64,000 nucleotides of DNA. It comes from Pectobacterium wasabiae CFBP 3304 (GTDB taxonomy: Bacteria; Pseudomonadota; Gammaproteobacteria; Enterobacterales; Enterobacteriaceae). A program made the position numbers and the translations under genes. The DNA is taken from positions 1,488,001 to 1,552,000 of the forward strand of contig NZ_CP015750.1 of NCBI RefSeq assembly GCF_001742185.1, read 5' to 3'. Under the pieces are notes generated by a model. The model searched no databases. It saw nothing but the letters and a program-made list of their open reading frames with translations, and was not told the origin of the DNA. Shown here in pieces: positions 1 through 64,000 of this stretch (position 1 is the first letter of the stretch; the number at the start of each line of letters is the position of its first letter).

Positions 1-467
1 ATCAGCGGTACGGCATAGCGCGCAGCCTGATGATAATCCAGCACCTGCGCCGCGACGTTTTCATCCTGACGCCAGTCTTCATACAAACCGCCCAGCTCGC
101 CGCCCCAGGCGTTGAACTGCCAGTCGATACCCCGACGCTCACCAGCCTGATTCAGCACGATGGTTGGGCCAGTGTCGCGCATCCAGGCATCGTCGCTTTC
201 TATTTCCAGCAGCGTAACATTCACCGGCATCACTTTTTGCGCATCCGCCATGTAGCGTGCAGGCACGCCCATAATAACAGGCGTGTTTTGGGCGATAGCT
301 TCCGCCACGCGCGCGAACGTTTTCTGCGCCGGAACGCCCTGCTCGCGCCAGTTGTCGGTACGATATGGCCAGAGCATCCACACGGCATCATGCGGAGCCC
401 ACTCGGCGGGCATCGCAAAACCATCCTGGTGTGGCGTGGTGAGATGAGGAGTTGCTAACTGTGACAT
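1..467 (-). CDS. aguA: Agmatine deiminase AguA (N-terminal part, runs off the window)
   Basis: AguA converts agmatine to N-carbamoylputrescine plus ammonia in the cytoplasm, the step before AguB in putrescine synthesis from arginine. Read on the minus strand, the product starts [20 protein letters not shown] and contains [20 protein letters not shown] and [11 protein letters not shown], both typical of the N-terminal half of agmatine deiminases (PPAD fold). The ATG is at 465-467, three bases after the aguB stop, so the two genes are cotranscribed. About 155 residues of the usual ~365 lie in the window; the rest is beyond base 1. The family call is firm; integrity of the C-terminus cannot be judged. 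Confidence 0.93.
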
Positions 468-470
468 CAC

Positions 471-1355
471 TTATCTCCGAGTCTTGCCGTCTGAGCTGGC
501 AATGGTGCCGTACATTTCCGGGCGACGGTCGCGAAACAGGCCCCATGAGGCACGCTGTGCAGCAATAGCGTCTAAATCGAACTCATGCACCAGAATGGCT
601 TCATCCGTCTTATTGGCCTGTGCCAGTAGCGCACCGGTTTGATCGGCAATAAAGGACGAGCCGTAGAACGTCATATCCAGACCGTCGATATATTTGCTGG
701 CTTCCGTACCGATACGGTTGGAGGCGATCACCGGCACCAGATTCGCGGCAGCATGACCTTGCTGAACGCGAGTCCAGTGCGGCTGGCTGTCGATATCCGG
801 GTAAGCCGGTTCGGAACCAATGGCGGTCGGATAGAAAATCAGCTCTGCGCCCTGCAATGCCAGGCTACGTGCGGTTTCTGGAAACCACTGATCCCAGCAA
901 ATACCCACGCCGATTTTCGCGTAGCGCGTCTGCCAGACTTTAAAGCCCGTGTCGCCCGGAATGAAGAATTGCTTCTCCTGATACGCCGGGCCGTTCGGAA
1001 TGTGGGTTTTGCGGTAAACATCCAACACGGAACCATCCGCATCAATCATCACCAGCGAGTTGTAATAGGCGTTATTCGCACGCTCAAAGAAGCTCAGCGG
1101 CAGCACCACATTCAACTCCGCCGCCAGTGCGGAAAAATGCTTAATCAGCGGGCTGGTTTCCAACTCCTGCGCCAGCGCATAGTGCTCCGGGCTCTGATCG
1201 ATACAAAAATACGGTGCGGCAAACAGTTCCTGAATCAGGATAACCTGTGCGCCTTTTGCATGCGCTTGTCGCACCAGTTTTTCAGCGTTTTCGATATTCT
1301 TGGGCAGCTCCCAGGAACACGCCATTTGTGTTGCGGCAACGGTAACTTTTTTCAT
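471..1355 (-). CDS. aguB: N-carbamoylputrescine amidase AguB
   Basis: A carbon-nitrogen hydrolase (nitrilase superfamily) that turns N-carbamoylputrescine into putrescine, CO2 and ammonia. The 294-residue protein has the expected Glu-Lys-Cys triad: E43 in IQELFAAPYF, K116 in VYRKTHIPNGP and C153 in VGICWDQWFPE. Length is normal for the family. The ATG at 1353-1355 has a GAGG Shine-Dalgarno 5-6 bases upstream. The gene precedes aguA with a 3-bp gap. No regulator lies nearby in the window. Confidence 0.95.
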   Translation of the reverse strand: MKKVTVAATQMACSWELPKNIENAEKLVRQAHAKGAQVILIQELFAAPYFCIDQSPEHYALAQELETSPLIKHFSALAAELNVVLPLSFFERANNAYYNSLVMIDADGSVLDVYRKTHIPNGPAYQEKQFFIPGDTGFKVWQTRYAKIGVGICWDQWFPETARSLALQGAELIFYPTAIGSEPAYPDIDSQPHWTRVQQGHAAANLVPVIASNRIGTEASKYIDGLDMTFYGSSFIADQTGALLAQANKTDEAILVHEFDLDAIAAQRASWGLFRDRRPEMYGTIASSDGKTRR

Positions 1356-1686
1356 GCGAAAACCTCAATAATAACGATATATACCCGCCCTTTCTCACCG
1401 GCAGGTATCGGCAATAAGCATTTCTCTCGGTCACAATTATTCATCGGCGCTTTCCCGCGCGGCCTTAACGAGTGTAGAACAGCACGCCAGCGCATGCCCA
1501 ATAGGCGTATCCCGTTAAGATATTGACCGAGGATGACATGCGCATTATGCCAGTTAATGACGGCACGTCACTACGTCGAAGAATGATCTCGCCTGACAGG
1601 CTCACAGGATAAAGAAGAGAACCGATAACCAACAGTACAGGATTACAGTTCACCATGAAGGTCGGCGCGTTGCTGGTATTGTCACG
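1356..1686. other. Intergenic region upstream of aguB
   Basis: This 331-bp stretch carries the aguB promoter region on the minus strand and the ragged left edge of the Rhs island. I see no convincing gene, strong hairpin or recognisable operator in it. ORFs crossing it are antisense shadows of aguB. Confidence 0.5.
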
Positions 1687-1841
1687 GGCGACTGGACAGC
1701 GTCTGACTGGATGAATCGACCTGTCTGGTGCACTATACCTACAATACGCAAAGTCAGGTGACTACCGTCACCGGGCAGGGCGGTAGCGTGCACCGCCGTT
1801 TTACCTGGCACGATCGCCAGCGAACGGCCTGCTTAGCGAAT
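1687..1841 (+). pseudogene. Rhs core remnant in opposite orientation to the main rhs locus
   Basis: In the frame beginning near 1687 the translation reads RLDSV*LDESTCLVHYTYN, followed by VTTVTGQGGSVHRRFTWHD. This matches the main Rhs core (RLDSVWLDESTCLVHYTYNA and ITVTGRGGSVRRRFTWHDD) almost residue for residue. The Trp codon has become TGA, and a short deletion occurs before GLLSE. No tip follows directly; an immunity-type gene begins at 1981. This is a decayed core of the same lineage as the main rhs but on the plus strand, so an inversion or a second convergent array is implied. Confidence 0.8.
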
Positions 1842-1980
1842 TAATATTTATGAGGTTGCCAAGCCGATTACCGTTGATGTCAAGGACTGGTTCGGTATGA
1901 GGGTGGCGTGACGCAATATAAATCACCGACAGCATAATAAAATTAGCAAATAATCAATCGTTAAAGAGATTGTGATATTT

Positions 1981-2238
1981 ATGAATAAAAATGAGCTAAG
2001 AGATAGACTTATCAAAGAAAAAATATCGAGATCTTTATATTCTTTAGATGGGAGTTTACCGGATGAGAAATTATGTCTCGATCGCGAAAATGGCTATTGG
2101 GTTGTTTATTATTCAGAAAGAGGAATAAAAACTGGAATGATAAGTTTCTCAACCGAGAATGAAGCATGCCAATATATATACAATCAGATTAATGCAATTG
2201 CTATTGATAAAACAAATAATAACCGAAAGCGGTCTTAA
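1981..2238 (+). CDS. Small immunity-type protein of the Rhs island (possibly Imm59-like)
   Basis: An 85-residue AT-rich ORF starting MNKNELRDRLIKEK, with the pattern LCLDRENGYWVVYYSERG and ENEACQYIYNQI. The YYSERG...EACQY arrangement resembles what I remember of the predicted immunity family Imm59, but I cannot verify this. An in-frame GTG at 1972 is possible; I prefer the ATG at 1981, with AAAGAG about 12 bases upstream. It follows a decayed Rhs core and is followed by what may be a symE scrap, the order seen around other immunity genes here. Function as an antitoxin is inferred from context. Confidence 0.6.
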   Translation: MNKNELRDRLIKEKISRSLYSLDGSLPDEKLCLDRENGYWVVYYSERGIKTGMISFSTENEACQYIYNQINAIAIDKTNNNRKRS

Positions 2239-2242
2239 CGCA

Positions 2243-2260
2243 TCTTAAGGTTAATCGCTG
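2243..2260 (-). pseudogene. Possible 18-bp symE scrap
   Basis: Read on the minus strand, CAGCGATTAACCTTAAGA matches 16 of 18 bases of the INLKG-coding segment in the symE-like relic at 5320-5521. It converges on the immunity gene just upstream, as the better-preserved copies do. The match is short and could be chance. Confidence 0.25.
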
Positions 2261-2360
2261 AAGACAGGTTGGACTTGTCATAGCAGTAAAACTGCTACTG
2301 GTGGTCGATTGATTGCCGAGAAGCGGCGCTGGGAATGCGAAACAAAAAAAAGAAAATAAA

Positions 2361-2930
2361 ATGAATATAGATGAAAGCATATGTGAGTTAGTTAGTTTTT
2401 TCAAAATTAACAAAAGTAATATGGGGCGGATGGATTATCAAGTTGAGGGGATTCCAAACTTTCGGTGCGAAATGCCTTTAAATGGAGAAATCCTTCATTT
2501 CTATACACATGTGTTGCTTGAGGACAAACCAACTTTTCATGGAGGTGCTTACTTACAAATCATTGAAATTGATGAACTACCGAATATCCTGTTAGGATGG
2601 CGTTCATCTGAGGAAAATGATGCTTGGAATGATGATTTTATAATATTTGCTGAACGTAATGGCGATGTTCTTTATTGCGATTCATCAGATATTACGTCGC
2701 CGGTATATGGAAGTATCCAGAAAAGGAACTTTCAGATTTCAAATACGCTAAGTGAATTCATTGAAATTTACACAAAAGTTTTAAAAATAGAGATTGAAGA
2801 TTTTTATTGTGATGTTACTGATGATGACTTTCATTTCAAACCGGAATATTTATTAGCTGTGGAAAATGAGTTGAGGAAAGTGCTTTCTGCTGAATTTGTT
2901 GCTAATTACATGCTATTTTTCTATGAATGA
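2361..2930 (+). CDS. SMI1/KNR4 (SUKH)-type immunity protein
   Basis: A 189-residue protein starting MNIDESICELVSFFKINKSN; the ATG at 2361 follows an A-rich tract rather than a strong ribosome site. The central part, GGAYLQIIEIDELPNILLGW, then DDFIIFAERNGDVLYCD and a late FIEIY, fits the SUKH superfamily, whose members neutralise diverse nuclease and other toxins of contact-dependent systems. It is acidic and AT-rich, unlike the GC-rich Rhs cores. No cognate toxin tip is preserved next to it, so it is an orphan immunity gene. SUKH membership is likely; the specific partner is unknown. Confidence 0.7.
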   Translation: MNIDESICELVSFFKINKSNMGRMDYQVEGIPNFRCEMPLNGEILHFYTHVLLEDKPTFHGGAYLQIIEIDELPNILLGWRSSEENDAWNDDFIIFAERNGDVLYCDSSDITSPVYGSIQKRNFQISNTLSEFIEIYTKVLKIEIEDFYCDVTDDDFHFKPEYLLAVENELRKVLSAEFVANYMLFFYE

Positions 2931-3025
2931 TATTAGATGCTATGATTCGGACAGCGGGAAATATATCTAATAAGTCCTTCTTGAATACGTGGCATAATCA
3001 CGAGGATATAAATAGACTCGTTTCA

Positions 3026-3110
3026 TACTCGCCATACCTCAAGTTGCATGTGTGTTGGTTACGTGACTCGCATAGGCTTAGTCCTGCTAGAGTATAGTTG
3101 ATCATTGGAC
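3026..3110 (+). repeat. Probable dispersed enterobacterial intergenic repeat (degenerate)
   Basis: The stretch contains CATACCTCAAGTTGCATGTG then TGTTGGTTACGTGACTCGC. It closely resembles a dispersed intergenic sequence I remember from Pectobacterium and Serratia genomes (ATACTTCAAGTTGCATGTG...GTTGGCTGCG). Only one copy is visible here, so the repeat status rests on recall rather than on this window. Confidence 0.45.
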
Positions 3111-3154
3111 TCATTCTGCAAACCACGATTTTTATCATCCAACAGGAAAAATAA

Positions 3155-3508
3155 ATGCAAATAATAAAAAAAGAGAAAGTAAAATTATCCGACTTTATCG
3201 TCCTTGCTAAAAAGGACATTAAAATAATAAAGGAAGATTTTTGCTTATATTGTGAAAACTCTGATAAACCACTCTCTCAAGACATGTGGTGTTATGTTGA
3301 TGAATATCCTACCGGAGATGACAATGGAAATGATGTTTTCTCTGATTTTGTTGTGAATAATGATTTGGAATTACTCTATTATGGTGAACAGTTCATTGAT
3401 GTTATAAATAATGTATTAATGCAAGAAGATGAACCTGATATTTATATCATAATTGAGGCGCTTAATTATTATATGGAAAATGATAATTTTTTGGATTTTG
3501 ATCAGTGA
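3155..3508 (+). CDS. Acidic orphan immunity-type protein (possibly DUF7716-like)
   Basis: A 117-residue, very AT-rich ORF starting MQIIKKEKVKLSDFIVLAKK and ending IEALNYYMENDNFLDFDQ. The late YYxENDxF motif and the acidic central region (YPTGDDNGNDVFSDF) resemble small immunity proteins of the DUF7716 type, a tentative match from memory. AACAGGAAAAATAA provides an AGGA ribosome site about 9 bases before the ATG at 3155. It is the last plus-strand gene of the left part of the island and faces a minus-strand SUKH gene. No toxin partner survives beside it. Confidence 0.55.
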   Translation: MQIIKKEKVKLSDFIVLAKKDIKIIKEDFCLYCENSDKPLSQDMWCYVDEYPTGDDNGNDVFSDFVVNNDLELLYYGEQFIDVINNVLMQEDEPDIYIIIEALNYYMENDNFLDFDQ

Positions 3509-3564
3509 TTTGAAATTTAATAAATGGAAGGATATTTACGACCGACTTCGACTATATTTTAAGT

Positions 3565-3984
3565 CTAGGCACGTAAGTTATAAATATCTTTAGATTCTTC
3601 ATCCATATCTAAACTACCAAGAGCGCCAAGATCTAAGCTATAAATTCTATCATCATTATCACTCAGATAAATAAAATATCCTACATCACCATCTTGGCCA
3701 ATTAAAAAACAATCAGGTTCAACATCCTGTATTGTATAAATTTCGTTTCTTTCAAGCACATCGCGATAGTTGAAAATATAAATAAAACCTCCCTGAGAAT
3801 TTTTTATTTCATAACATTCGTTTTCGACAACTTCTTCAGATAAAAAACACTTATATTTTTTAGGCAGATTTTTATCTAAAATTTTTTCTATATCAGCTAA
3901 TTTTTCCATCACTGAATTCTTATTCAAAAAAACCTCGCATTCATTAAATATTAAAAAATTGATTTCCGATATTACTCCCCTCAT
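3565..3984 (-). CDS. SMI1/KNR4 (SUKH) family immunity protein
   Basis: A 139-residue protein with a clear SUKH layout: EKLADIEKILDKNLPKKYKC, then a YIFNYRDVLERNEIY segment, DCFLIGQDGDVGYFIYL, and IYSLDLGALGSLDMDEE. Conserved features are LPKxYKxFL near the N-terminus and IGxDGDxxYF in the middle. The ATG at 3984 is preceded by GATGAGGGG-type sequence; M26 is a possible later start. It belongs to the minus-strand array and lies 36 bp downstream of a broken Rhs core end (4021-4248). The cognate tip has been lost. Confidence 0.78.
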   Translation of the reverse strand: MRGVISEINFLIFNECEVFLNKNSVMEKLADIEKILDKNLPKKYKCFLSEEVVENECYEIKNSQGGFIYIFNYRDVLERNEIYTIQDVEPDCFLIGQDGDVGYFIYLSDNDDRIYSLDLGALGSLDMDEESKDIYNLRA

Positions 3985-4020
3985 CCATCAAAATATTCAT
4001 ATGCATCACCAATGGCTTTC

Positions 4021-4248
4021 TTAGCCCAACAATCCTATTAATTCAGGTGAGATATAGCAACCACCGTTCGGATCATAATACCTAAAACGGTTATAGCATA
4101 AACTACTTTCGTCGTCACGGTATTGCCCGTAAAAGTCCCGGATCGGTTTTTTCAGCGTTCTCCATATAACACTGGCACCATAAGTTAGCGTGGGGGTCCT
4201 GCCAACGAGGTTCACCTTGCTGATTAAAAATGGCCTGCGGTTCACCAT
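4021..4248 (-). pseudogene. Truncated Rhs core end, lineage B
   Basis: The translation ends RFRYYDPNGGCYISPELIGL followed by LG and a stop. This is the C-terminal edge of an Rhs core of the type that normally continues DPIGLLGGESNYGYV. The preceding part is out of frame: an alternative frame reads EPRWQDPHANLW, matching the lineage-B core at about 8500. There is no tip after the truncation. It is a relic with a premature end and at least one frameshift. Confidence 0.75.
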
Positions 4249-4307
4249 TATGGTCGCTGGTTACGAAATAATAAAGTCAATGCTATTTGATATTTATTAC
4301 AGAAAAT

Positions 4308-4745
4308 TCAATTCTTAGATTTTTCATTAAAATAAAAATCAAGATATTTTTTAGGTCGTTCCTGAAAAGCTCTTTTCTTTCCATATCCATACGCATCATG
4401 AAAATATTTATAAGCCATATCATATTCTTTTAACTCATAACAGATCATCCCGAGATCAATTAACGGAGCTGTATCTATATCTGAACCTCTGGTTTGCAAC
4501 GCAATCTCTGCCCATTTTTTAGCCTCATAGAAATTCCCTATATCGAAATTGACACTATATATACATGCAGAAACCCAACTGGAAATCTCCCACTCTAGTT
4601 TTGGTTCAGGGAGTAATCTCCAAGCTTCATTATATTCTTCTAATGCCCGTTCATAAGATTTTTCATCATGGAGGTGATTACCCTTTTCAACCACAGAGAC
4701 TATTAATGCCTCTAGCTCTTGATTTACATCAGAAAGAATCTTCAT
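4308..4745 (-). CDS. Tetratricopeptide-repeat immunity protein
   Basis: A 145-residue all-helical protein of a TPR family often found beside Rhs tips. It contains YERALEEYNEAWRLLPEPKL, WEISSWVSACIYSVNFDIGN, AKKWAEIALQTRGSDIDTAP and YELKEYDMAYKYFHDAYGYG. It lies 108 bp downstream of the broken GH-E nuclease tip (4854-5166) on the same strand, so it is probably the immunity protein of that tip. The ORF appears intact while its toxin is frameshifted. TPR identity is strong; the pairing is inferred from position. Confidence 0.78.
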   Translation of the reverse strand: MKILSDVNQELEALIVSVVEKGNHLHDEKSYERALEEYNEAWRLLPEPKLEWEISSWVSACIYSVNFDIGNFYEAKKWAEIALQTRGSDIDTAPLIDLGMICYELKEYDMAYKYFHDAYGYGKKRAFQERPKKYLDFYFNEKSKN

Positions 4746-4853
4746 CGATCATCTCTTTAGTCATTGAAAGTATTGATAAATTTCCGACAACCCAATAAAA
4801 TTACTTGGGTTTCTATATCTATCAGGCAGGTTTTCACCTTGAGAACAGTTATG

Positions 4854-5166
4854 TCAAAAATACTCTAACTCATAGTTCTTGGGGTCCCGCATAAAAGCTC
4901 TAGCTTCTTTAAATTTTGCCCCATAATATCCGCCCTCTTGATTACAATATCTAACATAATCAGTCAGATGAACCATATCAGCATCCTGAATACAATCCAT
5001 TACTATCAGTTAAATTTTTAAATTGCATCCTATCACCCGAACCACGAATGCAACCTTCTCCATACATTCGCTCAATAACAGATCGTCCTGTTTTAGCCTT
5101 TTTGCCTGGCGTTCTTTCCCTATAAGTAAGATGGCAAGATGCCAACCCAAATGGATCAACCAGCAC
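4854..5166 (-). pseudogene. Orphan Rhs toxin tip, GH-E family nuclease, frameshifted
   Basis: After a lineage-B core end (VDPFGLASC), the tip reads TYRERTPGKKAKTGRSVIER, then MYGEGCIRGSGDRMQFKNL. A frameshift near 4980 separates this from DMVHLTDYVRYCNQEGGYYG, AKFKEARAFMRDPKNYELEY and a stop. The string from RERTPGKKAKTGR to RDPKNYELE is the signature I know for GH-E family nucleases, which have a TDAVxWW.EtGRxYG motif. Here that motif is altered to TDYVRYCNQEGGYYG and the end is truncated. The gene is therefore doubly damaged. The toxin class is fairly secure. Confidence 0.75.
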
Positions 5167-5319
5167 TGGACGTAAGTGTAATTACTTTCCCAGCCATCAG
5201 GTGTACAACCTAAGCGTCTGGCTATTCGTAATATCTACTTCAGCCGTAAGTGACTTTCATCCAGTCGCCATAATGTGAGAAATCGCTCATGCTACCCCCC
5301 ATCCACAAGGTAGTTAATC

Positions 5320-5521
5320 ATGGCTAAGGTACATTCAAAGTCAGTTAATAAAACAACCAAAACAGAGCGTTACTACACGGTGGGATACGCTTCGCATAAC
5401 GGCATCAGCGATTAACCTTAAAGGGCACTGGCTGGAAGAGTCAGGCTTTATGGCTGGGATGCCGATAACCGTTACCGTTGAGCGGGGAAGGCTGATTATT
5501 GAGACCAAGATTAATTTCTGA
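5320..5521 (+). pseudogene. symE-like gene, frameshifted (copy 1)
   Basis: From the ATG at 5320 the translation reads MAKVHSKSVNKTTKTERYYT, then VGYASHNGISD and a stop. A second frame continues AINLKGHWLEESGFMAGMPI and TVTVERGRLIIETKINF to the TGA at 5519-5521. INLKGxWLExxGFxxGxPIxVxV is the signature of SymE (AbrB-fold SOS-associated type I toxin) and its relatives. The two halves are out of frame, so the gene is broken. It points toward the 3' end of the immunity gene at 5588-5890. No clear symR antisense promoter was identified. Confidence 0.75.
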
Positions 5522-5587
5522 CGCCGCATCGATAAATAGTAGATAAAATAACCCGGAAGGATTGTTGGGATCGCTTTCGAATTATTA

Positions 5588-5890
5588 TTAGCTTAAACAA
5601 TCAATGACCAATGCATCTAATTCAATCCACGCATCTTCTAATCTAAATTCGATTTCAGGATTATTTTCTTTTCCATCAAAACTCACATATGCATTTCGTA
5701 TCATTTGTGGAATGGTATATAAATAAAGCGCCAACTCTTTATCAACGAAATCACTACCTTTCAATATATTAGATAACTCGCCCAAAGACGATATTAACCC
5801 CATATAGGCATCTTCATTGAACGCCATATTGGTTCTAATTTCATCAACGAAACTATTTTTTATGATCTTTTCTTTTATTTCTTCCAACAT
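5588..5890 (-). CDS. Orphan immunity-type protein
   Basis: A 100-residue acidic protein starting MLEEIKEKIIKNSFVDEIRT and ending EFRLEDAWIELDALVIDCLS. I do not recognise a family. It lies directly downstream of an inactivated toxin tip (5933-6160) on the minus strand and is AT-rich like the other immunity genes, which is the only basis for its assignment. Its 3' end faces the tail of symE copy 1. Confidence 0.55.
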   Translation of the reverse strand: MLEEIKEKIIKNSFVDEIRTNMAFNEDAYMGLISSLGELSNILKGSDFVDKELALYLYTIPQMIRNAYVSFDGKENNPEIEFRLEDAWIELDALVIDCLS

Positions 5891-5932
5891 ATTATTAACC
5901 TATAAAAATCCAATTATCGCTTCCGACGGTAT

Positions 5933-6160
5933 TTATCCAAAGGCTAATACTTCTTGGTGAGCTACTGCTACATTTCGGCTGAATGGAGTTTTCAAATGTT
6001 CCGCAGCCTTTTGAGCGTTTGATACATCTAAAATCTTATCGCTCGGAATTTTAGACAGATCTATCTTAACAATTGGATTTGCTGCTTGGGTTCCACCATG
6101 AGTAGCAAAGTATTCTGCTGTTGATTGACTTCTAAATAGCTTCGCACATTGATGCTTCAC
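5933..6160 (-). pseudogene. Orphan toxin tip fragment, ART-like, with a nonsense codon
   Basis: The fragment reads HQCAKLFRSQSTAEYFATHG, then NPIVKIDLSKIPSDKILDVS and RNVAVAHQEVLAFG followed by TAA. Beyond this codon the frame continues IPSEAIIGFL and a natural stop just before the immunity gene. The expected residue at the TAA in FGxIPSEAI is Lys (AAA), so one substitution created the stop. The pattern VKIDLSKIPSDKILDVS...HQEVLxxGxIP resembles C-termini of ADP-ribosyltransferase-type polymorphic toxins, a recalled and unverified match. The Rhs core that should precede it is absent. Confidence 0.6.
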
Positions 6161-6232
6161 TTCTCATCGTACGAGGCCAAAGCTGACAGGAGATCGCACA
6201 TTTCCAAATGTAGCGCTATTACGCAAAGCTAT

Positions 6233-6305
6233 TTAACCTCTGACGATCCATACGATAAACAGCAGATAAAATAAAGACGGAAGGATCGTTAAGATTTATT
6301 CCGGA
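6233..6305 (+). repeat. symE 3' tail relic (copy 4)
   Basis: The segment starting ACCTCTGACGATCCATACGA, then TAAACAGCAGATAAAATAAA and CGGAAGGATCGTTAAG, matches sequences downstream of the symE-like copies at 5519, 11067 and 13411. The coding part is gone. Like the others it abuts the 3' end of a minus-strand immunity gene (6313). Confidence 0.7.
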
Positions 6306-6312
6306 TTTTCAT

Positions 6313-6744
6313 TTATAAAACATCACTAATAGATATTATATATTTTCTTGCTTTCACTGACAAAAACAAATCATGCCCAATAAAAACATATCCTAAAAAC
6401 TCATTATTCTCATTGATTTCCTCACAAAAACCAGAACTAAGCTCAGAACCATTAGAGTATTTAGATAGACCTGAAATTTTATCAGTACAATAAAAAAAAT
6501 CAAAAGATTTAAAATCAAAGTTAGCCATTTTATACCCAGCATTGTTATATTTATCATCTGGCATATCTGATTCGTCATGCAAAAAATTACGTAAAAGGTA
6601 GTTGTTAATATCTTTCTTCCTTTCCTCAATGCCTAAAAAAACCATAAAGTACACATTTAAACAACTTCCAGAATAAGAAAAAAATGGTTCAGCTACATTT
6701 TCCATAACCCACGGAAATTCAATTTTCCTTAGTAATTGACTCAT
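6313..6744 (-). CDS. Orphan immunity-type protein
   Basis: A 143-residue AT-rich protein starting MSQLLRKIEFPWVMENVAEP. It contains FKSFDFFYCTDKISGLSKYS and ends SVKARKYIISISDVL. No family is recognised. It follows the truncated tip at 6763-7337 with an 18-bp gap on the same strand, so it is the likely cognate immunity gene of that tip. Confidence 0.55.
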   Translation of the reverse strand: MSQLLRKIEFPWVMENVAEPFFSYSGSCLNVYFMVFLGIEERKKDINNYLLRNFLHDESDMPDDKYNNAGYKMANFDFKSFDFFYCTDKISGLSKYSNGSELSSGFCEEINENNEFLGYVFIGHDLFLSVKARKYIISISDVL

Positions 6745-6762
6745 TAACCCAGCCTTATAATA

Positions 6763-7337
6763 TCAAGTATAGCACTCAGGTAATTGGTCTGAACGTAAAG
6801 TACCACTTTTCAAGTCACCAGCGATATTACAAATACTTCGTCCTCGAATATAATCAGGTGCATCAGAATCAACATCCCTGAATGTGTCACTAATTCTTTT
6901 TTGACCAAGTAGTACATCACAACCAGCCAATCCCAGCGGATCTATCCAGCAAAGAGAGTTTTGGACATAGCCGTAATTACTTTCCCCGCCCAGCCCCCTA
7001 TCGGGTCAGGTGAAATGTAGCATCCACCGTTCGGATCATAGTACCGAAAACGGTTATAACATAGCCCGCTTTCGGTGTCACGATACTGTCCAGCAAAGGC
7101 AAGTCCCAGGTCGGCAGGGTCTTCAACGGAGCCCCGTCTTTGTCCCCAGAGGGTGCTTTTCGGTGCTTGCCAGCGCAGGATACCGTCGGGTTTGTACAGA
7201 GCCTGGGGTTCACCGTTTTGGCCGCTGGTGACATCGTTCTGCGTCTGCTTACAGCGTTTGCCAGTATATGGTCCAAATTGATCATAGCTATAACGAAAAA
7301 ACTGCACTCGGTAGTCCGGTTTTGTCGTACTAACCAT
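6763..7337 (-). pseudogene. Lineage-B Rhs core end plus truncated toxin tip, frameshifted
   Basis: The core portion reads DVTSGQNGEPQALYKPDGIL, LRWQAPKSTLWGQRRG and RFRYYDPNGGCYISPDPIG. A frameshift near 6990 then gives GKVITAMSKTLFAG and a stop. The correct frame continues ESNYGYVQNSLCWIDPLGLA, GCDVLLGQKRISDTFRDVDS, DAPDYIRGRSICNIAGDL, KSGTLRSDQLPECYT and TGA. The tip has a GQKRISxxF...PDYIRGRSI pattern seen in some Rhs/CDI tips but is only about 60 residues long, so it is probably truncated as well as frameshifted. The toxin activity is not assigned. Confidence 0.7.
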
Positions 7338-7418
7338 ACCGAGTCAACCCTTCCCACCATAATTCGATCTATCGATTACTATCTACCCTTAGATAAACCT
7401 ATGTAACACTCTAATAGA

Positions 7419-7952
7419 TTATCCCGCATCAATTATATTCCAACCGGATTCATAAATATTTTTTTGGTATACGAAAAATTTTAAACCTCCAAACTGGAGG
7501 AAATTATTTTTCAATATTTTTATCAATCCGTCCTCTTTGCAATTTTCATAAACATATATCTCATCATTTGAAAAAACGATAAAAACAGACGATGAAAAAT
7601 CTGGGGAAGATAAAAATATAGAGATAACTTCATTATATGAAGGATGAAAAAAAACCTTCACATGTTCAATTTTAAAAGGATGTGAAATATTCGATTTTTT
7701 CTCATGCAAAATTTCATATGATGCATGCAAATTAAAATCATCAAACTCATTAATATTATTTCTAGTAACAAAAGGGTTTGGACCATTAATGTAAAAACCG
7801 ACTACACCATCAGCTCCAATCTCCAAGAAAATCACATTATCAATGATTTCATCATCTTCATCAACTATATAAACAATGCCAGATATAACTACCCCATTAA
7901 ATAAATATGATGTTTTTTTCAAAAATGATTCATGGTAACTAGTCGGCATCAT
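7419..7952 (-). CDS. Immunity-type protein paired with the tip at 7949-8332
   Basis: A 177-residue protein starting MMPTSYHESFLKKTSYLFNG, rich in beta-type segments (IFLEIGADGVVGFYI, VFIVFSNDEIYVYE). The start ATG overlaps the toxin-tip stop in an ATGA arrangement, and GAGG lies about 8 bases upstream within the tip gene, so translation is coupled. I do not recognise a family. The tight overlap with an intact tip makes it the strongest orphan toxin/immunity pairing in the island. Confidence 0.65.
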   Translation of the reverse strand: MMPTSYHESFLKKTSYLFNGVVISGIVYIVDEDDEIIDNVIFLEIGADGVVGFYINGPNPFVTRNNINEFDDFNLHASYEILHEKKSNISHPFKIEHVKVFFHPSYNEVISIFLSSPDFSSSVFIVFSNDEIYVYENCKEDGLIKILKNNFLQFGGLKFFVYQKNIYESGWNIIDAG

Positions 7953-8332
7953 TTAATTACCTCTTGTAAGTATGATGACAATCTCCCTTTGTGAAGAAAA
8001 GTTAGCGCTTCATTCGTAGCATTATTAACTAAAACCACAGCTTCGCCTTTAACATATGCACTAGTAGATTCGATAGTATTCCATATAAAATTCGAATTAA
8101 CTAAGTTGATCTTATCGTTAACTATAGAAAGAACAAAATCTTTCATCCCTTCTTTATCCCCCTTTGCAACTGGCACACCTAATTTTCTCGATGTTTCATA
8201 TATATCCTGAGCATGTTTTTTTAATTTTACATTGAAGTTACCGCTAAGTGTTATCTCGCACCCAGCCAACTCAAACGGATCAACCCACGTATTGGGATTC
8301 GGCACATACCCGTAATTACTCTCTCCCCCCAA
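7949..8332 (-). CDS. Orphan Rhs toxin tip (lineage B) with intact reading frame
   Basis: The 127-residue ORF begins inside the Rhs core end, GGESNYGYVPNPNTWVDPFE and LAGC, and continues into the tip. The tip holds KLKKHAQDIYETSRKLGVPV, KGDKEGMKDFVLSIVNDKI and GEAVVLVNNATNEALTFLHK. The His-rich helix, a Trp-containing middle and a late TFLxKG strand are reminiscent of compact RNase tips (BECR/colicin D-like), but this is weak. The usual DPxGL self-cleavage motif is DPFEL here, a Gly-to-Glu change. There is no intact upstream core, so it is silent unless recombined into a full rhs. Confidence 0.6.
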   Translation of the reverse strand: MGGESNYGYVPNPNTWVDPFELAGCEITLSGNFNVKLKKHAQDIYETSRKLGVPVAKGDKEGMKDFVLSIVNDKINLVNSNFIWNTIESTSAYVKGEAVVLVNNATNEALTFLHKGRLSSYLQEVIK

Positions 8333-8915
8333 TACACCTATCGGGTCGGGTGAGATATAACAACCACCGCTCGGATCATAATACCTAAAACGGTTATAGC
8401 ATAAGCCACTTTCGTCGTCATGGTATTGCCCGGCAAAGGCCAGACCTGGATCGCGTTTTTCAGCCTTGTCCGTATAGCGCTGGCCCCATAAGTTAGCGCG
8501 CGGGGCCTGCCAGCGCAGTTCACCAGTCTGGTTGAAAATAGCCTGCGGTTCGCCGTTATGGCCGCTGGTGACAAAGTCAGTTTCCCAGCTTGCGTCGGTC
8601 CGTTGTGCACCCAGTGGCGGCGGCTGACAGGTTCACCGTCGCGGTAGTACCGCACTTCGGCTGTCTGGTCGTAGCGTTTGCCAATACGCCGCCCGAACGG
8701 GCCGTGGCGGTAAACCAGCGTTCACCGTTTGGGGTATCCACGACCCTGGGCTGATTGCGGCTGTCCCAGCGGTAGTGCCACACCTGCGAACGGTAGCCCG
8801 GTTGCACCACCTGCCTGCGAATGAGCCACAGGATGCCACTCGGTCAACCGTGTCGCATCCTGCGGCAGGCCGCTACGGTTGTAGCGGTACTGTTCTTCCG
8901 TGTTAACGTTGCGCC
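8333..8915 (-). pseudogene. Lineage-B Rhs core fragment with multiple frameshifts
   Basis: Three reading frames each carry pieces of one core: NTEEQYRYNRSGLPQDATRL and TEWHPVAHSQ; then QPGYRSQVWHYRWDSRNQPR and VVDTPNGERWF; then RYYRDGEPVSRRHWVHNGPT; then RWQAPRANLWGQRYTDKAEK and FRYYDPSGGCYISPDPIG. At least three frameshifts separate them. It lies directly upstream of the intact tip at 7949-8332. The lineage (GGCYISPDPIG) differs from the main rhs (VGRFTTxDPIGLAGG). Confidence 0.75.
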
Positions 8916-9366
8916 CACGCCACCACTCAGTACAGACTACAGGTAGGTTAGCTTCATAACACCAAAACGTTTGTTGATCTCTTCGTGTATAGCCAAATGG
9001 GTTAATCATGGACTTTCCATTCAACAGTAATGGAATTTCACCATCGTTCGAGAAACACCTCATCACACCGGAGTATGTAGCGTTCTTAATTTTATGACTT
9101 TTAACCCATTCTGATATACACGCATCAATATCAATTTCTTTCACACGGATACGAACATTCGTAGCAGGTCGATTTACAGTGTTACTTAGCACCAAGTTGT
9201 AGGCAATTAATTCGTTACCACCGCCGTGAGTTTCGACCACCACTGAAACTATCGAGCGATTTGATTGAAGCCAGCTTCTTCGTGTGAAAAGAAATGAAAA
9301 AACCGATAACACAAGTGCCAACACAGACAAGATAGTTTTCCAATCATCCGGGCTCGGCAATAACAT
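8722..9366 (-). CDS. Chimeric ORF: membrane-anchored hypothetical protein fused to Rhs core fragment
   Basis: A 214-residue ORF. Residues 1-150 resemble a small hypothetical protein with one N-terminal transmembrane segment (ILSVLALVLSVFSFLFT) and a soluble domain (RSIVSVVVETHGGGNELIAY, NLVLSNTVNRPATNVRIRV). From about residue 150 it becomes Rhs core sequence (RGRNVNTEEQYRYNRSGLPQ), then loses the core frame. The junction is near 8916. This looks like a recombination product joining an unrelated gene to a decayed core. Whether the chimera is expressed is unknown; the N-terminal part alone could retain function. Confidence 0.55.
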   Translation of the reverse strand: MLLPSPDDWKTILSVLALVLSVFSFLFTRRSWLQSNRSIVSVVVETHGGGNELIAYNLVLSNTVNRPATNVRIRVKEIDIDACISEWVKSHKIKNATYSGVMRCFSNDGEIPLLLNGKSMINPFGYTRRDQQTFWCYEANLPVVCTEWWRGRNVNTEEQYRYNRSGLPQDATRLTEWHPVAHSQAGGATGLPFAGVALPLGQPQSAQGRGYPKR

Positions 9367-9492
9367 ATCTTGCTCCTAACGTATGCTTTTCTTAACTGGT
9401 CTAGCAGAAAACAGGAAGCCACTCTGGTAACATTCGTCTATTTTTCAATCCTAAAAATTTCGATCATAGAATCAAATGTATTTTGATGCCGG

Positions 9493-9924
9493 TCAAATTC
9501 CGGTCAGGATATTATCAATGAGTTCAAAGCCAGACACCCCCATTGTTATGTGATTAGGATACTCAGAAACAGGAATACGCCTAATTTCTTCTTCCCCGTG
9601 ATAAAGACCACCAGCATAATTGAATATTTTTAACTTTCTACTCTCCTCACCTAAATCGGCACACCCTACAATCTTCCATACACCGACACTAATATTCTGA
9701 TTTCCCGTAAATATAACTTTCGTTTTTTTTCCAAACTTCTCAAAAGACATAGGTTCCAGAAGCCCATCATTTTTAAAAACCTCACTATCTTGTATAGAAA
9801 TAACACAGAAAGCGATTACTTTCTTAAACTTTGCTTTCGGCGAAAAAACAACCTGACACATAGCATATTTACCATTACTCAAAGGAATGAAAAATATGTC
9901 GCCTTCTTTATATTTTATTTTCAT
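9493..9924 (-). CDS. Imm26-like immunity protein
   Basis: A 143-residue protein starting MKIKYKEGDIFFIPLSNGKY and AMCQVV, later VWKIVGCADLGEESRK, and ending GVSGFELIDNILTGI. The GDxFxIPLxxGxYAxxQV opening plus a W-K-I-V/I-G segment is the signature of the Imm26 family of predicted immunity proteins. It follows a toxin-tip remnant (10003-10200) on the same strand. The gene is intact and AT-rich. Confidence 0.72.
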   Translation of the reverse strand: MKIKYKEGDIFFIPLSNGKYAMCQVVFSPKAKFKKVIAFCVISIQDSEVFKNDGLLEPMSFEKFGKKTKVIFTGNQNISVGVWKIVGCADLGEESRKLKIFNYAGGLYHGEEEIRRIPVSEYPNHITMGVSGFELIDNILTGI

Positions 9925-10002
9925 AATCCATTAGCCTTCAACTGACCCATTTGGGAAATCAGGTGAAACTAAAATACTATTTAATATAGACATAGCCATG
10001 AT

Positions 10003-10200
10003 TTACATTCCAGGAGGATTAAGAAGAGTAACACTTTCAACGAAGCCGCCACTACCTTGAGCATTTATTATTATACCTACCGGTATCCTAGAAGGACTTC
10101 TATAGTTCCCAATAAAATTCCCCAACTGCTAAAGTCGCTTTTTTGTCCCAGTCTTAGAAGGCGCCATTGCACAGTTTTGTCATACGCTGCATGTTCACTA
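10003..10200 (-). pseudogene. C-terminal remnant of a toxin tip
   Basis: One frame reads YRSPSRIPVGIIINAQGSGG, FVESVTLLNPPGM and a stop at 10003-10005. Preceding codons for LAVGEFYW are in another frame, so at least one frameshift is present. It sits 78 bp upstream of the Imm26-like gene and is probably the remains of its partner. No toxin class is assigned. Confidence 0.5.
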
Positions 10201-10213
10201 TTGTTGGACAAGA

Positions 10214-10576
10214 TCAAAGAAACTCCCATGCTGAATATTTATAGTCACTATTTATTTCTTTAAAATCCACCCCCTTTAGCCCAAGCAACTCAAACTTAGA
10301 TTTAAATATATCAGAACAGACGGGAGCAGCTATTTCATTGCAAAAAAACAAATATTCATTTATCTCTTCTTTTATTTCAAATAGTTCTATTGACTCATAA
10401 TAAATTTTTTCGACCCCCTATCCTCTGGTGTATTAAATTCCCCAGTTTCATGATCTACAGATACCTCATAAATCGAATTCTCTCTATCCATTATAGATAT
10501 ATAATTCCTCAAGAAAAACAAGAAATATTTTCAGGAGAAAATTGTACAATAAAAAAGATTTTCCACGATTTTTCAT
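10214..10576 (-). pseudogene. Decayed immunity gene (possibly Imm11/DUF1629-like)
   Basis: The ATG at 10576 overlaps the preceding tip stop as ATGA. The coding sequence is then broken by several frameshifts: SIYEVSVDHETGEFNTPEDR, then KIYYESIELFEIKEEINEYL, then FFCNEIAAPVCSDIFKSKFE, LLGLKGVDFKEI and YSAWEFL with a stop at 10214-10216. The closing ALVxSxIFKSxFELLGLKGVxF-type sequence recalls Imm11 (DUF1629) proteins. Function is lost. Confidence 0.5.
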
Positions 10577-10737
10577 AACAATTTCCCTGTATTAGGATCA
10601 ACTTTAAACAAACCATTATCTAAGCCAGATCTGGCCAAATCCTGAATTTCCTTAACTTTAAGTTCTAGACTTGTATCGCTTAGAGATTTAGCCTGCCTTG
10701 AAAGGGTAACTAGTTGCTTTCTAATTTCATCTGTATA
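10573..10737 (-). pseudogene. C-terminal remnant of another toxin tip
   Basis: The frame reads QYTDEIRKQLVTLSRQAKSL, SDTSLELKVKEIQDLARSGL, DNGLFKVDPNTGKLL and TGA at 10573-10575. It is the last ~54 residues of a tip whose beginning was replaced, near 10740, by symE copy 2 and its upstream sequence. The ATGA overlap with the decayed immunity gene preserves the original pairing. Confidence 0.55.
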
Positions 10738-10774
10738 CTGACTATGCTACCGCCTATCCACGAGGGAGTTAGCC

Positions 10775-11069
10775 ATGGCTAAGACACATTCTAAGTCAGA
10801 CGTCACCGTTAATAAAGCAACAAAAACAGAGCGTTGGATACGCCCCGCACAAACCTGTTATAACAGGTTTGAACAGCTTTAGCTGGCCCGTAGGGCGAGT
10901 CTCAAAATGAGACGAGTAAAATGGCAGACCCAACCCGCCGTCCGCGATTAACCTTAAAGGTCGCTGGCTCGAAGAGTCAGGGTTTATGGCTGGGATGCCG
11001 ATAACGGTGACGGTGACGGTGACGGTTGAGCGGGGCAGGATAGTGATTGAGACCGAGATTAATCTCTGA
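10775..11069 (+). pseudogene. symE-like gene, interrupted (copy 2)
   Basis: From the ATG at 10775 the translation reads MAKTHSKSDVTVNKATKTER before the frame is lost through a short deletion. It is then interrupted by a hairpin-rich insert (10851-10913). The last part, INLKGRWLEESGFMAGMPIT and VTVTVTVERGRIVIETEINL, is in another frame and ends at the TGA 11067-11069. The GGTGAC hexamer is present three times, giving an in-frame VTVTVTV expansion relative to copy 3. It faces the 3' end of the immunity gene at 11149. Confidence 0.75.
10851..10913 (+). repeat. Four-hairpin element, copy A (inside symE copy 2)
   Basis: Four consecutive inverted repeats: AAACCTGTTATAACAGGTTT (10851-10870), CAGCT-TT-AGCTG (10874-10885), GCCC-GTA-GGGC (10886-10896) and GTCTCA-AAA-TGAGAC (10899-10913). 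The same element occurs at 13206-13269 at the equivalent place in another symE relic. The symE copy at 5320 lacks it. Confidence 0.8.
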
Positions 11070-11148
11070 CGCTGCGCACGATAAATAGCAGATAAAATAA
11101 AGCCGGAAGGATCGTCAGATCTTTTCAACTTTATTCACATTAATGTTT

Positions 11149-11583
11149 TTAACAAGTAACTCTTTGCCACCATTTTTTATTTTCAATATAAACTGATGTA
11201 ACTCCCTTACTCCATTTAGCATATTTTTTTAGAAAAAAAATCATAGCTGCATCAGATTTACCCATAATATCATCAGGTCCCTTCAACTCTAAAAATATAA
11301 AAATATTTATTGAATCAAATAAATGAATAACTTTTAAAAACTCCTCATAAAGTAAGTTACCATCAGAATAAATCAACCCATCCATATAATCATATGTAAT
11401 CTCAACAATATTACTATATTTAGAAGTCATGACACTTTTGATAAAATCGTTAATTATATCATTATCAACCTGCTCGTTACTTTGCAATGCGTAATATATT
11501 TCACTCGCCACCACTTCAATATCATGAGGCAATCGATATCCTTTACTCATCAACCAAATAATATGATTTATTTTATCCGACAT
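11149..11583 (-). CDS. Immunity-type protein paired with the orphan Rhs at 11597-13168
   Basis: A 144-residue protein starting MSDKINHIIWLMSKGYRLPH, with ASEIYYALQSNEQVDNDIIN and FLKVIHLFDSINIFIFLELK. No family is recognised. It begins 13 bp after the stop of the orphan Rhs tip on the same strand and is AT-rich, so it is the probable antitoxin for that tip. A symE relic converges on its 3' end. Confidence 0.62.
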   Translation of the reverse strand: MSDKINHIIWLMSKGYRLPHDIEVVASEIYYALQSNEQVDNDIINDFIKSVMTSKYSNIVEITYDYMDGLIYSDGNLLYEEFLKVIHLFDSINIFIFLELKGPDDIMGKSDAAMIFFLKKYAKWSKGVTSVYIENKKWWQRVTC

Positions 11584-11596
11584 TTAATTACTCTCA

Positions 11597-13168
11597 CTAA
11601 TTAGGTACCGAGAAACCAGGCAATTTCCTCAGATTTTCCCAACTATCAGGAAAGTGAGTCAGTATAGTAGGCGTTTTACCTGTTTGACTAGTTGCTGTAA
11701 ACAAGCCTGTATTAGGATCATAATAACCTACACGAGGTTTATTAGTATATCTATAAGTAAATTCCCTGCCATCTTGGATAGTAGTTCTGGCACTGAAATC
11801 ATATTCCCTCACTGTATTTGCCCCCACTTGATCACCATGTTTTGCATAATGATCTCTTAATCCAGGCCCATCAACTCCCTGCCTAGATTTATTCCATTTT
11901 GCATTTTTCGATACACCACAAAAAAGCCCCAGCGGATCAACCCATCCCAGCGGATTCGGCGCATACTGATAAAGGTTAATCCCCCCCGCCAGCCCTATCG
12001 GGTCCGGTGTCGTGAAGCGGCCTACCGTCGGGTCGTAATAGCGGAACAGGTTGTAGTGTAATCCCGTTTCCTCATCTGCGTATTGTCCGGCATAGCGTAG
12101 CGACTGGGATTCTACCGGCTTGCCGCAACGCAGCCCTTCGCTGTCCTGCGTCTGTCCGGTGACAGCGCCGAAGCTGCCGTAGTCTCCGCTCCAGCGCACC
12201 GCGCCTTCCGCATCCGTCATCTCCAGCGGCGCACCGTTCAGCTCGGTATTGAACCAGCGGATATCGCCGTCACGCGCGCCCGGTTGCTGCGTGATACGCG
12301 CTAACGGCGACCACCAGAGAGTCGGGTCATAAACGTAGCTTTCCGTCCGCTCGGCGTGTCTGACCTGTAGCAGCCGAAAACCTTCCCACAGGAAACGCGT
12401 CTCTTCCTGCGTCCCGTTTTCACCCCGGGTGACCGTTTTATGGGTGCGCCTGCCCAGCGCATCATAGCCATAGCAGGCCACGAACTCACCCTGTGGCCCC
12501 CGACCCCGGGCTTCCACCAGACGGTTGTCCGCATCATACCGGTAAAACTGCTCCGTGGTGCCTTCACGCCGCCGTGTCAGGTTGCCCTGACCGTCATACT
12601 GGTTCCACAGATGACGCCAGTTCAGCAGGCGATTGTCGGACAGCGGGCCAGCAGACGGCGAATGGCCGCTATCCTGTAGATTGTCCGCCGCATCATAGCC
12701 ATATCCCCGATGATGCACCAGCCAGTGCACATCAATCCGTTTCAGCAGCCGACCTTCTGCATCGTAATCATACTGCACGTCACCCCGCAAGCCGTCCCTG
12801 ACTGACGCAAGCTCGCCGGAAGCCGTGTAGCGTAACGCCCGCGAGAGAAGCTGCTGCTCCGGCTCTGCGACATCCCAGAGTCCGCTGCGCTGTGAGGTCA
12901 GGCGACCGAGGCTGTCATACGCCCGTTGCTGCGTGCGGCGGCCCTGAGTACGGCTGATTTCCCGGTGCAACCGGTCACGGGTAAACTCGCTGACCACCTG
13001 ATGATTGAATTTTACCGCGCTGACATGGCCCGAGCCGTAGCGCAACCAGCGCAGCGTGTCGCCATCCGGCAGCGACAGGGCGCTCACGTTGCCCAGTGCA
13101 TCCCGCGTGTAGCCGATATCACCTTCACTGCCGTGTTCGCCTGACTGAGGGGTTAATAAAGCAACCAA
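11597..13168 (-). CDS. 5'-truncated orphan Rhs (core C-terminal part plus toxin tip)
   Basis: The 523-residue ORF carries the last ~400 residues of an Rhs core nearly identical to the main Rhs: GEHGSEGDIGYTRDALGNVS through RYYDPTVGRFTTPDPIGLAG, then NPLGWVDPLGLF, where DPLGL is the self-cleavage motif. A distinct tip of about 107 residues follows: GPGLRDHYAKHGDQVGANTV, REYDFSARTTIQDGREFTYR, GYYDPNTGLFTATSQTGKTP and TILTHFPDSWENLRKLPGFS. The HYxKHG...TxxLTHFP layout suggests a small BECR-type RNase, tentatively. PAAR and the N-terminal core are missing: homology stops at about 13145, where a symE relic begins. It is a silent tip donor rather than an exportable effector. Confidence 0.8.
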   Translation of the reverse strand: MVALLTPQSGEHGSEGDIGYTRDALGNVSALSLPDGDTLRWLRYGSGHVSAVKFNHQVVSEFTRDRLHREISRTQGRRTQQRAYDSLGRLTSQRSGLWDVAEPEQQLLSRALRYTASGELASVRDGLRGDVQYDYDAEGRLLKRIDVHWLVHHRGYGYDAADNLQDSGHSPSAGPLSDNRLLNWRHLWNQYDGQGNLTRRREGTTEQFYRYDADNRLVEARGRGPQGEFVACYGYDALGRRTHKTVTRGENGTQEETRFLWEGFRLLQVRHAERTESYVYDPTLWWSPLARITQQPGARDGDIRWFNTELNGAPLEMTDAEGAVRWSGDYGSFGAVTGQTQDSEGLRCGKPVESQSLRYAGQYADEETGLHYNLFRYYDPTVGRFTTPDPIGLAGGINLYQYAPNPLGWVDPLGLFCGVSKNAKWNKSRQGVDGPGLRDHYAKHGDQVGANTVREYDFSARTTIQDGREFTYRYTNKPRVGYYDPNTGLFTATSQTGKTPTILTHFPDSWENLRKLPGFSVPN

Positions 13169-13413
13169 AACAGAACGTTACTATACCGTGGGATATGCCC
13201 CGCACAAACCTGTTATAAACAGGTTTGAACAGCTTTAGCTGGCCCGCAGGGCGAGTCTCAAAATGAGACGAGTAAAACGGCAGGCCCAACCCGCCGTCCG
13301 CCATCAACCTTAAAGGCCGCTGGCTGGAAGAGTCGGGTTTTATGACCGGGATGCCAATAACGGTGACGGTTGAGCGGGGCAGGTTGGTGATTGAGACCGA
13401 GATTAATCTCTGA
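13153..13413 (+). pseudogene. symE-like relic fused to the truncated rhs core (copy 3)
   Basis: The relic lacks its start and begins VNKATKTERYYTVGYAPHK. It is interrupted by the four-hairpin element and resumes AINLKGRWLEESGFMTGMPI, then TVTVERGRLVIETEINL, with the TGA at 13411-13413. Its left edge is joined to antisense rhs core sequence at 13145-13152, evidence of a deletion that removed both the symE start and the front of the orphan rhs. Confidence 0.75.
13206..13269 (+). repeat. Four-hairpin element, copy B (inside symE copy 3)
   Basis: Inverted repeats are AAACCTGTT-ATA-AACAGGTTT (13206-13226), CAGCT-TT-AGCTG (13230-13241), GCCC-GCA-GGGC (13242-13252) and GTCTCA-AAA-TGAGAC (13255-13269). 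It differs from copy A by one base in the first loop and one in the third loop; the stems are intact. Confidence 0.8.
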
Positions 13414-13446
13414 CGACACACACGATAAGCAGCAGGTAAAAAATAG

Positions 13447-13474
13447 CCGGAAGGATCGTTAAGATCACTTCCGG
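13447..13474 (+). terminator. Strong hairpin at the end of symE copy 3
   Basis: CCGGAAGGATC...GATCACTTCCGG forms an 11-bp stem with one bulge and a GTTAA loop. It lies between the convergent symE relic and the immunity gene stop at 13484. Degenerate versions follow the other symE tails. It has no long T-tract, so it may be a weak or bidirectional terminator. Confidence 0.5.
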
Positions 13475-13483
13475 CGTATTAAA

Positions 13484-13789
13484 CTACTTAGTGCTATATA
13501 CAAAATTCTTTAAATCAGATTTCCAGCTTTCATTTTTTTTATCGAGATATAGCCGAGCATCATCTTTATTTCTTTTTACATAAAGGATATCTGACATTTT
13601 GTAAGTTCGTCGTCCTAATTCATCAAACAAACAAAAAACCAGAGTCTCTTTACTCAAGGTTCTTTCGTTTAACATATCCCATTCTATTTCATCATTAAAA
13701 ACAGTGAAAATTTCATTCCCATTTAATATTACCCACCCAGATCGCTCTAACATATCCTTTATCTCAAGCATTTTCTCTTTAATTTTCAA
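13484..13789 (-). CDS. Immunity-type protein of the main Rhs
   Basis: A ~101-residue protein beginning with TTG at 13787-13789 (LKIKEKMLEIKDMLERSGWV; initiator Met in vivo) and ending NESWKSDLKNFVYSTK. The TTG overlaps the rhs stop as TTGA, and GGGAGG sits 4 bases upstream, so I prefer this start to the ATG ten codons into the open frame (13771). The coupling to the rhs tip indicates cognate immunity. No known family was recognised. The gene is AT-rich compared with rhs. Confidence 0.68.
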   Translation of the reverse strand: MKIKEKMLEIKDMLERSGWVILNGNEIFTVFNDEIEWDMLNERTLSKETLVFCLFDELGRRTYKMSDILYVKRNKDDARLYLDKKNESWKSDLKNFVYSTK

Positions 13790-16700
13790 AGTGCCTCCCA
13801 AAATCCATTAGGTGGCGCAATTCCATTATTATTTAAGTTTTTAATAATGTCATCTTGAGTCATAGGGGTACCACCTTTCTTCCACGTATCAATAGAAAGG
13901 ATCTTATTATTTCTATCAGCAATTGTCACACTGTAATCATTATCACCTAATTTTCTGATGTAATATTTAGTATCTGGATGTTTACCTCCACCTTTCAATA
14001 AACTCCCGTCAGAAATATTCCTCTTCCCTCTTTCTAAATATTTTTCTGGAGATAAATTTGAATGACGTCGAGCATGGTCCTTAAGACCTGAGTCTCCGTT
14101 TTTGAAGGTTCGCCGACTTTTCCATTCACCACTCCCGCATTTCGCCAACCCCAGCGGATCCACCCACCCCAGCGGATTCGGCGCATACTGATAAAGATTC
14201 AGTCCTCCCGCCAGCCCTATCGGGTCCTGTGTGGTGAAGCGGCCTACCGTCGGGTCGTAATAGCGGAACAGGTTGTAGTGTAATCCCGTTTCCTCATCTG
14301 CGTATTGTCCAGCATAGCGTAGCGACTGGGATTCTACCGGCTTGCCGTGGCGCAGTCCTTCACTGTCCTGCGTCTGTCCGGTGACAGCGCCGAAGCTGCC
14401 GTAGTCTCCGCTCCAGCGGACCGAACCTTCCGCATCCGTCATCTCCAGCGGCGCACCGTTCAGCTCGGTATTGAACCAGCGGATATCGCCGTCACGCGCG
14501 CCCGGTTGCTGCGTGATACGCGCTAACGGTGACCACCAGAGAGTCGGGTCATAAACGTAGCTTTCCGTCCGCTCGGCGTGTCTGGCCTGTAGCAGCCGAA
14601 AACCTTCCCACAGGAAACGCGTCTCTTCCTGCGTCCCGTTTTCACCCCGGGTGACCGTTTTATGGGTGCGCCTGCCCAGCGCATCATAGCCATAGCGGGC
14701 CACAAACTCACCCTGTGGCCCCCGGCCCCGCGCTTCCACCAGACGGTTGTCCGCATCATACCGGTAAAACTGCTCCGTGGTGCCTTCACGCCGCCGTATC
14801 AGGTTGCCCTGACCGTCATACTGGTTCCACAGATGACGCCAGTTCAGCAGGCGATTGTCGGACAGCGGGCCGGCAGACGGCGAATGGCCGCTATCCTGTA
14901 GATTGTCCGCCGCATCATAGCCATATCCCCGATGATGCACCTGCCAGTGCACATCAATCCGTTTCAGCAGACGACCTTCTGCATCGTAATCATACTGCAC
15001 GTCACCCCGCAGGCCGTCCCTGACTGACGCCAGTTCGCCGGAAGCCGTGTAGCGTAACGCCCGCGAGAGAAGCTGCTGCTCCGGCTCTGCAACATCCCAG
15101 AGTCCGCTGCGCTGTGAGGTCAGGCGACCGAGGCTGTCATACGCCCGTTGCTGCGTGCGGCGGCCCTGAGTACGGCTGATTTCCCGGTGCAACCGGTCAC
15201 GGGTAAACTCGCTGACCACCTGATGATTGAATTTTACCGCGCTGACATGACCCGAGCCGTAGCGCAACCAGCGCAGCGTGTCGCCATCCGGCAGCGACAG
15301 GGCACTCACGTTACCCAGTGCATCCCGGGTGTAGCCGATATCGCCTTCACTGCCGTGTTCGCCTGACAGGTCACCCGCCGCGTCATAGGTCAGCCTGACC
15401 TCATCGGCGGTGAGACCCAGCGCGAGGCCCTCCCCGGTGGGTTCACGCTTCAGGGAAACCAGTTGCCCCCGCTCGCTGTGCTGGTAGTGAAACACCGCGT
15501 GGGCATGCTCACGACGCACCAGTTGCCCCGCCGCATCGTGCTGATAAACGTGCGAGACCGCCTCGTCATTCGCGGCCTGACCGCGCTGCAACCGCTGACA
15601 CAGATGACCGGCGGCGTCGTAGTCGAAAGTCAGCTCGACGCCATCCACGCGCCGCTCGTTCACCAGCCGGCCAACGGCGTCATAGCCAAACTGGTACGCC
15701 GCGCTGTTGCCGTTCTCCAGCCGCAACAACAACCCGCGGGCGTCATAGTGCCAGCGCGTTGTCCGGCGAAGGCGGTCCGTGACACTGACAGGCTGGCCGA
15801 GGTCGTTATACTGCCAGCGGACTTCGCTGTTCTGGGCGTCACGCCAGGCCTGCAACTGACCACGGGCATTCCAGTGCAGCGTTTCCCGGCGACCATCCGG
15901 GTAGATTACGCCCGTCAGGTGCCCACAGGCATCCCATTCCCGGCGAGTCGTGTGACCTTCGGCATCAACAGATGCCAGCAACTGCCCGTCACGGTCATAC
16001 TCAAAGGTGCTGCTCTGCCCAGAACAGTCGGTACGTGCCGTCAGCAGCCCCTGCCGGCTCCAGACCAGCGTGACGGTGCCGCCCAGTGCGTCGGTGATAC
16101 TGTCCGGCAAACTTTCCTGTGCCGTGGGGTAATGGTAGTAGGTTGAGTTGCCCCGCGCGTCAATCTCCTCAATCAGACGATTGCGGTCGTCATACTGCAT
16201 TTGCTCGCGGCTGCCATCGGGATACGTAATCAGCGTAATATGCCCCGTCAGCCGATACCACTGGTAGCCGGTTTCCCGACCCAGCGGGTCAGTCTCGCTG
16301 AGCAACCGGCCATAGTCGTCCCAGGTCGTTTTGCGGCTCGCCCCGCCGGGCAGGATGACGTCACACAGTTCGCCATCGGTATAACTCAGGGTCGTCTCGC
16401 GCCCGTCGTAATCGGTAAAGCGAGTGACGTGGCCCTCATCGTCAAGTATCCACTGCGCGATGAGCCCATCCTCCCGGCGGGCAGTGCGCCGTTGTCCGGC
16501 GAAGTCATACGCCAGCGTGAGTTGCTCACCCGCGCTATTGCGGTAGGCCACCACACGCGGTAAATCGGCAATCTCCTGCCACTGGTATTCGCTAAGCAGG
16601 CCGCTCGCCTCTTCATGGCTGGCCATCAGCCCGTCATCGTGCCAGGTAAAACGGCGGCGCACGCTACCGCCCCGCCCGGTGACGGTAATCAACTGCCTGT

Positions 16701-17376
16701 GCGCATTGTAGGTATAGTGCACCAGACAGGTCGATTCATCCAGCCAGACGCTGTCCAGTCGTCCGTCACGATACCGGCAGGTGAGGTGCCGTCCGGCGCT
16801 GTCCGTCAGCGCCTGAAGCGTGTCATCATCGTTCCAGAAAAAGAGAAGGTCATGACCACACGGCTCGGCAATGCGTGCCAGCACCGCTTTCCCCTGTGGA
16901 GACAAGGCCGTGTAAGACCATACTTCGCCGTCCGGCCCATAAACCGACCAGCTCTCATCCTGATGGTGCTCCAGCCAGCGTTTTTCTGCCGGACAGTAGC
17001 TGCGCTGGCCGACGGGAACAAAAGGAAAGGAAATCAGATCGCCCGACGGGGCGCGCCAGACCAGACCATCCTGATAGCAGGTCAGCGTCGTTTCCCAGAA
17101 CAGGCTCCATCCCTTTCCCAGTACGCTATCGCCGGGGTTACCGCTGCGCCAGCAGCGTTGCCAATAGACGGGCAAGCGGGAAGGCAGCACAAAATCCAGC
17201 TCCTCCTCATCCGCCAGAAATTTTTGCCCGCTCACGATGTCGATTGGGCGGGCAATAATCCCCCCGGCGGCGATACTGGTCATGAGTACGCCAAAACGGC
17301 AGGCAAGACGCTGGAGCTTGTTGAGGCTGGGAAGTTCCCGCAGCAGCTTGCCCAGTTTTCCGACGTTGCCCGCCAT
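13786..17376 (-). CDS. Main Rhs protein: core and toxin tip (out of frame with its PAAR part)
   Basis: A YD-repeat shell protein that encapsulates its own toxin for T6SS delivery on VgrG. From MAGNVGKLGKLLRELPSLNK the ORF runs through GIIARPIDIVSGQKF, DELDFVLPSRLPVYW-type sequence and dozens of YDxxGxL repeats, to RYYDPTVGRFTTQDPIGLAG and GWVDPLGLAKCG. DPLGL marks autocleavage. The ~118-residue tip (LKDHARRHSNLSPEKYLERG, DTKYYIRKLGDNDYSVTIAD, SIDTWKKGGTPMTQDDIIKN) is a compact, probably nuclease-type domain, not securely classified. The PAAR segment upstream is in a different frame, and the usual linker after VFIGGG is missing. The protein may therefore be expressed only as a PAAR-less core, or not at all. 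Confidence 0.85.
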   Translation of the reverse strand: MAGNVGKLGKLLRELPSLNKLQRLACRFGVLMTSIAAGGIIARPIDIVSGQKFLADEEELDFVLPSRLPVYWQRCWRSGNPGDSVLGKGWSLFWETTLTCYQDGLVWRAPSGDLISFPFVPVGQRSYCPAEKRWLEHHQDESWSVYGPDGEVWSYTALSPQGKAVLARIAEPCGHDLLFFWNDDDTLQALTDSAGRHLTCRYRDGRLDSVWLDESTCLVHYTYNAHRQLITVTGRGGSVRRRFTWHDDGLMASHEEASGLLSEYQWQEIADLPRVVAYRNSAGEQLTLAYDFAGQRRTARREDGLIAQWILDDEGHVTRFTDYDGRETTLSYTDGELCDVILPGGASRKTTWDDYGRLLSETDPLGRETGYQWYRLTGHITLITYPDGSREQMQYDDRNRLIEEIDARGNSTYYHYPTAQESLPDSITDALGGTVTLVWSRQGLLTARTDCSGQSSTFEYDRDGQLLASVDAEGHTTRREWDACGHLTGVIYPDGRRETLHWNARGQLQAWRDAQNSEVRWQYNDLGQPVSVTDRLRRTTRWHYDARGLLLRLENGNSAAYQFGYDAVGRLVNERRVDGVELTFDYDAAGHLCQRLQRGQAANDEAVSHVYQHDAAGQLVRREHAHAVFHYQHSERGQLVSLKREPTGEGLALGLTADEVRLTYDAAGDLSGEHGSEGDIGYTRDALGNVSALSLPDGDTLRWLRYGSGHVSAVKFNHQVVSEFTRDRLHREISRTQGRRTQQRAYDSLGRLTSQRSGLWDVAEPEQQLLSRALRYTASGELASVRDGLRGDVQYDYDAEGRLLKRIDVHWQVHHRGYGYDAADNLQDSGHSPSAGPLSDNRLLNWRHLWNQYDGQGNLIRRREGTTEQFYRYDADNRLVEARGRGPQGEFVARYGYDALGRRTHKTVTRGENGTQEETRFLWEGFRLLQARHAERTESYVYDPTLWWSPLARITQQPGARDGDIRWFNTELNGAPLEMTDAEGSVRWSGDYGSFGAVTGQTQDSEGLRHGKPVESQSLRYAGQYADEETGLHYNLFRYYDPTVGRFTTQDPIGLAGGLNLYQYAPNPLGWVDPLGLAKCGSGEWKSRRTFKNGDSGLKDHARRHSNLSPEKYLERGKRNISDGSLLKGGGKHPDTKYYIRKLGDNDYSVTIADRNNKILSIDTWKKGGTPMTQDDIIKNLNNNGIAPPNGFWEAL

Positions 17377-17870
17377 GCCGCCCACCCAATGAACACATTG
17401 GATGAGCCTTCCGTGATAGTGGCACCGCAGTTCACCTTGTCCCCCAGACGGGAGGCGGGCTGGTTGTTGATGTAGACCGTTGCGGAGCCCTCCGCCACCT
17501 GCATGGAAGGGCCGTCCTTGCTGCAACTGGCCACACTCAGAATAGCCATGGCAGCCTTCATGCCGTTGATAAAGACCGTGGGTGAGCCCTTGTCAATCGT
17601 GCCGGCCTTTGACATGCTGCTGGCAAAGGAGTCGGCAATGCCGTCACGGACTTTTGCTGCCAGCTCGCCCGTCGCCCACCCCACCGCAAGACTGAGGCCA
17701 ATCAACAACGCGCCACCTACGAGGCAGGAGCCCAACCCCGCAAAAAACAGGGCACTGGCCGCAATGCCGCCGGCGGCAGCAATCAATCCGCCAGCAATGG
17801 TGCCCAGGATCATGCCAGCCAGAGCACTGGAGTGCCCGATCCCATCGCCAACGCGCGCAGCTTCAAACAT
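17280..17870 (-). CDS. PAAR domain N-terminal part of Rhs (frameshifted end)
   Basis: Starts MFEAARVGDGIGHSSALAGM, the AARVGDxIGHS prePAAR motif. Hydrophobic segments at residues ~18-40 and ~42-68 (ILGTIAGGLIAAAGGIAASA and later) are ones Eag chaperones shield. A PAAR domain follows (SPTVFINGMKAAMAILSVAS, ATVYINNQPASRLGDKVNCG, ATITEGSSNVFIG). After VFIG the frame runs into about 36 unrelated residues to a stop at 17280. The Rhs continuation, GGMAGNVGKLGKLL, is in another frame from about 17385. PAAR tips cap the VgrG spike, so this break should uncouple spike and cargo. Confidence 0.82.
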   Translation of the reverse strand: MFEAARVGDGIGHSSALAGMILGTIAGGLIAAAGGIAASALFFAGLGSCLVGGALLIGLSLAVGWATGELAAKVRDGIADSFASSMSKAGTIDKGSPTVFINGMKAAMAILSVASCSKDGPSMQVAEGSATVYINNQPASRLGDKVNCGATITEGSSNVFIGWAAWRATSENWASCCGNFPASTSSSVLPAVLAYS

Positions 17871-17887
17871 AACAATATTCCTTATCG

Positions 17888-18328
17888 TTACTGGTTAAAC
17901 GTAAAACTCCCGAGCAGGGCGTTGAAGCGGGATTCATCAGCCGCCGAAGGCGTGGCGGTTTTTGAGAGGGTGAAAACCAGGATCTGTGCGTCAGCGAAGG
18001 CGAATACCGCCTGCTGTTGCCAGATACGCTGACCGTCGCGCAGGTAACTCGCCTGGAGACGTTCACCCTCCAGCAGACGATCGCCTAACCAGATGACATC
18101 ACGGGTCTGTGTTTTCCAGCCCTTGAAATGCTGCGTCATCAGCGCCAGTTGCCTGTCGATATAGGCATCGACGGTTTCCCCGTCGTTCAGCCTGTCGCGT
18201 GAAATTGTAAACGCGGGTTCGCCTTCCTGACTGGGTGTGAAGGCGTTCAGGGTTCGATCCTGATAGCCATCAGGGAGCGTGATACAGCCTTCGGTAAAGC
18301 GGCAATAAGAAGCAGATGGGGTCGTCAT
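17888..18328 (-). CDS. Eag-type T6SS effector chaperone (DUF1795/DcrB-like)
   Basis: A 146-residue protein starting MTTPSASYCRFTEGCITLPD, with DRTLNAFTPSQEGEPAFTIS, a central DAYIDRQLALMTQHFKGW and a C-terminal FALADAQILVFTLSKT-like strand. This is the DUF1795 fold of EagR proteins, which bind the transmembrane segments of PAAR-Rhs effectors before loading. The ATG at 18328 fits homologue lengths better than an in-frame one five codons upstream. It lies 17 bp before the PAAR gene and behind vgrG, the standard vgrG-eagR-rhs-immunity order. Confidence 0.85.
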   Translation of the reverse strand: MTTPSASYCRFTEGCITLPDGYQDRTLNAFTPSQEGEPAFTISRDRLNDGETVDAYIDRQLALMTQHFKGWKTQTRDVIWLGDRLLEGERLQASYLRDGQRIWQQQAVFAFADAQILVFTLSKTATPSAADESRFNALLGSFTFNQ

Positions 18329-18394
18329 GGTACGTGGTCTCACAGGGTGATGGAGGACGTCACGCTCGCCTCAGCGGGGTAACGTTCTTCCTGA

Positions 18395-20254
18395 TTATTT
18401 ATTCAGATCAATACGCGAACTGCCGATCACATTGACGTTCACGCCCTTGATTTCAATATCGCCATTATTGAAAAGGGTCAGCGAACTCGCTCCCGTCTTC
18501 AGCGTGATGGTGCCACTGGTCGACGTCACGGTAATGTTGCCCGTCACCGTCAGTGTGTCGTTGGACGTGACATCGGTTTTACGGCCCTCACCGACGAAGA
18601 TCCCCTGGGTGCCCTGGATCTTGGTCTCCTGATTGTGGACAACCTCAATCGTCTGATCTCGTCCCACCACGCTGAGCTGATCGTACCTGACTTTTTCCTC
18701 ATGACTCCCCCCGACACCGGTGCTGCGGTTATTCAACACCACGGTGTTCATGTCCTTCTGGGCATGGATAAACACTTCCTCCTGCCCGGCCTGGTCTTCA
18801 AAGCGCAGTTCATTGAACCCGGCGCCCTTGTGCGTGGCGGTCCGCAGCGAGGTGCGGGTCTTGTTGGCCGGTAACGGGTACGGCGACGGATTGGTGGCAT
18901 GAAAGGTTCTGCCGGTCACTATCGGCTGGTCCGGGTCGCCTTCGAGGAAGCTGACAATCACTTCATGGCCGATGCGCGGGATGGCTATCAGCCCGTACTG
19001 GCCGCCCGCCCAGCCCTGACTCACTCGCACCCAGCAGGAGCTCTGGTCGTCACTTGCGCCGTAGCGGTCCCACGGGAATTGCAGTTTGATTCGACCGTAC
19101 TCGTCACAGTAGATTTCTTCACCGGCCGGCCCCACCACCGTCGCAATCTGCGGGCCGTCCACCATGGGTTTGTACGGCAGGTCGGCTCGCCAGGTAGTTT
19201 TGGCGCTGATAACCTCGAAGCTGTTGCTGTAAGTTGTGGGTTCACCGCCGCTTTCTTCTTCCAGCGCCTGCGGTTGCTGCCCGCTGTGGGTGATGGCCAC
19301 CAGTTGCCAGCCGGTGTTGAGGGGCAGGTTGGGGTGCTCGGTGAGGGTAAAACTGCTGCCCGGCATCAGCATCGCCGCATTGGAATCACCCGCGCCGGTG
19401 ATGGCATTCGCCCGTAACGCCTCCAGCCGGTAGCGACTGAACGCCTTGCCGCTCGGGTCCTTTTTGAAGCGCCCGGGGTAGTCGAAGTGCTGATAGCTTT
19501 CGCGCTGATGGTCCAGTTCGCTGCTCATCTTCTTGTGCAGCAGGCCATAGGCTGGCGTTTTGAAGCTGTAGTCCTTGAGCGCCACTTCAGCCGTGCTGAC
19601 CCGCTCGGCGTAGCGGAAACGGTGGACGTACTCGCCTTCGCTCAATCCCTGCGTGGCGAGGTTGAAGAACAGGTCGGGGCCTTTCGCCAGCGCCCCGGCG
19701 TCGTCGGCAAAAACCACCCGGTGTTTGCCTTCCTCAAACTCGTGGAAGAAGTACAGCCCTTCCTCGGCTGCCAGTCGGGTGACAAACGCCAAATCACTTT
19801 CGCGGTACTGCACGCAGTACTCACGCGGGGCATGGTCATGACGTAACGAAAAGGCGTAATCGGTAATGCCGGCTTCTTCCAGCAGGGTGCCGATAATCAC
19901 TTCCGGCTTCTGCGCCTGAAAGATGCGGGCGTTGGTACGCAACCCGAGTCGCCACAGTGCTGGACGCACCTCCGCCTGATAGCGGGTGCGGCGAAAGCCG
20001 GTGTCGCCCTGGGCAAAGGCGCTGATTATCCCGCCTACCCGACGCTTCAGCTCACCGTCGTACCACACCAGCAGCTCACACGGCTGGTCCAGCACGGCGC
20101 CAAAATCCACATCCGGCAAGGCACTGGCCAGATTGAGGGACAGGGCAAACGGCTGGTTAAGCGCCTCGCTGAGCTGAAAATCCACCACCGCAAACGTCGA
20201 GGCCGGCAACGCGCCGACCTTTACGGTGAACTGTAATCCTGTACTGTTGGCCAT
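18395..20254 (-). CDS. vgrG: T6SS spike protein VgrG
   Basis: A 619-residue VgrG with a gp27-like base ([60 protein letters not shown] and GLYFFHEF). A gp5 OB domain follows ([60 protein letters not shown]), then a repetitive beta-helix ending [15 protein letters not shown]. There is no C-terminal effector extension. AGGAGG lies 5 bases before the ATG at 20254; an in-frame ATG nine codons earlier lacks such a site. It carries the PAAR-Rhs effector encoded downstream. No structural T6SS genes are in the window. Confidence 0.95.
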
Positions 20255-20281
20255 CCGTCCTCCTGATGCTGTCATCCACAC

Positions 20282-20701
20282 TCAGGCATGGCATGGGCCA
20301 TGACTCAGTACAGAACACTCCAGTTAAATAGGATTATCCTTCGACAGCAGCGTGTGCACGCAGCAGGAGACAAGCGAGTAGCGGAATCGGGACGGTATGA
20401 AAAATAATGAAGGCGTTCTATGTGACATCCTTGCCAAGATTCCCTTTTTGAAAGAAAAACACCAAAAGGATAGCAAGATGCATTGAGTTTTAATTGCACA
20501 AGGACGGGGATAAAATCAGGCGAATAAATTAATTAAAATTAAAACAATTTCATCCAAATTAATAACATGAGGGTAGAATCCATCTACCCGCCAGCAATGT
20601 TCCGCTTAGTCGGCAAGTCTCTCTAACGTCATATCGACGACATCGTTAGCCCCCGTCATCTAACGAGGGCATCAACGTTTATCCGATCCAAATCAGGACG
20701 A
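20282..20701. other. Intergenic region between pfkA and vgrG
   Basis: About 420 bp, AT-rich in the middle (20510-20570), presumably with the vgrG promoter. Near its right end GCCCCCGT-CATCTA-ACGAGGGC (20649-20670) forms an 8-bp stem with one G-U pair, just past the pfkA stop. It may terminate pfkA, although no T-tract follows on the minus strand. No gene was seen. Confidence 0.5.
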
Positions 20702-21664
20702 TCAGAACAGCTTTTTCGCCGTCTCCAGCCAGTCGCCTTTGAACGGACGTTTCATGTTTTCGATGGCATCAACGATGTCATGGTGCACCATTTTCTCATT
20801 CTGAATACCGACACAGCGACCACCGTAGCCTTGCTGTAGCAGTTCAATCGAATATGCGCCCATGCGGGAAGCCAAAATGCGGTCATACGCGACCGGCGAA
20901 CCGCCGCGCTGAATGTGGCCGAGCACCGTGGCACGGGTTTCGCGCCCTGTTTCTTTTTCAATGTATCTCGCCAGCTCATCGACGTCGCACACCAGTTCGG
21001 TAATCGCGACAATCGCATGCTTTTTACCTTTCTCGATACCGGCTTTGATTTCGCAAACCAGATCTTCCGGGCTGAACGGCACTTCCGGCAGGACGATGAA
21101 TTCACAGCCGCCGGCAATCGCCGCCGCCAGTGTCAGATCGCCGCAGTGGCGTCCCATCACTTCGACAATCGAAATACGTTGGTGAGAAGAAGAAGTGTCG
21201 CGCAGGCGGTCAATTGCTTCCAGCACGGTTTCCAGCGCGGTAAAGTAACCGATGGTGTAGTCCGTTCCCGCCACGTCGTTATCGATCGTGCCGGGCAGGC
21301 CGATACAGGGAAAACCCATTTCCGTCAGACGTTTGGCACCCATGTAGGAACCGTCACCGCCGATGACGACCAGCGCATCCAGGCCGCGTCTCTTCATGTT
21401 TTCCACACACACCTGACGCACCGCTTCGTCACGGAACTGCGGAAAACGCGCTGAACCGAGGAACGTACCACCACGGTTAATCACATCCGATACGCTGTAG
21501 CGATCCAACTGCTCCATGCGATCTTCGTACAAGCCCTGATAACCATCATAAATGCCGTAGATTTCCAGCCCTTCAGACAGTGCAGCACGCACCACACCCC
21601 GAATTGCCGCATTCATACCTGGTGCATCGCCACCGCTCGTCAACACTCCGATTCTTCTAATCAT
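20702..21664 (-). CDS. pfkA: ATP-dependent 6-phosphofructokinase
   Basis: Phosphorylates fructose 6-phosphate to the 1,6-bisphosphate, the committing step of glycolysis. The 320-residue protein matches the allosteric enterobacterial type: [31 protein letters not shown], the catalytic [17 protein letters not shown] loop (D128, D130), [10 protein letters not shown] and [15 protein letters not shown]. Length is as in E. coli. The ATG has GAGG 5 bases upstream. It follows fieF on the same strand as in E. coli, with a 206-bp gap that could hold its own promoter. Confidence 0.97.
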
Positions 21665-21870
21665 GACAACCTCTGGACTTGTAGATGTAATTTTGCAGGA
21701 TTCTTCTATCGTAAATTCGCCGCCGCTGTTACGCAGGCAGCAAGCCTTGTTCTTTTATTAGCATATTATAACAAACACCCGAAGCTGAATTGATTCAGGT
21801 CAGGCTACATTGTGCATAAATTTTCATGGCCTATCACGTTTTTCACATAAAATGCTGAAAATACCGTCGC

Positions 21871-22773
21871 CTACGTCGTCAACCTGCCACGCTGGTTTTC
21901 CGGCACAGCAGAAGCCGGGTCCTGATGAATCATAATATCAGCTCCCGGAAACTGTTTACGTAATGCCTGCTCCAGATCGTCGGCAATCTGGTGTGCCTCA
22001 ACCAGCGGCAGGGCATCATCCATTTCCAGATGTAGCTGAATAAAACGCGTTGGCCCGGAACGCCGGGTGCGCAAGGCATGTGCGCCGCGAATACCCGGCC
22101 AGTTCACAATCACCTCGGCGATAGCGCGATGTTCGTCCTCCGGCAGCGCGCGATCTAGCAGCGACTGCACCGCGTCATACCCCATACGTAACGCGCTATA
22201 TAAAATATAGCCGCCAATCCCCAACGCAAACAGGGAATCGGCACGCGTAATCCCTTTCCAACTGAGTGCCAACGCCAGCAGAATCGCACCGTTCATCAGC
22301 AGATCGGACTGATAATGCAGCATGTCCGCGCGTACCGCCTGACTGTGCGTGCGTTTAACCACCCAACGCTGGAACGAGACCAGCAGCAGCGTCACCACTA
22401 GCGCAATGAGCGTCACCCACATGCCCACTTCCGGCGCGTGCAACACCTGCGGCTCCAGCGAATGTTGCAGCCCCGTCAGGATCAGGAACAGCGCCGAACC
22501 AGAAACAAACATGCTCTGCGCCAGCGCAGCCAGCGATTCTGCCTTACCGTGGCCGAACGCATGCTCAGTATCCGCTGGCTGCAACGAATAGCGCACTACC
22601 AGCAGGTTAACCAGCGATGCGGCGATATCCACCAGCGAATCGACCAGCGACGCCAACAGGCTCACCGAACCGGTATGCCACCAGGCAAACACTTTCATCA
22701 CAAACAGCACCAGCGCCACGACCGTTGCGCTCACTGCCGCCAGCGTCACCAAACGCGCATAGTGTGGATTCAT
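21871..22773 (-). CDS. fieF: Ferrous-iron/zinc efflux cation diffusion facilitator FieF
   Basis: An inner-membrane H+-coupled divalent cation exporter (YiiP family). Starting at the second of two adjacent ATGs gives 300 residues. It places the transport-site aspartates of [11 protein letters not shown] at D45 and D49, as in E. coli, and spaces GAGG properly. [16 protein letters not shown] and the [20 protein letters not shown] site on the fifth helix are present. The C-terminal cytoplasmic domain ([20 protein letters not shown]) contains metal-binding histidines. Synteny with pfkA supports the name. Confidence 0.95.
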
Positions 22774-22816
22774 CATGTCCTCACAGAAAATAGATCGTCC
22801 GGGTCTTTACCCAGAT

Positions 22817-24004
22817 TCAGCTCGTTAATGACGTTTTTAACACACGGGAATAACGAACAAACGTAAAAATACAGCACACCGTCGCCAGTATCGCCATCGC
22901 CGCCCCCATGTAACCGATGTCGGGCAAGCCAAGATGGGTAATAACCTGATTACCGAGCAGCGCCCCACCGCCGATCCCGATGTTATAAATCCCCGAATAG
23001 AGCGCCATTGCCACATCGGTTGCATCCGATGCCAGCGTCAATACCTTGACCTGCATACCCAGGCTCAGCGCCATAATGGCGATCCCCCAGATGATACACA
23101 GCGTCGACAGACTCCAGCCGCTGAATGACAGCGGTTGCAGTAGCAATAAACACACCGCCAGAAACGCGAATGAGACAATCAGGAAACCCGCCGGATACTT
23201 GCTGCTGTAGCGGCTAAACAACATGCTGCCAATGATTCCAGCACCGCCAAAAATCAACAGCAGAATAGTCGTGAAGTTTTCACTCAACAACGCCACTTTC
23301 TGGATAAACGGCTCGATATAACTGTAAGCAGTAAAGTGTGCCGTTACGATCATGACGGTCAGGCCGTACACGCACAGCAGCGCTGGGCGCTTCAGCAGGA
23401 GAGGCAAGCTCTTCAACGAACCGGAATTGCTGCTCGGCAACACGGGTAGGAGCTTCATCAGGCCCAGCATAATCACCGCAGCAACCAGACCAATAAGGAC
23501 AAACGTTACGCGCCAGCCCAGATACTGCCCGACCACACGCCCTAGCGGTAAGCCCAGCACCAGCGCCAGCGCCGTCCCGGTCGCCAGCAGGCTCAACGCC
23601 TGCGCTTTTTTATCCGCAGGAGCCAGACGTACCACCAACGATGCCGTAATCGACCAAAACACGGCGTGGGACAGCGCCACGCCGACACGGGCCATGACCA
23701 GTACCCAATAATTCCAGGCCAGACCGGACAGCACATTACTGATAGCGAACAGGATAAAGATGTTGATCAGCAGGCGGCGTCGTTCCATATCGCTGGACAA
23801 CAGCATGCAGGGCAGCGACATCAGCCCAACTACCCAGGCATAAATCGTAATGATCAGCCCAACCTGCGCGGCGCTCATGGAAAAGCTGGCAGCGATGTCT
23901 GACAACAGCGCGACAGGAGCAAACTCAGCGGTGTTAAAAATGAATGCCGCCAGAGAAAGACTGACGACGCGTAACCAGGCGGTCGAACGGGGAGAACGGG
24001 TCAT
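22817..24004 (-). CDS. sotB: Sugar efflux transporter SotB (MFS)
   Basis: A 395-residue, 12-helix major facilitator protein that in E. coli and Dickeya exports arabinose, lactose and IPTG. Strong landmarks are [80 protein letters not shown] and [20 protein letters not shown]. It ends 40 bp before fieF. The gene is not found at this position in E. coli. Confidence 0.88.
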
Positions 24005-24187
24005 GGTATTGATATCAAAAGTTAAAATAAAAGAATGCGCCCCCTGTCATGGCAGAGGCTAGCGCGGTGAAGCAATGGTACAAGGAAAGTATGACACCGC
24101 CATGTAATCGGCGAACCGTCAACGGTGTTTCAGCGTGCTTTTATGAGGATGTCAGCCAAAAGCCTGAAGACAGGTAAGGGAACATTC

Positions 24188-24211
24188 ATGAGCATCATTT
24201 TTGGTGCTCAT
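24188..24211. promoter_or_regulatory. Inverted repeat between sotB and the SWIM gene
   Basis: ATGAGCA-N10-TGCTCAT, a 7-bp perfect dyad in the 293-bp gap upstream of sotB. It could be an operator or a weak terminator for the five-gene unit. The rest of the gap shows nothing definite. Confidence 0.35.
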
Positions 24212-24297
24212 ATTCTACGCGTTACCACGCCCTTACGCTGTCTTTTTTCGTGCCTTTCTTGCTCTACTTTAATCCTGCTTTGGTCGGGAAAACGGCG

Positions 24298-26370
24298 TTA
24301 CGCTGATGAAGGTTGCCGCAGCACAATCGGTAAGCCGTTTTGAAAACGCTGGAGCCTGTCGCAAAGAAAGACGACCCGCAGCAGGCTATCAACCTGCGGC
24401 TGGGGCTGTGCTAAATAGTGCGACAACGCGCGCTCAACGAGCGTTAGGCCCAGCTCATTGGCGGCTTTCATTGCGTGTTGCAACTGCTCTCTTTGCGTTG
24501 CGGTTAAATGCCGACGCCCAGTGCAGGCCTGCGCATCCAACACATCCAGGATCGGCTGACAAATCCGCTGTGCCAGCGTCAGCGGTGGACGCGGTACCGT
24601 TTTTTTCCGCTTCTTCTCAGCCAGCATGGTTTGAATATGGCTGATAAAACCCAGCACTTTCTTCTCACTTTTGATGGTCTGAAAATCCAGACAGAACGCC
24701 TTCACCATCCCACCCTCCTTTACCAAGAGAGAATAGGGTTGGAGATCGATATCATTCCCACGGCGGCGAGGCTGAACCAGCACCGCCATAATCTTCCATT
24801 TTTGCTGAGTAGCCTGTTCGAGCCTGTCTATACGCTGGTGCTGCGCCTTTTTCCAGTTGAGGCTCAGGTGCAGCGCATTATTGGCGTCGTCAAACACTGG
24901 CCAGATGATACGCTGCTCTACCTCATGCCAGATCACGGGTTCATAGCGATGCACATGTAGCAACAGAGGCTGTGGATAATCTTGATTCTCTTGCTCAAAA
25001 TAGCGAGACAACTGCGACCAGTCGGCAATGCCCGCCGTCGATTTGCACTGCTCATACGCAGCAGCAGGCCACGGTGTACCATCAAGGTTCGCGTAACTTT
25101 CGCCACCAGAGGCCAATTTCCCGTCGTCAGAAAAACGCGGGTGATGCAGCGTAAACGGGGCACGCATGATGTGCTCACCTAACTGCTTCCACATAGTTTG
25201 TCCCTGCCACACGCTCTGCTGGCTGAATGTCACATCATGGTGATCGGCCCGCGCTTGTGTGCAGTGCAGTAATTGCTGGTTTTCACTCTCCCAAAACGAA
25301 AAGGTCGCCCCCCGCGCGCCGCCCTCAGTCACCCACCACTGCGCCCCTAACGGTACAAGCGATAGCGCTTCAGGCTGTTGTTGATACTGCCGCCGTACCT
25401 GCCCACGCAGCAGCAGCAAGCGTTCGGGGCTCGCCTGCTCAAGCTGGAATAAATACGCCGACAAGCGGGCAATAAACAGTAGGACATCACGCTCTTCCAG
25501 GCTGTAATGCCTTTCCGCTAATAAGCTAACCTGTCCGCTCAGCGTGCGCAGGTAGCCCGCCAATCGCGGTAATCCTTCCGCACGGGCAGACATATTCAGC
25601 AAATGAAGCTGCCGCGCACTGCTTTTACTGATGTGCGACAGCCCCTGACTCAGGACGTCATGGATAAACGTATTCAGCATAGTAATCAGCGCCTGCTCAT
25701 CGGCATTTAACGCCCTTTCACTCGATTCCTGAGCGAAGCAATCCGCTGGCCACGGCCAGATGCACTGATTTTCTGCAAAGAGGCGGGCAAGGGCAGCAAG
25801 GTGCAAGGCAGGCTGCTTCTCACGCAGGAAATCCGACAGCATGCCAGTCAAGCCCGTTCCGGCCAGATAGATCACGGGGCTTTCCAGCGTTGGCAGGTAA
25901 ATTTTAAGCTGGTTTGGCAGCGTCTCTGTCCTCACCGACTCTTCTGCCCACATTTGTACAAATCGTGCAGCATGCCGCGTTTGCACTTTACCGACCTGCT
26001 TCATTAGTACATCAGGATCAAGCTGTAAGATCTCGGCAAGCACGTCTATCGGTGATACTACCGTTTCCGAAGAGAGGTCAGCCGTTTGCTCCGCATCCCG
26101 TTCAGCATGGGTTTGTAACCACAGCACCGCCGCCAAAATGTGCTTACAGCAGCCGGTTGCCGGGCAATCGCACCGTGCAGTTTGTATCCCCAGCCCACCA
26201 AGCACCACCTGCTGACCATCGCTGACAAAATATCCTTCTTGCCCCGCGTCAGTCACCAACGTCACCTTGTCGCCCGCCAGATCTTTTTTGGCTCGGCGCA
26301 GTAAACCCACATTGGCAAAAACGCTCAGCGCGTCTTCATCATAATTCAGGTAGAGACGTTGCCAGCTCAT
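24298..26370 (-). CDS. SWIM zinc-finger protein of the MoxR/VWA cluster (YehQ-like)
   Basis: About 690 residues. The N-terminal region (MSWQRLYLNYDEDALSVFAN) contains the SWIM finger RCDCPATGCCKHILAAVLWL (CxC...CxH). A long alpha-rich region without recognisable enzyme motifs follows. The start ATG overlaps the VWA stop as ATGA, so translation is coupled. SWIM fingers bind DNA or protein. This is the last gene of the unit. It corresponds in order and family to yehQ of the E. coli yeh cluster. The molecular function is not established. Confidence 0.85.
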   Translation of the reverse strand: MSWQRLYLNYDEDALSVFANVGLLRRAKKDLAGDKVTLVTDAGQEGYFVSDGQQVVLGGLGIQTARCDCPATGCCKHILAAVLWLQTHAERDAEQTADLSSETVVSPIDVLAEILQLDPDVLMKQVGKVQTRHAARFVQMWAEESVRTETLPNQLKIYLPTLESPVIYLAGTGLTGMLSDFLREKQPALHLAALARLFAENQCIWPWPADCFAQESSERALNADEQALITMLNTFIHDVLSQGLSHISKSSARQLHLLNMSARAEGLPRLAGYLRTLSGQVSLLAERHYSLEERDVLLFIARLSAYLFQLEQASPERLLLLRGQVRRQYQQQPEALSLVPLGAQWWVTEGGARGATFSFWESENQQLLHCTQARADHHDVTFSQQSVWQGQTMWKQLGEHIMRAPFTLHHPRFSDDGKLASGGESYANLDGTPWPAAAYEQCKSTAGIADWSQLSRYFEQENQDYPQPLLLHVHRYEPVIWHEVEQRIIWPVFDDANNALHLSLNWKKAQHQRIDRLEQATQQKWKIMAVLVQPRRRGNDIDLQPYSLLVKEGGMVKAFCLDFQTIKSEKKVLGFISHIQTMLAEKKRKKTVPRPPLTLAQRICQPILDVLDAQACTGRRHLTATQREQLQHAMKAANELGLTLVERALSHYLAQPQPQVDSLLRVVFLCDRLQRFQNGLPIVLRQPSSA

Positions 26371-27506
26371 CGCATCACCTCCGCCAGCCACTGTGCAAAA
26401 TGCTCCGGCGTTAATGCTGCGACATGCATACCGCGATCGGCCAATTTTTGCCCGATTGCGGCATCGTAGACCGGGTGTGCCGCCTCATCCAGTGCTGCCA
26501 ACCCTAACAGCTTGACTTGCTGGCTGTGCATACGCTGCACGCAACTGAGCAGGTGACTCAGCGCGCCACCTTCTTCAAAATCACTGATTAACGCCACGAT
26601 AGTACGTTTCGGATTTTGTACGCGCTGTTCGCAATACTGCATAGCCTTCGCAATATTCGTCCCGCCCCCGAGTTGCACCGTCATCAGTACCTCAACCGGA
26701 TCGTGGGCAAGATGCGACAAATCCACCACCTGCGTATCAAACACGATTAAAGAAACTCGCACCGCAGGCAACGTCGCCAAAATGCTGGCACAGACCGCCG
26801 CGTACATCACCGAGCTGGACATCGAAGCGCTCTGGTCGACACACAGAATGACATCCCACGGCATATGCCGCTGCATGCGTGAATTAAAATGCGGTGTTTC
26901 AATCACCAGGCGCTGCTTCTCGCGATCAAAATGCTTAAGATTGGCTGCAATCGTGGCACGCCAGTCAAAATTTTGACTGCTGGCGATCGGCGAGCGTCGG
27001 AATCGATTACGGCGACCGGTAAGCGCGTTCGTAAAGGTCGGCTTCAGCGTGCGTAATATCTCATCCACCACCTTCCGAATAATGTCGCGTACCGCTTCAC
27101 GCGTTTGTTCATTCATCCGGCCACGCAAACTCAATAGCACCTTAGCCAACGCCGGCGTAGGTTCCATGGCTTGCAGAGCTTGCGGATCGTTGAATAAATG
27201 CGTGATTTCATAGCGTTCAATCGCTTGCGATTGCATCCGCTCAAAGGTGCTGCTGGGGAATAATTTACGCGCCTGATTGAGCCAATTCACCGCCGTCAGT
27301 TGAGACTGATCCAAAGAACCGTGGCGTCCCCCTTCCTGCTTCAGACCACGGCGTTGATATTCGCGGCGATAGAGATAATCCAGCGTGCGTTCCACTTTCA
27401 GATCCTGCGCATCAAACGCCGCCTTGCCTAATGCCTCATCGGCATAATGGCCCAGAATCAAGCGCCAGCGTTTGCCGTTTTTTCCTTTATCATCATGAGC
27501 ACTCAT
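26367..27506 (-). CDS. von Willebrand factor A domain protein (YehP-like)
   Basis: A 379-residue protein starting MSAHDDKGKNGKRWRLILGH. The C-terminal half is a VWA domain with an intact MIDAS: DxSxS in VILCVDQSASMSSS, Thr in QLGGGTNIAKAM and Asp in IVALISDFEEGGALSH. MIDAS-VWA proteins pair with MoxR AAA+ ATPases, here at 30234-31343, as substrate or metal-dependent adaptors. The ATG shares a base with the DUF5682 stop (TGATG). A longer in-frame extension upstream lies inside the preceding gene and was rejected. Confidence 0.88.
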   Translation of the reverse strand: MSAHDDKGKNGKRWRLILGHYADEALGKAAFDAQDLKVERTLDYLYRREYQRRGLKQEGGRHGSLDQSQLTAVNWLNQARKLFPSSTFERMQSQAIERYEITHLFNDPQALQAMEPTPALAKVLLSLRGRMNEQTREAVRDIIRKVVDEILRTLKPTFTNALTGRRNRFRRSPIASSQNFDWRATIAANLKHFDREKQRLVIETPHFNSRMQRHMPWDVILCVDQSASMSSSVMYAAVCASILATLPAVRVSLIVFDTQVVDLSHLAHDPVEVLMTVQLGGGTNIAKAMQYCEQRVQNPKRTIVALISDFEEGGALSHLLSCVQRMHSQQVKLLGLAALDEAAHPVYDAAIGQKLADRGMHVAALTPEHFAQWLAEVMR

Positions 27507-30067
27507 CAGACTGGGTCCTTCTCTTTCTCGTACCATGACAGTAAATCGTTTTCCGCCAGTTGTTGTTGCAGCCGCTGGTTTAACTGCATCGTCTGTAGCA
27601 TCTCCTGCTCCGTGAAGTCCGTTTGCCAAAGATGCATTTCCGGCTCAGAGAAACCACATTGCTCCGCAACATAGCTTGCTAACGTCGCGTTCTGCTTCGG
27701 TGTGAGTTGGCTGAAGGCAAAACGCAGGTCGGGCAACACATGCAGAAAACGATCGTCATCCCACTGCGAAATCAGCGTATTTAGCTTATCGACTAAACGC
27801 GGTGTCTTGATGATGAGCTCAGGAGCCGCACGCATTAACCCGACAAAATAGCGCACCGCCTGCTCAGGATCGCTCCCCTGACTAAAGACGCTCGATAGAT
27901 TGTCATCAAGGGCGCGTTCATCAATGTCATCACCGAGATAACGCAGCGCATCAACCGCTCCTTTCAATAACGGCACGTCCTTTAATTCTGGAGAGATCTG
28001 CTGCAATTGGTGGTAAAAATCGCGACTGGCGGTATTGGAAGGGTCGAGCGTAGGAATAAATTCAATCAGCTCACGCAAGCCAAGCAGTGCCGTAAAATGC
28101 GTTTCCTGCTGTGATTCATCGCCCGCCGTGATGGTCGGTAAACAAAACAACGCCTGTGGAACCAGCGTAAACAAGAGCTGCGTTAATTCAGGCTGATTGC
28201 GTAAGCCAAGAAAATCACGCCCGCGCCATAGATGGATCAGGCTATGCCCGCATCCAACGAGTGAATCTAAGCGAAAATCGTTGTGTATATCGTCATGCAA
28301 TAAACGAAATAGTCCGGCTAAACGCGACTGTAGCCCTAATAGCGCCGCCTGAATCAGCACATGCACCGCATTTTTACTCGACCGGTTCTGCCCTTGTTCC
28401 TCTAACTGCTTTTCCAGATAGACGACTTTATCGATGGCAATCGCCTCGAGCTGGCTTCCTTTCTCCGAGAGCGCAATCAATCGCCCTTCGATCGACGGGG
28501 TCCACGCATAGTGCCACTCTTCAAATAGCAGATCGAGATTGTGACCGCCCAAAAAATCAGGGCCGTTACTGCGCGTTGCGAAGCCGACTTCAAGGAAGCT
28601 CAGCAGATGGAGAAAGCGGCTGCGTGCACGATGCTGCGGGTTGCGATAGATATCCAAACGGCTCTGTTTGACGAGCGTATCATCAAGTTTAAAGCGGTGA
28701 GATTTCGCTAACCGATAGGTTTCATCAACCAACGGGGGCGTCGCACTACCAGCAGGAATCTGCCCTAGCGCATGGCCGGAAAATGTTTTTTGGATCTCAA
28801 GCCACAGTCCACTCTGCGCATCATCAATACTGCCTTTGATAAAACTACTCTGTAGCCCATCCAGCAGATCGTAACGGCCAGGACCATCATGCCCGCGTAA
28901 TGCCGCGAGCTGCACACACTGCTCTACCGCATTTTTTACCGTGATATAGCTGGGGGGATCGTCAAAAGCTTTAGCACGGAGCATGCTGGCAACCTCAGAC
29001 AAAAAACGCATCCCCATGTTATTGCGGTATTCCTGGGTCGTGAGCGGCGCTAATCCCTTTTCCACCTGCCGATCGCCCCGCTGCGCCATGAGCATTTGCC
29101 AGCTTCGCTGATAGTAAGCAGGCGCCGGCATGCCGGATGCGTATCCATTGAGCGCATCTAATCTGTCAAAGCTATAGCGAATCAGCCACGCGTGATCTTT
29201 TTCTGCCAGCTTAAGCTGTTTTTGGTACTGCTTTTTCGCGGCATCCGTGAAAACATTGAACGATTTGCCGTCGTGGGACAGCCCTTCGAGCAGCGCCAGT
29301 GAGTGAAACCCCCCCGTGACAACCAGAATTTTCCCCGTTGGGTTTTCAGCACGAACCTGCATGATAGCGGCAAGCATATGTGCCTCACGCTGCGCGGAAC
29401 CTTCGGCCTCCAAAACCTGAGGCTCATAATCCAGTCGCGCCAACGCACACCAAACCAGCGTATCGCGGAAAAGCTGCTGCCAGTCGCTCAGAGCCTCAAT
29501 CGAGCGTAACTCGAATAAATGTTCCCATAAATCATCGTGATCGCGGCAATGGCATCTCTTGGCGAGCGCTGAAATAAACTGGCTGTGGGCGAGATAGCGT
29601 TCTGCTTGCAGGCTTTGGCTGACATCATCCTGACGTTCCTCAATCGCGATTTGCTCAACCCACGGCAAATCAATAAAGCGTAATGCCGCGTGGTGTTGAT
29701 GCCCGGCGTGCAGTGCAACCCATTCGGGCGAGTAGTCACAGAAAGGGAAAAAAGCACTACGCGTAGCCGTTTGCGGCGTTTCACCGTCTTGCGGCTCACC
29801 GGATTGAACGTCAGCCTGTCCCATCACCGCGATGGGAGGCTTCGCGTCAGGGTGAAGCAAATCGGGCAGTAAGTGATTAAAACTGACCGGAGCCTCAATC
29901 AGGATATGATCGGGGTGGATATCTTCAATCAATGACAGCAGGCCGTAGGCACAAGCGGGGCTATGGTGGCGCACCGGTGCAAAGTAGATCTGCTGCGACT
30001 GCAAAAAATCCCATGTTGCCAGCGCCTGTTTCATCCGTGCGGGCAGTACGATGTTCGAGAGACTCAC
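27506..30067 (-). CDS. DUF5682 family protein (YehM-like)
   Basis: An 853-residue soluble protein starting at GTG (SLSNIVLPARMKQALATWDF), with GAGGA 9 bases upstream. The N-terminal third has IYFAPVRHHSPACAYGLLSL, HPDHILIEAPVSFNHLLPDL and ILVVTGGFHSLALLEGL, a layout like the TIKI/ChaN-type fold attributed to DUF5682. The rest is alpha-helical. It lies between the MoxR and VWA genes and probably works with them. No catalytic activity can be claimed from sequence. Confidence 0.82.
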   Translation of the reverse strand: MSLSNIVLPARMKQALATWDFLQSQQIYFAPVRHHSPACAYGLLSLIEDIHPDHILIEAPVSFNHLLPDLLHPDAKPPIAVMGQADVQSGEPQDGETPQTATRSAFFPFCDYSPEWVALHAGHQHHAALRFIDLPWVEQIAIEERQDDVSQSLQAERYLAHSQFISALAKRCHCRDHDDLWEHLFELRSIEALSDWQQLFRDTLVWCALARLDYEPQVLEAEGSAQREAHMLAAIMQVRAENPTGKILVVTGGFHSLALLEGLSHDGKSFNVFTDAAKKQYQKQLKLAEKDHAWLIRYSFDRLDALNGYASGMPAPAYYQRSWQMLMAQRGDRQVEKGLAPLTTQEYRNNMGMRFLSEVASMLRAKAFDDPPSYITVKNAVEQCVQLAALRGHDGPGRYDLLDGLQSSFIKGSIDDAQSGLWLEIQKTFSGHALGQIPAGSATPPLVDETYRLAKSHRFKLDDTLVKQSRLDIYRNPQHRARSRFLHLLSFLEVGFATRSNGPDFLGGHNLDLLFEEWHYAWTPSIEGRLIALSEKGSQLEAIAIDKVVYLEKQLEEQGQNRSSKNAVHVLIQAALLGLQSRLAGLFRLLHDDIHNDFRLDSLVGCGHSLIHLWRGRDFLGLRNQPELTQLLFTLVPQALFCLPTITAGDESQQETHFTALLGLRELIEFIPTLDPSNTASRDFYHQLQQISPELKDVPLLKGAVDALRYLGDDIDERALDDNLSSVFSQGSDPEQAVRYFVGLMRAAPELIIKTPRLVDKLNTLISQWDDDRFLHVLPDLRFAFSQLTPKQNATLASYVAEQCGFSEPEMHLWQTDFTEQEMLQTMQLNQRLQQQLAENDLLSWYEKEKDPV

Positions 30068-30164
30068 TGGCGCGTTTCCTCATGAAAAAGAGTCCGTGAA
30101 GTAATCGGTAACAATGGACTACAGCCTAATGCCGATCGTTTAAGAGCCGAGATATACGGAGCAG

Positions 30165-30188
30165 CCACAGGGAGTGGTATCCCTGTGG
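30165..30188. terminator. Hairpin between the MoxR and DUF5682 genes
   Basis: CCACAGGGA-GTGGTA-TCCCTGTGG, a 9-bp perfect stem in the 166-bp gap. Neither side has a T-tract, so it is more likely an attenuator or RNA-processing/stability hairpin than a full terminator within the unit. Confidence 0.5.
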
Positions 30189-30233
30189 TTCTCCTACTAT
30201 AAGGCTTAAGTGACCAGCGATTAGGCCGTGGCC

Positions 30234-31343
30234 TTACTGCCAAAACTGTCGTGAGGCATCGTAAAACGCTTTCCAGTCATCGCTGCTTTTTGCCCGTTCT
30301 CGCGCCACGTTATCTACGTAGTAGCGCATACGTTTCGCATCGTCAGGGTTATCTTTTAATACCACGCCGATAATCTGGCGTGCGATGGCGCCCGCATTTA
30401 GCGTGCTATCGCCCAGATAATGCGCCTCAAGCGCGGAGGCATAGGCAATATTGACGGCTTCCGCACTCGACATCACCGCATCCGGCGTTTTGATGCTGCC
30501 ACCGTCGCGCGTATTACCGGAGCGAAGCTCCTGGAACGTGGTCACCAGCAGTTCAATAACGCTCGGTGGCACAGTGACTCGCGCAGCCAGTTCACCCAAT
30601 TCACGCGTAAGCTGCGTTTGAATCAGCTCAATCTCGAATTTAGGATCTTGAATCGGCCTCACGGTTTCAAAGTTAAAGCGCCGTTTTAATGCCGCGGACA
30701 TTTCATGTACACCGCGATCGCGCAAGTTCGCCGTGCCAATCAGGTTAAAGCCGGGTTTAGCACTGATCCGTCCTTGCTCACCCATTTCAGGGATCATCAA
30801 CTGTTTTTCAGACATCAACGAAACCAGGACATCCTGTATTTCCGGTGGACAGCGGGTGATTTCCTCAAAACGAACAATCCTGCCCTGCATCATCCCCTGA
30901 TAGAGCGGTGAACCGATCAGCGCCCGCTCAGTGGGGCCTTCAGCAAGCAACAGCGCATAGTTCCATGAATACTTGATATGGTCTTCGGTTGTTCCCGCCG
31001 TGCCTTGAATCGTCAGGCCAGAATCACCCGAGATAGCCGCTGCAAACAGCTCAGACAGCATGGATTTTGCGGTTCCGGGTTCGCCAACCAGCATCAATCC
31101 CTGTTTCCCTAGCAGCGTCACAATTGCACGATCGACCAGCGCATTATCGCCAAAAAACTTCGCGGAAATCCCTAAGGCATCGTCACCTAGAATAAACTGC
31201 CGCACCGCACGGGGCGAGCGCAGCCAACCCTGCGGCTTAGGGTTATTTTCGTCCGCTTTAGTCAGGCGCGCTAACTCATCCGCAAAGCGAATTTCAGCAT
31301 GTTGACGCAGCACATTGCTGGCCGTCTCTGGGTGTTTTTCCAT
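30234..31343 (-). CDS. MoxR-type AAA+ ATPase (YehL-like)
   Basis: A ~369-residue AAA+ ATPase starting MEKHPETASNVLRQHAEIRF. It has Walker A GEPGTAKSMLSE, a Walker B-like RIVRFEEITRCPPEIQDVLV, sensor-1 NLIGTANLRDRG and an arginine-finger region MSAALKRRFNFET. MoxR ATPases act as chaperones that insert metals or remodel protein complexes with VWA partners. An upstream GTG at 31364 is possible but lacks a ribosome site. It lies 69 bp after the DUF4132 gene. Confidence 0.88.
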   Translation of the reverse strand: MEKHPETASNVLRQHAEIRFADELARLTKADENNPKPQGWLRSPRAVRQFILGDDALGISAKFFGDNALVDRAIVTLLGKQGLMLVGEPGTAKSMLSELFAAAISGDSGLTIQGTAGTTEDHIKYSWNYALLLAEGPTERALIGSPLYQGMMQGRIVRFEEITRCPPEIQDVLVSLMSEKQLMIPEMGEQGRISAKPGFNLIGTANLRDRGVHEMSAALKRRFNFETVRPIQDPKFEIELIQTQLTRELGELAARVTVPPSVIELLVTTFQELRSGNTRDGGSIKTPDAVMSSAEAVNIAYASALEAHYLGDSTLNAGAIARQIIGVVLKDNPDDAKRMRYYVDNVARERAKSSDDWKAFYDASRQFWQ

Positions 31344-31412
31344 GTTCGTGTCTCTGTTCGCCACAAAATAATGAACGAAGCCGGCACAATGTGTACCGGC
31401 TCCATAAGCGGA

Positions 31413-34400
31413 TTACCAAGGCGTTTTGTTTTCCCAATCGGCATCGAATCCCGAGCAGGCTTGTGCGACTTTCAGATAATCGGCGTAGCTTTCTGCCAAT
31501 AGGATGGGCGGAACGTCCTGCAATGCCAGATTATTGCGATCCCAGTAATTTTGCTGGTTTTTCTCAAAGCTCAAATCAAACAATACCGCTGGAATATTTT
31601 CTTCTGGCACGTAGCTGCCGCTAAATCCAATATTCACGTACAAATCCAGACTACTGAAATGTTTGTAATAGTGGCTAAACGACCCGCCATCTTCCGCTGG
31701 CGCACGCTGATATCCTATCTTGGTTAAGACGCCGCGCAGCGTGAACGTATCGGTCAGCCACCCTTTTCTATCCTCAACGTCAACCTGTTTGAGATCGAAT
31801 TCTGGCACGGTGTTTACCATCTGCGAGAATAAGAATGTCACTTTATAGTCGTCAAAATGCGCAAGCCAGGCTTCACGCGTGTCGTTATCCACCACCGCCG
31901 CATGAGCAAGCTGAATCACCGTGCCGCTTGATAATTCAACCTCATCATCTTCAAGATTAATTAAGCAACCGTCATCCGTTGGCCTGAAAGTATTAAGCAC
32001 CTGCTCATCCTTCACTTCTTGCCACACTAAACGCTCAATCAACGGGCGCATGACAGGATGGAGCATGATGTAAGTCTGCCAGTCTTCACTCAGCCATTGG
32101 CGCTGAGCACACATCGATTCATACAAACGTGCAGTTTGGAGATCAATTATCTGCTTCAACTCTTTTTTGCTCGACGAGAACAGCTTTTTCGCGTCTTTTA
32201 TCTGCTCTTCATTATCCGTTTTACGAGCCGCAGGCAGTGCTTTAATTTCTTTCCCTTCTGGGTTCAGGAGCACCAACCGTTGCTTACTGTCCATACGAGC
32301 GGTAAAAGTCCTCTCGCCGTACTCCAGCACTAACGTTCCCGTTTCATCCATCCCGGCAGTGGGGATCGTGCGGTCAGCCAGCTCATCGGCACTCCAGCCA
32401 TTGCGATCGGCAATCTCTTTGACTAATTCACGCGCCTTTTCCTGAATCGCGGTAGTACGGTAGCGACGTGACAGTGAGAGTAACAGTTGGATAATGATCG
32501 GATCGTCGCTAACCGCCACCGCGCTGATCATCGCCTCAATCTGTGAACGGCGCGGATAATGGTCGCGCATATAATTTCGTAATGCAGAGACGGCAACATG
32601 GCCTTCAATATGGCTAGTCAACGCCAGCATGCCTTTCTCACTGATTGCGGAGCCTAAATAGCGCCGTAAGACTTCATGCTTTATTTCTTCGGTCGCCTGC
32701 TCTAGCGTGTAATTCGCATACTTTTGGTAATATTCACCATAATGTTCAAAACAATATTGATAGTTTTTTAAACGTTCCGGTGCATCTTTATGTGCCTCCA
32801 ACATCGCTTCTTCCAGCGATGGGTTTTTTACATCCTGCGCGATAAACGTGTGTAAAATAAAATTCCCCAGCTTATGCTGGCTCTCTTTGGCTAATAAACC
32901 GACATAACGCTGTAATAATGTGTTACCTGCAGGCGCTTTTAATTTTACCGCCAGGATTATCCACCATTTAATGATGTCAGCATCGACGGCCTTGCCGTTT
33001 TCCCATTTCAATGGCGGTATCACGCTATAGTCAAACCAGCTCATGCTCGCAGGAGGGTTTGCCTTCAACCCCTTCAAGGCTTCTTCGCGCAGTATTTTTT
33101 CTGATAAGTAGGGCGAAATGTCTTCACCAAACTGCTCCAATGCCGCCAACAAGGCGGCACGCACCGTTTCTCTTTTCTCTTTCTTTAACAATGCATAAAG
33201 CGGAGCGATGCTGTCTTTATTTTTTATACGCGCCAGCCACTCGATCGTGGTAATACGGATTTCTTGCTTCGCGGAATGCAAACTTTCCTGTGCATTCACA
33301 TGTACATTCGGCAATTTTTCAAGCAATTGCTGCGCACTCACACGGAACGTTTTATTTTCACCCAATGCCAATTCCATAATTCGGGGAATAAATTGTGCAG
33401 GGATGGTAGGGAACTTACCAAGCAACTCAAAAGCATGGCCTAATTCAAATTGTCTATATTGGTTTTCGCTCTTATTCGGCAACAGTCCCAACGCTTCGGC
33501 AATATACTCTGGATATTGAGAGAAAAAAGGCCAAAGCTGTTCCGGTTTAGGGAAGAGTTTCAACCCATCGTTATAGGATTCTAAACATAGCTTGGCGACT
33601 TCCCGAGCAGGATCACGGCATGCCAGTTTCTGCAACACACTTTCAATCTGCCGTAATTCCAATCCAGCAAGAACATGAACTGGCGCTTCACTTTCTATTC
33701 GGGTGGTGCTTAAATTAACGTTACCATGCTCTTTTCCGAAAACAACTCTCATCGCATGATAAAGGGTAAATTCAGGAAGATTGCTAATGCGTTTCTTATA
33801 TTTAATAACATTAACCTCTTCACTAGATAGAGGCACCCCATTATTCCCTAAATTAAGTCTATCGACTAAATAACGGCAGCGTTCAGCACTAATTTTTTTT
33901 ATTTCATTATAATGATTCTGCGCCCATTTATATTTATGCTTGCTCGATTTATTCCCTTCTATTTCTTTTTCTGCATTTATTTTTGCTTTTTCCACCATCT
34001 CGACCAGGTTTTCGATAAGAATATCTTTTGCACTTTCAGGCAATGGCGTATCGGCGAGCAACGTTAGCTCAGGTAAATCAGGAAGTTCAATATTTTTTGC
34101 TGTATCAACAACGCCAAAACGCGTAATGGCACTTTCGATACTTTTTATCACTACCTTACTTTTTTCCAACTGCAACGCATGCTCTAAAATATCTTTATTT
34201 TCACCCTGACGGGCAAAGAGATCGGCGGCCTGAGATCGCTGCTTTGGCGTTCCGTTAAACAGGATATCACTCAGATGCGTTTTAACATCGCTAGCAGGGA
34301 GAATATTCAGCAGCGGTTCTGCCTCATTGCGTACCGTTTTTCGCTGATCTATGGCTAATTTAACAATGACGTCTGAGAATGAAACACGCAACGCTTCACG

Positions 34401-35162
34401 ATCGGATAAATATTTCAGAAGTTGAATCAGACCAGGTGCAGAAAGTTTTTCCACCAGTGTGGTGCGGAAAAATTGCGCATGCTCTTCAATGTAGGCATAA
34501 AAATCAGGGAGTTCAAAGAAAATATTCAACTGCAGACTATAATGTTCAGATATTTCTGCCCTATCAAAGATCGCAAATAAAATAGATTCGCCCTTATCAT
34601 GACCCTGCTCACTGGCAATCAGGTCTGCAAGAAGTTGAATACGCCAACCCGTTCGGTGCGTTAACTTTAGCTTCTCATTGGAGGTACTTTTTAACGTCGT
34701 AGACAACGCATCACACAGCAAATAAAGCATCCAACTTGGCACTTCACCCGTGGTGATTTTTATATTTTTATCCTGACATGCTGCAGCTAATACTTTAGCG
34801 AAGCGTATGACTTGCTCATTGGTTAGCGTTTTGCCTACTTCAGAATAGAGCTTATAGCGTGAATTTATTGCTTGCCTGATTATTTTATTATATTCGCTAG
34901 AATTAAAACTATTATTTCTAACATACCACCAATCAACCGTTCCCGGCTTATCCAAAAGTACCGTTATTTTATCGGCATCCAACTGATTTAGGGTGTAAAC
35001 GATCTCAGGTTCAGTGCCTGCCATGACATAATGGAATAATTTCTTTGGCAACGTTTTATCAAGCTCTCCAAGCGGCAATAGAGACTCTTGCAACAATTTT
35101 TCCGTTGGCGTGACTTCATTATTACCAAAAAATGGCAAAAGATCGAATAACTTCCTTATCAT
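31413..35162 (-). CDS. DUF4132 protein with HEAT-like repeats (YehI-like)
   Basis: A 1249-residue protein. The N-terminal and middle parts are helical repeats of HEAT type (for example SIAPLYALLKKEKRETVRAA, LLAALEQFGEDISPYLSE). The C-terminal DUF4132 region includes ERLVWQEVKDEQVLNTFRPT, IQLAHAAVVDNDTREAWLAH and YKVTFLFSQMVNTV. I see no WGR domain of the MolR type. It is first in the unit, ATG at 35162, behind an AT-rich region. Codon use in the middle is more AT-rich than in pfkA. The role is inferred only from linkage to MoxR and VWA genes. Confidence 0.85.
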   Translation of the reverse strand: MIRKLFDLLPFFGNNEVTPTEKLLQESLLPLGELDKTLPKKLFHYVMAGTEPEIVYTLNQLDADKITVLLDKPGTVDWWYVRNNSFNSSEYNKIIRQAINSRYKLYSEVGKTLTNEQVIRFAKVLAAACQDKNIKITTGEVPSWMLYLLCDALSTTLKSTSNEKLKLTHRTGWRIQLLADLIASEQGHDKGESILFAIFDRAEISEHYSLQLNIFFELPDFYAYIEEHAQFFRTTLVEKLSAPGLIQLLKYLSDREALRVSFSDVIVKLAIDQRKTVRNEAEPLLNILPASDVKTHLSDILFNGTPKQRSQAADLFARQGENKDILEHALQLEKSKVVIKSIESAITRFGVVDTAKNIELPDLPELTLLADTPLPESAKDILIENLVEMVEKAKINAEKEIEGNKSSKHKYKWAQNHYNEIKKISAERCRYLVDRLNLGNNGVPLSSEEVNVIKYKKRISNLPEFTLYHAMRVVFGKEHGNVNLSTTRIESEAPVHVLAGLELRQIESVLQKLACRDPAREVAKLCLESYNDGLKLFPKPEQLWPFFSQYPEYIAEALGLLPNKSENQYRQFELGHAFELLGKFPTIPAQFIPRIMELALGENKTFRVSAQQLLEKLPNVHVNAQESLHSAKQEIRITTIEWLARIKNKDSIAPLYALLKKEKRETVRAALLAALEQFGEDISPYLSEKILREEALKGLKANPPASMSWFDYSVIPPLKWENGKAVDADIIKWWIILAVKLKAPAGNTLLQRYVGLLAKESQHKLGNFILHTFIAQDVKNPSLEEAMLEAHKDAPERLKNYQYCFEHYGEYYQKYANYTLEQATEEIKHEVLRRYLGSAISEKGMLALTSHIEGHVAVSALRNYMRDHYPRRSQIEAMISAVAVSDDPIIIQLLLSLSRRYRTTAIQEKARELVKEIADRNGWSADELADRTIPTAGMDETGTLVLEYGERTFTARMDSKQRLVLLNPEGKEIKALPAARKTDNEEQIKDAKKLFSSSKKELKQIIDLQTARLYESMCAQRQWLSEDWQTYIMLHPVMRPLIERLVWQEVKDEQVLNTFRPTDDGCLINLEDDEVELSSGTVIQLAHAAVVDNDTREAWLAHFDDYKVTFLFSQMVNTVPEFDLKQVDVEDRKGWLTDTFTLRGVLTKIGYQRAPAEDGGSFSHYYKHFSSLDLYVNIGFSGSYVPEENIPAVLFDLSFEKNQQNYWDRNNLALQDVPPILLAESYADYLKVAQACSGFDADWENKTPW

Positions 35163-35540
35163 GACGGTACCTAATTATTTATAGACAAATAATACTTTTA
35201 GCATGAATCTCATTCATTCTCAATTTGAAAATACATGATTTTTCGCAAGTTTTTTATTTTACACACAGTTGGTTTTATAGCGAATAAAACCATTTAATCT
35301 CATTCTTATCCAAAATTTCGGATAAAAATAGAATGGATTTAAAATATCGTAATATTAATGAAAAAATACAAAAACCCCGCAACCATTGTTCTGATAAAAA
35401 CAGCCAGTGATCCTTTATCAGTACCCAGTCACAGATGAGGATACCGATTCCATGATGCCATTTATTGACGTCAATATAGATATCGCCTGTTTGAAGTCAA
35501 ATTTTGAAGCCAAGGTGCGCCATTGACGTTAAAAAAGCCA
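35163..35540. other. AT-rich intergenic region upstream of the DUF4132 gene
   Basis: About 380 bp, very AT-rich between 35200 and 35400, the probable promoter region of the five-gene unit. CTGATAAA-N15-TTTATCAG (35391-35421) is a perfect 8-bp dyad of unknown role. No coding sequence is evident. Confidence 0.45.
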
Positions 35541-35600
35541 AAAAAAAGCCCTCCATCATGGAGGGCAAAAAGACAGGGATGGTGTCTATGGCAAGGAAAA
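35541..35600 (-). ncRNA. cpxQ: CpxQ sRNA (3' end of cpxP mRNA) with terminator
   Basis: Read on the minus strand, 35600 downward gives TTTTCCTTGCCATAGACACC then ATCCCTGTCTT. This is the conserved 5' part of CpxQ, the Hfq-dependent sRNA released from the cpxP 3' UTR by RNase E. It ends in a Rho-independent terminator, GCCCTCCA-TGA-TGGAGGGC (35548-35566) followed by TTTTTTT. In E. coli and Salmonella CpxQ represses extracytoplasmic protein mRNAs under envelope stress. The seed region is conserved here while the terminator stem sequence differs. Confidence 0.85.
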
Positions 35601-35668
35601 ACAGGGTGTGTACCTACTACACATTACTACTCGGACTGCACTACGCTTACAGACTACTTACTGCACTA

Positions 35669-36193
35669 CTACTCGGGATTATCTGTCTCAGTATGGTTTG
35701 TCGTACCTGGTGGTGGCGCGGCCATCTGGTTAAACATAGATATCTGCTGCTGCATCTCTTTCATACGTTGCTTATGCTTCAGCTCTAAAATGTCTTTCTG
35801 CGCTGGCGTCAGCAGGTTATACATTTGGTTGCGCACTCGGGTCATCTGAATCTGACGCTCAATCTGCACACTCATCATTCGGGTTATCTGCGCTCGCACT
35901 GCCGCTTCATCAAACGTTTCCGCCGTCACCAACTGATGCATGGCTTTAACATCGTCGGTATTAAACGCCGGTTTGTCCTGACGGCTCTGGTGCATCAAAT
36001 CACGCATTTGCTGACGCTGTTGCTCCGTCAGCCTCACGCCATCGAACATACCTTGCTGGCCGGATGCGCCTTTAGCGGCGGAATCATCAATATGCCAGCC
36101 GCTCGCCGGGGCATCCCCATTCTCTGCTGCAAAGGCGGTAAAAGTGCCTAACATAAGCAGTGAAGCAAGAGATAAGGTTGCGAACTGTTGCAT
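35669..36193 (-). CDS. cpxP: Periplasmic Cpx stress adaptor CpxP
   Basis: A 174-residue periplasmic inhibitor of CpxA and helper of DegP. The signal peptide MQQFATLSLASLLMLGTFTA FA is cleaved before AENGD. Two LTxxQ motifs, GVRLTEQQRQQMRDLM and YNLLTPAQKDILELK, define the CpxP/Spy fold. The ATG at 36193 follows GGAGAG; a longer upstream ORF has no support. It is divergent from cpxR, with a CpxR box between them. About 70 bases of repetitive 3' UTR precede CpxQ. Confidence 0.95.
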   Translation of the reverse strand: MQQFATLSLASLLMLGTFTAFAAENGDAPASGWHIDDSAAKGASGQQGMFDGVRLTEQQRQQMRDLMHQSRQDKPAFNTDDVKAMHQLVTAETFDEAAVRAQITRMMSVQIERQIQMTRVRNQMYNLLTPAQKDILELKHKQRMKEMQQQISMFNQMAAPPPGTTNHTETDNPE

Positions 36194-36277
36194 CAATAAC
36201 TCTCCAGAGCGGTACGTCATTTTGTGAATCAATGAGCATGAGTCTACGCATCTTGCTGCAAACATCCGTCAGAGGAT

Positions 36278-36292
36278 GTAAAACTACGTAAA
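36278..36292. promoter_or_regulatory. CpxR binding box
   Basis: GTAAA-ACTAC-GTAAA matches the CpxR consensus GTAAA-N5-GTAAA. It lies in the 153-bp divergent region between cpxP and cpxR and can serve both promoters, giving autoregulation. Confidence 0.85.
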
Positions 36293-36346
36293 GTCATGGA
36301 ATAGCGCTAATCTATGTCGTATTTTGCCCTTGGAGGTAGAGAAAAC

Positions 36347-37045
36347 ATGAATAAAATTCTGTTGGTTGATGACGATAAAGAGCTGACCGCTTTATTGAAA
36401 GAGTTGCTCGAAATGGAAGGTTTTAACGTCGTTGTCGCCTACGACGGCGAGCAGGCGTTACAGATAGTCGATAACACCATTGACCTGTTATTACTGGATG
36501 TGATGATGCCGAAGAAAAACGGTATCGATACATTAAAAGAACTACGGCAACAGCATCAAACGCCGGTCATCATGTTGACCGCCCGCGGCAGTGAATTAGA
36601 TCGCGTTCTTGGCCTGGAGCTGGGTGCCGACGATTATCTGCCGAAGCCCTTTAACGACAGGGAACTGGTGGCACGCATTCGCGCGATTCTCCGCCGTTCC
36701 AACTGGACCGATCAACAGCAGGCGGGTGATAACAGCGCACCGACGCTGGAAGTGGATGGCCTGCGTCTGAACCCCGGACGGCAGGAGGCCAGCTTTGACG
36801 ATGTTGTGCTGGATCTGACGGGCACCGAATTCACGCTGCTCTATCTGCTGGCACAACGGCTGGGACAGGTAGTTTCGCGCGAGCATTTAAGTCAGGAAGT
36901 ACTGGGGAAACGACTGACGCCGTTTGACCGTGCGATCGATATGCATATCTCGAACCTGCGGCGTAAATTGCCAGAACGTAAGGACAGTTTACCCTGGTTT
37001 AAAACGCTGCGTGGACGAGGCTACTTGATGGTATCGGCTGCATGA
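36347..37045 (+). CDS. cpxR: Response regulator CpxR
   Basis: A 232-residue OmpR-family regulator of the envelope stress response. The receiver domain has acidic pocket VDDD (8-10), phosphoacceptor D51 in LLLLDVMMPKKNG, T in VIMLTARGSELD and K in DDYLPKPFNDREL. The C-terminal winged helix has LDLTGTEFTLLYLLAQRLGQ, IDMHISNLRRKLPER and TLRGRGYLM. The ATG at 36347 has GGAGG upstream. The stop overlaps cpxA by 4 bp. Confidence 0.97.
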   Translation: MNKILLVDDDKELTALLKELLEMEGFNVVVAYDGEQALQIVDNTIDLLLLDVMMPKKNGIDTLKELRQQHQTPVIMLTARGSELDRVLGLELGADDYLPKPFNDRELVARIRAILRRSNWTDQQQAGDNSAPTLEVDGLRLNPGRQEASFDDVVLDLTGTEFTLLYLLAQRLGQVVSREHLSQEVLGKRLTPFDRAIDMHISNLRRKLPERKDSLPWFKTLRGRGYLMVSAA

Positions 37046-38412
37046 TCAATAGTTTGACCGCCCGTATCTTTGCCATTTTTTGGTTAACGCTGGCGCTGGT
37101 ACTCATGCTGGTTCTGATGGTGCCCAAGCTGGACTCGCGCCAGCTTACCGCCTTGCTGGAAAACGAGCAGCGGCAGGGCATCATGCTGGAACAGCACATT
37201 GAAGCAGACCTCGCCAACACGCCTGCCAACGATCTGCGCTGGTGGCTACGGCTATTCTGGGTGTTGGAGAAGTGGGCTCCACCAGGGCAGCGCCTGTTTC
37301 TGGTCACCAGCGAAGGACGGATCTTTGGCGCAGAGAAACATGAAACCCCAATCGTGCGTAATTTTATCGGGTTGTCGGATAACGCCGATCATCCGCAAAA
37401 GAAAAATTACGGCCGCATTGAGCTTCTCGGTCCCTTTTCGGTCCGGGATGGTGATGACAACTATCAGCTTTACCTGATTCGTCCTGCCAATAGCCCGCAG
37501 TCAGATTTCATTAGCCTGCTGTTTGACCGCCCTTTGCTGCTGCTGATCTTCACCATGTTGATCAGTTCGCCGCTATTGCTCTGGCTCGCCTGGAGCCTGG
37601 CGAAACCCGCGCGTAAGCTCAAACACGCCGCCGATGAAGTCGCCAAAGGTAATTTACGCCAGCATCCTGAATTGGAATCTGGCCCGCAGGAATTTCAGGC
37701 TACGGGCGTCAGCTTTAACCAAATGGTCAGTGCGCTGGAACGGATGGTGACCGCACAGCAACGTCTGCTGTCAGATATCTCCCACGAGCTGCGCACGCCG
37801 CTGACGCGCCTGCAACTGGCAACGGCGCTACTGCGTCGGCGTCAGGGAGAAGGCAATGAACTGAACCGCATCGAGACGGAAACCCAGCGGCTCGACAGCA
37901 TGATTAACGACCTGCTGGTGCTGTCGCGCAACCAGCACAAAAACGAACTGACTCGCGAGTTCCTGCATGCCGATGAGCTGTGGGGTAATGTGCTGGACGA
38001 TGCTGCTTTTGAAGCCGAGCAGATGGGTAAAACGCTGGAAGTCCCTTACCCTCCGGGGCCGTGGACGCTCTTCGGCAACCCCGCCTCGCTCGACAGTGCG
38101 CTGGAGAATATTGTGCGTAACGCGCTGCGTTATTCTCACAACCACATCGAAGTCGCCTTCTCGGTAGATAATCAGGGCATCACCATTAAAGTGGATGACG
38201 ATGGCCCCGGCGTTAGCCCGGAAGATCGTGAACAGATTTTCCGTCCCTTCTACCGAACAGATGAAGCGCGTGACCGCGAATCTGGCGGAAGCGGCTTAGG
38301 ACTCGCCATCGTGGAAACCGCGATTACGCAACACAAAGGGTGGGTAAAAGCGGAAGACAGCCCACTGGGCGGGTTACGCTTAATTATCTGGCTGCCGTTG
38401 CATCAGCGGTAA
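37042..38412 (+). CDS. cpxA: Sensor histidine kinase CpxA
   Basis: A 456-residue inner-membrane sensor of misfolded envelope proteins. It has TM1 at residues ~8-28, a periplasmic domain, TM2 (LLLLIFTMLISSPLLLWLAW), HAMP, and a HisKA domain with the phospho-His in SDISHELRTPLTRL. ATPase motifs are ENIVRNALRYS (N box), VDDDGPGV and GGSGLGLAIVETA. The ATG overlaps the cpxR stop (ATGA). Length matches E. coli. Confidence 0.97.
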   Translation: MINSLTARIFAIFWLTLALVLMLVLMVPKLDSRQLTALLENEQRQGIMLEQHIEADLANTPANDLRWWLRLFWVLEKWAPPGQRLFLVTSEGRIFGAEKHETPIVRNFIGLSDNADHPQKKNYGRIELLGPFSVRDGDDNYQLYLIRPANSPQSDFISLLFDRPLLLLIFTMLISSPLLLWLAWSLAKPARKLKHAADEVAKGNLRQHPELESGPQEFQATGVSFNQMVSALERMVTAQQRLLSDISHELRTPLTRLQLATALLRRRQGEGNELNRIETETQRLDSMINDLLVLSRNQHKNELTREFLHADELWGNVLDDAAFEAEQMGKTLEVPYPPGPWTLFGNPASLDSALENIVRNALRYSHNHIEVAFSVDNQGITIKVDDDGPGVSPEDREQIFRPFYRTDEARDRESGGSGLGLAIVETAITQHKGWVKAEDSPLGGLRLIIWLPLHQR

Positions 38413-38447
38413 ATCGGACAACCTCTTTCCTACCGCTACATCCTCTC

Positions 38448-38467
38448 AGGTGCCCGCACGGGCACCT
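38448..38467 (+). terminator. Hairpin after cpxA
   Basis: AGGTGCCCG-CA-CGGGCACCT, a 9-bp perfect stem 35 bp after the cpxA stop. The downstream sequence (GTCACATTCTGTTT) is only moderately T-rich, so termination is likely but not certain. Confidence 0.6.
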
Positions 38468-38578
38468 GTCACATTCTGTTTATCTCCCCAGCATTGAGTT
38501 TTTTACGCGATTGCGTAGAGTGATCCCATTCATGCCGAAAACAGGCGAGACCCGTGTTGAATGAAGGATACTAACCAC

Positions 38579-40753
38579 ATGAAAGGAGTAACACTGCTGG
38601 CTGGCATACTGACCGCGTTAATAAGCAGTCAGGCATTCAGTTCCAGCGATGGAGCGTGCGGATTTTCCGACTCAGAGTGTGGCATGCCTGCCCTGCCTTA
38701 TCTGCAACCGGGCAATGACACACGCGCTAACCTGATGCTGCTGCAAAGCCGCCTCCACAACATGTCGCTTCCGTTACCTCATCCTTTGCCCGATCAAACA
38801 CGTTCACGTATCGACCCTTTCACAGCCTACCGAGTCATGGGGATTGCGGCCGCGGAAGTCGTACCGCCGTCAGGTTCAGGGGAAGATGTCACGGCAGATG
38901 CGCCTTACCTCTCGACGCTCAACAAAGCGAAGCAACTGAATCTTCCTTTGTCCGTTCAGGGCACGATCTCCACGTTTTCGCCTGACGATAACGAAGGACG
39001 CCATATTTCCAATGCGCTTTCCACACTGGAAGCGTTTTTCGACGTCCTGCTGGCTGACACACAGCTCACCAATGAACAGCGCACACTGCTGGCACATCAG
39101 CGGGTGAACCTCCTCAACCCGCTGTATACCAAAGAGGCGCTGAACGAGGGTCTTGTAAGCCTGCCGGACGAAGGACACGCCGGCGCTCTCATGCAATATC
39201 TGTTCGCAGTTCTGGCTTTCTATCAGGGCCACTTTGATGAGGCGGAAAGCGACTTTCAGGCGTTAACGTCGTCACCACAGACGTGGGTCGCAGAAACCTC
39301 GCGCTATATGTTGATTCGCGTAGCGATCAATAAAGCGATGGAACACGCGCTTGATGAATACAACATGTTTGATGCCAGTAAAGCCGATAAAGACACGGCG
39401 CAACTGACCGTTAAGCGTATTGATGATTATCTGAAACAGTATCCAGAGGGACAATACGTCGATTCCGCTAACGGGCTATATCGCCGCGCTTACTGGATCA
39501 TGAACGATATGGATGCGTTAGCGAAAACGTACCAACACGAGCTGGACGGCACCACCGATATTGAAGCACTCCTTGAGCTGAGCGACGAGATCGACAACAA
39601 GCTGCTGGAAAATCGGCAGTTCACCAGCGCACCGGGCAGCGCGCCGTTGACGATGGTGCAAGATCTCAAGCGCTTGCGTTCAGATGAAGGCTGGCAGGCA
39701 TTACCCGCCTTATCCGCCGACGAGCTGGCCGCGCAGAAGCCGCTGTTTGAGCAAGGTAATATGCAGGAGGCGTTCAGCTACCTTCAGGCCGCCCAGTTGT
39801 TTTATACCCAAAAAGATTACGCGGCCGTGGTTAACAGCGTTCCAATGACACAGGCGAACGATCTCACCGATACCGTGCGTTTCAGCCTGCAAGTCTTACG
39901 CGGCCGAGCGCTGGTGCGTCTGGAACGCTGGGATGAGGCGGAAGCACACTGGCGTCAACTGTTAACGCAAAAAATGGGGTATACCCAAAATCAGTTCCTG
40001 CAATTAGCGCTGGCAGAAACGCTGGTTAAAGCGGGCCACCCGGAGCGCGTCTTTGCTGCCGATAGCCCGGTGAAAAACCTGCGCTTCCGCTCCGCTGTGC
40101 TGAAGATTAGCGCCAACGCCGATTTGCTCCGTCAGCAAACAGGCCCGCAGCAGAGCCATGAGGAGCGGGCTATCGCGCTGCATACGTTGTTAACCAAATC
40201 ACTAACCCACGGTGATTACGCCAGCTATCTCAAAGATGTTCAGTTGCGAAAAGACATCGCACCGCTGGTCAGCAGTGAAAATCAAAGCTGGAATCAGGAG
40301 GATTTAACGGCCTTTGATTGGGATGGCAGCGACACCGAGGAAGACTATCAATGCCCGGCACTGGATAGCATAGTCACAACGCTGAACCAGCGCCCCAATG
40401 ACGCCCGTGCGACTAACTGCCTCGGCGAATTCTTCCTGCGTACCAATAACAGCGTGGGCTTCGATTGGGGTGAGGGCAGTATGTTGAGCGGACTCACCAA
40501 CGCGCCAACGCAGTTCGTCGGTGCCGAATATAACCGTCTGGATGGTTATATGAAGGTAATCGCGGATCCAAAAGCGCCACCGGAAGACAAAACCTATGCC
40601 CTGTATCGCGCGGTCTACTGCTATGCGCCGAGTGGCTATAACGACTGTGGCCCACAAGAAATCAGCAAAGCAACCCGCAAAGCCTGGTTTACTCAACTGA
40701 AAACCAAATACAAAGGCAGCGTGTGGGCAGAGAAGCTCGATTATTACTGGTAA
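38579..40753 (+). CDS. Exported TPR-like protein of unknown function, linked to DUF3142
   Basis: A 724-residue protein with a signal peptide (MKGVTLLAGILTALISSQAF S) and a Cys-containing mature start, GACGFSDSECGMPALPYLQP. It is largely helical, with repeat-like segments (AETSRYMLIRVAINKAMEHA, GRALVRLERWDEAEAHWRQL) suggestive of TPRs. A C-terminal part has several Cys residues (YQCPALDS, ATNCLGEFF, AVYCYAPSGYNDCGP). The start at 38579 follows AAGGA, with an alternative ATG six codons earlier. Its end overlaps the DUF3142 gene by 31 bp, so the two are coupled. It probably acts in the periplasm. The specific role is unknown. Confidence 0.72.
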   Translation: MKGVTLLAGILTALISSQAFSSSDGACGFSDSECGMPALPYLQPGNDTRANLMLLQSRLHNMSLPLPHPLPDQTRSRIDPFTAYRVMGIAAAEVVPPSGSGEDVTADAPYLSTLNKAKQLNLPLSVQGTISTFSPDDNEGRHISNALSTLEAFFDVLLADTQLTNEQRTLLAHQRVNLLNPLYTKEALNEGLVSLPDEGHAGALMQYLFAVLAFYQGHFDEAESDFQALTSSPQTWVAETSRYMLIRVAINKAMEHALDEYNMFDASKADKDTAQLTVKRIDDYLKQYPEGQYVDSANGLYRRAYWIMNDMDALAKTYQHELDGTTDIEALLELSDEIDNKLLENRQFTSAPGSAPLTMVQDLKRLRSDEGWQALPALSADELAAQKPLFEQGNMQEAFSYLQAAQLFYTQKDYAAVVNSVPMTQANDLTDTVRFSLQVLRGRALVRLERWDEAEAHWRQLLTQKMGYTQNQFLQLALAETLVKAGHPERVFAADSPVKNLRFRSAVLKISANADLLRQQTGPQQSHEERAIALHTLLTKSLTHGDYASYLKDVQLRKDIAPLVSSENQSWNQEDLTAFDWDGSDTEEDYQCPALDSIVTTLNQRPNDARATNCLGEFFLRTNNSVGFDWGEGSMLSGLTNAPTQFVGAEYNRLDGYMKVIADPKAPPEDKTYALYRAVYCYAPSGYNDCGPQEISKATRKAWFTQLKTKYKGSVWAEKLDYYW

Positions 40754-41532
40754 CGCCGTCAATCGTGCTGGCCTGCCTACTCTCATTTTGTACGCAGGCC
40801 GCTCCCGTTAACGCTGCACCTTCAACCGTCAACGCGGCGAACGCCACCGTCGACGCGACCCGCTATCAGGATTTTTGGCTATGGGCCGCAGTGCGGCCAC
40901 AACCGATTCTGCATCAGGCACAGACACTGTACCTGCACCAGGGAGAGGTCGCCCGCCGTCAGGGCAACGTCGTTTTCCTGCGTCAGGGAATTCCGCCCAG
41001 CCAACTGCGCGTTAACCGCGTCTGGCTGGCTTTCCGTATGACCACGCTGGAGCTGTCCGATCGCCACCTGAACCGGATGCTAGCGTTACGGGAAAAGTGG
41101 CAACGCCACGGTAATCAGGTTGTCGGAATTCAGATAGATTTTGACGCAAAAAGCTATCAACTTGCGGGTTATGTCGCGTTTTTAACGCAATTACGCGAGC
41201 GTTTACCCGAAGATTGTCAGCTCAGCATCACGGGGCTGCTCGACTGGTCGAAAACGGGGGATGTCTCCGCGCTGAATCGCTTACAAGGCAAGTTGGATGA
41301 AGTGGTGGTGCAAACCTATCAGGGACGCAACACCATTACCAACTACGCCGAGTACCTGCCCGCGCTGATGAAGCTGACCCTTCCATTCCGGCTAGGATTA
41401 GTACAAAACGGCAAGTGGGAAAAACAGTGGCAGCAGCGCCTTGCCACTTCACCGTATTATCGCGGGGAAGTGGTCTTTCTGGTGAACCCGCTAGCGAAGA
41501 AATCACCACCGCGCAGCAGTAAAACTGAGTGA
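40723..41532 (+). CDS. DUF3142 domain protein, exported
   Basis: A 269-residue protein starting at GTG, with an N-terminal hydrophobic signal (LLLVTPSIVLACLLSFCTQA). The DUF3142 body has DFWLWAAVRPQPILHQAQTL, VWLAFRMTTLELSDRHLNRM, VVGIQIDFDAKSYQLAGYVA and DEVVVQTYQGRNTI. The VxIDFDA and VVxQTYQGR strands resemble a TIM-barrel glycoside-hydrolase-like fold, but no activity is established. It overlaps the upstream gene by 31 bp, and the internal AAGG of that gene serves as ribosome site. The two proteins probably function together. Confidence 0.78.
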   Translation: MGREARLLLVTPSIVLACLLSFCTQAAPVNAAPSTVNAANATVDATRYQDFWLWAAVRPQPILHQAQTLYLHQGEVARRQGNVVFLRQGIPPSQLRVNRVWLAFRMTTLELSDRHLNRMLALREKWQRHGNQVVGIQIDFDAKSYQLAGYVAFLTQLRERLPEDCQLSITGLLDWSKTGDVSALNRLQGKLDEVVVQTYQGRNTITNYAEYLPALMKLTLPFRLGLVQNGKWEKQWQQRLATSPYYRGEVVFLVNPLAKKSPPRSSKTE

Positions 41533-41563
41533 CTATATGCAGCTACATTGTAGCTACAGATAA

Positions 41564-42028
41564 CTACAGGCACCCACCGAAACCATTCTGCCGCCAGGCT
41601 TCATAGCTGATGATTGCCACGGCATTGGACAGATTCAGGCTGCGGCTATCGGACTGCATGGGAATGCGGATACGGAAATCCGACTCGAAGCCGTTGCGAA
41701 TCGCATCGGGCAACCCCGACGTTTCCGATCCAAACAGCAGCACATCGCCAGGCTGGTACGTCGGCTGGTCATAGGGGCGGCTGCCTTTGGTGGTACAGGC
41801 GAAAATGCGCTGGCCGGGAACCTCAGCCAAAAAATCCTGATAGTTTTTATGACGGCTGACCTTTGCCAGATCGTGGTAATCCAGCCCTGCACGGCGCAGT
41901 TTCTTCTCTTCAAAATCAAACCCCAGCGGTTCAATCAAATGAAGCGTACAGCCGTTGTTAGCCGCTAATCGGATGATATTGCCGGTGTTTGGTGCAATTT
42001 GAGGCTCATAGAGCGCGATATGGAACAT
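41564..42028 (-). CDS. trmL: tRNA (cytidine(34)-2'-O)-methyltransferase TrmL
   Basis: A 154-residue SPOUT methyltransferase that 2'-O-methylates the wobble base of the two tRNA-Leu isoacceptors. Knot motifs are [38 protein letters not shown] and [20 protein letters not shown]. Length is as in E. coli. The gene is single and convergent with the DUF3142 gene. Confidence 0.95.
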
Positions 42029-42224
42029 GAGATAACATCAGCCACGAAGGAAAATTCCGCCGCAGTATAACGCATTCCAACGAGGCAACCCAAAACCTGT
42101 GCGCACAGGAATGCAGATTACTCCGCACGACGTTTTCATCCATAGCGATTACACTTAAGGAAGTACATCAGAATCATATACTGATGAAAACACGATGCGG
42201 GCATACTGCCTGTGTGGAGGTTTA

Positions 42225-42521
42225 ATGAAACACCCTAAGGCAGTATTGGCCTGTGCAGCCCTGCTCTGTCTGCCGCTTCTGGCGGGCGCTAACACAACGC
42301 AAGCACCCACGCCTCAGCAGCAGTTTGAAAATGGCATCAGCAGCCAGAAACAGCTACAGCAAAGTATGCAGCAGAGCCAACAATTGCAGCAGCAACGGCT
42401 GAATCAGCAGCTCCAGCAGCGTAACCAGCAGTTACAGCAACAACGCCAGCAGCAGATCCAACAGGATTTACAGCGGTCACAGAGAACTACGCCGCCGCCA
42501 CCGATTAAACAGAACCCCTGA
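42225..42521 (+). CDS. Small Gln-rich exported protein (DUF2756/YhhA-like)
   Basis: A 98-residue protein with signal peptide MKHPKAVLACAALLCLPLLA GA. The mature part is dominated by glutamine (QLQQSMQQSQQLQQQRLNQQ and onward) with a Pro-rich tail, PPPPIKQNP. GGAGG lies 5 bases before the ATG at 42225; an ATG ten codons earlier is unlikely. Composition and its neighbourhood (ugpQ about 1.5 kb away) recall E. coli YhhA, a DUF2756 protein beside ugpQ. Function is unknown. Confidence 0.65.
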   Translation: MKHPKAVLACAALLCLPLLAGANTTQAPTPQQQFENGISSQKQLQQSMQQSQQLQQQRLNQQLQQRNQQLQQQRQQQIQQDLQRSQRTTPPPPIKQNP

Positions 42522-42600
42522 TCAACGGGTCTGCTCTTTTGATTTTTATTATCTTACGCGCGTAAAGAATTACGCTGAGGTGGGCGTGACCGCCGGATGA

Positions 42601-42845
42601 GCGGCATGGACGCCGCGAAAGCCTGTGACGCGCCGGGAGCGCGTCACAGGCGGTTCAGGTAGCGGGCATGAACACCGAAGGTACCGCAAAGCGGCGACAC
42701 CATTTTGCAACGCAAAATGGAACAACGCTTGCGTTGGCCCGCAGGGTGACCCCAGAGGGGGCATAATTCCCCGCGAAAAGCCGGGGGTCACGGGGCGGCG
42801 GCGATTGAGCCGCACCGTGTCGGGCGCATGCGACAATGGTTGCAG
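42601..42845. repeat. Palindrome-rich repeat element (about eight successive hairpins)
   Basis: Successive dyads are GCGGC/GCCGC (42601-42616), a 13-bp stem GCCTGTGACGCGC/GCGCGTCACAGGC (42621-42651), CCATTTTGC-AAC-GCAAAATGG (42700-42720) and CAACGC-TT-GCGTTG (42723-42736). GCCC-GCA-GGGT (42737-42747) follows, then GTGACCCC...GGGGTCAC enclosing GGGG...CCCC, then GCGGC/GCCGC and TGTCG/CGACA. It is GC-rich between AT-rich flanks. The ORFs that cross it are artefacts of the palindromes. Its middle resembles the four-hairpin element in the symE relics. Confidence 0.75.
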
Positions 42846-42931
42846 AAAACCACGAGAGCAAACGCGCACGAAACATTACATAACACTAACAGAGTGCCTA
42901 ACTACAGGCTTCCTCAGCCAAGCGTGGCTGA

Positions 42932-43888
42932 CTATAGCCGTACCCCCATCAGCGTTAAAATCAACGGCGTGGTTAACGCCGCCATCGCCGTTGATAACAG
43001 CAGGCTTGACGCCACCGGGCCGCCCAGTACATCGAACTGACGTGACATCAGATAGACGTTGACACCCACCGCCATCGACCCCAACAGCACGACCGCGCGC
43101 GTCTCCATCTCCGGCAGGCCCAGCGCGACCGCAATCCCCCAGATCACCAGCGGCTGGACCAACAGCTTGATGGTACAAATCGCCGTACTAATCTGCCAAC
43201 CGTCACGCACGCGGTATTCTGCCAGACCCATCCCCAGCGCCACCAAAGACAGCGGCGCGGCAATCTGCCCCAGCATGGCAAGCGGCTGGTCAACATACGA
43301 CGGCAGCGGCAAGCCCGTCAGGCTGAATACCGTCCCGGACAGGATGCCGATAATCAGCGGGTTCTTCAGCACGCCCAGCGCGGTTTTGGTGAATCCCTGT
43401 AGCGATAGCGCACCGTTACGCGCCCATTCCACCGACACCGTCACCAGCGTCCACAGAATAAGTCCGTTAAACACCACGACCAGCGCCACAGACGGAATCG
43501 CCTCTTCACCCAGCATCAGCGTGGCAATCGGCAGCCCCAGCATTACGTTGTTGGAGAAGATGCCGCTCAGCGCAAAAAGCGAGCCGGATACGCCATCGAG
43601 ATGAAAGATTTTGCGCGCCACGATGCGGCCGAGGACAAACACCAACAGGCAGCCGCCGAAAAAGGCGATCAGTAGTCGGGCATCGACCACCGGACGTTTG
43701 GAGAAATCCGACATCAGACGAAACAGCATCGCGGGCATTGCCACGGAGAAAACAAAGCGCGTCATGCCATCGGTGACGGTGGTCGGCCATTTGCCGTAGC
43801 GAATCAGGCTATAGCCGAGCGCGATCAGAACAAAAAGGGGTAACGACAGAAAAATCTGGTGCCAAAGCGAAACAATAAATGCGGGCAT
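42932..43888 (-). CDS. AEC (auxin efflux carrier) family transporter
   Basis: A 318-residue inner-membrane protein with about ten hydrophobic helices in the two-halves AEC arrangement. Examples are LFVLIALGYSLIRYGKWPTT, GIFSNNVMLGLPIATLMLGE, GVLKNPLIIGILSGTVFSLT and the conserved late segment VQPLVIWGIAVALGLPEMET. AEC proteins export organic acids or amino-acid-like compounds; the substrate cannot be told. AAGGA lies upstream of the ATG. It stands alone between the repeat and the ugp operon. Confidence 0.88.
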   Translation of the reverse strand: MPAFIVSLWHQIFLSLPLFVLIALGYSLIRYGKWPTTVTDGMTRFVFSVAMPAMLFRLMSDFSKRPVVDARLLIAFFGGCLLVFVLGRIVARKIFHLDGVSGSLFALSGIFSNNVMLGLPIATLMLGEEAIPSVALVVVFNGLILWTLVTVSVEWARNGALSLQGFTKTALGVLKNPLIIGILSGTVFSLTGLPLPSYVDQPLAMLGQIAAPLSLVALGMGLAEYRVRDGWQISTAICTIKLLVQPLVIWGIAVALGLPEMETRAVVLLGSMAVGVNVYLMSRQFDVLGGPVASSLLLSTAMAALTTPLILTLMGVRL

Positions 43889-44003
43889 GAAGCCACTTCC
43901 TTATTACCGGCACCGAGTCAGAAAGAAGGTCCCCGCATTATATTTTCTTGCAGCAATATCAACATCGCCGCAGCTTGAAGTATGACGGGTATAAAGGCAG
44001 ACC

Positions 44004-44752
44004 TCAGCCGGTCGCGAAGTGTGCCCCGATTAAATCTATCCGGTCAGTACAGATGCAGTCAACGCCCCAATCCAGCAAAATTTGCGCACGATCGGTTTGG
44101 TTAACGGTATAAACCAGAATACGCAAACCCGCCGTTTTCAGATCCACGACACGTTCTGCCGTCAGCAGTTTGTGATTCAGGTGGATGGACACGCACTCCA
44201 GACGCTGCGTTAATGCCAGCCAGTCCTCTTCCCACTCATCCAGCAGCAACCCACGCGGTAGTTCTGGTACGGCCTGCTGCGCCGCTTCCAGAGCGTCGAT
44301 AGAGAACGATGACAGCAGCGGTGCGACCGGATGATCGGCCCATAACTGGCGTGCCGCCAGCGCAATCACGCGCCCCGTTTCGGTTTCATATCCGGTGGTG
44401 GGTTTAATCTCGATATTGGCCGCCATGCCGTACTGCATACAGCGTTTTGCCACTTCCGATAGCAACGGTAGACGCTCGCCGACAAATCTATGGCCGTACC
44501 AGCCGCCGACATCCAAACCGATCAGTTTATCCCACGGCAGTTCACCGGCGATCCCCAGCCGTTGCTGGTGCGCTCAAGCGTGTCGTCGTGTAAGAGGAAA
44601 ATCTGGCCGTCCTGCGACAGCTTGGCATCAAATTCGATCATCTTGTGACCGAGGCTAGCGCCGACATCAATCGCCGCCAGCGTATTTTCCGGTGCCAGTG
44701 AACCGCCACCGCGATGGGCGACAATCGCTGGGTAAGGCCAACGTGTTTCCAT
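44004..44752 (-). pseudogene. ugpQ: Glycerophosphodiester phosphodiesterase UgpQ, frameshifted
   Basis: UgpQ hydrolyses imported glycerophosphodiesters to glycerol 3-phosphate. The N-terminal part ([47 protein letters not shown]) matches E. coli closely, with catalytic HRG and FDxxxSxD motifs. The frame then breaks into SPVNCRGIN and a stop. The other frame continues [20 protein letters not shown] to the normal C-terminus ([17 protein letters not shown]). Restoring one C to the run of four at 44553-44556 (G on the coding strand) rejoins them. It is either a true frameshift or a homopolymer sequencing error. The start overlaps the ugpC stop (TAATG). Confidence 0.9.
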
Positions 44753-45825
44753 TATTCCATCCGTAATCCGCTTTGCGAATCAAACAGGTGCCATGATGAC
44801 GACGGCAAATGCAGCCAGAGCGTCGAACCGATGGCGGGACAGTGTTCATAAGAAAGCCGCACGATCACATTCTGCCCGCCCCACTTGCCGTGCGCTAAGT
44901 TGTCCGCCCCCAGCAGTTCGAGCGTTGAAACCTGTAACGGGATACCACCGGTTTCGCGCGTCGCCAGTTGAATATGCTCTGGTCGAACCCCCAGCGTCAA
45001 TGCCTTACCGCGCCACTGCGGCTTCGGTTCAGGCAGCGCCAGCACGAGGTCTTCACCGATTTCAAAGCGGCAGCCGTCATCGCTAATGCGCCCCGACCAC
45101 AGGTTCATAGCCGGTGAACCAATAAAGCTAGCCACAAACAGCGACGCCGGACGGCGGTAAATATCAGACGGTGCGCCGATTTGCTCGGCGATGCCTTTGT
45201 TCATCACAATCACACGCTGTGCCAGCGTCATCGCCTCGACCTGATCGTGCGTGACGTACAGGCTGGTGGTTTTCAGGCGCTGGTGTAGTTGCTGCAATTC
45301 CAGCCGCATCTGTACGCGCAGTTTGGCATCGAGATTCGACAACGGTTCGTCGAACAGGAACACCGCGGGTTCACGCACAATCGCCCGTCCCATTGCCACA
45401 CGCTGACGCTGCCCGCCCGATAGCTCACGCGGTTTGCGTTGCAGCAGCGGCATCAGTTCCAGAATACGCGCCGCATCTTCTACACGCTCACGAATTTGCA
45501 CCTTACCGAAGCCGCGAATTTTCAGGCCGTAAGCCATATTGTCGAACACGTTCATGTGCGGATAAAGCGCATAGTTCTGGAATACCATCGCAATACCGCG
45601 ATCTTTCGGCTCCAGATCGGTGACCCGCTGGTTATCAATGTAGATATCGCCGCTGGTGGTACGTTCGAGGCCTGCCACCATACGCAGCAGCGTCGATTTA
45701 CCACAGCCCGATGGCCCGACCATCACCACGAATTCGCCGTCCGCGACGTCCAGATCGATAGGTTGAATAATCTGTGTTTTGCCATCGTAAGACTTGGTGA
45801 CGGCCTGAAGTTTTAAACATGCCAT
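44752..45825 (-). CDS. ugpC: sn-glycerol-3-phosphate ABC transporter ATPase UgpC
   Basis: A 357-residue MalK-type ATPase energising UgpAE. Walker [11 protein letters not shown]-loop [10 protein letters not shown], signature [14 protein letters not shown], Walker [14 protein letters not shown] and switch His in VTHDQ are all present, followed by a TOBE-type C-terminal domain ([13 protein letters not shown]). The ATG at 45825 gives the E. coli length; a 17-codon upstream extension overlaps ugpE and is rejected. Confidence 0.96.
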
Positions 45826-45850
45826 AAGCGTTTCCGAAATTCGTCTTGAT

Positions 45851-46696
45851 TTATTTTTCGCTGTCGACCAGACCACGAACGAACCAGCGCTGCATCAGTA
45901 GCACCACCAGCAACGGAGGCAGCATAGTCAGCAGCATTGCGGCCATCACCTGATTCCACTGGGTCGCGCCATCGCCGGAAGCAATCATGCTTTTAATCCC
46001 GGCAACCGCAGTGCCCAGATTGGCATCGCTGACGATCAGCAGCGGCCACAGGTACTGGTTCCAGCCGTAGATGAACGTGATCACAAACAGCGCCGCCAGG
46101 TTGGTCTTCGACAGCGGTAACACCATGTCGAAGAAGAAACGCATCGGGCTCGCGCCATCGATACGCGCCGCTTCCATCAGCTCATCCGGCAACGTCATAA
46201 AGAACTGACGGAACAGAAAGGTTGCGGTCGCCGACGCCATCAGCGGCAACGTTAAGCCAGTGTAACTGTCCATCATGTCCAGCCGCGCGATCACTTCCAC
46301 GGTCGGAAAAATACGCACTTCCACCGGCAGCATCAGCGTCAGGAAAATCATCCAGAAGAACAGGTTGCGCAGTGGAAAACGAAAATAGACGATGGCGTAA
46401 GCGGATAGGATCGATACGGTAATTTTGCCTACCGTGATCGCCAGCGCCATCACGAAACTATTGAGCAGCATTAGCCCGAACGGTGTGGTGTTGTTGCCTG
46501 CACCGTGCAGCCAGATATCACGCAGGTTTTCCCACAGGTGTGAACCGGGGATGAGCGTCATCGGTGCCTGAAAGACTTCCTGATTATCCAGCGTGGCGGC
46601 CACAAATCCTACGTACAGCGGAAACAGTACGGCGAGAATGCCGACGATCAGCATGACGTGACTGAAAACAGTTAACCCGCGGCGATTCTCAATCAT
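45851..46696 (-). CDS. ugpE: Glycerol-3-phosphate ABC transporter permease UgpE
   Basis: A 281-residue inner-membrane permease with six helices. The ABC coupling motif [20 protein letters not shown] contacts Ugp[21 protein letters not shown] begins the protein. Length and order are as in E. coli, 30 bp after ugpA. Confidence 0.96.
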
Positions 46697-46726
46697 TGGC
46701 CGTAGACCTTAATAAATAGCGTACCT

Positions 46727-47614
46727 TCATTGGTAGTTCACCTTCCGTTCCACAAAACGGAACTGAATAACGGTCAGTCCGATAACCAGCAGCATCAGTA
46801 TCACCGACTGCGCCGCCGAGCTGGACAGATCCAACCCTGCAAAACCTTCGCGATAAATCTTGTAGATCAGCGTAGTTGTCGACTGCACCGGCCCGCCGGC
46901 CGTCGCGGCATCGATAATCGGGAAGGTATCGAAAAAGGCGTACACCAGATTGACCACCAGCAGGAAGAAGCTCACCGGTGAGATCATCGGCAGCACCAAA
47001 TTGAAGAACCGCCGTACCGGCCCAGCGCCATCAATCGCGCCCGCTTCGACCAGCGAACGGGGGATCGACTGCAACGCAGCAAGGAAGAACAGGAAGTTAT
47101 AGCTAATCTGTTTCCACACCGATGCCAGTACCACCAAAAACATCGCCTGTCCGCTGTTCTGCGCGTGATTCCACGTATAGCCAAGCAGCCCAAGAAAATG
47201 GGTGATCAGCCCCAGACCGGGGTTAAACAGAAACATCCACAGCACGGCGGCGACGGCAGGTGCCACGGCATAAGGCAGAATAATCAAGGTCTGATACAGG
47301 CGGCTGGCACGGATTACATAGTCCACCAGCGCGGCCAGAAAGAGTGAAATCAGCATGCCAAACCCGGCGACCAGAAAACTGAATATCAACGTGGTATAAA
47401 ACGAATCGAGGTAGTAAGGGTTATTGAATAACTGCCTGAAGTTTTCCATGCCGACGAATTCGCTGGATAGCCCAAACGGGTCCAGATTCTGCACCGAATA
47501 CCACAGCGCCTGACCAGCAGGCCAGATAAAGAAAATCACGGTAATCAGCAGTTGAGGCAACACCAGCACATAGGGCAACCAACTACTGCGAAAAACGGGG
47601 CGGGATGATGTCAT
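46727..47614 (-). CDS. ugpA: Glycerol-3-phosphate ABC transporter permease UgpA
   Basis: A 295-residue permease, start [20 protein letters not shown] at 47614, giving the E. coli length. An in-frame ATG four codons earlier exists. The EAA loop [20 protein letters not shown] and [17 protein letters not shown] are highly conserved. It forms the channel with UgpE. Confidence 0.95.
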
Positions 47615-47628
47615 GCGGCAACTCATTG

Positions 47629-47662
47629 CAAAAAAAAAGAAACAGGCCGATTCCCTTCGGCC
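47629..47662 (-). terminator. Intercistronic terminator/attenuator between ugpB and ugpA
   Basis: On the minus strand GGCCGA-AGGGAA-TCGGCC is followed by TGTTTC and nine T (A-run at 47630-47638). It is placed in the 71-bp ugpB-ugpA gap. It would lower expression of the permease genes relative to the periplasmic binding protein. Confidence 0.65.
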
Positions 47663-47685
47663 CGATATTACTCAACAACAGCGCA

Positions 47686-49020
47686 TTACTTCGTTGACTG
47701 CTCGAAGCGACGCAGCAGCGCGTTACCGCGTTCTACCGCGCTATCCAACGCCTGTTGTGGCGTCTTCTTACCTGTCCATACGCTTTCTAATTCTTCATCC
47801 ACAACGGTACGGATTTGCGGCATATTGCCCAAACGCAGACCTTTGGTGAACGACAACGGTGGCTTGTTCAGCATCTGACGGGTAGCGATATCCGCACCGG
47901 GGTTTTTCTCATAGAAGCCCTGCTTCTGCGTCAGCTCATATGCCGCAGTGGTGATCGGCAGGTAGCCGGTTTTCTGGTGCCATTCAGCCGCATTTTCCGG
48001 TTTCGCCAGGAATTGCATAAACTCAGCGACGCCTTTGTAGGTTGCGGCATCTTTGCCGCCCATCACCCACAGGCTTGCTCCACCGATAATGGCATTCTGC
48101 GGCGCGCCTTTCGCGTCGGCGTCATACGGCATCATGCCGACGCCATAATTGAACTTGGCATGCTCGCGGATGTTCGCCAGCGAACCAGAAGACGCGGTCG
48201 TCATCGCACATTCGCCGTTATAGAACTTCTCGGTCGGCTCATCCTTGCGCCCGAAATAGGTGAAATCACCCTTCTTGTTCATGTCCTGCAACAGTTGGAT
48301 GTGTTTGACCTGCGTGGGTTTGTTGAATTCCAGTACCGCATCGGTGCCATCAAAACCGTTATTTTTGGTCGCCACGGGCAGGCCGTTCCAGGCACTGAAG
48401 TTTTCAATCTGAATCCAGCCCTGCCAGCCGCTGGCGTAGCCGCACTTCATTCCGGCTGCGCGCAATTTGGCGGTGTAGTCAGCCATTTGCTGCCAGGTTT
48501 TCGGTGGCTGTTCTGGATCTAAACCGGCTTTCTTGAAGGCATCTTTGTTGTAGTACAGCACGGGGGTCGAGCTGTTAAACGGCTGCGACAGCAGGTGGCC
48601 ACTCTTCGCATCGGTGTAATAACCGGAGACAGTCGGTACAAACACCGACTCATCGAAATTAATGCCAGCGTCTTTGAACACGTCATAGACGGGCTTGATG
48701 GCTTTACTTGCCATCATGGTGGCAGTACCGACTTCATAGACCTGCAAAATAGCGGGCGCATTCCCCGCGCGGTAGGCTGCAATCCCGGCTGCCAGGTTCT
48801 GTTCGTAGTTGCCTTTATAGACCGGTACAATTTTTACGTCGGTGTGTTCTTTATTAAAACGGTCAGCCAGAGAATTCACTTCTTTCCCTAACTCGCCTTC
48901 CATGGAGTGCCAAAAAGAAATGTCTGTCGCGGCCTGCGCACCAGCGCTCATCAGCGCAAATGCCACACACGCCGCTGCGGTGCGAATAGCATGTGTTTTA
49001 CGAATTGTGTTGTTGAACAT
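47686..49020 (-). CDS. ugpB: Glycerol-3-phosphate periplasmic binding protein UgpB
   Basis: A 444-residue solute-binding protein with a signal peptide ending [11 protein letters not shown], cleaved before ATDISFW. The mature protein matches UgpB throughout ([60 protein letters not shown]). It binds sn-glycerol 3-phosphate and glycerophosphodiesters. GGAGA lies 6 bases before the ATG at 49020; an earlier in-frame ATG is unlikely. It is the first gene of the operon, with Pho boxes upstream. Confidence 0.96.
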
Positions 49021-49081
49021 GCCTGTCTCCTGCAATCAATTAAATGCGCCATCATCACGGCGTTTTTTATGCGAAGGTAAA

Positions 49082-49136
49082 CATGACATGGCCGCATGAC
49101 AGAAAAATAACTGGAAGGTGACGGGAAAATGACAAG
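49082..49136 (-). promoter_or_regulatory. Five tandem 11-bp PhoB repeats (Pho boxes) upstream of ugpB
   Basis: On the minus strand, in 11-bp register: CTTGTCATTTT, CCCGTCACCTT, CCAGTTATTTT, TCTGTCATGCG and GCCATGTCATG. These fit the PhoB direct-repeat unit CTGTCATNNNN. They indicate induction by phosphate starvation, as for ugpB in E. coli. Confidence 0.82.
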
Positions 49137-49153
49137 GGAAGTGCTCCCCCCTT

Positions 49154-49804
49154 ATGGGGCTTATCCCTGATTTGGTCGCAGAAGGTGAAGTAACTCAAGC
49201 CATATCAAGCCGGTCAACCGTTAATTCGGTCATCATGCTGATAGGCCCCGTCATTGCGGCCTCCATTATTTCTTTCTCTTCAGCAGGTGTAGCGCTCTAT
49301 CTCTCTGCAATAATGCTCGGATTATCATGTATTGCCTTTATCATTTTATTAGCAAAATCGGGTACAGATCCCGTTTCTGCGGGTGAAAAAGAGACATGGT
49401 TTGTAAAAACGAGAGGAGCCTTAACGGCAATTTACCGCGTCAAATCAGAGCTGCATATCGCGTTAATTTCCGCGGTTATTAACTTCACTCTGCTCCCCTT
49501 CTTTTCAGTGACCATACCTTACTGGATTAATACAGAATTAAAGCTTTCGGCATCGTACTTGAGGGCATTTGAATTTTCATTCGCCTTAGGGTTAATCATG
49601 GGAAGTCTTTATTTAAATACACGCATTAGAGAAGCTCTGGGGCGTTTATATAATGTTGTTCTTGGTTTCGTTTTACTTGGCGGTAGCGTGATGGCAATTG
49701 CCATTACAAGTAATATCTATATTGCTTTAGCTTTCTTTTGTGGTGCTGCATTTATTTTTATCAATGTCAATCTCAGTACACTCCGCTCGCTCATGCTGGC
49801 CTAA
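49154..49804 (+). pseudogene. MFS transporter remnant, truncated at both ends
   Basis: The 216-residue ORF starts MGLIPDLVAEGEVTQAISSR, which in MFS_3/EntS-like exporters lies about 110 residues into the protein. It contains about six helices, a cytoplasmic loop and IALISAVINFTLLPFFSVTI. It stops after FIFINVNLSTLRSLMLA, where some 100 residues should follow. The upstream frame closes at the ugpB Pho boxes. Both truncations point to a decayed gene rather than a half-size transporter. Substrate is unknown. Confidence 0.65.
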
Positions 49805-50128
49805 CGCTTATCGGTGAACTCGACGAGCAATGGAATTTTGTCAGCAGCCACGAAAAACCGCTGACACTCTGCAGTTTTCCTCTTTATGCCAAAAAATACG
49901 CCCGTTTTACTCGTATATTCCACATCTGCCTATCCATGCGTTGTCTTTATAATGTGTTCATGGCAAGGGACAACACGCTCTCCTGCCAGGCAAGTCTGCA
50001 ACACATACACTATGTCATCAAAAGTGCATGTCATCAGAAATACGCCCTATTCCTGACCTATCGTAGATAGCAGCCCAATCCATGAGGCTAAACCTGTATC
50101 AATCGATGAAAAATAATAAAGGAACACT
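49805..50128. other. Intergenic region before the first chemoreceptor gene
   Basis: About 320 bp with no convincing gene. A TATAAT hexamer occurs near 49950 without a good -35. I could not find a clear sigma-28 site for the chemoreceptor at 50129. Confidence 0.4.
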
Positions 50129-51808
50129 ATGAATTTTTTAGCAAAAATGAAGCTTGGCACCATGCTAGGTATGGGCTTCGCCTCTGTCATTATCATCGGT
50201 CTGATGGTCGCCGTTCTGGGGCGCGTACACCTCGCTAATCTGGGTAAAGATATTGAATCGCTCTCTGAAAAAAATTTGGCCAACCTGCTTCTTATTCAGG
50301 ACACCAAAGGTGGTTTTGAGGTTGTCGCCCGAGTAGTCCGTAATATCGGTCTCTCACAAGACAGCGCCCGCATCCAGGAAGAAAAACGCCTTTTTGATCA
50401 GCAAATTACCCGCAATAATGAAGCGTTGGCGAAAGTCTATAAACAGCTTGCCGAACCGGAGGCTCGTGACCTGCTGGAACAACTCACACAGGCACGGCCG
50501 GTTTATCTGAAAGCGGTGAATAAGGCCATTACATTAAGCCTCTCTGGCGTACCCGAAGAAAAAGTGCAGGCAGCATTAGTCATGGTCAATGAAATGCCAC
50601 CCGCACAGGCGTCCGTTTTCGCGGCTCTGGACGGACTAACAGCGTTGCAGAAAGAGAAAACGATGAAAACGGCGACCAACGCCATGCATAAAGCCAAGGA
50701 CGATGGAAATATGCTGCTGCTGTTCGCTGCATTCGCGGTATTCATCGGGATTTTTATCTCTATTCTGATCACCCGCACGATAAAGAATCTGCTGGGTGGC
50801 GAAGTGACTTACGCCGCACAGATCGCTCAGGCGGTTGCGCAGGGAAATCTGGCTGTCGCGGTCAATCTCCATCCCGGAGACGATCGCAGCGTACTAGCAG
50901 CAATGGATGGTATGCGTAAAAGCCTGAGCAGTATCGTTGAACAAGTGCGTGAGAGCAGTGAATCCATCGCGACGGGTGCCAGCCAGATCGCCGCAGGCAG
51001 CACCGATCTCAGCCAGCGCACGGAAGAACAGGCGGCCAACCTGCAACAAACTGCCGCCTCAATGGAAGAGATGAGTCAAACGGTACGCCAGAATTCGGAT
51101 ACGGTGCGTAGCGCCGCTCAACTGGCGCAGGCCGCCAGCAACACTGCCGCTAAAGGCGGTGAAGCCGTCAGCAATATTGTTGTTACCATGCAAGAAATCA
51201 CCAGCAGCTCACAAAAAATTGGCGACATCATCAGCGTCATTGATGGCATTGCTTTCCAGACCAATATTCTGGCGCTCAACGCCGCGGTAGAAGCCGCACG
51301 CGCGGGCGAGCAAGGGCGTGGTTTTGCCGTGGTAGCAGGCGAAGTGCGATCGCTGGCACAGCGCTCCGCCACTGCTGCCAAAGAGATTAAAGAACTGATT
51401 GGCCACAGCGTCGAGAAAGTTGAAACGGGTTCTGCTCTGGTCAGCGATGCAGGAACAACGATCGAAGAGTTAGTGCGTCAAGCCCGTCACGTTGCCGACT
51501 TGATCAACGAAATTGGTGTCACCACGCAGGAACAAGAGTCCGGTGTCTCACAGATTCATGATGCCGTTAACCAGCTCGATCAGGTGACGCAACAGAACGC
51601 CGCGCTCGTTGAGCAATCCGCATCCGCGGCCGATAGCCTGAGCGATCAAGCGGCTCATCTGGTAGAGCTGATGAGAGTCTTCATCGTTGAAGGTGGACAG
51701 TCTCAGCGTAGTGCGCCCGCGTTGAAAAGGCCCAGTAGCGCGAAGCTTTCCCTGACGAACCATAAAAGCAGTACGGGAAACCACAGTCAAAATTGGGAAC
51801 AGTTCTAA
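50129..51808 (+). CDS. Methyl-accepting chemotaxis protein 1 (4HB ligand domain)
   Basis: A 559-residue transmembrane chemoreceptor: TM1 at ~13-32 ([20 protein letters not shown]), a four-helix-bundle periplasmic domain, TM2 at ~197-216 ([20 protein letters not shown]), HAMP, and a signalling domain with the conserved hairpin [40 protein letters not shown]. It ends NWEQF, the CheR/CheB tether, so it is a full-length high-abundance-type receptor. The signalling domain is nearly identical to that of receptor 2. Ligand is unknown. AAAGGA precedes the ATG. Confidence 0.93.
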
Positions 51809-51815
51809 TTACCCA

Positions 51816-51840
51816 CAGGGGGATGCCACGCATCCCCCTG
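51816..51840 (+). terminator. Terminator after chemoreceptor 1
   Basis: CAGGGGGATG-CCACG-CATCCCCCTG, a 10-bp perfect stem, followed by CTTATATTCTT. Confidence 0.75.
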
Positions 51841-51927
51841 CTTATATTCTTCCCCCTCCCGCCACACACAGCATTTTCCTTTTTTTCTCGTCATCGTGCG
51901 CCATGCCACAGCAGTAGGAATTAAAAT

Positions 51928-51954
51928 CAATGTTTTCCCCAAAAATGCCGATAT
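51928..51954 (+). promoter_or_regulatory. Sigma-28 (FliA) promoter for chemoreceptor 2
   Basis: CAATGTTT-N11-GCCGATAT against the consensus TAAAGTTT-N11-GCCGATAA: 6/8 and 7/8 matches with exact spacing, 122 bp upstream of the ATG at 52077. Confidence 0.7.
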
Positions 51955-52076
51955 TTCAGACTGAACGGGTCAGTTATTCACCTAGAGGATCGGGGCCGTG
52001 CCAGTACATTGCTTCTGGAGAACAAAGGAAACTCACGTAATAACAATAAATATTTTAAATAGATCATGAGGATAAC

Positions 52077-53747
52077 ATGCAGCGTATAAAAAAAATGAAA
52101 CTGGGTACTCAGGTCGGTTCGGGTTTTGCCATTGTTATTATTATCGGCCTATTCGTGGCCATCTTCGGCAGAATGCATCTGATTGGCCTCGGTAATACCA
52201 CTGACAATCTTGCCAGGCACCATCTTGCCAACCTCATCGTACTACAAGAGTTGAAAGATAATCTGAACGTCACGATCAAAGCTACGTTGCGCATGCTTAT
52301 CACAACGGAAAAAACGGTTCTGGAGGACAATCAAAAACTGATTGAAACCACGAGCGCCAAAAACGCAAAGCTCGTCACTCAACTGGAAGAGAATTTACAG
52401 GCCAAAGAGGTTCGCAATATGCTGGGTGAGCTTCAGCAAAACCGTACTGAATTTGCCACCGTGGGCCGTCAATCCGTCGCCCTGTCGCTCAACAATAAAC
52501 AGGCCGAGTCCATCGAGTTAGTCAGGACCCAGCTTGAGCCGATACAAACCAAACTTTTCAACAACCTGAACACCATGATTCAGTTGCAGAAAGACTACAC
52601 CACGCAAACGGCCACCAAAGCGATTGAAGAGTCTTACTATGATGGCAATTCACTGCTGATACTGGCTGGCATCGCGTCATTGATTGGTGTGTGCATCGCC
52701 TGGCTGATTACTCGCCACATCAAGAAGCAACTGGGTGGTGAACCCGCTTATGCCACGCTGGTCACACAGGAAATCGCCCAGGGTAATCTCGCCATACCGA
52801 TTGATCTGGTGGCAGGCGACACGACCAGCCTGTTGTCCTCCATGAACCACATGCGCAAAAGCCTGAGTGGAATTGTTGAACAGGTGCGTGAAAGCAGTGA
52901 ATCCATCGCGACCGGCTCCAGCCAAATCGCTGCAGGCAGCACCGATCTCAGCCAGCGTACGGAAGAGCAAGCAGCCAACCTGCAACAAACCGCTGCCTCA
53001 ATGGAAGAGATGAGCCAAACGGTACGCCAGAACTCGGATACGGTGCGTAACGCAGCTCAACTGGCGCAGGCCGCCAGCAATACCGCGGCTAAAGGTGGTG
53101 AAGCCGTCAACAATATCGTTATCACTATGAAAGAAATTACTGACAGCTCGCAAAAAATTGGTGACATCATCAGCGTCATTGATGGTATCGCTTTCCAGAC
53201 CAATATTCTGGCGCTCAACGCCGCAGTAGAAGCCGCGCGCGCGGGTGAGCAAGGACGGGGTTTTGCCGTAGTCGCGGGCGAAGTGCGCTCGCTGGCACAG
53301 CGCTCCGCCACTGCTGCCAAAGAGATTAAAGAGCTGATCGGCCACAGCGTCGAGAAAGTCGAGACGGGTTCTGCTCTGGTCAGCGATGCGGGAACGACGA
53401 TCGAAGAATTAGTGCGTCAAGCCCGCCACGTTGCTGACTTGATCAACGAAATTGGCGTCACCACGCAGGAACAAGAATCCGGCGTTTCACAGATTCATGA
53501 TGCCGTTAACCAACTCGATCAGGTCACCCAGCAGAACGCTGCACTCGTTGAGCAATCTACTTCCGCTGCCGATAGCCTGAGCGATCAGGCCGCCCATCTG
53601 GTAGAGCTGATGAAAGTCTTCGTCGTTGAAGGCGGGTCGTCACAGCATGTTGCATCGCCGCTGAAAAGGCCCACCAGCGCAACGCTTTCCCTCGCGAATC
53701 CTAAAAGCAAAACGGGAAGCAGTAGCCAAAACTGGGAAACGTTTTAA
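52077..53747 (+). CDS. Methyl-accepting chemotaxis protein 2 (4HB ligand domain)
   Basis: A 556-residue chemoreceptor with TM1 ([20 protein letters not shown]), a distinct periplasmic four-helix bundle, TM2 ([20 protein letters not shown]), HAMP, the conserved MA domain and the C-terminal tether NWETF. Its ligand domain differs from receptor 1, yet the cytoplasmic half (from about [20 protein letters not shown] onward) is almost the same sequence. This suggests duplication with ligand-domain replacement or gene conversion. GAGG lies upstream of the ATG. A FliA promoter precedes it. Confidence 0.93.
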
Positions 53748-53767
53748 CGATTAAGCAAAAGAGACCC

Positions 53768-53795
53768 AAAACCGCTGAGCAATCAGCGGTTTTTT
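53768..53795 (+). terminator. Terminator after chemoreceptor 2
   Basis: ACCGCTGA-GCAA-TCAGCGGT followed by TTTTT, flanked by AAA/TTT that lengthen the stem. A classical Rho-independent terminator. Confidence 0.88.
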
Positions 53796-54488
53796 ATCCC
53801 TTTTGCACCTGAACACCTCACATCGCCATTCAGTACGTTTCCACTATTGATTGAAAAAAGAGTCGCTATGCATTGAAGAAAATGGCCAACGCTTTCAATA
53901 GGAAAAAACAATTAATAAAAAATAAAAATCAGCAATTGGCTTTATACCAAGTGAAATAGAATAAATAGAAAGCAAGAGAAGCGGCGATCTGAGGTTATAA
54001 ATAACATCAAATATATGATGATAAAAACATCATATCTTTCAAAAAAAAAGAATAAATAAAAACAAATATCGTTTTAGGGATGAATAAATAAGCAAAAAAT
54101 CATAATCGCAACGTTTATTAACATGGTTGTCAATTTAACATTACACCTCCCCCCCTGTTCGCGTTGAGCATAACCCCTATCGATATTGCGGCTTTCCTTT
54201 CATCCCTCTATACTCCTGCACCATCATTTCTCCTTATATGCAAATGTTCTTCCGAACGGATTCACACTCACAGTACACCGCATTTCATCCATCATCACTT
54301 AGCGAATAACGTCACAGGAACCAGTAAGCACAGCTTACGTTTATTACCACAAGGAAACGGGCAATGAGTAAAAGGACACATAAACGCGATAGCTCTTGCA
54401 AAATCAATATGTTCTCGCAACGTTTATTTCACATTACAAACGCACCAGTTCTAACAATAGTCGTTTTCAACATATAATAAGGGACACC
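53796..54488. other. AT-rich gap before chemoreceptor 3
   Basis: About 690 bp, strongly AT-rich from 53870 to 54130, then more ordinary. I see no supported gene. The short ORFs at 54164 and the 5' extension of the receptor frame from 54396 have no ribosome site or family. The region presumably holds the receptor promoter, but no clear sigma-28 site was found. Confidence 0.45.
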
Positions 54489-56159
54489 ATGAATCTCATC
54501 AAAAATAGCAGCCTGGGTAAAATGCTAGGGACAGGCTTTACTCTGGTCATTGCCATCGGTTTCCTGGTGGCGATATTTGGTCGTATCCAGTTAGACAAAC
54601 TCGGCGAAAACATTCAAGTGTTGTCGCAAGTCCGTATCGCCAACCTCCTGATGATGGAAGAGTTCAAAGACAACATTAACACCAATGCGATTGCTGTCAG
54701 AAATCTGGTATTGCTGGAAGACGAGAGGCAAATGCAGGAAGAGAAAGCGCGTATTGAGGAGATGATCTCTCGTAATAACACGTTACTAGCAAAAATAGAC
54801 GATGCCACTGTCGATAAGCATGCCAATGAACTGGTCGAAATACTGGAGCAAGTACGCCCAGCTTACAGCGACGTCATGAAAGAGGCCATCACGCTGGCGA
54901 TGACAGGCAAGAATAACGAAGCGCGTGACCTGTTATTAACCGACGTAAAAGCCAAGCAGAATTCTGTCTTTAATGCCTTGAATGACATGGTTAATTGGCA
55001 AGAGAAACTCACGGTTGAAATCGCCGATCAATCTTTAAAAAATGCGAATAATGCAGGTACGCTGATGGTCATCATCGCCCTGCTTTCCGTCGTGCTGGGT
55101 ATACTGATTTCATGGTGGATCACGCGGACCATTAAACGCCAGCTCGGGGGGGAACCGGCCTACACGCTGGAAGTGACGCGTCAGGTCGCACAAGGGAATC
55201 TGGCCGTTGCGATTGAACTACGCGACGGAGACACCACCAGCGTACTGGCGTCGATAGAAGACATGCGTCAAAACCTGAGCAACCTCGTCGGTCAGGTGCA
55301 TCAGAGCAGCGAATCGATCGCCACGGGTGCGACGCAGATTGCGATGGGTAATACCGATCTGAGCCAGCGCACGGAGGAACAGGCCGCGAATCTTCAAGAA
55401 ACCGCTGCCTCAATGGAACAAATGAATACCACCGTGAAACAGAATGCGGCGACCGTGCGCACCGCAACGGAGTTAGCCCACTCTGCCAGCACCACGGCGC
55501 AGAAAGGCGGCGATGCCGTCAATAACGTTGTACGGACGATGGAAGATATCACCGCCAGTTCGCGTAAAATCGGCGATATTATCGGCGTGATAGACGGGAT
55601 TGCTTTCCAGACCAACATCTTGGCACTGAATGCCGCCGTGGAAGCGGCCAGAGCCGGTGAGCAAGGTCGTGGCTTCGCCGTGGTCGCAGGTGAAGTGCGC
55701 TCTCTGGCACAGCGTTCCGCTTCCGCCGCGCGTGAAATCAAAGATTTGATTAGCGTAAGCGTAGCGAATGTAGAAACGGGTGAGAAACTGGTTAACGACG
55801 CAGGCATCACCATCAAAGACATTGTCGAGAAATCTCAGCATGTTGCTAACCTGCTCAGTGAAATCGGCCTGACAACACACGAGCAGGAACAAGGCGTTGC
55901 CCAAGTGAATGATGCGGTGAATCAGCTCGATCAGGTGACGCAGCAGAATGCCGCACTGGTGGAAGAGTCAGCTTCTGCCGCTGACAGCTTGAGTGAACAG
56001 GCCAGAACGCTGCTGGAATTAATGGGCGTTTTCAAAATCAGCGGCGTTCAATCACCAGCACCGCGACTGACATCACCGATGAAACCGCAAGCTGCACCGA
56101 GATTGGCTCTAGCCAGCCAATCAGGTAACGCCAGCAGCGATAACTGGGAAACCTTTTAA
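54489..56159 (+). CDS. Methyl-accepting chemotaxis protein 3 (4HB ligand domain)
   Basis: A 556-residue receptor, start MNLIKNSSLGKMLGTGFTLV with AAGGGA upstream; 31 codons further upstream are open but unsupported. It has TM1, a periplasmic four-helix bundle, TM2 (LMVIIALLSVVLGILISWWI), HAMP, an MA domain with [20 protein letters not shown], and the NWETF tether. It is more divergent in the signalling domain than receptors 1 and 2 are from each other (for example ASMEQMNTTVKQNAATVRTA). Confidence 0.93.
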   Translation: MNLIKNSSLGKMLGTGFTLVIAIGFLVAIFGRIQLDKLGENIQVLSQVRIANLLMMEEFKDNINTNAIAVRNLVLLEDERQMQEEKARIEEMISRNNTLLAKIDDATVDKHANELVEILEQVRPAYSDVMKEAITLAMTGKNNEARDLLLTDVKAKQNSVFNALNDMVNWQEKLTVEIADQSLKNANNAGTLMVIIALLSVVLGILISWWITRTIKRQLGGEPAYTLEVTRQVAQGNLAVAIELRDGDTTSVLASIEDMRQNLSNLVGQVHQSSESIATGATQIAMGNTDLSQRTEEQAANLQETAASMEQMNTTVKQNAATVRTATELAHSASTTAQKGGDAVNNVVRTMEDITASSRKIGDIIGVIDGIAFQTNILALNAAVEAARAGEQGRGFAVVAGEVRSLAQRSASAAREIKDLISVSVANVETGEKLVNDAGITIKDIVEKSQHVANLLSEIGLTTHEQEQGVAQVNDAVNQLDQVTQQNAALVEESASAADSLSEQARTLLELMGVFKISGVQSPAPRLTSPMKPQAAPRLALASQSGNASSDNWETF

Positions 56160-56204
56160 GCGTAGAATCGATTAACGCTAAAAAAGACGATTAATACTAA
56201 AAAA

Positions 56205-56228
56205 GCCGCTGAAATATCAGCGGCTTTT
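56205..56228. terminator. Bidirectional terminator between chemoreceptor 3 and the aminotransferase gene
   Basis: GCCGCTGA-AATA-TCAGCGGC followed by TTTT on the plus strand and by TTTTTT on the minus strand. It serves both convergent genes. Confidence 0.88.
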
Positions 56229-56257
56229 CACATCAACAGATTACCTGCTATCAACAA

Positions 56258-57448
56258 TTACAGCGCCCGGCGCAGCCGCGCCACCGCTTCATGCATTTGC
56301 TCATCCGTTGCCGTTGCAAAGGACAGTCGCAGCGTTGAGTAATCGATATTATCTGGAAAGAAGAACTCGCCCGGCACGAAGACAACCCCCTGTTCCAGCG
56401 TCTTCTTCAGCCATTCCGTGGTGTTGACATCGTCCTGACGGAACTTCGCCCACAGGAACATCCCACCTTTCGGCTGGTTGAAGGTGATCACATCACCCAG
56501 TTCTTTCTCGATAAGCTGTGCCAGCAGTTCGCCTTTATGCTTATAGGCATGGCGAATTTTTTCGATCTGCGTATCCAAACGGCCCAGCCCCAGATAGCAT
56601 TCCGCGACGGTCTGCGACAGCGCGCTGGCGTGCAAATCGGCAGCCTGCTTGATAATTGCTACCTTGTGCAACAGCCAATCCGGCAGAATCGCCCAACCAA
56701 GACGCAGACCCGGAGCCAACACTTTCGAGAACGTGGAGGTATACAGTACGTATTCCGTGCTGCCCAGCTTATCCTGCGCCAGTTGGAACAGCGTCGGGTT
56801 GCGCTCTTCGGTGAAACGCAATTCGCCATACGGATCGTCTTCGATAATGACAAAACCGTAGCGCTCCGCCAGTTGAACCAATTGCAGGCGACGTTCATAA
56901 CTCAGCGTCACGCCGCTCGGGTTACCGAAGTTCGGAACAATATAGACGCCCTTGATGCGCTGTTTCTTCAGCAGCGCCTCCAGCTCATCAACCACCATGC
57001 CGTCGGCATCGGATGACACCGACATCACATTCGCCTGCGCCAGTTCCAGCGTTTGCAGCGCCGCCAGGTAAGTCGGGCGTTCAACGACGAACACATCGCC
57101 GGGATCGATCATCGCACGCATAATCAGGTCCAGTGCCTGCTGTGAACCTGCCGTCACAACGATATCGTCGCCGCGTGTTTTTACGCCGCGCACCGCACAC
57201 AGATCGGCAATGCGATCGCGCAGTACGCCGCTGCCTTCGGTTAAGCCGTACTGGAATGCCGTTTTCGGCTGTTCGGTAATCGCTAACTGCGTGGCCTGAT
57301 TTAACCCTTCGAAATCAAACAATGCATCTGATGGGATCCCGCCAGCCAGCGAGATAATGTTTTCCATCTTGCTGTGTTTCAGCAGTTCACGGATGGCGGA
57401 ACTTTTTAACCGGGCGATGCGGTGCGCTAACAACCCTTCAATGGCCAT
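56258..57448 (-). CDS. PLP-dependent class I/II aminotransferase (2-aminoadipate/aromatic type)
   Basis: A 396-residue fold-type I aminotransferase without a MocR DNA-binding domain. Landmarks are NIISLAGGIPSDALFDFEGL, FQYGLTEGSGVLRDRIADLC, VTAGSQQALDLIMRAMIDPG, YIVPNFGNPSGVTLSYERRL and IIEDDPYGELRF. The Schiff-base Lys is in YTSTFSKVLAPGLRLGW, and the C-terminal Arg motif in STLRLSFATA. Such enzymes act on 2-aminoadipate, branched-chain or aromatic amino acids. Its position beside livKHMGF suggests a role in branched-chain amino acid metabolism, but it ends in its own terminator. Confidence 0.88.
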   Translation of the reverse strand: MAIEGLLAHRIARLKSSAIRELLKHSKMENIISLAGGIPSDALFDFEGLNQATQLAITEQPKTAFQYGLTEGSGVLRDRIADLCAVRGVKTRGDDIVVTAGSQQALDLIMRAMIDPGDVFVVERPTYLAALQTLELAQANVMSVSSDADGMVVDELEALLKKQRIKGVYIVPNFGNPSGVTLSYERRLQLVQLAERYGFVIIEDDPYGELRFTEERNPTLFQLAQDKLGSTEYVLYTSTFSKVLAPGLRLGWAILPDWLLHKVAIIKQAADLHASALSQTVAECYLGLGRLDTQIEKIRHAYKHKGELLAQLIEKELGDVITFNQPKGGMFLWAKFRQDDVNTTEWLKKTLEQGVVFVPGEFFFPDNIDYSTLRLSFATATDEQMHEAVARLRRAL

Positions 57449-57511
57449 GTCTTCTTAACCCTTCTACGAAACAGGCCGGTAAACCGGCCCGATATCGACT
57501 ATTTATTAACA

Positions 57512-58213
57512 TTATCCGCCTAGATAGGCCGAACGTACCGCTTCATTAGCTAACAATGCCGCACCGGTATCTTCCAATACGATATGGCCATTTTCAAGTA
57601 CATAACCCCGGTCAGCCAGTTTCAGCGCCTGATTGGCATTTTGCTCCACCAGGAAGATGGTCATGCCTTCTTCGCGCAATTGTTGGATCGTATCAAAAAT
57701 TTGCAGAATGATAATCGGTGCCAGCCCCAGCGATGGCTCATCCAGCAGCAGTAAACGCGGCTGGCTCATCAGCGCACGGCCAATCGCCAGCATCTGCTGC
57801 TCACCGCCGGACATAGTGCCAGAACGCTGGGCGCGTCGCTCATACAGGCGCGGGAACAGATCGTAGACGCGCGCAATGCGCTCCTGATACTGATCGCGCT
57901 CGGCAAAGAACCCACCCATCGCCAGATTTTCTTCTACCGTCATGCGGGAAAAGACGCGACGACCTTCCGGCACAATCGCGATCGCTTCGCGCATAATCTG
58001 CGCCGTCTGCCAGTGTGTGATGTCCTTACCGTCAAACGTAATCGAACCTTCCGTTGCGCGTGGATCGCCGCACAGCGTGCCCAGCAACGTGGTTTTACCG
58101 GCGCCGTTAGCGCCGATCAACGTGACAATCTCGCCCTGATTAATATGCAGGCTAACCTGATGCAGCGCCTGAATCTTTCCGTAGTGGGCAGAAACCTGAT
58201 GTAATGACAGCAT
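57512..58213 (-). CDS. livF: Branched-chain amino acid ABC transporter ATPase LivF
   Basis: A 233-residue ATPase with Walker A GANGAGKTTLLGTLCG, signature TMSGGEQQMLAIGRALM, Walker B LLLLDEPSLGLAPI and switch FLVEQNANQALKLADRGYVL. It starts 5 bp after the livG stop. LivF pairs with LivG to drive uptake. Confidence 0.95.
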   Translation of the reverse strand: MLSLHQVSAHYGKIQALHQVSLHINQGEIVTLIGANGAGKTTLLGTLCGDPRATEGSITFDGKDITHWQTAQIMREAIAIVPEGRRVFSRMTVEENLAMGGFFAERDQYQERIARVYDLFPRLYERRAQRSGTMSGGEQQMLAIGRALMSQPRLLLLDEPSLGLAPIIILQIFDTIQQLREEGMTIFLVEQNANQALKLADRGYVLENGHIVLEDTGAALLANEAVRSAYLGG

Positions 58214-58218
58214 AAACG

Positions 58219-58989
58219 TTATCCTTCACCCAAATACGCACGGATGACATCCGGGTTGTTACGAATTTCAGCCGGGGTGCCTTGTGCCAGCGGCGTTCCC
58301 TGATTGACGACATAAATCCGGTCGGAAATCCCCATGACCAGCTTCATATCATGTTCAATCAACAGAACAGATACCTGATGGCTATCGCGCAGCTCCACAA
58401 TTAGCTGATTTAACTCGTCAGTTTCTTTCGGGTTCAGACCCGCGGCGGGTTCATCGAGCATCAACAGCTCAGGCCGCGTCACCATACAGCGGGCAATTTC
58501 CAGACGACGCTGATCGCCGTAAGCCAGATTCCCCGCCTGACGGTTCGCTAAATCCAGCAGGCCGATACGTTCCAGCCACACGGCCGCACGCTCTTGCGCA
58601 TCCGCTTCGGCACGACGAAAACTCGGTGTTTTCAACAGCCCGGCAAACACGCCGCTTTTCAGATGCTGGTGCTGCGCAACCAGCAGGTTCTCGATCACCG
58701 ACATTTCACGGAACAAACGAACGTGCTGGAACGTGCGCACCACGCCCATGCGGGCAATAGCCTGTCCAGGTAACCCTTCCAGATGGCGATCGCGCAGCAT
58801 GATGGTGCCGCCGCTTGGGCGATAAAACCCGGTCAGGCAGTTAAAGACCGTGGTTTTCCCCGCGCCGTTCGGACCGATCAGAGAAACGATTTCGCCCGCA
58901 TGAATATCCATTTCAACATTGTTGACCGCCAGCAGGCCGCCAAAACGCATCATCAGACCTCTGACTGATAATAGTGGCTGCGTGCTCAT
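58219..58989 (-). CDS. livG: Branched-chain amino acid ABC transporter ATPase LivG
   Basis: A 256-residue ATPase with Walker [19 protein letters not shown], signature [17 protein letters not shown], Walker [14 protein letters not shown] and switch [19 protein letters not shown]. The start overlaps the livM stop by 4 bp. Confidence 0.95.
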
Positions 58990-60260
58990 GCTTGCTCTTC
59001 CTTCTTCGCGACTTTCAACTTCATCTCAGGACGCGTCATCGGCAGCAAGCCTTGCGGACGCCAAATCATCATCAGAACCATCAATGCACCCAGCAACAGC
59101 ATGCTGTATTCATTCAGGTCACGCATCAGTTCGCGGGACACCACCAGCAGGATAGCAGCGAGAATGACCGCAAACTGCGAGCCCATGCCGCCCAGCACAA
59201 CGATGGCCAGCACAAAGGCCGACTCAGCAAACGTGAACGATTCCGGGCTGACAAAGCCTTGGCGCGCGGCAAACAGCGTACCCGCGAACCCAGCGAATGC
59301 GGCGCTGATGGTAAAGGCGGTCAGTTTGATGCGCGTTGGGCTCAGCCCCAGAGAACGACAGGCGATTTCATCATCGCGTAGCGCTTCCCAGGCGCGTCCC
59401 AACGGCATCCGCAGCAGGCGGTTAATCACAAACAGGGTTAATATGACCAACAGCAGCGCGACCAGATACAGGAAGATAATGCGGTCGCTGGGGTCATATT
59501 GCAGGCCAAAGAAATTGTGGAACGTATCCCAACCACCATCGCGCGCGCTACGGCCGAACTCCAGACCCAAGAAGGTCGGTTTAGGGATCTGGCTGATGCC
59601 GTTCGGACCACCGGTAATTTCGGTATTGTTCAGCAACAGGATACGGACAATCTCGCCGAACCCAAGCGTCACAATCGCCAGATAGTCACCGCGCAGCCGC
59701 AGCACAGGGAACCCCAGCAGGAAGCCAGACAGCGCCGCCGCCATGCCTGCCAACGGCAAACTTTCCCAGAAGCTCAATCCGTAATAGTGGTTCAGCAGTG
59801 CATAGGTATACGCGCCAATGGCGTAAAACCCGCCGTAGCCCAACACCAGCAGACCGGACAGACCCACTACGATGTTCAAGCCCAGACCCAGCATCACGTA
59901 AATCAGTGTGAGAGTGGCAATATCCACCGTACCGCGCGAGACCAAAAACGGCCAGGCAATAGCGGCGATAATCAACGCGGCAGCCAATACCTTCTGCCGT
60001 GGCGTACTGCCATCAAAACTGGGCAACACCAGCGACGGTGCGGAAAATTTCTTGATGCTTTGCTGGAAGAACGGGCGGATCAACTGAAAGAAGAACACCA
60101 CGATGCAGCCCGTACCAATCCAGTACCAGCGAACCTCATCAGCACCGCGCACTACCAGTTTGGTGCCATCCAGCGCCAGTTGCATACCCATTAAAAACGA
60201 GGCAAGCACCAGCAGCATGAACGCGGAAACCAACGCATTAAACAGGTTGAGCTGTTTCAT
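58986..60260 (-). CDS. livM: Branched-chain amino acid ABC transporter permease LivM
   Basis: A 424-residue permease: an N-terminal extension with two helices ([20 protein letters not shown]) and a core with [40 protein letters not shown] and the coupling loop [18 protein letters not shown]. The length matches E. coli LivM. It overlaps livH and livG by 4 bp each. Confidence 0.95.
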
Positions 60261-61183
60261 ACCTTCTCAACCTCCGGGCGACCCAGAATACCGGTTGGCA
60301 TCACCAGCAGCACCACAATCAGCAGCGCAAATGACACCGCATCTTTGTATTCCGTGCTCAGGTAAGCGGACGTCAGCGCTTCGGCTACACCTAAAATCAG
60401 CCCGCCGATCATCGCGCCAGGGATACTACCAATCCCACCCAGTACCGCGGCCGTAAAGGCTTTCATCCCGGCCATGAAGCCAATATAGGGATTGATGACG
60501 CCGTAAAATTGTCCCAGCAACACACCGGCAACGGCGGCCATTAGCGCGCCAATGACGAAGGTCAGAGAGATAACGCGATCGGTGCTGATACCCAACAGGC
60601 TAGCCATTTTCAAGTCTTCCGCGCAGGCGCGACAGGCGCGTCCCATACGGGAATAGCGAATAAATAGCGTCAGCGCCAGCATGGCGAGGAACGTAACAAT
60701 CCAAATGGTCAACTGCATGGTGCTAATGGTGGCGGTAAAGCCATTGCTTTCACCCAGCACCCACTGGCCAGTCACCAGACTCGGCAGCGCAACATCACGT
60801 GAGCCCTGATTCAGGCTGACGTAGTTTTGCAGGAAAATTGACATCCCGATGGCAGAAATCAGTGCAATCAGACGCTTTGACGTTCGCACGGGACGGTAGG
60901 CCACCCGTTCGATACTCCAGCCATAAGCGCTGGAAATCACTACGGCGGCAATGAAGGCAACGCTAATCAGCAGCCAGCCAGTGTCGATGCCCATCATCAT
61001 CAGGGCGGCAATAACAATAAAAGAGACATAGCTACCGATCATATAAACCTCGCCGTGCGCGAAGTTAATCATGCCGATAATGCCGTAAACCATGGTGTAG
61101 CCAATGGCGATCAGCGCATAGGTGCTGCCCAACGTCAGGCCGTTGAACATCTGCTGAAGAAAGTAGAGGAACTGCTCGGACAT
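60257..61183 (-). CDS. livH: Branched-chain amino acid ABC transporter permease LivH
   Basis: A 308-residue permease starting [20 protein letters not shown], with [20 protein letters not shown], the coupling sequence [19 protein letters not shown] and [20 protein letters not shown]. Length and order are as in E. coli. Confidence 0.95.
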
Positions 61184-61201
61184 ACCTTAACCTTAAATGC
61201 C

Positions 61202-61228
61202 GCCCCCGCGCCTTGCGGCAACGGGGGC
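61202..61228 (-). terminator. Hairpin between livK and livH
   Basis: GCCCCCG-N13-CGGGGGC in the 152-bp gap after the binding-protein gene. It lacks a strong T-tract and is best read as an attenuator or 3' stabilising hairpin that favours the binding protein. Confidence 0.5.
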
Positions 61229-61335
61229 TTCGGTATTGAGGGATTAGTAGTACACACTCAGAAAGCGGAGAATGCTCTCCACGCCGAAGAGGCAGACAAC
61301 GGCATTCATCCGTTACTGCCTCCCCGGCATGATGA

Positions 61336-62448
61336 TTATTTCACTGCGCTGGAAGTACCGTCTTTGTGCCACTCAAATACGCCAAATTCAAACCCTTTCA
61401 GGTCGCCTTTTGCATCCCAGCTTAATGGCCCCATTACGGTATCCACGGAGTTTGCTTTCAGATCCGCGACCAATTTTTCTGGCTCATCGCTACCAGTACG
61501 AGTCATCGCCGTGGTCAGCGATTGCAGCGCAGCGTAGGTCGTCCAGACGAACGGACCCGTTGGGTCCAGTTTCTTGGCCTTCAGCGCATCCACAATCGGT
61601 TGGTTAGCTGGCACTTGGTCATAGCGCTTCGGCAGCGTTACCAACATACCTTCAGACGCATCGCCTGCGATGTTGGACAGCGAGGAGTTACCCACGCCTT
61701 CTGGCCCCATGAATTTGGTGGTCATGCCAGCCTGACGAGCCTGACGCAGAATCTGCCCCATTTCCGGGTAGTAGCCGCCGAAATAAACGAAATCGACGTT
61801 CTCTTTCTTCATACGTGCAATCAGCGTGGAGAAATCTTTATCACCCGCGGTCACACCTTCAAACAGCACAACATTCGCGCCGGCTTTTTTCAGGCTATCC
61901 TGAACAGAGCGGGCCAGACCTTCACCGTATTGCTGTTTGTCATGAACCACGGCGATACGCTGCGGCTTGAGTGATTCGACAATGTATTTCGCCGAGGTTG
62001 GCCCCTGATCGGAGTCCAGCCCCGTCGTGCGCAGCACCATTTTGTAGCCGCGCGTAGTCAAATCGGCGTTGGTTGCCGCAGGCGTAATCATGATCACGCC
62101 TTCTTCTTCATAGATATTAGACGCAGGCTGCGTGGAGGAGGAACACAGATGGCCAATCACATAACGGATACCGTCAGTGACGACTTTGTTCGCTACAGCA
62201 ACCGCCTGCTTAGGGTCGCACGCGTCATCATATTCAACGCCAACCAGCTTGTTACCGTTTACGCCGCCTTTTGCGTTGATGTCAGCAATGGCCTGGCGCG
62301 CGCCAATGAACTCCATATCACCATACTGCGCGACGGGACCAGACATCGCGCCAACAACCGCAACCTTAATATCGGCAGCATTAACGGCATGGCTAAACGC
62401 CACAGCCACACAACTCATCAGCAATACTTTACCTTTACTGAATTTCAT
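61336..62448 (-). CDS. livK: Branched-chain amino acid periplasmic binding protein (LivK-like)
   Basis: A 370-residue binding protein with signal peptide [24 protein letters not shown]. The mature part has [60 protein letters not shown] and [20 protein letters not shown]. Residues such as [23 protein letters not shown] and TGSDEP are nearer E. coli LivK than LivJ. The ATG at 62448 is chosen because it begins the signal peptide; the ribosome site is weak. No second binding protein gene lies before panM, although E. coli has livJ near here. Confidence 0.9.
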
Positions 62449-62853
62449 TCTTTTTACCCCATCTGTCATTATGGATATTGCCGAAAACCTGACCGCCATC
62501 CGCCATAACCTGGCTATTTTCTTATAAGTAAGAAAGGCTTAGGTTATTATTAGTGATAATTTCTAATAAGGCTTTATTTTTCATATTATTAAACAGGAAT
62601 ATTATGCTGCAAATCAACTAACACTGTCAGAAACAAGCGGAGCAAACAGCACAAAACGCCAGATGCAAAAACCAGCATTTAATTTATATATAGTCAGATA
62701 TTCTACTTTATGCATTAATTGTTGATGGATTACTCGAAAAACAGAGAATGAGAAAAACATTTGCCCTATTAACCATAACGCTCAAATTACACAACTGTTC
62801 CACTACAAAACAACTACATTATTCTTCACTCACATGATGGAGTGCCGATAAAA
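62449..62853. other. Divergent regulatory region between livK and panM
   Basis: About 400 bp, AT-rich, holding both promoters. TTATTAG-N9-CTAATAA (62547-62569) is a perfect 7-bp dyad and a possible operator. In E. coli liv genes are under Lrp and leucine control, but no defined Lrp site is claimed here. No gene was seen. Confidence 0.45.
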
Positions 62854-63300
62854 ATGAAACTAACCGTTGAATGCCTCACCCGGTTCAGCCCTCAGGATAA
62901 AATTGATCTGGCGAAAATTTGGCCGCATCAAAACATTGAGTTACTCGAAGAAGGGCTCACGCTCGATCGGCGGTTGTTCACCGCTCGTTTTAACGATCGG
63001 CTATTAGGCGGAGTGCTGGTCGAGATTGAAGGGGAATATGCGGAACTGAGCGATCTGATGGTGCGAGAAGTCACGCGGCGACGTGGCGTAGGGCAATTGT
63101 TGATTGACGAAGCACGTCGTCAGCTTCCTGAAGTTAAAGAGTGGTGGCTGGCCACGGCCGATCATGCCACGATCAAAGAAGAAGTGTTGGCGCGCTTTAT
63201 GGTGTCCTGCGGCTTCTCACCCGTATCCGGCGGCTGGCGCTATATCCGCAGAAAAGAAACACCGCTGATCCTTGACGTCATCAATCCAGAGAAGCCGTAA
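62854..63300 (+). CDS. panM: PanD maturation/regulatory acetyltransferase-fold protein PanM (PanZ)
   Basis: A 148-residue GNAT-fold protein that triggers self-cleavage of pro-PanD (aspartate decarboxylase) for beta-alanine and CoA synthesis. MKLTVECLTRFSPQDKIDLA, FTARFNDRLLGGVLVEIEGE and the pyrophosphate loop VREVTRRRGVGQLLIDEA match PanZ. GFSPVSGGWRYIRRK is followed by a tail (ETPLILDVINPEKP) longer than in E. coli. The ATG at 62854 aligns with E. coli; a GTG four codons earlier is less likely. Position next to rpoH is conserved. Confidence 0.9.
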   Translation: MKLTVECLTRFSPQDKIDLAKIWPHQNIELLEEGLTLDRRLFTARFNDRLLGGVLVEIEGEYAELSDLMVREVTRRRGVGQLLIDEARRQLPEVKEWWLATADHATIKEEVLARFMVSCGFSPVSGGWRYIRRKETPLILDVINPEKP

Positions 63301-63339
63301 ACTTCTCTCGAATTCCTGACGCTCACCGCAGACACAAAC

Positions 63340-63364
63340 AAAACGACCGGGCATTACCCGGTCG
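63340..63364 (-). terminator. rpoH terminator
   Basis: On the minus strand CGACCGGG-TAATG-CCCGGTCG is followed by TTTTGTTTG, 24 bp after the rpoH stop. Confidence 0.85.
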
Positions 63365-63388
63365 CTTACCAAGAGACGATGAAAGCGA

Positions 63389-64000
63389 TTAGGCTTCTAT
63401 CGCCGCTCGCAGTTTTTTCATCGCATTCTTTTCTAACTGACGCACACGCTCTGCGGAAACGCCGTATTGGTCGGCCAGTTCCTGCAAGGTGGACTTGTTG
63501 TCATCATCCAGCCAGCGCGCGCGAATAATGTGCTGGCTACGTTCATCCAGCCCTTCCAGCGCGTAGGTGAGTTTATCGGCCGCATGCGTATCCCAGTTGT
63601 CTTCTTCAATGCCATCGGCAAAGTCAGACGATTTATCCTGTAGGTAAAGCATCGGCGACATCGCTTTGCCGTCGTGAGAATCTTCTTCCGGCGTCGGATC
63701 GAACGTCATGTCCTGCGCCGCCATACGGGATTCCATCTCACGCACGTCTTTGCTGGTCACGCCAAGTTCACGCGCGACTAGTTCGACTTCATCCTGATTA
63801 AACCAGCCGAGACGCGTTTTCGTCTTCCGCAGGTTAAAGAACAGCTTACGCTGTGCTTTGGTGGTCGCCACTTTCACGATACGCCAGTTACGCAGCACGT
63901 ATTCATGAATCTCAGCTTTGATCCAATGCACGGCAAAAGAGACCAGACGCACGCCAACTTCAGGGTTGAAGCGACGTACCGCCTTCATCAGGCCGATGTT
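63389..64000 (-). CDS. rpoH: Heat-shock sigma factor RpoH (sigma-32), C-terminal part
   Basis: About 204 residues in frame to the window edge; roughly the first 80 are beyond it. Region 2 is seen in [40 protein letters not shown]. The RpoH-specific box [18 protein letters not shown] follows. Region 4 ([40 protein letters not shown]) ends [13 protein letters not shown]. It directs transcription of heat-shock chaperone and protease genes. Confidence 0.96.

Follow-up and report, generated by a model that had tools for sequence, protein, structure and literature searches.

The stretch of Pectobacterium wasabiae DNA analysed here (64,000 nucleotides, referred to as the window) contains three symE copies, two of which are interrupted at the same place by a block of four adjacent hairpins, hp1 to hp4. 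A third copy of the block lies outside symE. The features are listed in window coordinates.

5320..5521, + strand: symE copy without the element, also lacking a short stretch just after the insertion site
10775..11069, + strand: symE relic, interrupted by element copy 1
10849..10920, + strand: element copy 1, 72 nt, from folding and model R1; hp1 and hp4 loops without GGA
10850-10871 (hp1), 10874-10885 (hp2), 10886-10896 (hp3, GTA loop) and 10899-10913 (hp4), + strand: hairpins of copy 1
13152..13413, + strand: symE relic, 5'-truncated, interrupted by element copy 2
13204..13276, + strand: element copy 2, 73 nt, from folding and model R1; hp1 and hp4 loops without GGA
13205-13227 (hp1), 13230-13241 (hp2), 13242-13252 (hp3, GCA loop) and 13255-13269 (hp4), + strand: hairpins of copy 2
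42699..42767, + strand: element copy 3, stems diverged, within a hairpin-rich repeat outside symE

RNA folding of the + strand predicted the four adjacent hairpins in copies 1 and 2 (energy z of -4.7 and -5.2, respectively), and none of 200 shuffles of either copy was as stable, confirming the block that an earlier, sequence-only reading had placed at the same position in the two symE relics. That reading had also described perfect stems with differences only in the loops, and the two differences between the copies, one extra A in hp1 and GTA versus GCA in hp3, do lie in loops; the stretch at 42700-42750 that it took to be related is the diverged third copy, and an empty hairpin of the same hairpin-rich repeat was seen by eye at 42620-42652. 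After these three copies, the best remaining match of model R1 in the window had an E value of 0.12; the R1 scores of the three copies themselves follow by construction, as all three are among its seeds. At gathering score no Rfam family, RtT (RF00391) included, matched in the window. Another symE-type copy is present in the P. wasabiae genome at G000:C1:2005373-2005445.

The symE insertion site

The host gene is SymE, as shown by a match of its uninterrupted allele, L103, to PF08845 (E 5e-23). Nearby open reading frames in the window match Rhs repeats, the PAAR motif and phage baseplate hub domains, the last of which we read as probably VgrG-like. In both interrupted copies the reading frame runs into a stop within the element, so the label of relics given to these genes is correct. 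For the same reason, a likeness to the Rickettsia RPE, drawn earlier from the presence of a short palindromic element in coding sequence and not from RPE sequences, fails: the element stops symE in both window copies, whereas an RPE-like insert would keep the protein in frame.

A search of 25 Pectobacterium genomes with 301 bp of the symE region gave matches in 23, P. wasabiae included. In an alignment of 43 rows, comprising 40 loci picked from a longer list of matches and the three window copies, the element was present in 20 and absent in 19, its 3' half alone was found in three, and the left flank was missing in one (L116). The 20 filled rows include the two in the window, one internally deleted, one partial and two whose hp2 contains another, nested repeat. 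The empty site reads mostly CGCA(T/C/A)AA(C/T)GGC, and comparison of the window copies bore out the reported absence of the element from the symE copy at 5320, which has an extra short deletion. Because the aligned filled copies (from genomes G000, G133, G120, G130 and G136) share a single common site and nearly one sequence, one ancestral insertion in symE followed by symE duplication would suffice to explain them. The single site also speaks for the alternative that the block is a feature of symE only, inherited with the gene and immobile, and inheritance with symE does explain the copy number within symE. As an account of the family it is refuted by more than 100 copies elsewhere in the P. 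wasabiae genome and by symE copies that lack the element at that very site, and we give it next to no weight.

A dispersed element family in P. wasabiae

The four-hairpin block is one member of a dispersed family of structured RNA elements of about 70-77 nt, of the RtT or tRNA-linked-repeat kind. The core GGCCCGNAGGGNGA was found 17 times in the P. wasabiae genome and 0 times read backwards, and 382 versus 50 times across 119 genomes of the bacterial family (one per genus); in the flanks of the core matches the other stems differ in sequence with their pairing kept. Model R1 was built from a 16-sequence alignment (nine seeds from the P. wasabiae genome, three of these in the window) in which 94.2% of stem cells are paired, compared with 76.5% in shuffles. 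With the best 150 of 1544 candidates scored, R1 gave at least 123 matches in the P. wasabiae genome at E<=1 and at least 113 at E<=0.001, and a control model from the reversed, non-complemented alignment (R2) gave none. In 176 kb of retrieved loci there were 115 R1 matches at E<=0.001 (including two places counted twice and two antisense overlaps, with L128 and L146 left out) and none with the reversed model; an open reading frame of at least 150 aa was overlapped by 10 of the 115.

The 113 distinct places, a sorting that did not include window copy 1, were classed by motif: an ERIC motif lies within 150 bp in 76, 15 are A-rich copies ending in CATAAA, five belong to the hairpin-rich repeat, two lie within YPAL and two in symE, and no class fits 13. 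Several of the A-rich copies adjoin terminator-like repeats. The YPAL sequence printed in the cited part of PMC2759123 corresponds, compared by eye, to the empty form of the element-bearing YPAL. Three internal sites of Pectobacterium ERICs carry the element, with 27 filled, nine empty and 11 unclassified at site 1, and 10 filled, two empty and five unclassified at site 2. Inserts of about 70 bp at defined places within ERICs are said to have been described in 1997. The element is likened to those ERIC inserts (Sharp 1997; Cromie, Collins and Leach 1997) by location, without sequence comparison.

Insertion is precise, and the sites lie inside other folded or transcribed sequences. Outside the P. 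wasabiae genome, 14 of 175 distinct flanks start with a base other than A; in the remaining 161 the insertion-site A is preceded by G (135), C (25) or A (one). In the P. wasabiae genome the preceding base was G in 41, T in 19, C in three and A in two of 65. At most one base pair of target is duplicated (0-1 bp at symE and tRNA sites). Filled and empty alleles at symE, ERIC and tRNA T-loop sites are as expected of a MITE or other non-autonomous insertion; the terminal inverted repeats and target duplication of a MITE are not matched, as no such repeats were seen by eye and the duplication is 0-1 bp. Together, family identity and insertion are close to certain.

Precise insertion at an A that usually follows G or C, the duplication of no more than 1 bp and the hairpins near both ends would also suit a single-stranded DNA hairpin element moved by an HUH-type enzyme (REP/RAYT or an IS200-type derivative), its stems being kept for recognition during transposition; GNA triloops are moreover very stable in DNA. 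Yet the P. wasabiae genome, despite its more than 100 copies, has no match to the Y1 transposase profile PF01797, which did give control matches in E. coli, and no linked protein was recognised. Mobilisation by a RAYT, as in REP/RAYT systems, was rejected for lack of a Y1 transposase in this genome. A linked autonomous gene was also rejected, as the largest recurring cluster of open reading frames was found at 13 of 120 loci and at varied distances (judged by eye).

Distribution and known relatives

R1 matches were found in 65 of 119 family genomes (E<=1e-4), 123 of 274 class genomes (E<=1e-5) and 63 of 249 phylum genomes, P. wasabiae included in each, with 44 of the last outside the class and most of these from one family (f190). 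Since only the best 17-40 candidates per genome were scored, copy counts from these searches are lower bounds. A pattern with about 25 fixed bases matched at least 120 stretches, against a chance expectation that we estimate at about 0.001. Among the matches listed, 58 were from Enterobacterales, 44 from eight other named orders (Methylococcales 23, Alteromonadales 7, Chromatiales 6, Pseudomonadales, Lysobacterales and Oceanospirillales 2 each, Cellvibrionales 1 and Desulfobulbales 1) and 18 from no named order. Carriage by phages was rejected, as viral contigs gave no exact match to one pattern. Hosts outside symE include mobile DNA: both element copies in Ectothiorhodospira (L234) lie inside group II intron matches, and an IS1182 transposase of Marinobacter (L211) is cut in two by the element, between profile positions 323 and 328.

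In three loci (L252, L297 and L327), which reach the Rfam gathering score, R1 and RtT match the same place. These share all four hairpins and the ACAAA start with the element, the common core being hp2-hp3-hp4, although the Rfam RtT structure line lacks hp3 and hp4; hp1 differs in older RtT loci. An Rfam scan of 10 loci from other genera found RtT in six, within or beside tRNA operons. At 12 tRNA loci, an exact copy of the last 14 nt of the tRNA directly follows the element in eight; L042 has one mismatch, L385 three, and L392 and L312 have no copy within three. Full-length cases read GGTTCG[ACAAA...GAGTA]ATCC...CCA, which places the element in the T-loop of a tRNA 3' arm that has been duplicated (Tyr, Pro, Lys, Arg, Gln and Ser).

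In E. coli, the 5S gene is followed downstream by a second fragment of the 5S 3' end, and the element lies within this fragment, the copy between terminators T1 and T2 scoring 72 bits with R1. A 401-bp query of this E. coli region had matches in 5375 of 5426 E. coli genomes and was at least 80% covered in 1748; many of the lower-coverage matches may be 5S alone, as the query contains part of 5S. According to the part of PMC8144298 drawn on here, the spacer between the rrn terminators T1 and T2 constitutes the sRNAs RrA/B/F, made by T1 read-through, which belong to the tRNA-linked repeats (TLR), first noted in 1978 and numbering 22 in K-12; an 18-19 bp 3' end identical to the upstream tRNA or rRNA end is common to all TLRs, and the double terminator is widely used on plasmids. 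The symE copies, by contrast, have symE on both sides and no such tRNA or rRNA 3'-end repeat. The Aggregatibacter sRNA AaHKsRNA22 (RF02902) has the same four stems and matches end to end, although its score of 35.1 is under the Rfam gathering score of 39.8, and it is probably a member of the family.

Paired stems, GGA loops and CsrA

In two class-wide alignments 97.1% and 97.5% of stem cells are paired (none of 500 shuffles as high), and of the 24 pairs 21 and 22 show double changes; the cells so changed number 503 and 456, compared with 132 and 121 in shuffles. R1 guided the fitting of alignments A2, A3 and A6. For A3, which contains 100 of the at least 120 pattern-matched stretches, the underlying scan also fixed part of hp1 and hp2. 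Thus the proposal of the sequence-only reading, a mobile or spread palindromic element or structured RNA, has been borne out by many unrelated sites, by empty sites at symE, ERICs and tRNAs, and by covarying stems, and the element proved to have a wider range than that reading had assumed.

The linker is near-constant across copies, hp3 is mostly a GCCC-GNA-GGGY hairpin, with mostly GNA loops, and hp4 is extended by Y-GA ... GA/TC-R; a tandem GA motif is described for RtT in the cited part of PMC7657543. Outside the P. wasabiae genome, and leaving out 61 further sites without a perfect hp4, the closing pair of hp4 was C with G in 72 of 73 and C with A in none, and T with A in 41 and T with G in eight of 49. 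Internal stem pairs have G.T and A.C cells at 50:16 and 16:5. This asymmetry and the tolerance of T..G with no C..A are as predicted for RNA of the + strand and count against transposition of a DNA hairpin, although the excess over all stem cells is small (71:53 and 28:22). Selection on the element at the RNA level appears quite probable, and movement by an HUH-type enzyme with DNA-level recognition improbable.

Stems could also be kept perfect without selection, by template-switch correction of quasi-palindromes. Double changes are found even where the host gene is dead: in the symE-borne copies of G120 (L089 and L092), hp1 and hp4 are altered by paired changes on both sides, with an AGGA loop in hp4, and L096 and L097 have an intermediate hp4. 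Template switching would not, however, preserve the GGA and GNA loops, the linker or a tolerance of G.U on one strand, and we regard it as very improbable.

Loops with GGA are concentrated in hp1 and hp4. They were found among distinct sequences from other named orders in 45 and 40 of 46 (hp1 and hp4, respectively; means of loop shuffles 9.6 and 12.6), in MAGs with no named order in 18 and 17 of 19, in the class/phylum sample set, which includes two loci of one order (L388 and L390), in 48 and 52 of 56, and in other genera of the family in 31 and 29 of 39. In named Enterobacterales they fall to 15 and 14 of 57, and in the P. wasabiae genome to 35 and 29 of 107 (shuffle means 17 and 16, maxima 29 and 27); the excess over loop shuffles is large outside these two sets and modest in the P. 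wasabiae genome. GGA is present in the hp2 loop in 0 of 46 sequences of other named orders and five of 56 in the class/phylum set, and in the hp3 loop in six of 46 and five of 56. The motif CA(N)GGAYG, which is close to the CsrA SELEX consensus, occurs in 41 of the 56.

Direct support for a CsrA reading comes from E. coli RrB. The cited part of PMC8144298 reports that Hfq and CsrA bind the spacer RNA, that RrB binds CsrA with an overall KD of about 100 nM, with no shift once three GGA were changed, and that the CsrA phenotypes are modest, deletion and overexpression acting in the same direction. In its hairpin loops with GGA and the CsrA binding reported for RrB, the element resembles sponge RNAs of the CsrB/RsmZ type, from which it differs in having two loop sites instead of many, in being dispersed inside host sequences and in spreading by insertion. 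With phylogeny ignored and several genomes incomplete, csrA was found in 58 of 63 element-bearing and 100 of 186 other genomes of the phylum sample, in 109 of 123 and 126 of 151 of the class sample (p 0.30), and was not seen in five and 14 element-bearing genomes of these samples, respectively. Co-occurrence is strong in the phylum sample and absent in the class sample, so it does not decide the matter, and its absence in the class sample counts against CsrA binding. Linkage to csrA by neighbourhood was rejected as evidence, as tRNA-borne copies in a csrA-tRNA-Ser-tRNA-Arg order may explain it. On balance, ancestral binding of CsrA by the element is slightly more likely than not. As GGA loops are a minority in P. 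wasabiae and the named Enterobacterales, the persistence of the hairpins in these genomes is not accounted for by CsrA binding. Window copies 1 and 2 lack the apical GGA of a CsrA-binding RNA and are therefore probably not CsrA sites; the symE copies are fairly likely to be silent for CsrA, and those in the window are probably passive relics.

The reading that we favour, with a probability of roughly 0.7, is that the block is a non-autonomous RNA element that began as a two-site binding module for CsrA/RsmA, inserted once in a symE ancestor and has lost GGA in the window copies. The element would act as RNA, hp1 and hp4 forming a two-site platform for a CsrA/RsmA dimer, and binding may lower free CsrA or mark the host transcript. 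It would have spread as a non-autonomous insertion, also carried along within ERIC and YPAL repeats and in duplicated genes, and in the lineage of the window one ancestral insertion would have cut the symE reading frame, the broken gene then multiplying with the Rhs-linked symE paralogues. A different function, with incidental CsrA binding, would be a general one in RNA processing or stability, the hairpins being kept as RNase E/III barriers or as spacers that separate stable RNAs. Copies in rRNA and tRNA operons, in ERICs and next to terminators agree with such a role, as do the Pectobacterium hairpins that persist without GGA and the suggestion, in the cited part of PMC8144298, that the repeated 5S end of RrB is a recognition site for RNase E. 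Left unexplained by processing, which we consider rather unlikely as the main role, are the GGA in the hp1 and hp4 loops despite freely changing stems, the near-constant linker, and the location of most copies, a tRNA being found within 400 bp of just six of 120, 10 of 29 and six of 27 loci in three sets.

More broadly, and tentatively, a single mobile RNA element may have spread through much of the Pseudomonadota, entering tRNA and rRNA operons, ERICs, YPAL, group II introns, insertion sequences and protein genes. In most orders it may be a two-site CsrA-binding cassette, its copies together buffering CsrA from many places, on transcripts under growth-rate control. No earlier unification of these pieces was found in the literature covered, outside which lay most subscription papers, including those on ERIC inserts, and one may be in print. 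The finding joins the tRNA-linked repeats, the ERIC inserts, AaHKsRNA22 and the E. coli T1-T2 spacer under one structure, and gives these previously separate pieces one insertion rule and a testable function. The question of the TLRs thereby becomes testable in two respects, the binding of CsrA by GGA loops outside E. coli and the machinery that moves an element for which no transposase was found.

Host repeats, insertion sites and copy types

The hp2 hairpin of the symE-borne element in another Pectobacterium genome (G120; loci L096 and L097) is the insertion site of a second, MITE-like repeat of roughly 100 bp with the form TAAATAGCTTC...GAAGCTATTTA, and a similar repeat lies in the window. 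Copies of the four-hairpin element were themselves located within group II intron matches and a transposase gene. Coordinates of the window repeat and of these element copies, together with a Halomonas copy, are:
6133-6235 of the window, repeat similar to the G120 MITE-like repeat
5540-5778 of L234 (Ectothiorhodospira), element copy within a group II intron match
6828-7066 of L234, element copy within a group II intron match
1900-1974 of L211 (Marinobacter persicus), element splitting an IS1182-family transposase gene
282-356 of L227 (Halomonas), element with a flanking sequence resembling that in L211

Copies of the CATAAAAAA type in P. wasabiae CFBP 3304 are A-rich at the start, end in CATAAA and adjoin a terminator-like inverted repeat; all four examples (L122, L124, L130 and L131) have kept GGA in both the hp1 and hp4 loops.

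Rfam models and taxonomic range

The structure line of the Rfam RtT model (RF00391) does not include the hp3 and hp4 stems found in this analysis, and a revision of the model may be due. As the YPAL-like host repeat at L129 matches Ysr224 (RF02770), with a score below the gathering score, Ysr224 may be a YPAL transcript. Among the exact-pattern matches listed, record titles place two sources outside Pseudomonadota: one MAG labelled 'Halobacteria archaeon' (L221), the other a record of Desulfofustis. These matches may represent mis-binned contigs or transfer.

Elements downstream of csrA

An element follows csrA on the same strand, 0.1-0.9 kb downstream, at three loci (L358, L369 and L385) and on seven genome contigs (G383:C61, G389:C2, G369:C16, G275:C23, G232:C64, G268:C30 and G185:C18). 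The gene order at csrA-adjacent elements, among the loci examined for tRNAs, was csrA, tRNA-Ser, tRNA-Arg, and proximity to csrA may merely reflect tRNA linkage. The csrA-adjacent elements may also have a role in csrA feedback.
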